The translations under genes were made by a program, and so were the position numbers. From positions 1 through 33,826 of the IMG/VR virus record IMGVR_UViG_3300046461_000315: DNA of 33,826 nucleotides. One strand, given 5' to 3'. Below the pieces are notes generated by a model, which worked only from the letters and a program-made list of their open reading frames with translations, was not told where the DNA came from and ran no database searches. The stretch comes from a virus. This document shows positions 1 through 33,826 of this stretch, piece after piece (within the stretch, counting starts at the first letter, position 1; each line of letters opens with the position of its first letter).

Positions 1-56
1 CGTACATGGCCGGGTGCTGGGGCATAGCCGCGCTGGGCGGGAGGCGGCGCCGGTGA
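1..56 (+). CDS. C-terminal end of an upstream gene (partial)
   Basis: An open frame enters from the left edge (codons starting at position 3) and ends with TGA at 54-56. Only about 17 codons are visible, ending in an Arg-rich tail. The stop overlaps the GTG start of the next gene in a GTGA arrangement, which is the style used throughout this window and the main reason to believe it. No function can be proposed from so little sequence. Confidence 0.4.
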   Translation, partial: YMAGCWGIAALGGRRRR

Positions 57-253
57 ACGGCAATCAGCTGCCCGACGTGGACGTGACCCCGCACCTAGCG
101 AGGACCCTGGCGAAGGACGTGCTGATCTGTCAGGCGCTCGGCGGGATGCCCGACACGTTCTGGATGACCGACACGAGGACCTTGCGGGCGTGCGTAGTGC
201 TGGGCGTGAGCCCGGTCGCGGCGCGCCGCTGGGCGAGATGGAGGATCTCATGA
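53..253 (+). CDS. small hypothetical protein, possible HTH tail
   Basis: Predicted 66 residues from a GTG start at 53, preceded by GGGAGG at a usable distance and overlapping the upstream stop; an ATG at 14 in the same frame is a weaker choice. The C-terminal third (about residues 43-63) reads like a short helix-turn-helix, with an Ala-Cys...Leu-Gly-Val-Ser-Pro turn followed by an Arg/Trp-rich helix, so DNA binding is possible but unproven. The stop overlaps the ATG of the next gene (ATGA), so the two are likely translationally coupled. I do not recognise the family. Confidence 0.6.
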   Translation: MNGNQLPDVDVTPHLARTLAKDVLICQALGGMPDTFWMTDTRTLRACVVLGVSPVAARRWARWRIS

Positions 254-513
254 AGGACGCCGAGACGGTGGACCGCGAGTACGCGCTCCGATGCCAGGCC
301 TGGGTGCTGCAGAAGTTCGGGGCGGAGGCCGACTTCGGCACCGTCGACTTCGAGGTAGACGTGGCCATCTACGACTCCTGCAGCTGGGCCCGCTACACCA
401 TCTCGTGGATGGAGGGCGCCGAGCGCGTGGAGAGGGAGACGAACGTGAACGAGCTGGACGTGGGCGAGCTCCTCAGGGAGATACTCGCGATAGACCTGGG
501 GGAGACGACGTGA
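250..513 (+). CDS. small acidic hypothetical protein
   Basis: Predicted 87 residues. The ATG at 250 follows a GGAGG motif at 240-244 and overlaps the previous stop by 4 bp, which fixes the start over longer in-frame options. The protein is acidic, with many Glu and Asp, and has Trp/Tyr in the centre (a WARYTISW stretch), suggesting a small folded beta-containing domain. It lies in a coupled run of three unknown genes and overlaps the next GTG start by 4 bp. No family recognised. Confidence 0.65.
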   Translation: MKDAETVDREYALRCQAWVLQKFGAEADFGTVDFEVDVAIYDSCSWARYTISWMEGAERVERETNVNELDVGELLREILAIDLGETT

Positions 514-1178
514 GCGACGGAGAGCTGATCCAGAGCTGGAGCCCAGGCAGGCCCAGCTACGTGTTGGTGCTCCAGTTCCAGGACCCCGAAGACATGTTCT
601 TAGCCCAGGAGCGGCTCACCCAGCAGCTATGCGGGTGGACCGACGAGGGCGACAGGTTCGACAGGATGGAGACCGTCTTCATGGCCTACGGCCAAACGGG
701 CTGCAGGACCCTGCTCGACGGGCAGGTGGAGACGGTCCTGGCCGTGTCCCCGGCCGGGGAGGTCGCGTCCGCCAAGAGGCTCCGGCAGGCGTGGGCCGAG
801 GAGCGCATGATGGCCGTGGCCCCGGGCCTGGCCAACCTCCGGCTCTCGGAGGCCTGGGCGCCGAGCGTGGAGCAGCAGGACTGGTTCGACAAGTGGTCGG
901 AGGAGGTCGTGGAGCCCCACCCAGGAGGCCCGGAGGCCTCCAAACGGCACAAGACCGGCTGGGTGCGGGGAGGCTTCAACCAGTACGTCTACGACCACGG
1001 GCGCCCGGACCTACGGTTCCTGGGCTCGGGCGGCGGGCGCGCGTTCTCCGCGCTCATGCAGGCCCGCTTCAAGGCCGAGCTCGAGGTCCGGTATCAGGGC
1101 AACAACGCGTTCTACCACGGGATCCAGCAGCGCGAGGCCGCGCGAAAGGACTGGTTCGTGAACCCCAACAGCCCTTGA
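510..1178 (+). CDS. hypothetical protein, 222 aa
   Basis: Starts at a GTG overlapping the previous stop (GTGA), with GGGGGAG just upstream. It is the last gene before a 270-bp non-coding region. The first part is rich in hydrophobic beta-like segments (SYVLVLQF), the middle contains many Trp and acidic residues, and the C-terminal part has aromatic/basic clusters (FNQYVYDHGRPDLRF, then a FYHGIQQREAARKDWF tail). No catalytic motif or membrane segment is visible and I do not recognise the family. A longer open frame beginning at 291 is out of step with the gene junctions and is not preferred. Confidence 0.65.
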   Translation: MSDGELIQSWSPGRPSYVLVLQFQDPEDMFLAQERLTQQLCGWTDEGDRFDRMETVFMAYGQTGCRTLLDGQVETVLAVSPAGEVASAKRLRQAWAEERMMAVAPGLANLRLSEAWAPSVEQQDWFDKWSEEVVEPHPGGPEASKRHKTGWVRGGFNQYVYDHGRPDLRFLGSGGGRAFSALMQARFKAELEVRYQGNNAFYHGIQQREAARKDWFVNPNSP

Positions 1179-1197
1179 TTTGGTAGGGAAAGGATGT

Positions 1198-1284
1198 ATG
1201 TAGGTAGTGATCTGACTTAGTACACGATTGAATCACGCGCGCGCGCACATATTGCCACGAACTCGGTCGGATCACTACCTACAT
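1198..1284. repeat. 15-bp perfect inverted repeat around an alternating CG tract
   Basis: The arms ATGTAGGTAGTGATC (1198-1212) and its exact reverse complement (1270-1284) are 57 bp apart. The centre, about 1234-1250, is an alternating purine-pyrimidine run (CACGCGCGCGCGCACAT), placed almost exactly at the midpoint. The region is A+T-richer than its surroundings and lies just upstream of a promoter. It may be a protein-binding or looping site, a replication-related element, or a recombination site; the sequence alone does not decide. Confidence 0.7.
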
Positions 1285-1336
1285 CCCACCTTACTTATAT
1301 TTGGAGAAGTAAGTATCTATCCGGTGCCAGATGGTG

Positions 1337-1342
1337 TATAAT
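1337..1342 (+). promoter_or_regulatory. -10 box of rightward promoter for the 1449 gene
   Basis: A perfect TATAAT lies 107 bp before the 1449 start codon. No good TTGACA-like -35 lies 16-18 bp upstream, so the promoter may depend on an activator bound to the inverted repeats upstream. A smaller dyad (TTACTT at 1291-1296 and AAGTAA at 1307-1312) sits in the -35/-50 region and is a candidate operator. Transcription would start near 1349. Confidence 0.6.
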
Positions 1343-1355
1343 GGTACCACAGAGT

Positions 1356-1420
1356 CTCGGGTCGGAAGAACCCGACCGAGAGGCACGGAACTCCCGACGG
1401 GACGTCGGCGGTGTGCCGAA
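1356..1420 (+). other. structured 5' leader with two hairpins
   Basis: Between the inferred start site and the 1449 gene lie a hairpin of about 9 bp with one bulged G (left arm 1356-1365, right arm 1372-1380, loop AAGAAC) and a second one formed by TCGGC and GCCGA around 1402-1420. They could protect the 5' end or tune translation. There is no U-run, so they do not look like terminators. Confidence 0.45.
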
Positions 1421-1448
1421 GTGACCGACAAACAACCAAGGAGACGAG

Positions 1449-2039
1449 ATGTCGGATGTGACCACGGACGCCGAAGCCGGCGCCCAGACAGACGAGACCC
1501 CCGAGGTCGACCCCTCAGCGGCCATCAGCCGCGGCGTGGGCCTGAGCCTCGAGGCGATCGAGCCCGACTCGCCGGCCGGGCAGGCACTCGAGCAGTTCAG
1601 GGACCTGGTCGCCCGCCACAAGGCGGCTGAGGCCAGCGCCGAGGAGCTCAAGCTCGAGCGCAACCAGGCGGTCTACGACCTGAAGACGAACCACAACGTC
1701 GGCTTCAGCGCGATGGCCGAGATCATCGGGGCCACGTCCTCGCTGGTCCTGTACCTGTACGAGCGGGCCCAGGGCAAGAGCGCCAAGCAGATCCGCGAGG
1801 AGAGCCAGGCGTCGAACGCCGCCAAGCAGGCCAACCGGGTCGTCGACCCGAACAAGAAGGCGGCCCGCAAGCAGACCCCCGAGGAGAAGGCGTTCCGCAA
1901 GACCCAGCGCGACGCCCTCCGGGCGTTCCTCGAGGAGCAGCGGGCGGCTGCCGCCGAGCGCGGCGAGGCCACGGACGAGATGGACGCCGGCCTGGCGGAC
2001 GTCGAGGCCGAGGACGCGTCGGACGCGGCCGAGGAGTAG
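1449..2039 (+). CDS. predicted HTH DNA-binding protein
   Basis: Predicted 196 residues, ATG preceded by AAGGAGACGAG. The acidic N-terminus (about residues 1-45) is followed by a helical segment (about 45-75) and a likely helix-turn-helix near residues 80-105 (GFSAMAEIIGATSSLVLYLY), which has the spacing of an A-x3-G-x-S turn. After it comes a long Lys/Arg/Gln-rich helical region, then an acidic Glu/Asp/Ala tail. This gene has its own promoter and terminator, as expected for a regulator or an abundant DNA-associated protein. A role as phage regulator is inferred; I cannot name the family. Confidence 0.75.
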   Translation: MSDVTTDAEAGAQTDETPEVDPSAAISRGVGLSLEAIEPDSPAGQALEQFRDLVARHKAAEASAEELKLERNQAVYDLKTNHNVGFSAMAEIIGATSSLVLYLYERAQGKSAKQIREESQASNAAKQANRVVDPNKKAARKQTPEEKAFRKTQRDALRAFLEEQRAAAAERGEATDEMDAGLADVEAEDASDAAEE

Positions 2040-2064
2040 TCAGTCAGTCCCCACCAGGCCCAAG

Positions 2065-2102
2065 CCCCTCCGCCCGGCCCACCGTCCGGGCGCGAGGGGT
2101 TT
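2065..2102 (+). terminator. rho-independent terminator after the 1449 gene
   Basis: The stem pairs CCCCTCCGCCCGG (2065-2077) with CCGGGCGCGAGGGG (2086-2099) with one internal mismatch region, followed by a short T run. It separates the HTH gene from the next gene, which has no clear promoter of its own. Confidence 0.7.
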
Positions 2103-2128
2103 CGGCCCCGGCGTGAGAGAGGAGGCCG

Positions 2129-2695
2129 GTGACCACGGTCTGCGTAGGATGCGGCCTCGAGGTAGTCGACGGCCAGCTGGTGAACGACACAGGCGGGTAC
2201 AGCTCGGCCGAGCTCATCAGCTACGTGGCGCTCGAGCAGGGCAACGGCACGGGCGTCTTCGACGTGCTCAGCTACGACTCGTACTCGGGCAGGGTCCCGA
2301 CGGGCTGGACCGCGAACTCGATCGCCCACAAGTACCTGAACGCGGTCGTCACGAACCCCGACCCGTGCCAGAGGCAGCTCGTCGTGACGTACGCCACCAT
2401 CGGCGTGGTCATGACCACCGGCGCCCCGTCGGCCTCGTGGGCCGTCGCCGTGGGCATCGGGTTCGACAGCTCGGTCGGCGTGTTCACCACGACCGACTTC
2501 GAGAACATCGCGGCGAACGCGTCCACCCCGTTCCAGCTCGTGATCGGGCCGCGGATGATCAAGGACACGCTCGCGCCGGGGCAGACCAGGGCGTTCTCGT
2601 ACCGCATCGAGATGCTGGTCACGGGCAACGACGTCCAGAAGTGGGACACCGTGGGCATCCAGGTGGACGCGTTCAGCATCCCCATCCACCCTTAG
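2129..2695 (+). CDS. virion-like beta-rich protein, orphan of the tail cluster
   Basis: Predicted 188 residues from GTG at 2129, with GAGAGGAGG upstream. The N-terminus has a C-x2-C motif (residues 5-8, CVGC) followed by GLEVVDGQLV, a short lead-in of the type seen on actinophage tail or fibre proteins. The rest is rich in Val, Thr, Ser and Gly with alternating hydrophobics (about residues 70-188), suggesting a beta-sandwich. It resembles the style of the 31828 protein rather than an enzyme. It is odd to find it 5 kb before the terminase genes, between two terminators; expression would need read-through or a hidden promoter. The virion role is inferred. Confidence 0.65.
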   Translation: MTTVCVGCGLEVVDGQLVNDTGGYSSAELISYVALEQGNGTGVFDVLSYDSYSGRVPTGWTANSIAHKYLNAVVTNPDPCQRQLVVTYATIGVVMTTGAPSASWAVAVGIGFDSSVGVFTTTDFENIAANASTPFQLVIGPRMIKDTLAPGQTRAFSYRIEMLVTGNDVQKWDTVGIQVDAFSIPIHP

Positions 2696-2698
2696 CAC

Positions 2699-2734
2699 GA
2701 GAAAGCCCCCAGCCGGGAGGCCGGGGGCGTTCTC
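2699..2734. terminator. bidirectional terminator between convergent genes
   Basis: A long imperfect hairpin (GAGAAAGCCCCC pairing with GGGGGCGTTCTC, inner GCC/GGC) lies between the rightward gene ending at 2695 and the leftward gene ending at 2757. It gives GTTCTC on the right-going transcript and TTTCTC on the left-going one, so it can serve both. Confidence 0.8.
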
Positions 2735-2756
2735 AGGTTACGGGCTGGGGGGTTGC

Positions 2757-2960
2757 TCAGGGGCCGCAGACGCGGTTCCCCATGGTGTGGCAGTCCCAGC
2801 CGGGGTCGTCCTCGTGGAGGCCCACCCCGCTGACCCTGTTGGGGTCGTCCATGCGGATCTCGCACGGCCCGAGCAGGGCTACTGCGAGCGCCGATGCCGC
2901 CAGGCCCGCCAGCACCCGACGATTCCATCGTGGACGCACTTCACGAAGTGGTCGAAGCAC
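2757..2960 (-). CDS. small membrane or exported protein
   Basis: Predicted 67 residues from GTG at 2960, preceded by GGAGGGG. An Arg-rich N-terminus is followed by a hydrophobic segment (about residues 16-31, VLAGLAASALAVALLG), then a Cys and a polar, acidic C-terminal part with two more Cys. This fits either a single-pass membrane protein with the tail outside, or a signal peptide with a lipobox-like LLGPC ending. It is the last gene of the leftward region, starting one base after the preceding stop. Function unknown; small exported proteins of this type can act on the host envelope, but nothing here proves it. Confidence 0.65.
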   Translation of the reverse strand: MLRPLREVRPRWNRRVLAGLAASALAVALLGPCEIRMDDPNRVSGVGLHEDDPGWDCHTMGNRVCGP

Positions 2961-2961
2961 G

Positions 2962-3132
2962 TCACCCCTCCCATCCGTACAGGTCGACGCCCAGCTGCCA
3001 GACTCGGTCCCGGACCTCGAGGAGCGTCTCGGCGCGCCGGCAGGCCTGGGGGTCGTCCATGTCGATGTCGATGGGGCGGGCCCTGTTGAGGGCCCAGAGG
3101 GCCTCCTTCAGGGAACGCTCCTCGGCCGTCAT
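2962..3132 (-). CDS. small hypothetical protein, 56 aa
   Basis: The start is set at the ATG at 3132 because AGGAGGAGG lies immediately upstream with good spacing; an in-frame ATG at 3165 would add 11 residues but has a poor ribosome site. The protein is helical and charged (TAEERSLKEALWALNRARP, then a DIDMDDPQ turn and a second helix), with aromatic residues near the end (LYGWEG). It sits one base before the membrane protein gene, so they are co-transcribed. No family recognised. Confidence 0.65.
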   Translation of the reverse strand: MTAEERSLKEALWALNRARPIDIDMDDPQACRRAETLLEVRDRVWQLGVDLYGWEG

Positions 3133-3170
3133 GGGGGCCTCCTCCTGGTGGGTGCCCTCGTCCATGCGGG

Positions 3171-3224
3171 TCACCGCCGGCGCCCGTAGAAGAGCTGCAG
3201 CAGAAGCTGCGCGACGAGCCTCAC
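3171..3224 (-). CDS. possible 17-residue hydrophobic microprotein
   Basis: A GTG at 3224 overlaps the stop of the upstream gene (GTGA) and opens a 17-codon frame: a hydrophobic core (VAQLLLQLF) ending in three Arg. GGGGGA lies upstream at ribosome-site distance. It fills a gap that would otherwise be empty between two coupled genes. It is short enough to be chance. Confidence 0.35.
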   Translation of the reverse strand: MRLVAQLLLQLFYGRRR

Positions 3225-3463
3225 GGCGCGTCCCCCAGGTTCCGCCGCTCGAGCGTGATGGCGTGCTCCATGCCGCCCAGCTCGAACTTGAACGTGCCCT
3301 CCGTGTCGTGCCGGGCGATGAGCAGCCAGGCGGCCTCGTAGGGGCTGTGCTCCCCGTTGGGCCCGACTTCGACGCGCCCAATCACGCACGTGACGTCGAA
3401 CCCCGGGGGGCCCCCGTCGTCGCGCACCTCGTCCCAGACGTCGGTCTGCGGTATCCTTGCCAT
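3221..3463 (-). CDS. small hypothetical protein, 80 aa
   Basis: Predicted from ATG at 3463, with GGGAAGGAA upstream; a longer open frame in the same phase has no supported start. The protein has alternating hydrophobic residues typical of a small beta-rich domain (FDVTCVIGRVEVG, AAWLLIAR, FKFELGGMEHAITLERR). No catalytic motif or membrane segment is visible. It follows a hairpin terminator and begins the last leftward group (80 aa, 17 aa, 56 aa, 67 aa). No obvious promoter was found for it, so read-through from upstream is likely. Confidence 0.65.
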   Translation of the reverse strand: MARIPQTDVWDEVRDDGGPPGFDVTCVIGRVEVGPNGEHSPYEAAWLLIARHDTEGTFKFELGGMEHAITLERRNLGDAP

Positions 3464-3500
3464 GGTTCCTTCCCGTGGTCCCAACCTGGTCCCACAGCTT

Positions 3501-3524
3501 GGGGCCCGGACTTCTCCGGGCCCC
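3501..3524 (-). terminator. hairpin terminator after the 3541 gene
   Basis: Perfect 9-bp stem GGGGCCCGG / CCGGGCCCC with a 6-base loop (ACTTCT on the plus strand). It lies 17 bp past the leftward stop. There is no clear U-run, so it may be an attenuator rather than a full terminator. Confidence 0.6.
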
Positions 3525-3540
3525 GCGCTGTGCGCCCGGG

Positions 3541-3885
3541 CTACTCCTCCTCGACGTCCGGGTCGAGGTTCTCGCCCACGATCTCCGGCGCGCGCTCGGC
3601 GCCGCACAGCGCCTGGAACGCGTCGCAGAACCGGACGAAGGCGCGGACCGCGGACCGGATGTCCGTGCTGAGGTCCTTCCAGGACTCGCCCTCGCGCATC
3701 CGGACGATCGCCTGGGCGACGTAGCCGCGGTACGCGGTGGCCGTCGCGTCGGCCTTGTTGTCCGTCTGGGTCAGCCACTCCTGGAACGCCGGCAGGAGCT
3801 CGCGCTCCTCCGCGGGGAGCTTGTCCTCCCACGCGCCCGTCTTGCCGCCGGCCTCGCCGACGGCCTTCCGAAGCTCTTCGTACAT
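3541..3885 (-). CDS. divergent member of the SAM-like core-binding family
   Basis: Predicted 114 residues from ATG at 3885 with AGAGG upstream. By eye it aligns with the three closer paralogs at 5216, 5982 and 6683: an N-terminal Y-E-x-L-R-x-x-V, a central helix ending in a W-L, then AYRGYVAQAI where the others have SYKSYV-x2-AL, and LSTDIRSAVRAFVRF where they have LT-x-D-x-KSG-x-RKF. These helices resemble the N-terminal core-binding (SAM-like) domain of tyrosine recombinases. The R...HxxR...Y catalytic domain is absent. It ends in a long acidic tail (DPDVEEE), as does the 5216 protein. DNA binding is an inference from fold resemblance only. Confidence 0.7.
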   Translation of the reverse strand: MYEELRKAVGEAGGKTGAWEDKLPAEERELLPAFQEWLTQTDNKADATATAYRGYVAQAIVRMREGESWKDLSTDIRSAVRAFVRFCDAFQALCGAERAPEIVGENLDPDVEEE

Positions 3886-3935
3886 TTCCCGTACCTCTCT
3901 GTCAAGCGCTCGTCTGCGTCTCAGACCAGCTTGGC

Positions 3936-3956
3936 TGCGCCCCCGTGGGGGGCGCA
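3936..3956 (-). terminator. hairpin terminator closing the 4534-3969 operon
   Basis: Perfect 9-bp stem TGCGCCCCC (3936-3944) / GGGGGCGCA (3948-3956) with a 3-base loop, 12 bp past the leftward stop. The U-run is poor. Confidence 0.6.
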
Positions 3957-3968
3957 CCCAGGTTGGGC

Positions 3969-4178
3969 TCAGGACTTCGGGCTGAGCACCTCCCGGACCT
4001 TCATCTCGAGCTCGGGGTGCGTGATGATGCCCTGCTGGTACAGGGCGCCGAGCTTGCGCAGCTTCGGGTTGCCGCTCCTGAGGAGCTCGGCCACGGTCAT
4101 CTGCACGTTCGGGTCGGCGCGCGTCTCGGCCTCTTGGGCCCAGGCCGCGCGCAGCTCGTCGGTGACTTCTGGATGCAC
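3969..4178 (-). CDS. small hypothetical protein, 69 aa
   Basis: The start is set at GTG 4178, because GGAGGGAGGTGAAC lies directly upstream; a longer form from GTG 4214 would place that ribosome site inside the gene. The protein is helical with a clear C-terminal pattern of leucines and charged residues (MTVAELLRSGNPKLRKLGAL, then HPELEMKVREVL), possibly a small winged or helical bundle domain. It is third in the operon expressed from the TAGAAT promoter at 4612. No family recognised. Confidence 0.65.
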   Translation of the reverse strand: MHPEVTDELRAAWAQEAETRADPNVQMTVAELLRSGNPKLRKLGALYQQGIITHPELEMKVREVLSPKS

Positions 4179-4217
4179 TTGTTCACCTCCCTCCTGGGTC
4201 TCGTCGCGGGGCACGGC

Positions 4218-4352
4218 TCAGGACCTGTCCAGGACCTTGACCGGGACTTCGGTCGACAGGGTCTGGGCGCAGTCGAGGCACACCTCGGTCTCCATGTTGT
4301 CGTCGATCAGGACGTACAACGTGGCTTGCTTCGGGCAGAACTCACAGATCAC
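4218..4352 (-). CDS. 44-residue zinc-ribbon-like protein
   Basis: A short leftward frame from GTG 4352 (GGAGG upstream, spacer 7) to TGA 4218. It contains two C-x2-C pairs, Cys3/Cys6 (CEFC) and Cys25/Cys28 (CLDC), separated by a beta-like stretch (ATLYVLIDD). This is the layout of a minimal zinc ribbon. Such mini-ribbons often bind nucleic acid or a partner protein; which applies here is unknown. It lies between two well-supported genes, 11 bp after the first, which supports translation. Confidence 0.65.
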   Translation of the reverse strand: MICEFCPKQATLYVLIDDNMETEVCLDCAQTLSTEVPVKVLDRS

Positions 4353-4363
4353 GTCATGGCCTC

Positions 4364-4534
4364 CTAGTGCCACATCTTGTAGAACTCGATCGAGCTCTTG
4401 CGGGTCGTGTCCTGGGGCTTGCCGCGGAACACTGGGTGGGCGATGCGGTCCTCGTCACGCTTGCGTTGGACGTCAGCGTCTTTGTGCATCTTGATGAGGA
4501 ACGGGCTCGCGTACTTCTTCGGGTCTCTTGCCAT
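4364..4534 (-). CDS. small basic hypothetical protein, 56 aa
   Basis: ATG at 4534 is preceded by GGAGGTGAC, a near-ideal ribosome site, so the upstream in-frame ATG at 4597 is rejected. The protein is strongly charged and basic (MARDPKKYAS, HKDADVQRKRDEDR) with aromatic residues at the end (IEFYKMWH). It is the first gene after the leftward promoter at 4612, with a 5' leader of about 65 bases. No family recognised. Confidence 0.65.
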   Translation of the reverse strand: MARDPKKYASPFLIKMHKDADVQRKRDEDRIAHPVFRGKPQDTTRKSSIEFYKMWH

Positions 4535-4606
4535 GTCACCTCCAATCTTGTGTCGGGGCGTGGTCCAAGCTTGTTGGCTTCTTGGCTCCACTTTCATCCT
4601 ACATAC

Positions 4607-4612
4607 ATTCTA
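4607..4612 (-). promoter_or_regulatory. -10 box of leftward promoter (TAGAAT)
   Basis: Reads TAGAAT on the minus strand, followed by GTATGTAGGATGA, a start-site sequence closely matched at the 5615 promoter (GTAGGATGA). No -35 consensus is visible 16-18 bp upstream. The same TAGAAT occurs at all four leftward cassette promoters (4612, 5615, 6305, 6997). Confidence 0.6.
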
Positions 4613-4652
4613 GCACGCTTCGACAGCCCGGGGGAATAACCCAGAGACCTCT

Positions 4653-4672
4653 GTAGCGCACCTGTAGCGTTG
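4653..4672. promoter_or_regulatory. tandem GTAGCG motif upstream of the 4612 promoter
   Basis: GTAGCG occurs at 4653-4658 and again at 4664-4669 (followed by TTG), an 11-bp period. The same pair (GTAACG, GTAGCGTTG) lies 51-52 bp from the -10 box of the 5615 promoter. The phase and constant distance suggest an activator binding on one face of the helix. Confidence 0.5.
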
Positions 4673-4725
4673 GTCACTTGGAGACCCTCCCCGGGTGTCA
4701 CCCCGGCCGGTCGCCCTGGCCCCCC

Positions 4726-4776
4726 GCGCGAGACGGTTCGGGGAGGCTCGAGAGCCATATGGGGAGCCCCGCGGGG
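4726..4776. repeat. GC-rich intergenic repeat, copy A
   Basis: This is one of four copies of an element starting GCGCGAGA, then GGT-x-CGGGG, a short GGCTC...GAGAGCC dyad, CATA and a GGGG/CCCC run. It lies between a leftward terminator (4858-4880) and a leftward promoter (4612). The rest of 4621-4907 is GC-rich non-coding sequence with no supported gene. Confidence 0.55.
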
Positions 4777-4849
4777 CCGGACACCAGGGCGGCACCGGGG
4801 CGAACGTGCGGGGAGAGACACGGGGCGTCCGCCGGGGCGCCGGGGCACG

Positions 4850-4883
4850 AAGAAAGACCCCGCCGGCTGCGCCGGCGGGGCCT
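4850..4883 (-). terminator. rho-independent terminator after the 4908 gene
   Basis: Perfect 10-bp stem CCCCGCCGGC (4858-4867) / GCCGGCGGGG (4871-4880), followed on the minus strand by TCTTTCTTCG, a convincing U-rich tract. Confidence 0.85.
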
Positions 4884-4907
4884 CTCTGGGGAGCGGGCTG
4901 GGGTCTG

Positions 4908-5126
4908 TTAGTTGTACACCGCGAAGGCCAGCTCGAGCTCGTGGCCGACGGCCACTGCGAGCCCGAACCACGCCATGCCGGTGAGCTCCGGCACCTGCTC
5001 CATGCCGTCCTCGATGAGCGCCGTCAGGTAACTGCCGGCGTCCCAGGGCATGGCCCCGTCGCGCTCCATGGCGCCCAAGATGGTCCGTGTGCAGGCCTTG
5101 ATCAGGCGCTGCAGCCTCTCGTCCAC
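4908..5126 (-). CDS. small hypothetical protein, 72 aa
   Basis: Starts at GTG 5126, with AAGGAG seven bases upstream; a longer open frame in this phase has no supported start. The N-terminal half is a charged helix (DERLQRLIKACTRTILGAMER) and the C-terminal part is more hydrophobic (MAWFGLAVAVGHELELAFAV), which could be a short membrane-associating helix or a buried helix. It follows the SAM-like gene at 5216-5545 in the same direction, with a hairpin between them that may lower its expression. No family recognised. Confidence 0.65.
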   Translation of the reverse strand: MDERLQRLIKACTRTILGAMERDGAMPWDAGSYLTALIEDGMEQVPELTGMAWFGLAVAVGHELELAFAVYN

Positions 5127-5160
5127 GTCACTGCTCCTTCCCGAACAGCCACCCTGACTG

Positions 5161-5198
5161 TTCTGGTTGGGGCCCGTTCTCACGGGCCCCGCCCAGAA
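5161..5198 (-). terminator. hairpin between the 5216 and 4908 genes
   Basis: Stem GGGGCCCG (5169-5176) / CGGGCCCC (5183-5190) with loop TTCTCA, extended by outer pairing TTCTGG/CCAGAA. A small second hairpin (GAACC/GGTTC, 5196-5210) overlaps it. There is no U-run, so it may be an attenuator. Confidence 0.65.
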
Positions 5199-5215
5199 CC
5201 TTCGAGGTTCTTGTC

Positions 5216-5545
5216 TTACTCCTCTTCGTGGTCCGTGCTCACGGTCGTGGCGTCGACCCAGCCGAGGAACTTGCGCACGCCCGACTTCTCGTCGTTGGTG
5301 AGGTCTCCGTCCAGGCGCCCGGTGGACTTCAGCAGGGCCTTGGTCACGTACGACTTGTAGCTGTTGACGGAGGCCGCCGACATGGTCGTGGTCTTGAGCC
5401 ACGAGATGAACGCCGTCACGCTGGACTTCTCGTCGACGGTGAGCATCTCGAAGTACTTGCCGGTGTTCCCGGCCGTGGTCTTGACGGAGCTCCGAAGGGC
5501 CGCGTAGGGGTCCTCCGTGATGCTCTCGTCGGTGTACTCTGACAT
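5216..5545 (-). CDS. SAM-like core-binding miniprotein, paralog 2
   Basis: Predicted 109 residues, ATG 5545. It shares with the 5982 and 6683 proteins the ordered blocks DPY-x2-LR-x2-V, F-x-x-LT, V-x2-F-x3-L, SYKSYV-x2-AL, LTND-x-KSG-x-RKF and W-x-D. It differs by a longer acidic N-terminus, a five-residue insert before LTND, and an acidic tail ending EEE. The helical pattern resembles the N-terminal core-binding domain of tyrosine recombinases, but no catalytic domain follows, and the length (about 90-110 aa) is that of the domain alone. It has its own TAGAAT promoter. The role is unknown; sequence-specific DNA binding is the natural guess. Confidence 0.75.
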   Translation of the reverse strand: MSEYTDESITEDPYAALRSSVKTTAGNTGKYFEMLTVDEKSSVTAFISWLKTTTMSAASVNSYKSYVTKALLKSTGRLDGDLTNDEKSGVRKFLGWVDATTVSTDHEEE

Positions 5546-5609
5546 GGTCTTGTGCCTTTCTTGCAGGGTGCTTGCAGGCCGACTTGACCTTACATCATCC
5601 TACAACAAT

Positions 5610-5639
5610 ATTCTATCGCACCCCTAGGCAGCCTGTACA
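5610..5639 (-). promoter_or_regulatory. leftward promoter of the 5216 cassette
   Basis: On the minus strand TGTACA (5639-5634) and TAGAAT (5615-5610) are separated by 18 bp. The downstream GTAGGATGATGTAAG matches the start region of the 4612 promoter, not the palindrome of the 6305 and 6997 promoters. The leader is about 60 bases. Confidence 0.6.
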
Positions 5640-5654
5640 ATCTCCAGGGGCTTT

Positions 5655-5674
5655 GTAACGTGATGGTAGCGTTG
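5655..5674. promoter_or_regulatory. tandem GTARCG motif upstream of the 5615 promoter
   Basis: GTAACG (5655-5660) and GTAGCG (5666-5671, followed by TTG) are 11 bp apart, the same arrangement and distance from the -10 box as at 4653-4672. A GGAGACCC follows in both regions a few bases further on. Confidence 0.5.
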
Positions 5675-5727
5675 AGAGCACCGGAGACCCGTGAGACCCC
5701 GGCCACCCCCGAGACCGGCCCCGGCCC

Positions 5728-5780
5728 GCGTACACGGTACCGAGGGGCTCGAGAGCCAAGCCCCCACGGGGCGCCCCGCC
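5728..5780. repeat. GC-rich intergenic repeat, copy B2 (divergent)
   Basis: Contains GGTACCGAGGGGCTC, GAGAGCC and CACGGGGCGCCCCGCC. The last 16 bases recur exactly at 5840-5855, 75 bp away, so this intergenic region carries a tandem duplication of the element. Confidence 0.5.
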
Positions 5781-5798
5781 GCGCCGCCCGGGGAGACC

Positions 5799-5855
5799 GC
5801 GCGAGAAGGTGCGGGGGGCTCTGAGAGCCATAGGGGCCCCACGGGGCGCCCCGCC
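5799..5855. repeat. GC-rich intergenic repeat, copy B1
   Basis: Closest to the consensus: GCGCGAGAAGGT, a GGCTCTGAGAGCC dyad, CATAGGGGCCCC and CACGGGGCGCCCCGCC. It lies about 50 bp beyond the leftward terminator at 5897-5920. The non-coding stretch 5640-5893 holds only this repeat family and the promoter-linked motifs. Confidence 0.55.
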
Positions 5856-5893
5856 GGTGGCGGGGCGGCGGGGCCGCCCGGCGCCACAACGAC

Positions 5894-5922
5894 AAATGGC
5901 CGGCCCCGTAGGGCCGGCCACT
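5894..5922 (-). terminator. rho-independent terminator after the 5982 gene
   Basis: Perfect 10-bp stem TGGCCGGCCC (5897-5906) / GGGCCGGCCA (5911-5920) with a 4-base loop. On the minus strand it is followed by TTTGTCGTTG, a good U-rich tract. Confidence 0.85.
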
Positions 5923-5981
5923 TGAGGCGCTTCGGGTCGCCGGTGGGGTGGTGCTTCGGGCGCCCCAGCGCGCCCTCAGCA

Positions 5982-6257
5982 TCACTCCCCGTCAAGCCAC
6001 TTGAAGAACTTGCGAAGTCCCGACTTCCGGTCGTTCGTAAGTTCCTCGCCGACCAAGGCACACACCACGTAGCTCTTGTAAGAAGCCACAGTGGCCTTGG
6101 TCCACCCGAGCCCCTCGAGGTGCTTCACGAATCCCAGCACTTGCTTCTGCTGGTCCGACGTGAGCTTGTCGAAGTTCCCGGAGCGGCTCGACGAACCCTT
6201 CGAAACCTGCTTGCGCAAGTGCTCGTAGGGATCCTCGATAGGTTCCTGTTCTGTCAT
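5982..6257 (-). CDS. SAM-like core-binding miniprotein, paralog 3
   Basis: Predicted 91 residues. The start is set at ATG 6257 because GGGAGGTGAACAG precedes it; the in-frame ATG at 6275 would put the ribosome site inside the gene. It is very similar to the 6683 protein, sharing VLGFVKHLEGLGWTKAT and ASYKSYVVCAL, then EELTNDRKSG and RKF-x2-WLD near the end. The small residue-rich region near 22-32 (KGSSSRSG) is the most variable part. The family pattern is that of a stand-alone recombinase core-binding domain, with no catalytic residues. The cassette has its own operator, promoter and terminator, which points to recent duplication of a whole unit. Confidence 0.8.
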   Translation of the reverse strand: MTEQEPIEDPYEHLRKQVSKGSSSRSGNFDKLTSDQQKQVLGFVKHLEGLGWTKATVASYKSYVVCALVGEELTNDRKSGLRKFFKWLDGE

Positions 6258-6278
6258 CTGTTCACCTCCCTTCAAGGC

Positions 6279-6305
6279 TAGAATGTTTCTGTTAGAAACA
6301 TTCTA
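6279..6305. promoter_or_regulatory. 27-bp palindromic operator over the 6305 promoter
   Basis: Perfect 12-bp arms TAGAATGTTTCT (6279-6290) and AGAAACATTCTA (6294-6305) around GTT. The right arm contains the leftward -10 box, so a protein bound here would block the promoter. The inner 10-bp arms recur exactly at 6973-6995. Confidence 0.85.
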
Positions 6306-6328
6306 TCGCTCTTGAGCCAACTTGTACA
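6300..6328 (-). promoter_or_regulatory. leftward promoter of the 5982 cassette
   Basis: On the minus strand TGTACA (6328-6323) and TAGAAT (6305-6300) are separated by 17 bp. Transcription would begin inside or just after the palindromic operator, giving a leader of about 35-40 bases before the ribosome site. Confidence 0.65.
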
Positions 6329-6359
6329 TAGCTAATAGTAGTCATTTTCTTTAGCTATG
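6327..6359. repeat. inverted repeat CATAGCTAA/TTAGCTATG at the -35 region
   Basis: Perfect 9-bp arms (6327-6335 and 6351-6359) flank a 15-base centre containing TAGTCATTTTC. A second element at 7017-7054 has different but still perfectly complementary arms and the same central 11-mer, in the same place relative to its promoter. Confidence 0.7.
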
Positions 6360-6370
6360 ACGGTCTAGCT

Positions 6371-6386
6371 ATAAGTGACTAGTCAC
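6371..6386. repeat. palindrome GTGACTAGTCAC within a repeated 12-mer
   Basis: GTGACTAGTCAC (6375-6386) is a perfect palindrome. Its left part belongs to ATAAGTGACTAG (6371-6382), which recurs at 7109-7120. Likely a further binding site of the cassette control region. Confidence 0.5.
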
Positions 6387-6494
6387 CCCGGAGACCGAGA
6401 GGGGCGGCGCGCGCGCGGGGCCCTGGCCCCGAGAGAGCCAGGGCCTGGCCCCGGCCCCCGGCCCGGCTGGCCGGGGCGCGCGGCCGGCGGCCGG

Positions 6495-6540
6495 CGCGCG
6501 AGAGGTACGGGGGGCTCTGAGACCCAATAGGGCTCGTGGC
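6495..6540. repeat. GC-rich intergenic repeat, copy C
   Basis: Reads GCGCGAGAGGTACGGGG, GGCTCTGAGACCC, then AATAGGG. It lies about 45 bp beyond the terminator of the 6683 gene, the same position as copies A and B1. The neighbouring 6387-6494 is an extremely GC-rich non-coding stretch in which I see no gene. Confidence 0.5.
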
Positions 6541-6555
6541 CCCGCCCCCCGCCAC

Positions 6556-6611
6556 GACGTGACGGCTTGCGCCGTAACGTCAAAGAGCCGGCCCTTTCGG
6601 GCCGGCTCCTT
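6556..6611 (-). terminator. rho-independent terminator plus second hairpin after the 6683 gene
   Basis: The main stem is GAGCCGGCCC (6585-6594) / GGGCCGGCTC (6599-6608) with a 4-base loop, followed on the minus strand by TTTGACG. A second hairpin directly downstream (GACGTGACGGC / GCCGTAACGTC, about 6556-6581, one mismatch) follows it. Confidence 0.8.
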
Positions 6612-6652
6612 GGGGTGCCTTCGAGTCACCGTCACAATCTTTCGGGCGGCCG

Positions 6653-6676
6653 GGGCCGCCCCTCTCGGGGCGGCCC
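6653..6676 (-). terminator. hairpin directly after the 6683 stop
   Basis: Perfect 10-bp stem GGGCCGCCCC / GGGGCGGCCC with a 4-base loop, 6 bp past the stop codon. No U-run follows; it may protect the 3' end of the mRNA or act with the terminator further on. Confidence 0.55.
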
Positions 6677-6682
6677 TGCCAC

Positions 6683-6946
6683 TCACTTGCTGTCGAGCCA
6701 GCCGAGGAACTTACGCATGCCGGACTTCCGGTCATTCGTGAGCTCTTCACCAGCCAGGGCGCACACCACGTAGCTCTTGTAGCTCGCGATGGTGGCCTTG
6801 GTCCAGCCGAGGCCTTCGAGGTGCTTCACGAAGCCGAGCACGTCTTGCTGCTGGGCCGCGGTGAGCTTCTCGAAGTTCGCGGACTTGGCCGAAGCGGACT
6901 TCGCAACTTGCGCGCGAAGGGCTTCGTATGGGTCTTGATCTGCCAT
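6683..6946 (-). CDS. SAM-like core-binding miniprotein, paralog 4
   Basis: Predicted 87 residues; ATG 6946 follows GGAGGTTAAC. It is the shortest and most compact member: DPYEALRAQV, an Ala/Ser/Lys linker, FEKLT, then VLGFVKHLEGLGWTKAT, ASYKSYVVCAL, ELTNDRKSG and RKFLGWLD. These blocks correspond to the successive helices expected of a recombinase core-binding domain. It contains no Arg-His-x2-Arg or catalytic Tyr motif. It heads the leftward region and is controlled by an operator nearly identical to that of the 5982 cassette. The gene pair and its control DNA were probably duplicated together. Biological role unknown. Confidence 0.8.
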   Translation of the reverse strand: MADQDPYEALRAQVAKSASAKSANFEKLTAAQQQDVLGFVKHLEGLGWTKATIASYKSYVVCALAGEELTNDRKSGMRKFLGWLDSK

Positions 6947-6972
6947 GTTAACCTCCTCTCTGTGGCGTCGGG

Positions 6973-6995
6973 GAATGTTTCTTATAGAAACATTC
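6973..6995. promoter_or_regulatory. 23-bp palindromic operator over the 6997 promoter
   Basis: Perfect 10-bp arms GAATGTTTCT (6973-6982) and AGAAACATTC (6986-6995) around TAT. The arms are the same as at 6281-6303 with only the 3-bp centre changed, as expected for two sites of one dimeric regulator. Confidence 0.85.
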
Positions 6996-7020
6996 TACCA
7001 CGTCCGAACTAGAAAGTAAA
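6992..7020 (-). promoter_or_regulatory. leftward promoter of the 6683 cassette
   Basis: On the minus strand TTTACT (7020-7015) and TAGAAT (6997-6992) are separated by 17 bp. The -10 box overlaps the palindromic operator. Confidence 0.7.
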
Positions 7021-7054
7021 TAGCCCATTCTAGTCATTTTCGTATGGCTATTTA
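7017..7054. repeat. inverted repeat TAAATAGCC/GGCTATTTA at the -35 region
   Basis: Perfect 9-bp arms (7017-7025 and 7046-7054) flank a 20-base centre that contains TAGTCATTTTC (7031-7041), the same 11-mer as at 6339-6349. The left arm overlaps the leftward -35 hexamer, as in the 6327-6359 element. Confidence 0.7.
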
Positions 7055-7057
7055 GAG

Positions 7058-7082
7058 CTAGGTCAGACCTAGTCATGACTAG
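7058..7082. repeat. overlapping CTAG palindromes in the divergent control region
   Basis: CTAGGT-CAG-ACCTAG (7058-7072) overlaps the perfect 14-bp palindrome CTAGTCATGACTAG (7069-7082). More CTAG-containing motifs follow to 7125. The cluster lies between the leftward cassettes and the rightward late operon, so it may coordinate the two. Confidence 0.55.
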
Positions 7083-7139
7083 CTAATCCGGGCTAGACCG
7101 GCACCGTCATAAGTGACTAGCTAACGCGCGTAGCTGCGC

Positions 7140-7172
7140 TTGACGGCGCGCGCGCGCCATCACTGCTAGGCT
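7140..7172 (+). promoter_or_regulatory. tentative rightward late promoter
   Basis: TTGACG (7140-7145) and TGCTAGGCT (extended -10, 7164-7172) precede the small terminase gene, but the spacing of 21 bp is too long for an ordinary promoter. The spacer is almost entirely the self-complementary GGCGCGCGCGCGCC run. Offered as the best candidate for late transcription, not as established. Confidence 0.3.
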
Positions 7173-7219
7173 TAGGCCCTCCCACAACCACCCCGTTCGG
7201 AACCTTTGGAGGACTCAGC

Positions 7220-7681
7220 ATGTCTGACATCGGATTCGGTGAGATCGAGCTGCTGGCCGACGCACGGCGCGAACAACGCGACGCGGACGCCGAGCGGCAG
7301 GCCCTGCTGGACGCCGCCCGCCACCAGGTCGACGAGGCCCGGATCGGCATGGCCAGCCTGGCCGCCCCCGCCGTGGCGCTGATCGCGGCCCGCCTGCACG
7401 GCCTGGACGCCGACTGGGACGGCCGCAAGGTCACGGACGAGCGCATCGAGATGGCGCTCACGGTCCTGGACCGGATCGGCCTGCCCAAGCTCCGCGCCAC
7501 GGCCATCGCCGCGTCGATCGCCCACGCGCCGCACAGCCCCGCCCCTGGATCCCCCGGCTGGGCTCCGGCGGTGGACGGCGGCGACGAGGCCGAGGAGCTG
7601 GACGTCGGGTCGGTGGACGCGCAGATCACCGCCTTCCTGGAGGGCGTCATCGTAGGGCGCGAGGAGGGCCACGGCGGGTGA
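7220..7681 (+). CDS. probable terminase small subunit
   Basis: Predicted 153 residues; ATG preceded by TTTGGAGGACTCAGC. It lies directly upstream of and overlaps the large terminase gene by 4 bp, which is the standard place for the small subunit that recognises packaging sites on the phage DNA. The N-terminal 50 residues form a charged helix (ARREQRDADAERQALLDAAR), the middle is helical and Ala/Leu-rich (MASLAAPAVALIAARLHGLD), and a Pro/Gly linker leads to an acidic C-terminal segment that could contact the large subunit. The call rests on position and general composition more than on motifs. Confidence 0.6.
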   Translation: MSDIGFGEIELLADARREQRDADAERQALLDAARHQVDEARIGMASLAAPAVALIAARLHGLDADWDGRKVTDERIEMALTVLDRIGLPKLRATAIAASIAHAPHSPAPGSPGWAPAVDGGDEAEELDVGSVDAQITAFLEGVIVGREEGHGG

Positions 7682-9351
7682 CGGTCGACCACGACGGCGA
7701 GTTCATCGACGCGCCCGACGCCCCCGACTACGAACAGGCCCCCGAGGAGGGGCTCGACAGGCACCTGCTGACCCGCGAGCAGTGGTCGCAGTGGCCGACG
7801 TGGGCGAAGCTGCGGTTCCTCCGCAGGCTGCGCACCGAGGGCGCCGGCAGGCCCGACCAGTACATCGACGACACGCTGGAGTGGTACCTCTGGGTGCTGC
7901 TCGGGGGCCGCGGCTCCGGCAAGTCCGACGAGTCAAGCCGCTGGTCCACCGAGGACGCGCTGCGGATGGCCTGGATCAGGTTCGCCCTGGTCGCCCGCAC
8001 GTTCTCCGACGTCCGCGACACGATGTTCGAGGGGGAGACCGGCATCCTGGCCGTCATCCCGGACCACGAGCTGAGGGGCGGCTCCAGGGAGAAGGCGTAC
8101 AACCGGTCCCTGGGCGAGCTGTTCCTGGCGAACGGCTCGAAGTTCAAGGGGTTCTCGTCCGAGAAGCCCGCCCAGCTCCGAGGCCCCCAGCACCACAGGG
8201 CCTGGTGCGACGAGTCGTCCTCCTGGGACGACGCCGACGTGCCGAACCTCGTGACCAAGAGGGGCCTGGCCCCCGCCGTCGACACCACTATGTCCAACCT
8301 CATGCTCGGCCTGCGCCTCAAGCCGCCCGACGGCTCCGGCGTCAGGATGGTGGCGGCCACCACGCCGAAGCCCAACGAGCTCACCGAGTTCATGGACCAG
8401 CACCCCAAGGCCGTCGTCCGGGTCCTGAGCACGTACTCCAACCTGAAGAACCTCGACTCCGAGGTCGCCGACGTGGTGATCGGGATGTACGAGGGCACCG
8501 ACGTCGCGGCCCAGGAGCTGGAGGGCCGCATCCTGCGCCAGGCCAAGGGAGCCGGCTGGGACGTCGACTCCATCGAGGCGGCCAGGGCGCGCGCCGCGTT
8601 CGGCGAGGTCGCCCGCACCGTCCTGGGCATCGACCCCGCCGTCAGCTCCAAGGACACCTCCGACGAGACCGGCCTCGTGGTCATCTCGCTAGAGAAGTCC
8701 GTCGAGCGCGACTCCGAGGAGAAGGGCCTGCACGTCCTCGCCGACGAGTCCGGCAAGGTGGACGTCTCCGAGTTCGGCTCCACGGTCGTCAACGTCGTGG
8801 AGCGGCACCTGGTGGACGTGGCCGTGGTCGAGGTCAACAACGGCTACGACTTCGTCGTGAACGCGGTGACCGCCTACGTCGAGTCCGAGGGCGGCACGGT
8901 CGTCCGCCGGACCCGCAAGGAGAAGAAGTCCGTCCGGTCGAAGACCCGCCTGGTCATCGAGTACATCTGCGAGACCGCCGACGGCCACTCGTTCACCCTC
9001 AAGCCCGTCTGGCAGTCGGTCGACAAGCTGACCCGCGCCAAGGCGGCCAGCGTCTGGTGGCACCAGGGCAGGGCCCGGCACGGCGCCGGCCTGGACAAGC
9101 TCGAGAAGCAGATGACCACGTTCGACGGCTCCGGCAAGAAGTCCCCGGACAGGCTCGACGGCCTGTCCAGCGCGGTCGCCGAGTTCTCGGGCGAGCGCAG
9201 GCTCCGCCCCGCTCGCGGCGCCAGCCCCCTCAACCTGGGCGACGACGGCGGGGCTCCCCCCACGCACCCGCTGCTGGCCGGCGCCACGCCGGAGCTCGAC
9301 CCGGCCTCCCCCGGCCGGGGCGGGATGTCCACGTGGGCCGCACGGATCTAG
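7678..9351 (+). CDS. terL: terminase large subunit
   Basis: 557 residues from a GTG overlapping the previous stop. This is the ATP-driven DNA packaging motor and nuclease that docks on the portal. The Walker A motif GGRGSGKS lies at residues 76-83, the Walker B with its catalytic acid (AWCDES) near 175-180, and the coupling motif AATTP near 226-230. The C-terminal RNase-H-like nuclease begins at GIDPAVSSKD (first acidic residue near 319), with further acids in the VVEVNNGYD and DRLDGLSSA stretches. Length and order of motifs are normal for the family. It is followed by a structured non-coding gap of 118 bp. Confidence 0.95.
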   Translation: MTVDHDGEFIDAPDAPDYEQAPEEGLDRHLLTREQWSQWPTWAKLRFLRRLRTEGAGRPDQYIDDTLEWYLWVLLGGRGSGKSDESSRWSTEDALRMAWIRFALVARTFSDVRDTMFEGETGILAVIPDHELRGGSREKAYNRSLGELFLANGSKFKGFSSEKPAQLRGPQHHRAWCDESSSWDDADVPNLVTKRGLAPAVDTTMSNLMLGLRLKPPDGSGVRMVAATTPKPNELTEFMDQHPKAVVRVLSTYSNLKNLDSEVADVVIGMYEGTDVAAQELEGRILRQAKGAGWDVDSIEAARARAAFGEVARTVLGIDPAVSSKDTSDETGLVVISLEKSVERDSEEKGLHVLADESGKVDVSEFGSTVVNVVERHLVDVAVVEVNNGYDFVVNAVTAYVESEGGTVVRRTRKEKKSVRSKTRLVIEYICETADGHSFTLKPVWQSVDKLTRAKAASVWWHQGRARHGAGLDKLEKQMTTFDGSGKKSPDRLDGLSSAVAEFSGERRLRPARGASPLNLGDDGGAPPTHPLLAGATPELDPASPGRGGMSTWAARI

Positions 9352-9447
9352 GGGGAGGCGTGCAGGCGCGAGCGGCGTCGACCCGTACGGGCCCGGCGGC
9401 GAGCCTCAAGCGAACTCCTGCTCCCGGGTCGACCGGGCGCCTCCCCC
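9351..9447 (+). other. nested inverted repeats after terL
   Basis: Outer arms GGGGGAGGCG (9351-9360) and CGCCTCCCCC (9438-9447) are perfectly complementary; inner arms GTCGACCCG (9377-9385) and CGGGTCGAC (9425-9433) are also perfect. The RNA could fold into one long multi-part stem covering nearly the whole gap between terL and the next gene. It does not have the form of a simple terminator, and late transcription must pass it. Confidence 0.6.
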
Positions 9448-9469
9448 TGGTTTCTAGACTGGAGACCGC

Positions 9470-9802
9470 ATGAACGCACTCGAGTTCCTGGTGCTCGTCC
9501 TGGCCGTGCACCGCGTCACCCACCTCGTGGTGGAGGACCAGCTGCCGCTCGTCAGCCGGCCCCGGGGCTGGGTGGTCGCCCGCAAGCCCGAGGGTCCGCT
9601 CGCCTACCTGGTCAACTGCTTCTGGTGCTCCAGCGTCTGGGTGTCCGCCGCGGCGATCGCCTGCCTCTACCTCTGGACGCCGGCGGCCTGGCACGGCGTG
9701 CCCGAGCCCCTCGCGCTGGGCGCCGCGCTGAGCACCAGCGCCGCGTTCGTCGAGACCGTCCTCGAGTACTGGGACGCCCGAATCATCGGCGGGGGTAGCT
9801 GA
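9470..9802 (+). CDS. DUF1360-like membrane protein
   Basis: Predicted 110 residues. The pattern fits DUF1360: an N-terminal hydrophobic helix ending in an Arg-x2-His motif (LVLAVHRVTHLVVED), a Pro/Arg stretch, then YLVNCFWCSSVWVSAA with a C-x2-C at the start of a second membrane helix, and a third hydrophobic stretch near residues 80-100. Genes of this family commonly sit next to terminase and portal genes in actinophages; the function is not known. It is 2 bp from the portal gene start. A role in the envelope is inferred from the membrane segments only. Confidence 0.75.
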   Translation: MNALEFLVLVLAVHRVTHLVVEDQLPLVSRPRGWVVARKPEGPLAYLVNCFWCSSVWVSAAAIACLYLWTPAAWHGVPEPLALGAALSTSAAFVETVLEYWDARIIGGGS

Positions 9803-9804
9803 CC

Positions 9805-11376
9805 GTGCCGCTCCACTCGCCAGCCCGCCGCGCGGGCGTCGAGGCCCTCCTGGCAGCCGCCGAGCCGGGCCCCACGTCCATCGTGGGCTCCGTGGAGTCG
9901 CTCCAGGGCCACCTGACCAAGGACGGCTCGGTAGAGTCACCGCGGCTCGCCCGGGCCTGGGCCCTGTACGAGACGCCGGAGGTCAGGTTCGCCTGCCGGC
10001 AGTACTCCAACGCCTTCTCGTCGGCCAAGCTCCAGATCGGCCGCAGGCCGAAGCCGTGGCGCGACCCCGTGCCGATCACCGACCCCAAGACGCCGTCAGA
10101 GGTGAAGGCGCTCGAGCTTCTCGAGTCGTTCGCCGGCGGCCCCGTGGGCCAGGCCGAGCTGCTGGACCGCATGGGCACCTACTTCATGGTGACCGGCGAC
10201 ATGGCGCTGGTCGGGGCCTACGACCCCGGGCACATCGCGGACAACAAGTTCGCCAGGTGGGACGTGTGGTCCACGACCGAGATCCGCTGGACCGGCAGGA
10301 CCATCCGGATCCGCGAGCACGCCGTCGAGGACATCTGGCAGGAGATGCCGGAGTACATCAAGCACCTGCGGGTGTGGAACCGGCACCCCCGCCGCGGGTG
10401 GGAGTCCGACAGCCCGGTGCTGTCCGCCATGAACGTGCTCGAGCTCGCCGGCCTGTACGACGACCGCCTGGCCGCGGAGGCGCTCAGCCGCCTCATCGGC
10501 GCCGGCGTCTGGATGATCCCCCAGGGCATGAAGCTGCCCACGTCCACCGGCGAGGCCGGCGGGCCGGAGGACTTCCTCAAGCTCCTGCGGATGGTCGCCG
10601 AGCTGGCCATCAAGGACCGCCGGTCCGCGGCGGCCAACGTCCCGATCATGATCGAGGCCGCGGCGGACGACATCGAGGCGGCCTCCAAGGGCAGGATGAC
10701 GTTCCACACCGAGTTCGCCGCGTCGATCGGCGACCTCCAGGAGGCCGCGTTCCGCCGCTGGGCCACGGGCGTCGACATCCCCGCCGAGGTCATGCTCGGC
10801 ATGTCCCAGGCCACCCACTGGAACGCCAGCCTCATCTCCGAGGACAAGGTCCAGTCGTTCATCATCCCGTCGCTGCGCCGGGCCACCGGCAACATCTCGA
10901 TCGGCTGGCTCTGGCCCGCGCTGTCCGAGTTCGGCCTGCCCCGCGAGGGCCTGGAGATGTGGTTCGACCCCGCCGGCATCAAGACGCGCGTCGACCTGGC
11001 CGACGAGACCGAGTGGGCGCACGACAGGTTCCTGGTCACTGACCAGGACACGAAGTACGCGCTCGGCCTGAGCCAGATGGCCGACCCGACGGACGAGCAG
11101 CTCAAGCGGATGCTCCTCCTCCACATGGCGCAGCAGTCGCCCGAGTTCATCCCCGAGATCATGACCGAGCTCGGCATCAAGAACGACATGCCGGGCCTGA
11201 CCAAGCGGCAGGCCATGCTGACGGACCTGGCCCAGCAGGCGAGGATCACCCCGGCCGGGTCCAACCCGGCGGCGCCCGCCGGCAACGGCAAGCCGGGCCC
11301 CCAGGCCAACCAGGAGCGATCCGCACCGCCCAACGGCGCCGGTCGCACCGCCAAGCTCGGGACGCAGAGGAGCTGA
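9805..11376 (+). CDS. portal protein
   Basis: 523 residues from a GTG, with GGGGGTAG upstream. The portal is a dodecameric ring at one capsid vertex through which DNA is packaged. The sequence shows the usual actinophage portal features: an N-terminal region with RFACRQYSNAFSSAKLQIGR, a central alpha/beta region (TYFMVTGDMALVGAY, DVWSTTEIRWTG), a stem-type helical part around SPVLSAMNVLELAGLYDDRL and a crown-like C-terminus that becomes Gly/Pro/Asn-rich after about residue 485. It lies between terL/DUF1360 and the protease, as expected. The assignment rests on position, length and recognisable family segments. Confidence 0.9.
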   Translation: MPLHSPARRAGVEALLAAAEPGPTSIVGSVESLQGHLTKDGSVESPRLARAWALYETPEVRFACRQYSNAFSSAKLQIGRRPKPWRDPVPITDPKTPSEVKALELLESFAGGPVGQAELLDRMGTYFMVTGDMALVGAYDPGHIADNKFARWDVWSTTEIRWTGRTIRIREHAVEDIWQEMPEYIKHLRVWNRHPRRGWESDSPVLSAMNVLELAGLYDDRLAAEALSRLIGAGVWMIPQGMKLPTSTGEAGGPEDFLKLLRMVAELAIKDRRSAAANVPIMIEAAADDIEAASKGRMTFHTEFAASIGDLQEAAFRRWATGVDIPAEVMLGMSQATHWNASLISEDKVQSFIIPSLRRATGNISIGWLWPALSEFGLPREGLEMWFDPAGIKTRVDLADETEWAHDRFLVTDQDTKYALGLSQMADPTDEQLKRMLLLHMAQQSPEFIPEIMTELGIKNDMPGLTKRQAMLTDLAQQARITPAGSNPAAPAGNGKPGPQANQERSAPPNGAGRTAKLGTQRS

Positions 11377-11377
11377 C

Positions 11378-13132
11378 ATGCCCTGGACCGTAGTCATCAA
11401 GAACCACCGGTTCTGCGTCTACAAGCAGGACGTGCACCAGGGGCCGGCCGTGGGCAAGTCCCTCGGCTGCCACCCCACGCGCGACCAGGCGAACGAGCAG
11501 CTCAGGGCCTTGTACGCGAGCGAGGCCGACAGGACCGCGGCGGCGGCGGCACCGGGTGACCCCCAGCCTCCTGCGAGCCCCGCCGCCGCGCCCCCCGATC
11601 AGGGCGTCTCGACCGACGGGCCGGTCGCGGCCGGCGTGGCGCTCCACTCCCTGGCCACGGGCCGCGTGCTGTTTATCCAGCGCGCCCTGATCGACGGCGA
11701 GGCCGCCGGCGGGCTGTGGGAGATCCCGGGCGGGACGCTCGACCCCGGCGAGACGCCGTGGGACGCCGCGCAGCGAGAGTTCGGCGAGGAGGTTGGCCAC
11801 CCGCTCCCCGAGGGCGAGGTCGCCGGCACCTGGGTCAGCCCGAACGGCGTCTACCAGGGCTTCTGCTACTGCTGCGCCTCCGAGGACGACGTCCCGATGG
11901 GCCAGACCGACCCCGCGAACCGCGCGGTTGACAACCCGGACAACCCGGGCGGCTCCAACTACACCGAGTCGATGGCGTGGATGGACCCGGCGCACATGGA
12001 CCGCGGCCCCAGGCTGCTGCGCCCCGAGATGCGGACCGGCACGCCGTGGGGCATGCTCAAGTCGCCGACCCTCACGGCCTCCGGCGGGTTCTGCACCCCC
12101 GAGGGCGTGTACCTCGACGACCTGAAGGACGACGCCGTCACCTCGGTCCGGCTGTTCGACGCGGGTCACGTCGCGGTCGGCGAGGAGCAGGCGTTCCTCG
12201 ACCTCATGGACGAGGTGCTGCTCGCGGCCGGGTCCGACCAGCACGCGCCCTTCACGGTCAAGCTCAGCACGGGCTGGGCGTACCCGATCCCGTCCGTCGC
12301 CTTCCTGTCGAAGGCGATCAAGGCGTTCGGGCGGGCCAAGCCGCAGGACCGGGCCAAGGTCAAGGCCCACATCATCGCGCGGGCCAAGCAGCTCGGCGCG
12401 TCGAACCAGATCCCCAAGGAGTGGACCAGCATGACCGCATCTGCCACCGAAGAGTTCGAGTCGCTGGTGGCGTCGATCGCCTTCCCGGCGTCGGCCCTCC
12501 TCCCCGAGGAGCCGCTGCCGGGCCCGACGCCGTGGACCATCAAGGATGACCTCACCGCGGACGGGCACCTCGCCTTGTGGGCCAGCTGCCACATCGGCTA
12601 CCCGGGCTGCGTCACCCCTCCCCGGGAGGACTCGTTCGACTTCTTCAACCTCGGCGACGCCGTGACGGCCGACGGGCGCCACGTCCCGGTCGGCAAGGTC
12701 ACGGTCGGCTGCGGCCACGCCGGCGCCGAGCTGTCCTGGCGGACCGCCGCGGCCCACTACGACCACAGCGGGGCCGGCGTCGCGGTGGCGCACGCCATGG
12801 CCGACCGGTGGGGCATCCGCCTGCCCGCCGTGATCGTCGCCGACGCCGGCAGCCCGCAGATCGACGAGGCGCGCCGCTCCCCCCTCTCGGGGGACTGGCG
12901 CCGCATCAACGGCAAGCTGCGGCTCGTCGCCGCGCTCGGCGTGAACGTCCCCGGCTACCCGGTCCCCCGGGCCATGGTGGCCTCCGGCGAGGTCGAGTCG
13001 ATGTTTGTCGGGTTCAACCCGGAGGACGCCGCCGCGATCGTGCTCGAGGCCGACTCGCTGGCCGCCTCGATCGGACTCGACCTGGGCGGCCGGGCCGCTT
13101 CACTCCGCGAATCCCTCGGCCTGTCGACGTGA
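11378..13132 (+). CDS. Nudix hydrolase fused to capsid maturation protease
   Basis: 584 residues in one frame. Residues 1-50 form a small domain ending GCHPTRDQAN and LRALYASEA, common on these proteins. A Pro/Ala linker leads to a Nudix domain whose box is nearly complete (G119, E125, R133-E134, E137-E138, G140; only the last hydrophobic position is His). Around 290-345 comes a helical block of the DUF6582 type (YPIPSVAFLSKAIKAFGR, then IIARAKQLGAS). The C-terminal part, from about 385, matches actinophage capsid maturation proteases (HLALWASCHIGYPGC, LSGDWRRINGKLRLVAAL, NVPGYPVPR). Nudix enzymes cleave nucleoside diphosphate-linked compounds; the protease part should trim capsid subunits. 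An internal ATG at 12431 has AAGGAG nine bases upstream. Confidence 0.85.
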   Translation: MPWTVVIKNHRFCVYKQDVHQGPAVGKSLGCHPTRDQANEQLRALYASEADRTAAAAAPGDPQPPASPAAAPPDQGVSTDGPVAAGVALHSLATGRVLFIQRALIDGEAAGGLWEIPGGTLDPGETPWDAAQREFGEEVGHPLPEGEVAGTWVSPNGVYQGFCYCCASEDDVPMGQTDPANRAVDNPDNPGGSNYTESMAWMDPAHMDRGPRLLRPEMRTGTPWGMLKSPTLTASGGFCTPEGVYLDDLKDDAVTSVRLFDAGHVAVGEEQAFLDLMDEVLLAAGSDQHAPFTVKLSTGWAYPIPSVAFLSKAIKAFGRAKPQDRAKVKAHIIARAKQLGASNQIPKEWTSMTASATEEFESLVASIAFPASALLPEEPLPGPTPWTIKDDLTADGHLALWASCHIGYPGCVTPPREDSFDFFNLGDAVTADGRHVPVGKVTVGCGHAGAELSWRTAAAHYDHSGAGVAVAHAMADRWGIRLPAVIVADAGSPQIDEARRSPLSGDWRRINGKLRLVAALGVNVPGYPVPRAMVASGEVESMFVGFNPEDAAAIVLEADSLAASIGLDLGGRAASLRESLGLST

Positions 13133-13168
13133 CGTCGGCGGGACCCCACGACCAGAAGGAGACATGAC

Positions 13169-13399
13169 ATGCCGTGCGGATGTCAGGGACGGGCCGCGAG
13201 CCTGCCCCCCACCCAGACCGCCAAGACGAAGGCCCCAGTCGAGGCCAAGCGCGTCGCGGTCTACAACGTCATCGTCGACGGGGAGACGGTCCTCTCGACC
13301 AGCTCCCCCTCGGCAGCCCGATCGGAGTCGCAGCGCTTAGGCGCCTCGATCCGCGTGACCTCCCGGCCGGTGCAGACCGGGGACCCCGTCCCGGTCTGA
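13169..13399 (+). CDS. small hypothetical protein, 76 aa
   Basis: ATG at 13169, with AAGGAGACATGAC upstream. It begins MPCGCQGR, a Cys-x-Cys start of the type seen on small actinophage structural-region proteins, then a Thr/Pro/Lys linker and a beta-like segment (RVAVYNVIVDGETVLST) followed by a Ser/Arg helix. It lies between the protease and the major capsid gene and may be a minor capsid or assembly factor. The function is not established. Confidence 0.65.
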   Translation: MPCGCQGRAASLPPTQTAKTKAPVEAKRVAVYNVIVDGETVLSTSSPSAARSESQRLGASIRVTSRPVQTGDPVPV

Positions 13400-13468
13400 C
13401 CGGACAAACCCCAGGAGACGAAGTAGGCATCACGCCGGCATGACCGGCCCATAACAAGGAGAGAGCAC

Positions 13469-15142
13469 ATGCCGGACAGCTTCGAGCTCCCGGAACTCGA
13501 CGGACTGGACCTGACGGCGCTCCGCGCGCTCGAGGTGCAGGCCAAGAAGGCCTTCAGCGATCGGTACGACGCAGGCGCGACGTCCCGCGAGGACCTGGAG
13601 GAGCTGCAGACCCTGGCCGAGGCGGTTCAGACCGTCCAGGCCGCCATCACGGCGTCCGACCCCGCGCCGGAGCCCGAGGCCGAGCCGGCCGCGGACCCCG
13701 AGCCGGAGCCGGAGCCCGCAGCGGACCCCGAGCCCGCCGGCGACAAGGTGCTGGAGTCGTTCCTCGAGGCGCTCGCCTCGCGGCCGGCCCCGGCGGCCGA
13801 GCCCGCCGTCGAGCCCGCCGTCGCCGCGGACCCCGCCCCGGCGGTCGACCCCGCGGTCGAGTCCATCGCGGCCGGGGGCGACCCCAAGGACGTGCAGCTG
13901 CCGATCGACAACACGCCGATCGTCATCCTCGCGTCGGCCGACATCCCGGGCGTCCCGTCCGGGTCCGAGCTCCAGGGCTGGGACGGCATCGTCTCGGCGA
14001 TCGGCGCCAAGGCCCGCTCGCTGCCCGACATGCCGGGCCAGCTGCGGCCCTTCCCCGTCGCCTCCATCATGAAGCCGATGAAGCCCGAGCGCCAGCTCGA
14101 CGGCCTGTCGGACGCCGAGGTGATGGAGCGGCTGAACGACCTGTCCAGCCCGGCGTACCTCCTCGCGGAGCTCTCCCGGACCGCCTCCGGCGGCTGGTGC
14201 GCGCCGAACGAGACGGTGTACGAGTTCGCGTGCGAGGTCGAGGCCCCGCCCGACGCGGTGGACCTCCCGTCCTTCGGGTCGGCGAAGCGCGGCGGGATCA
14301 ACTTCCCGGTCAGCCCGACGTTCCGCGACTTCAAGTCGCTCGTCAACAACGGGCTCTTCACGTGGACGGAGGCCGACGACCAGGCCGCCGCCACGGGCTC
14401 CCCGACGAAGCCGTGCTTCAAGGTCCCGTGCGTGGACTTCGACTCGGCCCGCCTCGAGCTCGAGGGCCTGTGCGTCACCGCGGGCAACCTGATGGACATG
14501 GCCTACCCGGAGCTCATCCGGCGCTACCTCAGCCTCGTCCTGACGGCCCACCTCCACCGGCTGAACACGCGGAAGATCGCAAAGATGCTGGCGGTCATCG
14601 ACGACCACGTCACGCTGCCGGCCACCTTCGCGGCGGCCTCCGCCGTGTTCGACGCCCTCGGCCTGCAGGCCGCGGACCTCAGGGACCAGTTCTCCATGTC
14701 GGAGGGCGCGCTCCTCGAGGTCATGATGCCACGCTGGGCACGGGGGCCGGCCAGGTCCGACGTCGCCCGGCGCGAGCTGTCCACCTTCGGTGACATCTCC
14801 GACGCCGACGTGCTCAACTACTGGCAGGACCAGGGCGTCCGCATCCAGTTCGTCTCGAACTGGCAGGAGCTCGGCGACCCCGAAGACCCGGCCACCGTCT
14901 GGCCGACGACGTTCGACTTCCTCATGTGGCTGCCGGGGGCGTACAAGCTCCTCGACGGCCCGAAGCTGGACATCGCCGTCACCCGCGACTCGGTCCAGAA
15001 CGCCACCAACGACTACACGGTGGCGTTCACGGAGGAGGCCTACCAGGTCTTCAAGCCGGGCTGCGGCGCCCGCCTCGTGACCCTGCCGATCTGCCCGTCC
15101 GGAGCTTCCGGCGATCGGGTCGCCCTGGGCTGCGAGTCGTAG
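13469..15142 (+). CDS. major capsid protein with N-terminal scaffold-like domain
   Basis: 557 residues; ATG after AAGGAGAG. Residues 1-60 are a charged coiled-coil-like region, 65-130 a Pro/Glu/Ala/Asp-rich linker with repeated AADPEPEPE-type units, and the remainder is the predicted HK97-fold shell protein. The N-terminal part probably acts as a delta domain that guides assembly and is then removed by the protease encoded just upstream. Recognisable capsid segments include TASGGWCAPNETVYEF, INFPVSPTFRDF, the LEGLCVTAGNLMDMAYPELI block and the near-C-terminal DYTVAFTEEAYQVFKPGCG. Position after portal and protease is standard. The exact cleavage site cannot be read from the sequence; the region near 145-165 is likely. 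Confidence 0.9.
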   Translation: MPDSFELPELDGLDLTALRALEVQAKKAFSDRYDAGATSREDLEELQTLAEAVQTVQAAITASDPAPEPEAEPAADPEPEPEPAADPEPAGDKVLESFLEALASRPAPAAEPAVEPAVAADPAPAVDPAVESIAAGGDPKDVQLPIDNTPIVILASADIPGVPSGSELQGWDGIVSAIGAKARSLPDMPGQLRPFPVASIMKPMKPERQLDGLSDAEVMERLNDLSSPAYLLAELSRTASGGWCAPNETVYEFACEVEAPPDAVDLPSFGSAKRGGINFPVSPTFRDFKSLVNNGLFTWTEADDQAAATGSPTKPCFKVPCVDFDSARLELEGLCVTAGNLMDMAYPELIRRYLSLVLTAHLHRLNTRKIAKMLAVIDDHVTLPATFAAASAVFDALGLQAADLRDQFSMSEGALLEVMMPRWARGPARSDVARRELSTFGDISDADVLNYWQDQGVRIQFVSNWQELGDPEDPATVWPTTFDFLMWLPGAYKLLDGPKLDIAVTRDSVQNATNDYTVAFTEEAYQVFKPGCGARLVTLPICPSGASGDRVALGCES

Positions 15143-15170
15143 CAGGAACCACCGTCAGACACGGGCGCAC

Positions 15171-15207
15171 GGCCCGGCTGGGCCAGCAGTCACTCCCCAG
15201 CCGGGCC
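15171..15207 (+). terminator. hairpin after the major capsid gene
   Basis: Perfect 12-bp stem GGCCCGGCTGGG (15171-15182) / CCCAGCCGGGCC (15196-15207) with a 13-base loop. There is no U-run. It may lower transcription into the downstream genes or protect the abundant capsid mRNA end. Confidence 0.6.
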
Positions 15208-15243
15208 GGCGCGTCCGACCCACCCCAGTAGGAAGGAAGCCAG

Positions 15244-16113
15244 ATGGCCCTCGCAGGTGACGGTGGAATCAGGGTCCCGGCCCCACGGTGCGAACCGTGG
15301 CCGGGCGGAGTCGTGCAGGTGGCGGAGCTGGACGAGCGACCGGACAACACGTGGCTCCGCGGCCTCGAGTTCGACCAGGAGCTGTGCGCCACCGGCGGGC
15401 CGAAGATCCTCTCCATGCCGTGCGACGTTGTCGGGCAGGCGAAGGACACCCGGCGCGGCTACGACACCGAGTACGTCGACCCGTTCATGATCTACCAGGG
15501 CTACGAGTGCTCGGCGGGCGGCGAGCCCATCGAGGAGGTCTGGAACCACGCAGACGCGCTGTTCGAGCGCGGCTGGGTCGGGGCCCTCGAGCGGGCGATC
15601 TGGGCCGGAGTGGACCAGGACGGCAACGCCTTCCGCATGTCGCTCGCCGGCTCGCCCCAGGTAGTCGACCTGACGCCTGGGGGAGGGCCCGTCGACCTGA
15701 CTACGGGCGTCTCGGCCCTCGAGAAGTACATGTCCCGCCTGTCGTGCCGGCCGACGCTGCACCTGCCGGTCGAGGCCTCGAACTTCGTGGCGGAGCGGAT
15801 GCTCTACCTGTTCGACGCCGACGGGAACATCAAGGGCATGGTCAACGGCTCGAAGGTCTCGGTCGGCTACGGCTACCCGAACACCGGGCCCGCCGGCGCC
15901 GCGCCCTCGGCCGGGGCCACGTGGCTGTTCATCTCGGGCTCGCTCCGGATCACGACCGGCCCGAAGCTCACCATCCCCGAGCGCGGCAAGCCGGGCGAGG
16001 GGCTCGACATGACGGTCAACGACATGACCGTGTTCGTCGAGAAGGGCTTCGGCGTGCAGATCGGCTGCGGCGTGGCGGCCATCCAGGTCGTCCTCAAGAG
16101 CTGCTGCGCATGA
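15244..16113 (+). CDS. capsid-region structural protein
   Basis: 289 residues; ATG preceded by AGGAAGGAAGCC. It follows the major capsid gene. The sequence has segments shared by a family of actinophage virion proteins found at this place: PFMIYQGYECSAGG, LERAIWAGVD, a SALEKYMSRLSCRPTLHLP block, then VSVGYGYPNTGP and ATWLFISGSLRI. The family arrangement suggests a shell-like or capsid-associated fold (minor capsid or decoration protein), but I cannot decide which. Its end overlaps the next ATG by 4 bp. Several Cys, including a CC pair near the end, are present. Confidence 0.7.
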   Translation: MALAGDGGIRVPAPRCEPWPGGVVQVAELDERPDNTWLRGLEFDQELCATGGPKILSMPCDVVGQAKDTRRGYDTEYVDPFMIYQGYECSAGGEPIEEVWNHADALFERGWVGALERAIWAGVDQDGNAFRMSLAGSPQVVDLTPGGGPVDLTTGVSALEKYMSRLSCRPTLHLPVEASNFVAERMLYLFDADGNIKGMVNGSKVSVGYGYPNTGPAGAAPSAGATWLFISGSLRITTGPKLTIPERGKPGEGLDMTVNDMTVFVEKGFGVQIGCGVAAIQVVLKSCCA

Positions 16114-16250
16114 CCGAGGTGCGGACCGAGAACTTCCAGAAGTTCACGGCCGCCGTAGCCCAGGCACGGTCAGAAGGAAAGAAGGTCTCGATCAAGGTCG
16201 AGGCCGGACAGTACGTCGCCACCCTCACCAACCAGGAGACGGACGAGTGA
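16110..16250 (+). CDS. 46-residue hypothetical protein
   Basis: A short frame from ATG 16110, overlapping the upstream stop (ATGA), to TGA 16250, which overlaps the GTG of the next gene. It is lysine- and glutamate-rich (RTENFQKFTAAVAQARSEGK, then VSIKVEAGQYVATLTNQ) and has a helix-then-strand look. The overlaps at both ends strongly support translation. No family recognised. Confidence 0.65.
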   Translation: MTEVRTENFQKFTAAVAQARSEGKKVSIKVEAGQYVATLTNQETDE

Positions 16251-17305
16251 AGGTCATCGTGTACCCCGCGGACGCCTACGCCTGCGGCCACTACAGGGCC
16301 TACTGGCCCGCCGAGGTCCTGGCCCGCCAGGGCGTGGACGTGAAGATCGTCAGGCCGGGCGAGCCCACGGGCATCTCCGGCCTGATGATCGGCGGCAGGC
16401 TGAGCGCCTCGGCGCCTGACTGCGACGTCGTGGTGTTCCAGCGCCCCGGCCGCAAGCTGCTCGCCGACCTGGTGGAGCCGCTCCGGCGGATGGGCGTCGC
16501 CGTCGTGGTGGACGTGGACGACGACCTCGACAGGATCGACCCGCGTAACCCGGCCTTCGCGGCCATGCACCCCAAGGGCGAGAACGGTGACAACGGGTAC
16601 AGCTGGGCCAACGTGCGCCGGGCCTGCAAGGACGCCACGATGGTCACGGTCTCCACGCCTTCGCTGCTGCCCCGCTACGCCGCGCACGGCAGGGCGAGGC
16701 TGCTGTACAACTACGTCCCCGCGCGGATGACCCTGCTCGAGCACGACCCGGCGGAGGACTCCCTCGGCTGGGCCGGGGCGCTGCACTCCCACCCGGGAGA
16801 CCTGGATCAGCTGGGTTGGGCGTTCGCCAGGCTCCAGCGGGAGGGGCGCACCCTCAAGTTCGTAGGCCCGTCCGAGGGCCTGGAGCGGAAGCTCGGCGTG
16901 ACCCTCGAAGAGGGCGACTGCACCGGCGAGCTGCCCTTCGGCGACTGGCTGCCGGCCGTCGCCAAGCTGGGCGTCGGCGTGGCCCCGCTGGCCGACACCT
17001 CGTTCAACGCCTCCAAGAGCTGGCTCAAGCCGCTCGAGTACTCGGCGGTCGGGGTGCCCTGGGTCGCCTCCGACACCCTGGAGTACCGCCGACTCGCCAG
17101 GGAGTGCGGAGCCCCACTGGTCTCGAAGCCCAAGCATTGGTACCCGGAGCTGCGGCTCCTGCTGGACGACCGGGCCCGCCGGGAGGACCTCTCCGCCGCG
17201 GTGAGGGAGGCCGCGAGGGGGCTGACGGTCGAGGGCCACTGCCACCTGTGGGCCGAGGCTTGGGCCGACGCGGTGAAGACGGAGCGGGCGGCGGCCAGGC
17301 CATGA
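16247..17305 (+). CDS. glycosyltransferase (GT-B type)
   Basis: 352 residues from a GTG overlapping the previous stop. The N-terminal half has a Rossmann-like start with a GHYRAYWPAEVL loop, as in GT-B enzymes that process glycan or nucleotide-sugar substrates. An acidic VDVDDDLDRID lies near residues 89-100. The C-terminal half carries the donor-binding region (FVGPSEGLE, then LPFGDWLPAVAKL, GVAPL and KPLEYSAVGVPWVASD). It is likely cytoplasmic and soluble. The place, between capsid and tail genes, suggests it modifies virion proteins, as shown for some mycobacteriophages; the substrate here is inferred, not proven. Confidence 0.8.
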   Translation: MKVIVYPADAYACGHYRAYWPAEVLARQGVDVKIVRPGEPTGISGLMIGGRLSASAPDCDVVVFQRPGRKLLADLVEPLRRMGVAVVVDVDDDLDRIDPRNPAFAAMHPKGENGDNGYSWANVRRACKDATMVTVSTPSLLPRYAAHGRARLLYNYVPARMTLLEHDPAEDSLGWAGALHSHPGDLDQLGWAFARLQREGRTLKFVGPSEGLERKLGVTLEEGDCTGELPFGDWLPAVAKLGVGVAPLADTSFNASKSWLKPLEYSAVGVPWVASDTLEYRRLARECGAPLVSKPKHWYPELRLLLDDRARREDLSAAVREAARGLTVEGHCHLWAEAWADAVKTERAAARP

Positions 17306-17370
17306 ACTATCGGACGAAGCGCTCGACGACGTGGCGGCCCTGCCGCTCGCGGCCTGAGGAGGCGAGATGA
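17302..17370 (+). CDS. 22-residue basic coupling ORF
   Basis: A tiny frame whose ATG overlaps the glycosyltransferase stop (ATGA) and whose stop overlaps the lysin ATG at 17367 (ATGA). Its product would be Arg/Thr-rich (RSTTWRPCRSR). Overlaps at both ends make chance less likely and suggest that it passes ribosomes from the glycosyltransferase to the lysin gene, though the lysin also has a strong GGAGG. It may have no function as a protein. Confidence 0.45.
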   Translation: MNYRTKRSTTWRPCRSRPEEAR

Positions 17371-18254
17371 CGGAGTTCGGCATAGACGTCTCCAACAACA
17401 ACGACGTGCGCTCCCTGCCCCCAGCCGGCGAGTGGAGTTTCGCGTACGCCAAGGCCTCCGAGGCCGCCAACTTCGACGACGCCGAGTTCGAGGGGTACGT
17501 CGCCGAGTTCGACCGCCAGGGCAAGCCCTGGGGCCCGTATCACTTCGCCCACCCGGACGCCAACACCGCGGACGCCGAGGCCGCCTGGTTCCTGGGCCGC
17601 GCGAAGCGGGGCGCCCTCGGCTGGGCGCTGGACGTCGAGACCCGGGGGCAGGGCGCGGCCCACCGCGACCCCCTGGCGATCATGGGCGCCGACCGGCTCG
17701 CCCAGTGGTGCGAGCGCTTCGCCCAACTGGTCACGCCGAAGCTCGGCCAGCAGGTCTTCTACTGCAACCGCTCGTACGCGACGGCGCTGTACCCGAGGCT
17801 GTCTGGCGCCTGGAAGACGTGGCTGGCCACGCTCGACGGCTACGCACACGTCCCGGCCTACGCCGGCCGCACGATCGACATCGAGCAGCACGCAATCGCC
17901 GGCGTGGACCGCAACACCGCCCGCGCCCCCTACTGGACGACCGCACCCACCCCGGAGGACGAAGACATGATCCCGCCGACCATCGCCCAGCTCGCCGACA
18001 ACGGCGACCTCGTCATCGTGCCGTCCGGGGGCGCCCGTCCCTGGGTGGCCAAGGAGGCCGACAAGAGCCTGGTCGCGGTGTTCGTGTTCCGGGTGCTCGA
18101 TCCGGCCAACCACTACCCGATGCCGGACCCGATCCCCAGGGTCACGGACCCCGCGCAGATCAGCGCGATCCGGGGCTGGCTCGCGTCGGTCGGGGCTGGC
18201 GGCACGGTGCAGGCGCTGAAGCTGGCGCTGACCGGCACCGGCACGCCGGCCTGA
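17367..18254 (+). CDS. GH25 muramidase (endolysin)
   Basis: 295 residues. The first 190 are a glycoside hydrolase family 25 domain, which cuts the beta-1,4 bond between N-acetylmuramic acid and N-acetylglucosamine. Seen are GIDVSNNN with the conserved Asp7, FAYAKASEAANFDD, the KPWGPYHFAHPDAN block, and the catalytic-site WALDVE (Asp89, Glu91), then FYCNRSYA. Residues 190-295 form a different C-terminal region (PTIAQLADNGDLVIVPSGG onward) that may bind the wall or a virion partner; I do not recognise it. No signal peptide is visible, so release needs a holin or virion delivery. A lysin gene placed before the tail genes is uncommon. Confidence 0.88.
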   Translation: MTEFGIDVSNNNDVRSLPPAGEWSFAYAKASEAANFDDAEFEGYVAEFDRQGKPWGPYHFAHPDANTADAEAAWFLGRAKRGALGWALDVETRGQGAAHRDPLAIMGADRLAQWCERFAQLVTPKLGQQVFYCNRSYATALYPRLSGAWKTWLATLDGYAHVPAYAGRTIDIEQHAIAGVDRNTARAPYWTTAPTPEDEDMIPPTIAQLADNGDLVIVPSGGARPWVAKEADKSLVAVFVFRVLDPANHYPMPDPIPRVTDPAQISAIRGWLASVGAGGTVQALKLALTGTGTPA

Positions 18255-18336
18255 CAAGCTGTTCCACGGAGACGACGGACAGACCCGCCCCACGGCGGGA
18301 CAAGCGGGCCGATGGCCCAGAAAGAAGGAGAGTCAG

Positions 18337-19014
18337 ATGCCCGCAGAATGCCGGAGCGTCATCAAGGCTTGCCTCGCGCAGTTCGTCCTCCTGGACGCCT
18401 GCGGAGCGCCGGTCACGGGCGCAGCATCGAAGCTGACCACGAAGGGGTTCATCTCCGTCGCGGCCACGGCGCAGATCGAGGACGGCCAGGAGACCATCCT
18501 CAAGAACGCGTGCGGCGAGCTGTGCATCAACGAGAAGGACTGCGACCTGTTCAAGCGGTACGACCTCGAGATGGACTTCTGCCAGATCGACGCGGAGGGC
18601 CTGACCCTCCTGTCGAACGCCAGGGCCCTGCTCGACGCCGAGGGCGACGCCAAGGGGTTCGCCTTCGGGGAGAGCACGAGCTGCGGCTCGTTCTCGCTCG
18701 AGCTGTGGACGAAGGTCACGCCGCAGGTGTGCCTGACCCCGGGCGTGCTCGAGTGGTACTACTTCGCCTTCCCGCACGTGTACAACGGGATGATCTCGGA
18801 CGTGACGTTCGAGGACGGACCGCTCACGATGAAGGTCAAGGCACACACCAAGGGCGCAGGCGCCCTCTGGGGCCGAGGCCCCAGCTGCGTGCTGCCCGAC
18901 GAGTCGCCGGCCCTCACGACCGACCACCTGCTCGGGTACATCACCGGCATCCAGCCCCCCGAGCCGGTCTGCGGCCTCCAGCCGCTGACCAACGCCGAGC
19001 TGGTCTGCGTGTAA
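18337..19014 (+). CDS. major tail protein
   Basis: 225 residues; ATG preceded by AAAGAAGGAGAG. It matches the tail-tube protein family of actinophages: GFISVAATAQIEDGQETI at the N-terminus, NACGELCINEKDCDLFKRYD, a DFCQIDAEGLTLLS segment, FAFGESTSCGSFSLELW, then the C-terminal VKAHTKGAGALWGRGPSC. In these phages this gene is abundant and precedes or follows the head-tail connector genes. It contains many Cys for a tail-tube protein. The rank as major tail protein rests on family resemblance and size. Confidence 0.8.
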   Translation: MPAECRSVIKACLAQFVLLDACGAPVTGAASKLTTKGFISVAATAQIEDGQETILKNACGELCINEKDCDLFKRYDLEMDFCQIDAEGLTLLSNARALLDAEGDAKGFAFGESTSCGSFSLELWTKVTPQVCLTPGVLEWYYFAFPHVYNGMISDVTFEDGPLTMKVKAHTKGAGALWGRGPSCVLPDESPALTTDHLLGYITGIQPPEPVCGLQPLTNAELVCV

Positions 19015-19025
19015 GAACCCGGAAC

Positions 19026-19055
19026 GCCGGGGCCCTCGGTGAGGGGGGCCCCGGC
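19026..19055 (+). terminator. hairpin after the major tail gene
   Basis: 9-bp stem GCCGGGGCC (19026-19034) / GGCCCCGGC (19047-19055) with a 12-base loop, 12 bp past the stop; TTCCG follows. Probably a partial terminator that keeps the major tail mRNA abundant relative to the connectors. Confidence 0.6.
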
Positions 19056-19090
19056 TTCCGCGTACCCGTCTCTAGGTCCCGGGAGGGCAG

Positions 19091-19879
19091 ATGACGCAAC
19101 TGATGCCGTGCTCCTGGGAGGTGCTCGAGTGCGGGGAGCTGCCGGCCACCGGCAGCCCCGAGTACGCCACCATCCACGCGCCGGCGGCCGAGATCCTGTG
19201 GGCCCTCAGCGGCCGACAGTTCGGCACGTGCGAAGTGACGGTCAGGCCCTGCACCGAGGAGTGCTGCATACCGTGCCTGCCGCCGGCCGGGGCGTGGGAC
19301 AGCGGCACCCAGTGGTACCCGGCCCTGGTCAACGGCCAGTGGTTCAACCTCGTCTGCCGCAAGTGCAGGGGGCGCTGCTCGTGCCCGGAGGTCTCCGAGG
19401 TCCTGCTGCCCGGGCCCGTTGACTCGGTGGTGGAGGTCCTGGTGGACGGCGACGCCGTCGACTCGGGCGCCTACCGCATCGACGACCTGGTCTGGCTCGT
19501 CCGGACCGACGGGGCCAAGTGGCCGAAGTGCCAGGACATGGGCCCGCCGGTGACCGAGGTCGGCACGTGGGCCGTCAAGATCATGCGCGGCACCCCCGTC
19601 CCCATGGCGGGGCAGCGCGCGCTCGGCGAGATGATGTCCGAGATGTGGAAGGCGTGCCGGGGAGACAAGACCTGCTGCCTGCCTAGGCGAGCCGTCACCA
19701 GCATCGCCACCAAGGGCGCCGTCATGGGGCTGGACCCCATGGAGTTCCTCAAGGAGGGCAAGACCGGCCTCTACTGGACCGACCTCTGGCTCACCGCCGT
19801 CAACCCGCTGTACCGGCCGTCGGGCGCCAGGGTCACCAGTCCAGACATGGAGGACGTGAGGGTCACCACGTGGCCGTGA
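19091..19879 (+). CDS. head-to-tail adaptor
   Basis: 262 residues; ATG after GGGAGGGCAG. Sequence segments are those of the actinophage head-to-tail adaptor (HK97 gp6-like): ILWALSGRQFGTCEVTVRPC, CSCPEVSEVLLPGPVDSVVE, VDGDAVDSGAYRIDD, WPKCQDMG, LPRRAVTSIATKG, then the C-terminal GKTGLYWTDLWLTAVNPL and SPDMEDVRVTTW. The protein links the portal ring to the next connector. It is rich in Cys. Its stop overlaps the next GTG start by 10 bp. Confidence 0.85.
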   Translation: MTQLMPCSWEVLECGELPATGSPEYATIHAPAAEILWALSGRQFGTCEVTVRPCTEECCIPCLPPAGAWDSGTQWYPALVNGQWFNLVCRKCRGRCSCPEVSEVLLPGPVDSVVEVLVDGDAVDSGAYRIDDLVWLVRTDGAKWPKCQDMGPPVTEVGTWAVKIMRGTPVPMAGQRALGEMMSEMWKACRGDKTCCLPRRAVTSIATKGAVMGLDPMEFLKEGKTGLYWTDLWLTAVNPLYRPSGARVTSPDMEDVRVTTWP

Positions 19880-20361
19880 CGCCCATGGAGTCAGCCATGC
19901 AGACGCTGCTCAACTGCGTCTGCGTCTCGCTCGGCGAGGTGGGCTGGGAGGGCGAGTGCTGCCTGGAGCCTGCGATGGTCGTGTGGGACCAGTGCTGCGA
20001 GGACGGCGGCAAGGCCTGGGCCCGTCTGATCAACATCTACCCCTCCGAGAGGTTCCCCGGGACCTCGCCGCCCGCCGACCCCACCAAGTGCGAGACGCAG
20101 TGGGCCATGAACATAGAGCTGGGCGCGATCACCTGCATCTGCTTCGAGCTGTGTGACTGCGAAGTGCGGGCTGCCAACGTCACCAAGGTGATGGACATGA
20201 CCGCCGCCATGATGCAGGCCATGGCCTGTTGCGCCGACAGCTGCGGGCTCGACGTCCGGGTGGGCACGGTCACCACGAACTCCAGCTCGGACGACGGGTC
20301 CTGCGCCGGCGTGACCATGCAGGTCGTCGTCCCGCTCGCCAACTTCTGCTGCCCGGCCTGA
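19870..20361 (+). CDS. head-to-tail connector protein, cysteine-rich
   Basis: 163 residues; GTG 19870 is preferred because GAGGGT precedes it with good spacing, while GTG 19876 would overlap the upstream stop as GTGA. Position directly after the adaptor and the pattern of short helical N-terminus, WDQCC, TKCETQWAMNIELG, DMTAAMMQAMAC and a beta-rich end resemble the stopper/connector family. It contains 17 Cys in 163 residues, several as CC pairs, suggesting disulphides or metal binding. The precise role (stopper or tail terminator) is not resolved. Confidence 0.7.
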   Translation: MAVTPMESAMQTLLNCVCVSLGEVGWEGECCLEPAMVVWDQCCEDGGKAWARLINIYPSERFPGTSPPADPTKCETQWAMNIELGAITCICFELCDCEVRAANVTKVMDMTAAMMQAMACCADSCGLDVRVGTVTTNSSSDDGSCAGVTMQVVVPLANFCCPA

Positions 20362-20385
20362 GCCGGGGGAAACGGAGACAGACAC

Positions 20386-20613
20386 ATGGAGTACCAGATC
20401 CTGACCAAGGAGCAGCAGGCGGAGATAGTCCGCGACAAGCTGCAGCAGGCCGAGCGCGACCACTTCGTCGCCACGCTCGACGGCTCGACGGCGATCGCCG
20501 CGGCCGCCGAGGACCGCGCGACCGCCGCGTCGGCCGTCCTCGTCGAGCTCGGCGCGCCGGCCGTCCTGCCGCCGCCCGAGCCCGAGCCCGTCGAGCCGGC
20601 GCTGGAGGCCTGA
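20386..20613 (+). CDS. small hypothetical protein, 75 aa
   Basis: ATG at 20386 after GGAGACAGACAC. An N-terminal helix (KEQQAEIVRDKLQQAERDHF) leads to an Ala-rich helix and a Pro/Glu tail (PPPEPEPVEP). It may be a small connector-associated or assembly protein. The next GTG begins one base after its stop, so the two are co-translated. No family recognised. Confidence 0.65.
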   Translation: MEYQILTKEQQAEIVRDKLQQAERDHFVATLDGSTAIAAAAEDRATAASAVLVELGAPAVLPPPEPEPVEPALEA

Positions 20614-20614
20614 G

Positions 20615-20860
20615 GTGCAGCGGCGCTACCGCGCGCTGGTCCGGTTCGGCCCGTGGGAGCGAGGCGACGAGTTCGAGTCGGGCGACCCGTACCACGCCCG
20701 GCTCGCCGCCCAGGGCAGGGTCCTCGCAGCCGTCGACGGGCCGTCGGCGGAGGAGCGGGACGAGCAGCTGGACCAGGAGCCCGTGGTGGGGCCGGAGGCG
20801 GCCCTCGGGCTGCCGCTCGGCGAGCCGCTGCGGCCGGCGGGCGACCCGGCCCAGGAGTAG
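20615..20860 (+). CDS. small hypothetical protein, 81 aa
   Basis: GTG at 20615, one base after the preceding stop. It begins with a compact strand-turn pattern (YRALVRFGPWERGDEFE, then ARLAAQGRVLAAVDG), as seen in small proteins found beside head-tail genes in related phages, and ends in an acidic Pro-rich tail. It may act in assembly. No enzyme motif or membrane segment is visible. Confidence 0.65.
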   Translation: MQRRYRALVRFGPWERGDEFESGDPYHARLAAQGRVLAAVDGPSAEERDEQLDQEPVVGPEAALGLPLGEPLRPAGDPAQE

Positions 20861-20865
20861 CGGAC

Positions 20866-21306
20866 GTGGCGAGCCTGACCTTCGTGATCAGGTCCAACGA
20901 CCTGAACGGCCGGCTGCGGGTCAGCCTGATGGCCGAGGACGGAGTGGTCAGGAGCGAGGTGCAGCGCCGGGCCCGGCGCGTGAAGGACAGGGCCCAGAAC
21001 CTGCTGGCCCAGCGCTCCAGCCACCCGTCCGGCGAGCTCGGTGGCTCCATCCGGTACACGACGGCCGAGGCGCTCGGGCCGGACTCGGTCGTGGCGCAGG
21101 TGGGGTCCGACCTGTACTACGCCGCCTGGGTCGAGGAGGGCACCGGGGTGTTCGGCCCCCTGCACAGCGAGATCAGGGCGAGGGGCGGCGACGTCCTGGT
21201 CTTCCAGTCAGAGACGCTGGGGCGGAAGATAGTGACGCCCTCCGTCAGGGGCCAGCCGGGCAAGCACTACCTGAGGGACGCCCTAGAGGCGGCCCACGAG
21301 TTCTAG
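20866..21306 (+). CDS. HK97 gp10-like head-tail/tail-completion protein
   Basis: 146 residues from GTG 20866 with CAGGAG upstream; a longer frame in this phase overlaps the previous gene and is not preferred. The pattern is that of the HK97 gp10-like family: V-x2-EVQRRARRVKDRAQNLL, SSHPSGELGGSIRY, a VGSDLYYAAWVEEGTGVFGP block, then VTPSVRGQPGKHYLRDALEAA at the end. Such proteins join or cap the tail at the head side. It precedes the tail assembly chaperones, as is usual. Confidence 0.8.
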   Translation: MASLTFVIRSNDLNGRLRVSLMAEDGVVRSEVQRRARRVKDRAQNLLAQRSSHPSGELGGSIRYTTAEALGPDSVVAQVGSDLYYAAWVEEGTGVFGPLHSEIRARGGDVLVFQSETLGRKIVTPSVRGQPGKHYLRDALEAAHEF

Positions 21307-21330
21307 CAACACAACCAAGGAGACGGAGAC

Positions 21331-21750
21331 GTGGAGATGAAGGAGTTCAACCGTAAGAAGGACCCCGGGTGGGTCCCATTCAAGGTGAACGGCGAGGAGT
21401 ACAGGGCCAGCAACACGTGCCCGGCGCTCGCCATGCTGGACGTGGCCAGGGTCAACGGCACGGAGGGCATCGAGCAGGTGACCCTGGTGATGGCGTTCCT
21501 CGACACGGTGCTGGAGGAGGACTCGGCGAAGCTCTTCGCCGAGCGGATGAAGGACCCCCGGAACCCGATCGACATCGACGAGCTGACGCAGGTCGCCGTG
21601 TGGCTGGTGGAGGAGGTGTACGTGACGGAGCGCCCTACGGAGGCTCCCTCGCCATCGCCCAATGGATCGGGGAGCACTGGGCCTTCTACGACGGGCACTG
21701 CGTCGACCGAGGATTCGACCCCAGAGAGCTCGACGCGGCGCGTGCTCTAA
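21331..21750 (+). CDS. tail assembly chaperone, short form
   Basis: 139 residues from GTG 21331 with AAGGAG upstream (ATG 21337 is the alternative). It matches the gpG-type chaperone placed before the tape measure gene: WVPFKVNGEEYRASNTCPAL, VTLVMAFLDTVLEEDSAKLF, a LTQVAVWLVEEVY segment, then a Pro/Ser/Thr-rich end (RPTEAPSPSPNGSGS). The chaperone coats the tape measure during tail assembly. A second frame (-1) overlaps its end and continues to 21935, so a longer product is expected by ribosomal frameshifting. Confidence 0.8.
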   Translation: MEMKEFNRKKDPGWVPFKVNGEEYRASNTCPALAMLDVARVNGTEGIEQVTLVMAFLDTVLEEDSAKLFAERMKDPRNPIDIDELTQVAVWLVEEVYVTERPTEAPSPSPNGSGSTGPSTTGTASTEDSTPESSTRRVL

Positions 21751-21935
21751 ACCACGCGTACTACCTGATGGTGAGGGACATGAAGCCGGAGGAGCGGCGC
21801 GCGCTCGACGACGCGCTGCTCTCCCGGCCGGGGGAGGTGGACGAGGCCACGGGCCTGGTCCCGCCCTCGTGGTGGAAGGGCGAGGAAGACGCGGCCAGGA
21901 CGGCCGCGGCCTTCGCAGCGACGACGAGGAGGTGA
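21610..21935 (+). CDS. tail assembly chaperone, -1 frameshift extension
   Basis: In the -1 frame, an open segment ending at TGA 21933-21935 has protein-like sequence (SLAIAQWIGEHWAFYDGHC, then FDPRELDAARALNHAYYLMV and MKPEERRALDDALL) but no proper start codon or ribosome site. This is the arrangement of the gpG-gpGT frameshift pair conserved in long-tailed phages; the fused product would be about 201 residues. The exact slip site is not clear: GGGG at 21669-21672 is one candidate, and no canonical slippery heptamer is obvious. The start coordinate given is only the earliest likely slip region. Confidence 0.7.
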
Positions 21936-21939
21936 GAAG

Positions 21940-24900
21940 ATGCCGGGTCCGATAGAGACCGCGTTCGTGGAGATCGTCGCCCGCCTGGAGGTGGGCGACA
22001 TGGAGGACGAGCTCACCGGGGCGATCCGGCGCGCGGTCACCAGGGCCGAGCCCATCTTCAAGCGCCTCGAGAAGCAGGGCGTGGAGACGGCGCAGGCGGT
22101 GGGCGCCGCCTTCCGCCGCCTCGACGTCGAGGTCAACGTCCGCGACGCCCTCAAGTCCATGGCGTCGATCGAGGACAAGGCGATCAACGTGGGGGCCGAG
22201 CTCAAGAAGCTCGCCCGGCTCACGGTCTCCATCGGCTCCGACGTGGCCGTCGCCCAGTTCGACAAGCTCAAGGAGGAGCTGGTCAGCCTCCAGGCCGAGA
22301 TCCGCCGGGTCGACGAGGAGAACCTCGAGCCCAACTTCGCCGGGTTCGAGCAGGAGCTCAGGCAGCTGCTGCTGCGCCTGCAGAACGTGCAGGAGGCCGT
22401 CAAGGCGCTCAACTCCAAGCAGGTGGACGTCAAGGACGAGGCCGCCGTCACGGCCCTGGAGAACCTCGGCAAGCAGATCGGCGACGCCCTCCGCAAGGTG
22501 GAGCAGCTGAACGGCCAGGAAATCAAGGTCGACGTCAACGACATCGACATAGCGACCATGATCGAGAACCTCAAGCTGGCGGAGCGCCAGGTGAGGGAGC
22601 TGGACGCGCTCAACCCGGAGATCAAGATCAAGGTCGACAAGGAGGGCCTGTCGCAGAACGTGGTCGTGGCCGCCGAGGCGGCGGCCAGGCGGGGCGCGGA
22701 CAAGTTCGCCGGCGTCTTCCGCCGCTCCCTGGAGTTCGGCTTCGTGGCCCTGATCACCCGCGACCTCGCCCAGGTCGTGGGGCAGTTCTTCAGGGCGGGC
22801 CTCCAGGCCGCTGGCGACATCCAGACCGCCCAGGTCGCCATCAACCGGTTCTTCACGCAGACCCGGGACCTCGGCGAGACGTCGGTCGGGTTCTTCAAGG
22901 ACCTCCGCAAGCTCGCCATCGAGACGCCGTTCGAGTTCCCCGACCTGGCCAACACGTCCAGGCGGATCCTCGCCATGGGCCTCGACGCGAACCAGGCCAA
23001 GGACGCGCTGAACGGCATCGCCGACGCGGTCGCCTCGGTCGGCGGGGGCTCCGACGAGATCAACGGCGTCGTCAAGGCCCTCTCGCAGATCACCTCCAAG
23101 GGCAAGGTCGACCTGCAGGACCTCAGGCAGATCTCAGAGCGCCTGCCGTCTCTCAGCCGCCAGATGCAGATCCAGGGCATCATCGACGAGTTCAACAGGC
23201 TGCACCCCACCATCCACGCGACCATCGCGGACTTCAACGACCTGCGCAAGTCCGGCGCCATCACCGGCCAGATCGTCCGCGACGGCATCATCAACGCGAT
23301 CAAGGAAGTCCCCGGCGCGGCCGGCGCCGCCAGGGCCGCCGCCGCCACCATCCAGGGCTCGCTCACCAACCTCGCCGACTTCGCGAAGTTCCAGTTCGCC
23401 GACTCCTTCGCCGGGCTCGGGCGGATCCTAGCCGGCAGCCTGAACGAGGCGTTCGCCTCGCTGGACAGCACCGAGGTCAAGCTGAACTCCCTGGCCGGCG
23501 CGATCGGGCGGGTCATCGACGTTGGCGGCAGGGCCGGCGAGGACCTGTTCCCGCAGCTGCTCTCGTCCGTCATCGAGCTGGCCCCCGCCGTGGAGAAGGT
23601 GGTCGGGTCGGTCGAGGAGTTCGCCAAGCAGGCCATCCCGGCCCTCACCAGCGCCACGAAGGGCGCCATCACCGGCATGTCCGGCCTGCTGTCCGTGGCC
23701 ACCTCGGTCCTGGGCCTCTTCAACGCGCTGCCCAAGGGCCTCCAGGAGACCGTGGCCAACGTCCTCATCCTGGCCAAGGTGATACCCGGGGCCGGCGAGG
23801 CTCTCATCCTCCCGTTCAAGCTGATCCCCGGCACCCTCAAGCTCATCCAGGCCGAGCTAAAGGCCACGGAGGACTTCGCGGCCGGCACGATCAGCGAGGC
23901 CCAGCGGGCCGAGCAGGAGATGCAGACCGCCGAGCAGAAGGCGGCCCTCGGCGCGTCGGTCCTGAAGGCCGGCATAGCGCTCGGCGCCCTGGTGCTGTTC
24001 GACCAGTTCTCGCGCGCCGCCGCCGACGCCCAGGAGAGGATCGCCGCCTTCGGCCGGGGCGTCAAGTTCGTAGCCACCGAGTTCGACAGCTTCACCACCG
24101 CCGGCGAGGCGGCCGTGGACATCGTCAAGAAGTTCAACGACGAGGCCAACAAGATCCCGGTCATCCCCAACCTGATCGACACGGCCACGGCCGTAGGCAA
24201 CGTCCAGCTGAAGAACCCGTTCGCTGGCGGCAACCAGATCCAGCCGCTCACCTCGCAGCAGCTCGCCGAGCAGCTGGGGCTCACCCAGGACCAGCTGTCC
24301 AAGGTCTCCCTAGCCTTCGCCGAGTTCGACGCGAGCACCAACCAGGGCAATGGCGACGTCAACGCGCTGAGCGCGGCGCTGAAGGCCGCCGGCACGAACA
24401 TGGACAACATCACCGCGGCGTCCTCCAACGCCCAGGGCAACCTGTTCTCGCTGGCCAAGGTGATGTCCGAGGGCGCCAAGGTAACGGTGGAGAACGCGCT
24501 GTCCACCAAGGAGTTCGCCCTGGCGAGCGACCAGGCTGTCCGGGCCATCCAGATCCAGGCCGAGATCACCGGCAACTGGATCGGCGCGCAGGACCAGCTC
24601 AAGCGGGCGCAGGAGGACGGGGCCAAGGCCGCGTTCGACCAGCTCTCGGTGGAGAAGCTGAGCGCCAAGGAGCGCGACAAGATCATCACCCAGTTCACGT
24701 CCTACACGGCGGCGGCGGACGGCTCGGTCACCTCCACGGTGGACTGGACCGGGGCGCTCCAGGAGGTGAACAAGGAGGCGGCGGTCACGGCGACGGTGTT
24801 CGAGTCCCTCCAGGGCGACCTGGAGGGCTTCAGCCTGTCGTTCAACCTGCTGACCGACGGCCTGGGCAACACCAACCTGGAGTTCGTCAAGTTCGCGGAG

Positions 24901-26883
24901 GGCGCCAAGAAGGCCGGCTTCGGCGTGGACGAGTTCAACGCCGTGGCGGACCAGCTCGGCGCGACCCTCGGCCGGGCGCTGACCGGGGGAGAGCTGCAGA
25001 AGGTCTCCGAGGCCGTAGTGGCGCAGGTCGACGCGTTCAAGACGGCCCTCGAGGCGGTGGTCCCAGGCATAGCCGACCTGCAGGGGGCCGCCAACAGCTT
25101 CACGCTCGACTCGTTCATCGCGGAGCTCGAGAAGGTCGCCGTGGCGAGGGCCAACGTGGTCGGCAACATGCAGAAGCTGATCGACCAGTTCGGCGACCTC
25201 GGCGCCAAGGCCATCGCCGCGCTGGCCAACTCCGGCCTCAATAAGGACCAGTTCGCCGCGGTCCTGCAGGGCGCCATGGACGGCGGCGAGCAGAAGCTGA
25301 AGGAGATCGTCTTCGCGTTCGGCGCGGCCACCAGCACCTCCCTGGACGACGTGGCAGCGGAGCTGACCGCGCACGGCCTGACCCAGGACGAGATCTCCAC
25401 GATCCTAGGCGAGGACGCATTCAAGACCAGCACCGGCAACATCGAGGGCTACGTGGCGGGCCTCAGGACCAGCATGCAGACCGAGCTCGGCAAGCTGCAG
25501 GCGCTGTCCTTCACGGCCGACCCCAGGTGGAAGGGCGAGCTCCAGAACGAGATCGGCGACCTCCAGGCCCAGCTCGGCGGGACGTTCGACACCACCACCC
25601 CGGCGCTGCCCCAGATCGACACGGAGAAGGCCGTCGCCTCGGCCACTGACTCCGGCACGCAGGTGGCCTCGGCCTTCCAGGGCTCCGTCACCACCGGGGT
25701 ATCGGCGGCCATGGCCACCGTGGACACAACGATCACCACCGCGATCGGCTCGACCGGCAACGCGGCCTCCGTGCTGGCCTTCGTGCAGGGCACGGCCGTG
25801 GGGGCCCAGCTGTCCAAGGGCTTCACCCTGGCGGCGCTCGGCATCTCCGGCGCCCTGACAGCCGACATCGCGCTGGCCCAGGTGTCGGGCTCGATCGCGG
25901 CGGAGGTCGCGGGCGGCCAGCTCGGCACCGTCATGGAGACCGGCTTCGTGGACGCGCTCGACCCCCTCAGCGCCGACGCCGGCGCCAAGCTGAACCAGAC
26001 CCTGACCGACCTGTCGGGGTTCACGTCCACGTTCGAGGGGCTCGGCGCGGAGCTCGGCGCCAGGTTCTCCAACGCCCTGGTGGGCGCCTTCCAGGGCGTC
26101 ACCGTCGGGGTGACAGCTGCCCTGAACGGCGTGCTAGCGCTGCTCGGCATCCTGAACCTATCGTTCTACGCTAGGGGCATCTCGCTCGGTACCAGCCTCG
26201 GGCAGGGCCTGATAGACGGCGTGAACTCCAAGCTCGCCCAGGCCTACGCCGCAGGAGCCGGGGTGGCGGCCCAGGCCGAGGCCGGCGCCAGGGACACCTC
26301 CAAGTCGCATTCCCCCTCCCAGGTGTTCGACGACATAGGCCAGGACCTGGTGGCCGGCTTGGTGAGGGGCGTCAAGAGCTCCATGAGCCAGTCTACCAGC
26401 GTGATGGCCCAGGCGATCAACCAGATGGCGGACGCCGGCAGCCCCCAGCCGCTGGCGGACAGCATCGCCGCCGTGTTCAACACGCTCATCTACCGGATCA
26501 ACAACGCGTTCCTGCTGCTGGCCGGCAGGCTGGGCGTGTCCGAGATATTCGCGGGCTCGCCGGTCCGCCAGTTCGCCCAGGGCGTGGTCGCCACCAGCCC
26601 CACGTTCGGCAGGTTCGCCGAGGCGGGCCCTGAAGCCATACTCCCCCTCGGCGACGGGGCCGCGGCGGCCAGGATCATCGCGCAGCTGGTCCCCTACATC
26701 GGCGCCCAGGGCAGGGCGGCCGCCGCAGACCTGCTGGGCCTGAGCGACTCCTCCCCCGGCCGGGCGGACGGGGCCGGAGGCTCGACGTGGCACAACGAGT
26801 GGAACGTGACAGTCCCGACGGACGACCCTGAGCTGTTCGCCCGCAGGGCGGCGGCTCGCCTCGAGCGGAGGATGACCAGGTGA
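21940..26883 (+). CDS. tape measure protein
   Basis: 1647 residues, the longest gene here; ATG after GAGGAGGTGAGAAG. It sets tail length and is ejected with the DNA. The first 250 residues are coiled-coil-like with KVDV/NVGAEL-type repeats; a tape-measure domain follows (about 280-470, AGLQAAGDIQTAQVAINRFF to KGKVDLQDLRQISERLPSLS). A hydrophobic, partly membrane-like segment lies near 670-690 (AGIALGALVLFDQF), and the end carries KSHSPSQVFDDIGQDLVAGL and FAEAGPEAILPLGDG, typical for the family. At about 0.15 nm per residue the tail would be near 250 nm. The stop overlaps the next GTG. Confidence 0.95.
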   Translation: MPGPIETAFVEIVARLEVGDMEDELTGAIRRAVTRAEPIFKRLEKQGVETAQAVGAAFRRLDVEVNVRDALKSMASIEDKAINVGAELKKLARLTVSIGSDVAVAQFDKLKEELVSLQAEIRRVDEENLEPNFAGFEQELRQLLLRLQNVQEAVKALNSKQVDVKDEAAVTALENLGKQIGDALRKVEQLNGQEIKVDVNDIDIATMIENLKLAERQVRELDALNPEIKIKVDKEGLSQNVVVAAEAAARRGADKFAGVFRRSLEFGFVALITRDLAQVVGQFFRAGLQAAGDIQTAQVAINRFFTQTRDLGETSVGFFKDLRKLAIETPFEFPDLANTSRRILAMGLDANQAKDALNGIADAVASVGGGSDEINGVVKALSQITSKGKVDLQDLRQISERLPSLSRQMQIQGIIDEFNRLHPTIHATIADFNDLRKSGAITGQIVRDGIINAIKEVPGAAGAARAAAATIQGSLTNLADFAKFQFADSFAGLGRILAGSLNEAFASLDSTEVKLNSLAGAIGRVIDVGGRAGEDLFPQLLSSVIELAPAVEKVVGSVEEFAKQAIPALTSATKGAITGMSGLLSVATSVLGLFNALPKGLQETVANVLILAKVIPGAGEALILPFKLIPGTLKLIQAELKATEDFAAGTISEAQRAEQEMQTAEQKAALGASVLKAGIALGALVLFDQFSRAAADAQERIAAFGRGVKFVATEFDSFTTAGEAAVDIVKKFNDEANKIPVIPNLIDTATAVGNVQLKNPFAGGNQIQPLTSQQLAEQLGLTQDQLSKVSLAFAEFDASTNQGNGDVNALSAALKAAGTNMDNITAASSNAQGNLFSLAKVMSEGAKVTVENALSTKEFALASDQAVRAIQIQAEITGNWIGAQDQLKRAQEDGAKAAFDQLSVEKLSAKERDKIITQFTSYTAAADGSVTSTVDWTGALQEVNKEAAVTATVFESLQGDLEGFSLSFNLLTDGLGNTNLEFVKFAEGAKKAGFGVDEFNAVADQLGATLGRALTGGELQKVSEAVVAQVDAFKTALEAVVPGIADLQGAANSFTLDSFIAELEKVAVARANVVGNMQKLIDQFGDLGAKAIAALANSGLNKDQFAAVLQGAMDGGEQKLKEIVFAFGAATSTSLDDVAAELTAHGLTQDEISTILGEDAFKTSTGNIEGYVAGLRTSMQTELGKLQALSFTADPRWKGELQNEIGDLQAQLGGTFDTTTPALPQIDTEKAVASATDSGTQVASAFQGSVTTGVSAAMATVDTTITTAIGSTGNAASVLAFVQGTAVGAQLSKGFTLAALGISGALTADIALAQVSGSIAAEVAGGQLGTVMETGFVDALDPLSADAGAKLNQTLTDLSGFTSTFEGLGAELGARFSNALVGAFQGVTVGVTAALNGVLALLGILNLSFYARGISLGTSLGQGLIDGVNSKLAQAYAAGAGVAAQAEAGARDTSKSHSPSQVFDDIGQDLVAGLVRGVKSSMSQSTSVMAQAINQMADAGSPQPLADSIAAVFNTLIYRINNAFLLLAGRLGVSEIFAGSPVRQFAQGVVATSPTFGRFAEAGPEAILPLGDGAAAARIIAQLVPYIGAQGRAAAADLLGLSDSSPGRADGAGGSTWHNEWNVTVPTDDPELFARRAAARLERRMTR

Positions 26884-28259
26884 CCGCAGGCATGGAGCTG
26901 TACGCGAACATGTGCGGCGCCGAGCTCTGGAACCGCGAGCGCACGGTCGCCTACATGAACGCCGGGATCAAGCCCCCGGGCACCTCGATCCGGTGCCCGG
27001 GGTGCTCCGGCGTCCCCGACCTGATCGCCTGCATCGAGGACCGGCCCCCGGAGGACGGCTACCGCCTCCCCGAGCTCGACCCGGCTCCGTGGTACGACAT
27101 GACGTGCCCCGAGTCCTGGAACTTCGCCGGCCTGGTGGTGCTGGAGGCCGAGCTGAGCCCCGCGCTGGACAGGCGCCTCGTCCAGGGGGTGGGGCACGGC
27201 GCGGTGCTCACCCGGCCCAGGTTCCAGGGGCGGACCATCGACGTCAAGGGCGTCCTGATCGGCAAGACGTGCTGCAGCGTGGAGTACGGGCTGCGCTGGC
27301 TGACCCAGGCCCTGCTCGGCGGCTGCGTCGGCTGCGAAGGCTGCCTGCTCACATTCCTCACGTGCTGCCCAGCGCAGGTCGACGACGAGGAGGGGTGCCT
27401 GGTCCTCTACGAGGGCGACAGGCCCGTCCCCTACTTCAGGAACTACGACGACTTCGGCCCAGAGTGGGACCGCGGCCCGGACTTCGCGCGCCAGATGTAC
27501 GGCGCCGGCCTGCTGAGCGGCCCGGACGTGACCGCCCGGCACGGGACGAGCTGCGGGTGCAGCTGCTCCGCGCTGACCGAGGTCGAGTTCACGATCGGGA
27601 TCGGCCTGCCGTGGATGTACAAGCTCGAGACGGTCATCGCCGACTCCGAGCCCATAGGGAACTGCGAGGACGACGACTGCGGCCTCACGTTCGTCAAGGG
27701 CGGTGACTGCACCGGCGGGCTCTGCCCGGAGCCGGCGCCCTGCGACGACGACCCGAACTGCGGGGACGCGACCGTCAGCCCCCCGAAGGGGCAGCTGCCG
27801 ATCAAGGACTGCGGATGCTTCCCCCTGGTGTCCAAGCGGACGTGCTTCGCCATCCCGGCGTACTGCGACTGGTTCGAGCAGACGCTCACCGTGGAGCTCT
27901 ACGCTGGATCTTCGCCGCTGAGGAACGTGGCCATCCGCGCCTTCCAGAACGCCATCGGGTTCGAGTGCTGCAGCGACACGGGCAGCAGCTTCAACGACTG
28001 CGACGCCTGCGGCACCCTGTTCATAGACTACGTGCCGGCCTACGGCACGCTGGTGTTCGACTCGGCGGCCAGGCGTACCACCATCACCTGCAAGAACAAG
28101 ACGTACTCGGCCGCCAAGAACCTGTCCACCGTGGAGGGCATGCCCTTCAGGTGGATCGAGCTGTCGTGCCAGTCAGCCTGCCTGATGGTGGACGTAGACT
28201 GCGCCAACGTGGCGGACGACGCCACGGCGACCATCAAGACCAGCGGGCGCGAGCTGTGA
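26880..28259 (+). CDS. distal-tail-type minor tail protein, cysteine-rich
   Basis: 459 residues from a GTG overlapping the tape measure stop. Its N-terminal half resembles the actinophage minor tail protein that follows the tape measure (Dit-like ring): ELYANMCGAELWNRERTVAY, a PWYDMTCPESWNFAG block, LDRRLVQGVGHGAVLTRPRF, CCSVEYGLRWLTQALL. The C-terminal half is a separate beta-rich part with a Cys-laden linker (GDCTGGLCPEPAPCDDDP). I count 34 Cys. Such a protein forms the adaptor between tube and tip; the role here is inferred by position and these segments. Confidence 0.8.
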   Translation: MTAGMELYANMCGAELWNRERTVAYMNAGIKPPGTSIRCPGCSGVPDLIACIEDRPPEDGYRLPELDPAPWYDMTCPESWNFAGLVVLEAELSPALDRRLVQGVGHGAVLTRPRFQGRTIDVKGVLIGKTCCSVEYGLRWLTQALLGGCVGCEGCLLTFLTCCPAQVDDEEGCLVLYEGDRPVPYFRNYDDFGPEWDRGPDFARQMYGAGLLSGPDVTARHGTSCGCSCSALTEVEFTIGIGLPWMYKLETVIADSEPIGNCEDDDCGLTFVKGGDCTGGLCPEPAPCDDDPNCGDATVSPPKGQLPIKDCGCFPLVSKRTCFAIPAYCDWFEQTLTVELYAGSSPLRNVAIRAFQNAIGFECCSDTGSSFNDCDACGTLFIDYVPAYGTLVFDSAARRTTITCKNKTYSAAKNLSTVEGMPFRWIELSCQSACLMVDVDCANVADDATATIKTSGREL

Positions 28260-28275
28260 CGCGGCCCGAAGCACT

Positions 28276-28346
28276 GCCAGGCCCCCGCCCGGAACGCGGC
28301 GAGGGTTCGTCTCCACTTCCAAGTGTTGGCGGCGTGGGGGCCTGGC
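28276..28346 (+). other. nested inverted repeat between minor tail genes
   Basis: Perfect 11-bp arms GCCAGGCCCCC (28276-28286) / GGGGGCCTGGC (28336-28346), enclosing a small hairpin CACTT-CC-AAGTG (28314-28325). It fills the 110-bp gap after the minor tail gene. It resembles the nested structure after terL in plan, not in sequence. Confidence 0.55.
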
Positions 28347-28369
28347 GTACCTCCCCGGCTGGGGGCTGA

Positions 28370-29050
28370 GTGGCGATCACCCTGGTCCAGCACAAGTTCG
28401 GCGTCAACGACGCCGGCGGCACGAACGGCTCCGTGACGGGGTTGGCCGCCGCGACCGCGGGGGACCTGCTGGTCGGGATCATCGGCGTAGGCGGCGGCAT
28501 CATCTCGTCCGGGGTGACCGACCCGGGCGGCTACACGCGGGCGATCGGCCAGGACCAGTCGACCACCAAGTGCTGCATCATCACCGCCAAGATCGCGGCG
28601 GGGGGCGAGACGTCCATCGCCTGGGTGCACGCGTCCGCCCCATGGAGCGCAGAGGCGTACGAGTTCGCCGGCAACGCGGCCAGCGCCGTCGCCAACGACG
28701 CCAAGGGGGCGCAGTCTGGGGGCGTCACCTCGCTGGCGTCCGCCGCCAGCACGCCGTCGGTGGCCAACTGCGTCTACGTGGGCGCGGCCTGCCTGGGCGG
28801 CGACGACGGCGGCGCGGAGGCGATCGACTCCGGCTGGACGGTACTCGACGCGGTCTCGCTCACCAGGTTCATCCCGGGCTACAAGATCAAGACCGACGCG
28901 CTCACGGAGACGCCCACGTTCTCGTGGACGACCAGCCGCGCCGTAGCGGTCGCCATCGCCGCCTTCGCCCCGCTCGCGACGGCCGTGTCACTGCCGGAGC
29001 GGCACTACCCCCGCGGGGACTCCCGCGGCGTGAACAGAGGAGTGGCGTAG
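28370..29050 (+). CDS. minor tail protein, beta-sandwich-like
   Basis: 226 residues from GTG 28370 with GGGGG upstream. It is Gly/Ala/Ser/Thr-rich, with alternating hydrophobics (GDLLVGIIGVGGGIISSG, CVYVGAACLGGDDGG, AVAVAIAAFAPL) typical of a jelly-roll-like virion domain. The first 20 residues (ITLVQHKFGVNDAGG) and overall plan resemble phage surface or tip proteins that meet host polysaccharide. It sits between the distal-tail protein and the fibre-like gene. The receptor role is inferred. Confidence 0.65.
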   Translation: MAITLVQHKFGVNDAGGTNGSVTGLAAATAGDLLVGIIGVGGGIISSGVTDPGGYTRAIGQDQSTTKCCIITAKIAAGGETSIAWVHASAPWSAEAYEFAGNAASAVANDAKGAQSGGVTSLASAASTPSVANCVYVGAACLGGDDGGAEAIDSGWTVLDAVSLTRFIPGYKIKTDALTETPTFSWTTSRAVAVAIAAFAPLATAVSLPERHYPRGDSRGVNRGVA

Positions 29051-30391
29051 ATGGCCTTCATGTCCAAGTACGGCGTCGCCCGCCACATCTACATTCCCAT
29101 AGTCAAGCGCGGCGTGGTGGACTTCGCGGTTGGCGCGGACTGGACCCCGGCCGCGGGCGACGTGAAGATCAGCAAAGACGGCGGCGCGGCAGCGAACGTG
29201 ACCAACCTGCCGGCGGCCATCGCCATGGGCAACGCGGCCATCTGGGACTTCTCGATCACCGCCACCGAGATGCAGGCCGCGCAGGTCGTCATCACCGTCG
29301 CCGACTCGGCCACCAAGGCTGTCGAGGACCAGGCCATAGAGATCGAGACGTACGGCAACGCCTCCGCCCAAAGCGAGTTCGACCTGGACACCCCCACGGT
29401 CAACCCCGGCGCCGCCGGCATCACCAGCGCCTCCTTCGCCGCGAGCGCGATCGACAGCAACGCGCTCGCCACCTCGGCGGCCCAGGAGATCCGAGACGCC
29501 GTCGTCGCCTTCCTGACCGGCCGCCAGAGCACCGCCACCGCCGGCGCGGCCGGGTCGATCACGCTGGACGCGGGCGCCTCGACCGTCGTGGACTTCTACG
29601 TGGGCCACGACGTCACGATCATCGGCGGCACCGGGCTCGGGCAGACCAGGCTCATCACCGCCTACTCCGCGGGCCGCGTCGCGACGGTCGGCGAGAACTG
29701 GGCGACCAACCCGGACGCCACCTCCGTGTTCGTGCTGACGCCTAACCGGGCGATGGTGTCCAAGATGCTCACCGACGTGCTCGACGCGAACGCCCTCAAG
29801 GCGGACGCAGTCACCGAGATCCAGTCCGGCCTGGCCACGGCCGCCTCGATCGCCGCCGTGCAGGCGGACACCGACAACATCCAGACGCGCCTGCCGGCCG
29901 CCCTGGTCGGCGGCCGCATGGACTCAGACGTGGGCAACATGCAGGCCAACACCCTCAACAGCAGCGCGCTGGCCACCTCCGCCGTGACCGAGATCCAGAC
30001 CGGGCTGGCGTCCGCCGCCCAGGCCACGGCCATCCAGGCCGACACTGACGACATCCAGACCAGGCTGCCCGCGGCCCTGGTCGGAGGCAGGATGGACTCG
30101 AGCGTCGGCGCCATGGCGAACGACGTGCTCACGGCGGCCGCCCTCGCCGCCAGCGCCGCCACCGAGATAGCGAACGCGGTGGCCGGGCTGACCTCCGCCG
30201 AGCTCGCGGCGGTCCCCGGGGCCGGCGGCACCCTCCAGCAGAAGCTGGACTACGTCTTCGAGATGATGCGCCACAGGATCACGCAGACCGGCGTCCTGCA
30301 GACCATCTTCAAGGACGACGGCGTGACGCCGCTCGGCACGGGAGCGGTGAGCGACGACGGCGTGACCTTCACCCGCGGCGAGATCACCTGA
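29051..30391 (+). CDS. tail-fibre-like protein with 58-residue repeats
   Basis: 446 residues, starting one base after the previous stop. An N-terminal globular part (VARHIYIPIVKRG, then WTPAAGDVKISKDGG and IWDFSITATEMQAAQVVITV) is followed by a repetitive stalk. The stalk has TEIQ-x-GLA, QADTD-x-IQTRLPAAL and GGRMDS-x-VG units spaced 58 residues apart, as in trimeric fibres. A short folded end follows (QQKLDYVFEMMRHRI, then DGVTPLGTGAVSDDG). Such proteins form side or tip fibres; the trimer is inferred from the repeats. Confidence 0.75.
   Translation: MAFMSKYGVARHIYIPIVKRGVVDFAVGADWTPAAGDVKISKDGGAAANVTNLPAAIAMGNAAIWDFSITATEMQAAQVVITVADSATKAVEDQAIEIETYGNASAQSEFDLDTPTVNPGAAGITSASFAASAIDSNALATSAAQEIRDAVVAFLTGRQSTATAGAAGSITLDAGASTVVDFYVGHDVTIIGGTGLGQTRLITAYSAGRVATVGENWATNPDATSVFVLTPNRAMVSKMLTDVLDANALKADAVTEIQSGLATAASIAAVQADTDNIQTRLPAALVGGRMDSDVGNMQANTLNSSALATSAVTEIQTGLASAAQATAIQADTDDIQTRLPAALVGGRMDSSVGAMANDVLTAAALAASAATEIANAVAGLTSAELAAVPGAGGTLQQKLDYVFEMMRHRITQTGVLQTIFKDDGVTPLGTGAVSDDGVTFTRGEIT
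29789..30185 (+). repeat. 174-bp tandem repeats inside the fibre gene
   Basis: Two full units (29789-29962 and 29963-30136) and a partial third encode the 58-residue stalk repeat. The DNA is similar but not identical, so the copies are old enough to have drifted. Such repeats can change in number by recombination and so change fibre length. Confidence 0.65.
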
Positions 30392-30392
30392 G

Positions 30393-31646
30393 GTGGCCAT
30401 AGACACCGCAGCCAAGCGGTCGGCCGCGATACTGCACCGCGGCGTTGTGCAGCCGGACGGGACGCTGAACGCCGCGAACAGGGCCTCCCTCGCCTTCGTG
30501 TACTTCGAGGTGCCCGCCGTCCTGCCCGTCTTCCGGCCGGGGCCGCTCAGCGGCTGCGTCCTGGGGTACGGCGAGACCGAGGTCTACCTGATGGACTTCT
30601 GCGGGAAGAGCGTGCTGTTCGACCTGACGGACGCCTTCTCGTTCCTCAAGTACGCCAGGGAGCTCGACGACGACAGCGAGACCGAGATCTCCCTGCACAT
30701 GACGGGAGACTCGGTAGGCGACGCCTGCTGCGAGGTCCTGGCCAACACCAGGACGTGGCGGCACGAGATCCTGGTGGTGAGGAACGGCGAGCCCATCTGG
30801 GGGCCGGGCCCGCTCATCACCATCACCATCCAGCGCGAGATAGCCCACCTGGTAGCCAGGGACATAGTGGCCTGGCTGGACGTGCGGGCCATCCACACGG
30901 ACTACGACTTCCACCAGACGGACCTGACCACCATCGCCGAGACGGTCATAGTGGACGCCCTGACCATGGGCCCCGCCGCCTCGATCCCGGCGGCCACCAG
31001 GGACGCCTGCATCCTGGACCTGGCTACGTTCACCCCGACCAACAAGTTCACGGACCTGCAGGTCGTCGCCAACCAGCAGACTGCCGGCGAGGTGCTGCGC
31101 TCGTTGGCCGGCCAGGGCCTGGACTTCACCGTCATCAACAGGTCCCTGGTGGTCGGCGCCGACTTCGCCTGGGGGCCCGTCGGCCCGCTCAGGGACGAGG
31201 ACTTCCTGGTCGACCTGGAGGTCACCGAGCACGGGCTGTCGGCCGCGACCCAGGTGTACCTCACCGGGGCGACGGACGTCCACGGGGAGTGCGGCGGCGT
31301 GGACCCGTACTTCGGGCTCATCGAGCAGGCCATAGAGGGCCAGGCCACCACGGCCACGCAGGCCGACCTCGACAGGCTGGCCTGCGAGAGGGTGGCGGCC
31401 CTGAACCCGCCGCCGCTCACCATCAACGTGCCGGCCGGGGCGACCATCTCCCCCGCGGCCCCGCTGTGCGGCGCCAACCTGGTCCCCGGGACCATGGTGG
31501 ACCTGGACATCCAGGACCTGTGCCGCCCCGCCCTGGTCCGGCAGCGGATCAACGCGGTCGAGTTCAGGCTCGACGACAACGGCGAGCAGGTCGGCGTGAC
31601 CATAGCCCCCATGGGGGACCCGGCGCTGGCGGACCAGACCCAGTGA
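30393..31646 (+). CDS. Gp37-like tail tip/hub protein
   Basis: 417 residues from GTG 30393, one base after the previous stop. The main part resembles the siphovirus ReqiPepy6 Gp37-like family: FDLTDAFSFLKYARELDDDS, TWRHEILVVRNGEPIWGPGP, TIQREIAHLVARDIVAWLDVR, then FTDLQVVANQQTAGEVLRSL and the C-terminal GANLVPGTMVDLDIQDLC. These proteins form part of the tail tip hub. The first 50 residues (AIDTAAKRSAAILHRGVVQP, then NAANRASLAFVYFEV) look like a separate short motif that I have seen on small tail proteins. Confidence 0.75.
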   Translation: MAIDTAAKRSAAILHRGVVQPDGTLNAANRASLAFVYFEVPAVLPVFRPGPLSGCVLGYGETEVYLMDFCGKSVLFDLTDAFSFLKYARELDDDSETEISLHMTGDSVGDACCEVLANTRTWRHEILVVRNGEPIWGPGPLITITIQREIAHLVARDIVAWLDVRAIHTDYDFHQTDLTTIAETVIVDALTMGPAASIPAATRDACILDLATFTPTNKFTDLQVVANQQTAGEVLRSLAGQGLDFTVINRSLVVGADFAWGPVGPLRDEDFLVDLEVTEHGLSAATQVYLTGATDVHGECGGVDPYFGLIEQAIEGQATTATQADLDRLACERVAALNPPPLTINVPAGATISPAAPLCGANLVPGTMVDLDIQDLCRPALVRQRINAVEFRLDDNGEQVGVTIAPMGDPALADQTQ

Positions 31647-31828
31647 ACAGGATCCCCCGGCCGGGGGACGCCCTCGGCATCCGGCTGCGCAACCTAGGCA
31701 GCTCGACCAAGGCCGCGCTGGCCGGCCTGTCGGCGCTGACCGGACGGGTCCAGGCGCTGGAGGCCAGGGTCGCGGAGCTCGAGGCCAGGGCAGACGCCCC
31801 AGCGAACGACGACCGAGAGGAACCCTGA
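31643..31828 (+). CDS. small coiled-coil protein, 61 aa
   Basis: GTG 31643 overlaps the Gp37-like stop (GTGA), and the TGA stop shares its final A with the next ATG. Residues 25-50 form a heptad pattern (LSALTGRVQALEARVAELEA), a likely short coiled coil, with an acidic end. It may be a small fibre or tip-associated protein. It is too short for a confident function. Confidence 0.7.
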   Translation: MNRIPRPGDALGIRLRNLGSSTKAALAGLSALTGRVQALEARVAELEARADAPANDDREEP

Positions 31829-32505
31829 TGCCCCCCTGCGGATGCAACCAAGCCTGCGCCTGCGCGATCCAGAGCCTGGACACCAACAGCGTCGACATGA
31901 CCGTCACCGGCGTGGGGTCCGCCGCCTCGCCCTACGTGGCCTCCGCCGCGGTGAAGATCCTGCCCGACGGGACCGGGCCGCTGGCCACCGGCGGGAACCT
32001 CCTGAAGTCGAACGCGAACGGCCTGTACGTCTCGTGCCTCGACGTGGCCAACTGCATCAACGCCGCGGACCTGTTCTACCAGTTCGCCAGGAAGACGGCG
32101 GACGAGGCCGTCACCAACTCGACGGTGCTGCAGGACGACGACCACCTGTTCCTCACGGTGGTGCCCAACGCTGTCTACGAGTTCGAGATGGTGCTGTTCC
32201 CGATCGGCCTGGCGGCCGCGGACCTGAAGTTCCAGTTCACCTCCCCGGTGGGGTCCGTCTTCGCCATGTCGCTGGACAGCTTCGACACCGCGCTGACCCT
32301 GACCAAGTCGTTCTTCTTCAACTTCCCCGCGGCGGCGATCGGGACGGCGAGCACCGTGGTGGTGACCCCGGCGAAGCTGACCGGCATCTTCAAGACGGCG
32401 GGGACGGGTGGCACGCTGAGGCTGCAGTGGGCGCAGAACACCGCCAACGCCACGCCGAGCTCGCTGCTGACCGACTCGTACATGAGGCTGAGGCGGGCCT
32501 CCTAG
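31828..32505 (+). CDS. minor tail protein, likely tip or receptor-associated
   Basis: 225 residues, ATG sharing its first base with the previous stop codon. The N-terminus is Cys-rich (PPCGCNQACACAIQS) and leads into Gly/Ser-rich strands; the main part, from RKTADEAVTNSTVLQDDDHL to TGGTLRLQWAQNTANATPSS, has the layout of a small beta-sandwich found in actinophage minor tail proteins. It is the last gene before the late terminator. A receptor-binding role is plausible but is not shown by any motif. Confidence 0.7.
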   Translation: MPPCGCNQACACAIQSLDTNSVDMTVTGVGSAASPYVASAAVKILPDGTGPLATGGNLLKSNANGLYVSCLDVANCINAADLFYQFARKTADEAVTNSTVLQDDDHLFLTVVPNAVYEFEMVLFPIGLAAADLKFQFTSPVGSVFAMSLDSFDTALTLTKSFFFNFPAAAIGTASTVVVTPAKLTGIFKTAGTGGTLRLQWAQNTANATPSSLLTDSYMRLRRAS

Positions 32506-32553
32506 GGGAGGGCGGACCTAGGCACCCGAGACAGCCGACGGACCGACGCGAGG

Positions 32554-32583
32554 GAGGGCAGGCCGAGAGGCCTGCCCTCTTCC
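32554..32583 (+). terminator. rho-independent terminator of the late operon
   Basis: 11-bp stem GAGGGCAGGCC (32554-32564) / GGCCTGCCCTC (32569-32579) with a GAGA tetraloop, followed by TTCCGTCTCTCC. It separates the late genes from a new promoter at 32684. Confidence 0.85.
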
Positions 32584-32591
32584 GTCTCTCC

Positions 32592-32609
32592 AACATGAGT
32601 CACCATGTT
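32592..32609. promoter_or_regulatory. inverted repeat AACATG-N6-CATGTT
   Basis: Perfect 6-bp arms with a 6-bp centre, directly before and overlapping the first half-site of the operator array. It may be part of the same control system or a separate site. Confidence 0.45.
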
Positions 32610-32668
32610 AGGTGCGGCTAACATCCGGTGTTAGCCCGCCCTAAATATAAAGATTAGTGTTTACTAAC
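32607..32668. promoter_or_regulatory. array of three evenly spaced operators GTTAG-N6-CTAAC
   Basis: Half-sites lie at 32607, 32618, 32630, 32641, 32653 and 32664, alternating in direction with steps of 11, 12, 11, 12, 11 bp. They make three 16-bp palindromes with a 23-bp period: GTTAG/CTAAC, GTTAG/CTAAA, ATTAG/CTAAC. The last one overlaps the -35 region of the promoter downstream. The first gene of that operon encodes an HTH protein that may bind here (inference). Confidence 0.75.
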
Positions 32669-32689
32669 AGGCACCCCGCATGCTATAAT
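32660..32689 (+). promoter_or_regulatory. extended -10 promoter of the 32722 operon
   Basis: TTTACT (32660-32665) and TGCTATAAT (extended -10; TATAAT at 32684-32689) are separated by 18 bp. The leader to the GTG at 32722 is about 26 bases. It is the clearest promoter in the window. Confidence 0.8.
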
Positions 32690-32721
32690 GGGGGGTAGGC
32701 AGAGACGGGAGGAGGTGGCAC

Positions 32722-32976
32722 GTGTCAGAGCACTTGAGATGGGAAGACGTCGACGCGGCCATGGACGCGGTGGAGGAGGGCGACACGCCCGCCATCCTCA
32801 GCGTCTACTGGACGTACGAGGGCAGGGCCACCGACAGGCTGGACGGGCGCGGCGCCCGGCAGACGGTGAACATCGCCACGTTCTGCGGGCGCTACGGCCT
32901 CTACCGCAACACCTTCCGCGCCTGGCTGAGGAAGTACCGCCACATAATCGAGCCGAGCGCACAGGAGACGGCGTGA
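32722..32976 (+). CDS. small HTH regulator candidate
   Basis: 84 residues from GTG 32722 with GGAGGAGG upstream. The C-terminal half holds a clear helix-turn-helix (VNIATFCGRYGLYRNTFRAW, about residues 49-68) followed by basic LRKYRH. The N-terminal half is acidic with a WEDVDAAMDAVEEG start, probably for dimer contact. It is the first gene after the operator array, the usual arrangement for a self-regulating protein. The HTH is similar to that of the next gene, with which it overlaps by 4 bp. Confidence 0.75.
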   Translation: MSEHLRWEDVDAAMDAVEEGDTPAILSVYWTYEGRATDRLDGRGARQTVNIATFCGRYGLYRNTFRAWLRKYRHIIEPSAQETA

Positions 32977-33569
32977 GCACAGACAACGAGTGGGTCTCGA
33001 CGACCTGGGACATGATCGACGCCGCGGTGGACACCGGCGGCTTCAGGGAGGGGTTCGTCAGGGTGTTCCTGGAGTTCAGGGGCGCCGTGCTGGACGACAT
33101 GCCGCTGGACGCCAAGGGGCGCCCCGAGGTCGTCAACCAGTCGAACTTCGCCCGCCACTTCGGGATCGCTATCTCGACGTTCCACCGCTGGCTCTCCGAG
33201 TTCGGCGGCAGCGAGTTCGCCATGGAGGGCGAGCGCAAGGAGAGGGCGGACGCGGCCAAGGAGCGCAAGTCGACGAAGGCCAAGAGGAAGGACAGGGACG
33301 CCGTGGCCCAGGAGGTGCGGCGGAAGGTGGCCGCGACGGAGGAGGACTTCCGGGACAAGCTGACGGTCAGGCGCACCGACGACGAGTTCTGGTTCATCGA
33401 CGTGCAGCAGCTGGTCACGTCGGACCTCCCCGGCCGGGAGAAGGAGCGTGCCGCGGAGGCCTGGCTCTCCTACCTCGACGACGAGGCGGAGGCGATCGAG
33501 CGGTCCAAGGAGGCGCTCCTCAGCTGGCTGACGGAGCACGCGGCGACCGACGGGACGGCGGCGGCGTGA
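32973..33569 (+). CDS. HTH protein with basic linker and helical C-terminus
   Basis: 198 residues from a GTG overlapping the previous stop. A helix-turn-helix lies near residues 51-70 (VNQSNFARHFGIAISTFHRW) and parallels the one in the 84-residue protein. A strongly basic segment (about 92-108, KERKSTKAKRKDRD) follows, then a helical acidic part and a C-terminal domain (FRDKLTVRRTDDEFWFIDVQ, EAWLSYLDDEAEAIERSKEA). It could be a DNA-binding regulator or replication-associated protein. Family not recognised. The stop overlaps the GTG of the next gene. Confidence 0.7.
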   Translation: MSTDNEWVSTTWDMIDAAVDTGGFREGFVRVFLEFRGAVLDDMPLDAKGRPEVVNQSNFARHFGIAISTFHRWLSEFGGSEFAMEGERKERADAAKERKSTKAKRKDRDAVAQEVRRKVAATEEDFRDKLTVRRTDDEFWFIDVQQLVTSDLPGREKERAAEAWLSYLDDEAEAIERSKEALLSWLTEHAATDGTAAA

Positions 33570-33826
33570 GGCCCTGGGCCGCCCCAGCCTGGTTCTGCGT
33601 CGAGGGGCCCGACGGGGCGGGCAAGTCGACGCTCGTCCGGCAGCTGCTGTACTCGCTGAGCTACAAGAAGCGGCCCAGCGTCCTGGAGTGCCTCTACTAC
33701 GACTCCGAGGAGCACGAGTACCTCGAGCTACCCAAGATCTGGCTGGAGAACGGGCTGCACGTCGTGCAGGACCGAGGCGCCCTGTCGGGCCCGGTCTACG
33801 AGCCGCTCCTGCGCAAGGACATGGAC
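33566..33826 (+). CDS. thymidylate-kinase-like P-loop kinase (partial)
   Basis: The first 87 codons of a gene cut by the window end, from a GTG overlapping the previous stop. The Walker A motif GPDGAGKST lies at residues 14-22, preceded by the strand WFCVE, and an Asp-Arg motif follows near residue 68 (VVQDRGALSGPVYEPLL), in the pattern D-R-x3-S-x3-Y of thymidylate kinases. The expected reaction is phosphorylation of a deoxynucleoside monophosphate using ATP to supply DNA synthesis. Substrate and full length cannot be judged. Confidence 0.75.
   Translation, partial: MRPWAAPAWFCVEGPDGAGKSTLVRQLLYSLSYKKRPSVLECLYYDSEEHEYLELPKIWLENGLHVVQDRGALSGPVYEPLLRKDMD

Follow-up and report, generated by a model that had tools for sequence, protein, structure and literature searches.

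Duplicated cassettes in an actinobacteriophage-like tailed phage encode orphan mini-proteins that probably resemble a detached piece of tyrosine recombinases

Why does an uncultured phage, of a kind infecting soil bacteria related to Streptomyces, carry four similar small genes in separate cassettes? The stretch analysed here (33,826 nucleotides in full, hereafter the window) is that of an actinobacteriophage-like tailed phage carrying a local array of duplicated cassettes (Table 1), whose products had been read in the initial annotation as one family of free-standing recombinase core-binding domains. All four genes lie on the minus strand and encode proteins of 87-114 aa, referred to as mini-proteins A to D; they sit among other small orphan genes, and the structural genes run the opposite way. 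The reading frames are where the annotation had placed them, with two starts corrected: gene B most likely starts at the ATG at 6257, giving 91 rather than 97 aa, and gene D at the ATG at 3885, giving 114 aa and not 138. Every frame displays a coding-like third-codon GC pattern, and good ribosome-binding sites are found at three of the four genes. Leave-one-out profiles, searched against the six-frame translation of the window, recovered the omitted member each time, with E-values of 8.5e-35 (A), 4.2e-35 (B), 6.9e-27 (C) and 5.8e-12 (D), demonstrating that the four genes are paralogous. Single-pair BLASTP comparisons gave E-values of 4e-23 for C and A (43% identity) and 6e-15 for C and D (34% identity). 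The ordered sequence blocks noticed earlier are real, 18-19 alignment columns being invariant in all four proteins. The next-best ORF of the window scored at E 2.7 or worse, and the family therefore has no fifth member there. A and B, the closest pair, are under purifying selection (dN 0.20, dS 1.02).

Table 1. Positions of the mini-protein genes and of the signals around them in the window.
Feature	Positions	Strand	Basis or remark
Mini-protein A, 87 aa, pI 8.8	6683..6946	-	Family profile and leave-one-out, AlphaFold
Mini-protein B, 91 aa (ATG start)	5982..6257	-	Leave-one-out; 74% identity to A
Mini-protein C, 109 aa, acidic tail, pI 4.9	5216..5545	-	BLASTP, leave-one-out
Mini-protein D, 114 aa (ATG start), pI 4.5, most divergent of the family	3541..3885	-	Leave-one-out, AlphaFold
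AT-rich region upstream of promoter A; TAGCTA and AATGACTA motifs in common with B	7033..7123	-	
Promoter of A, TTTACT-17-TAGAAT	6992..7020	-	Sigma70-like promoter scan
Palindrome GAATGTTTCT-N3-AGAAACATTC, 23 bp, spanning the -10 box and predicted transcription start of A	6973..6995	.	
Hairpin directly 3' of A	6653..6676	-	Fold z -4.4; perfect 10-bp arms
Second hairpin 3' of A, then TTTG; terminator-like	6585..6608	-	Fold z -5.0
AT-rich region upstream of promoter B; three TAGCTA, ACTAGTCA, AATGACTA	6329..6385	-	
Promoter of B, TGTACA-17-TAGAAT	6300..6328	-	Sigma70-like promoter scan
Copy at B of the palindrome of A; identical arms, equal geometry	6281..6303	.	
Hairpin 3' of B, then TTTG; terminator-like	5897..5920	-	Fold z -5.5
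Promoter of C, TGTACA-18-TAGAAT	5610..5639	-	Sigma70-like promoter scan
Hairpin 3' of C	5151..5208	-	Fold z -5.4
TAGAAT box of a fourth cassette promoter; TAGAAT...TGTAGGATGA common to promoter C	4600..4612	-	
Hairpin 3' of D	3485..3540	-	Fold z -5.6

The genes were said to have their own promoters and terminators, and this appears to hold for three of them. Sigma70-like sites lie exactly upstream of A, B and C, the region containing four such sites against 0.3 expected, and the promoter regions of A and B are duplicated along with the genes. TAGAAT occurs five times on the minus strand of the whole window, always between 4612 and 7032, and four of the five copies are at cassette promoters; the promoter with the box at 4600..4612 drives an unrelated small gene (4534-4364). 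D follows small genes of the same direction; a hairpin lies 3' of it, but no promoter could be recognised for it. A strong hairpin stands 3' of each of the four genes (fold z -4.4 to -5.6), with a short T run after those of A and B, and no Rfam family was matched. A feature that the annotation had not mentioned is the palindrome at the promoters of A and B, a likely operator. It occurs at two sites in the window, against none in 100 shuffles (up to 3 mismatches), is absent at C and D, and has no copy in other viral contigs. Since its centres (6984 at A, 6292 at B) fall 8 nt past the -10 box, transcription would start inside the palindrome, and no RNA hairpin is expected to fold.

The proteins were further proposed to be core-binding domains without a catalytic part. 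The second half of this claim was borne out: the catalytic signature (R-K-H-R-H/W-Y) is absent, the 87-114-aa products end at or shortly after their third helix, and no catalytic ORF is fused or adjacent. As to the first half, hhalign aligned the family with 24 Xer-type domains with a probability of 82% (P 1.1e-5, score 34.3), while scores did not exceed 15.1 in 200 column shuffles or 17.4 with 13 natural decoy profiles. The separately extracted PF02899, one of the Pfam domains named in the annotation, gave 78%; another, the related integrase family PF14659, gave only 8%, and the Giles type 17%. Decoys (sigma region 4, HTH_3, terminase, integrase catalytic domain) reached 0-5%, with sigma region 4 at 5% and HTH_3 at 0.5%. 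The aligned part, about 37-47 columns, covers the helical hairpin with which core-binding domains of the Xer type begin, with the pattern F-x3-L ... AT-x2-SY-x2-Y(V/L). When the proteins were scanned individually against Pfam, NCBIfam and PHROGs, no significant core-binding match emerged, nor did any other family of these libraries reach significance. E-values of the four-sequence profile are shaky, as it also matched alpha/beta hydrolases (CocE-like, by sequence reading) at 4e-4, which the alignments revealed to be chance hits; matches to PF24109, SAP30, TetR_C and GrcA fell below cut-offs.

A complete core-binding domain comprises four helices arranged as two perpendicular two-helix hairpins (PMC3646895). 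By contrast, the AlphaFold models contain only three helices predicted with confidence, the short N-terminal ones being uncertain (A: 8-16, 30-46, 50-64 and 71-86, mean pLDDT 77; D: 25-41, 46-64 and 74-94); the likeness is supported for the first hairpin but not for the full domain. Structural comparison, suggested with the original claim, gave a divided answer, with Z values that are common among helical bundles. The D model best matched XerA (4a8e, residues 9-87; Z 5.1, rmsd 3.4 over 64; next match 3.1), whereas the A model matched the Cre core-binding domain only at Z 3.7, behind unrelated folds, and was better matched by the XRN2-binding domain of PAXT-1 (PDB 5fir; Z 6.2, rmsd 2.6 over 58), a eukaryotic protein-interaction domain of similar helical arrangement, at 9% identity and within the chance range for helical bundles. 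This match, like those to TFIIB/cyclin and sigma region 4, was judged a generic helical-bundle likeness. Among the viral fold matches listed, the highest Foldseek probability (0.60; rmsd 2.4 over 46 columns, E-value 3.4, 15% identity) went to an 81-aa protein of Siphoviridae sp. ctr2f5 named 'Tyrosine recombinase' (A0A8S5QEE1), itself possibly a gene fragment. Taken together, the profile-profile comparison and the best match of the D model to XerA partly support a resemblance to Xer/PF02899-type core-binding domains that is specific, though not proven. Besides having no catalytic domain, no fourth confident helix and no Pfam match, the mini-proteins differ from PF02899 domains by their low charge: their cores are near neutral (+1, +3, +2 and -2), against means of +3.2 and +6.4 in the integrase core-binding segments collected for comparison, and C and D as whole proteins are acidic.

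A search for relatives in other phages had also been proposed, and none was found in the collections covered. With tblastn, neither 50,697 phage records, queried with A, C and D, nor 72,556 plasmids, queried with B, yielded a significant match. Pattern scans of viral contigs (with three members and the alignment) and of genome contigs (with the alignment) were equally negative. Against 20 terminase-related viral records, six phages and 396 genomes of the Actinomycetota (the phylum to which the Cellulomonas genome G002 belongs), the family profile hit nothing but the alpha/beta hydrolases mentioned above. In Woodruffvirus and TurkishDelight phages, the small genes on the reverse strand close to the terminase proved unrelated by profile. 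The weak match of C (residues 33-62) to phrog_21869, an 86-aa family of unknown function, was not significant (E 0.012); phrog_21869 was not found in the 396 genomes or the controls, an absence that proves nothing. We conclude that the family is real, orphan, duplicated as cassettes and composed of a truncated core-binding-like domain of predicted function.

The mini-proteins probably resemble a detached piece of a recombinase, with a predicted regulatory binding role. A precedent is MrpR (YopR), the master repressor of prophage SPbeta, a recombinase-fold protein that no longer recombines DNA and serves in repression (PMC10516654); MrpR itself, however, is 320 residues long, keeps both domains and binds the SPBRE element. 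The explanation that we tentatively favour is that the duplicated cassettes supply free-standing core-binding-like domains of about 60 residues as repressor-controlled, non-catalytic binding modules in phage regulation. Each cassette would yield a helical domain resembling the first hairpin, with one further helix, of the core-binding (SAM-like) domain of Xer-type tyrosine recombinases. A dimeric repressor, either the phage immunity repressor or the mini-proteins themselves, would silence A and B by binding the palindrome that spans their -10 boxes and start sites; after derepression, the mini-proteins would be made in a burst and act as binding module, contacting DNA or a DNA-bound partner by way of the third helix, which is conserved and basic (D-x-[KR]-S-x2-R-[KA]-F). 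C and D, whose promoters differ and whose tails are acidic, may represent variants that act at another time or on other partners. Several results count against this explanation: the better PAXT-1 match of the A model, the near-neutral cores, the acidity of C and D and the lack of the palindrome at these two genes, the insignificant library scans and the low PF14659 value, and the fact that neither a repressor nor an integrase was recognised among the ORFs scanned.

It is also quite possible that these are small host-takeover or anti-defence proteins, early compact helical bundles made from strong promoters to bind host proteins, in which case the core-binding likeness would stem from a remote common origin or from similar helix patterning and have no DNA-related function. 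Small, fast-evolving, orphan and duplicated genes, located among small orphan genes opposite the structural genes, fit this possibility, as do the acidic C and D, the protein-interaction domain matched best by the A model and the empty phage, plasmid and genome-contig searches; however, among helical DNA-binding domains the profile link singles out the core-binding ones. We consider it improbable that the mini-proteins target a tyrosine recombinase (the phage integrase or host XerC/XerD) as decoys or dominant-negative partners, a free core-binding-like piece entering the protomer interface to block or direct recombination. Their closest profile match is indeed to Xer/PF02899-type domains, and the core-binding domains of Cre protomers touch one another over 1066 square angstrom (PMC3646895), but the recognisable part is only half the domain, four diverged copies exceed the need for one decoy, and the contig, possibly incomplete, contained no recognised integrase among its scanned ORFs. 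Decaying integrase remnants, suggested by a partial domain in several copies, are disfavoured as very improbable given that the frames are intact with a coding signature, that A and B are under purifying selection, and that dedicated promoters, ribosome-binding sites and hairpins accompany the genes. Finally, the reading of four ordinary, unrelated helical proteins sharing motifs by chance, for which only the roughly 30% identity of D to the other three would speak, is refuted by the leave-one-out E-values (5.8e-12 to 4e-35), and the promoter regions of A and B are duplicated too.

Returning to regulatory binding modules, it is rather unlikely, though conceivable, that the array represents a new class of phage regulators, half core-binding domains multiplied as cassettes that would bind palindromic operators at their own start sites, forming an autoregulated multi-paralogue switch. 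If the resemblance reflects true ancestry, the DNA-clamp domain of a recombinase would have been trimmed down to a single hairpin and copied as an independent module with its own operators, one step past the recombinase-derived repressor MrpR, raising the testable question of whether half a core-binding domain alone is able to bind DNA or a recombinase. Otherwise, the locus would still illustrate cleanly how arrays of tightly regulated small genes arise in phages through duplication of whole promoter-gene-terminator units.

The initial annotation had read four minus-strand mini-proteins, here A to D, as one family with common sequence blocks. Start codons together with ribosome-binding sites led to revised starts for B and D. 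When any three members were combined in a profile, it recovered the fourth (E 5.8e-12 for D, the weakest, and 7e-27 to 4e-35 for A, B and C), and the next-best open reading frame scored E 2.7 or worse, demonstrating that this four-gene family is real. Among the invariant positions are Y-x2-LR-x2-V, close to the N-terminus, and, in the core helices, F and L (first helix), Y-x2-YV (second) and D-x2-S-x2-R-x-F (third). Between A and B, the most similar pair, differences fall mainly at third codon positions (dN 0.20 versus dS 1.02), a pattern indicative of purifying selection on these two genes.

The virus record that holds the family is linear, 33,826 bases long and ~69% GC. A-D lie within a block of small minus-strand genes left of the terminase gene; the plus strand carries the structural genes, including a head-tail adaptor, tape measure and endolysin. 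Among the matches listed, the best relatives of the capsid protein come from Streptomyces, Microbacterium, Gordonia and Mycobacterium phages (31-36% identity), which marks the virus, by sequence, as actinobacteriophage-like and without a close described relative. Related phages carry a capsid maturation protease/MuF fusion between portal and capsid; the 584-aa protein encoded at that place here contains a NUDIX hydrolase domain (residues 83-175; PF00293, E 4e-15) followed by a C-terminal part resembling, as judged by eye, a protease-type minor capsid protein; this NUDIX-capsid protein fusion looks unusual. The tRNA predicted antisense within its coding region is probably a false positive. A glycosyltransferase-like gene sits between the capsid and endolysin genes, and the leftward block that holds A-D also encodes a likely zinc-binding miniprotein with two CxxC pairs (MICEFCPKQ...CLDC).

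Table. Coordinates of the family and of other features of the virus record
Feature	Position	Strand	Detail
A	6946-6683	-	87 aa
B	6257-5982	-	91 aa
C	5545-5216	-	109 aa
D	3885-3541	-	114 aa
Fourth-cassette gene	4534-4364	-	unrelated to A-D in sequence
CxxC protein	4218-4352	-	44 aa
Small protein	3969-4178	-	C-terminal SHOCT-like motif (PF09851, E 8e-5, just under cut-off)
Start-site element TAGAAT...TGTAGGATGA	5615-5595, 4612-4594	-	
GC-rich repeat TGGCTCTC(A)GAGCC-YCCCG-N-ACC	4733-4757, 5734-5758, 5806-5830, 6503-6528		
Terminase large subunit	7678-9351	+	PF03237
Portal	9805-11376	+	phrog_776
NUDIX protein	11378-13132	+	584 aa
tRNA-Ser(gct)	12711-12803	-	ARAGORN
Major head protein	13469-15142	+	phrog_777, E 4e-106
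Glycosyltransferase-like gene	16247-17305	+	phrog_7162, E 1e-27

The four proteins had also been proposed to be recombinase core-binding domains. Scanned singly against Pfam, NCBIfam and PHROGs, the sequences gave no significant match, the best being integrase phrog_5127 to D (E 0.0083 with an over-long GTG start, 0.11 with the ATG start). The more sensitive profile-profile comparison (hhalign) was run against core-binding domains of actinobacterial and related integrases, gathered through mycobacteriophage Giles integrase and PF02899 searches. In it, the family aligned with 24 Xer-type domains along the first helical hairpin with a score of 34.3 (probability 82%, P 1.1e-5), and controls reached at most 15.1 (200 column shuffles), 17.4 (13 natural decoy profiles), 13.4 (six other small proteins of the window) and 15.4 (13 small proteins of other phages). 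A separate extraction gave probabilities of 78% for PF02899, 8% for PF14659, 5% for sigma region 4 and 0.5% for HTH_3. AlphaFold models built from the four-sequence alignment comprise three confident helices (mean pLDDT 77 for A, 68 for D). The best match of the D model was the core-binding domain of XerA (residues 9-87; Z 5.1, next 3.1), but the A model matched the XRN2-binding domain of PAXT-1 first (Z 6.2), then TFIIB-like folds, with the Cre core-binding domain at Z 3.7. Two helical hairpins set perpendicular to each other make up the core-binding domain (PMC3646895); the family has one hairpin and one helix. A-D are probably truncated core-binding-type domains, candidate rather than established members.

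Independent promoters and terminators, also proposed initially, hold in part. For A, B and C, a consensus scan placed a sigma70-like promoter exactly upstream of the gene, whereas D has none that is recognisable as its own; a GC-rich hairpin closely follows all four genes (fold z -4.4 to -5.6), with TTTG ending the second hairpin after A and that after B. On the minus strand, TAGAAT -10 boxes occur only within 4612-7032, marking the promoters of A, B, C and the fourth cassette. Intergenic stretches of the array share repeated modules, and A and B are ~70% identical through coding and promoter DNA, indicating that whole promoter-gene-terminator units were duplicated. The GC-rich repeat is present in one or two copies per intergenic stretch. 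The start-site element and the upstream motif CAACGCTAC are common to the promoters of C and the fourth-cassette gene, which form a second class, distinct from the palindrome class of A and B.

That palindrome, GAATGTTTCT-N3-AGAAACATTC, has identical arms at A and B, although the surrounding 69 bases are only 72% identical; no chance match is expected, even allowing three mismatches. Its first bases lie within the -10 box and its centre 8 bases past that box, so the transcript would start mid-palindrome, a geometry that points to a likely DNA operator, recognised by a dimeric repressor, rather than to an RNA hairpin. Upstream of both lies AT-rich DNA with TAGCTA, found nowhere else in the window, and AATGACTA motifs. 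The putative operator suggests strong regulation of A and B, by regulators that may be A and B themselves or a phage repressor outside the contig.

Sequence, profile and pattern searches of phage, plasmid, viral-contig and genome collections yielded no relatives of A-D, the pattern-based scans being able to detect close relatives only; the literature searched does not describe partial core-binding domains arrayed as free-standing proteins. The core charges of A, B, C and D (+1, +3, +2 and -2) are at or below the means of integrase core-binding segments (+3.2, sd 3.4, and +6.4, sd 2.5), but two positions of the third helix, spaced four apart, remain basic. A role as host-takeover protein binders ranks a close second and is a slightly fainter possibility than the reading placed first, and action as recombinase decoys, third, is unlikely. 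Our tentative first choice is that A-D may serve as a regulatory binding module, with DNA or a DNA-bound partner as its possible target; MrpR of SPbeta, in which a recombinase fold has become a regulator, provides a precedent (PMC10516654).
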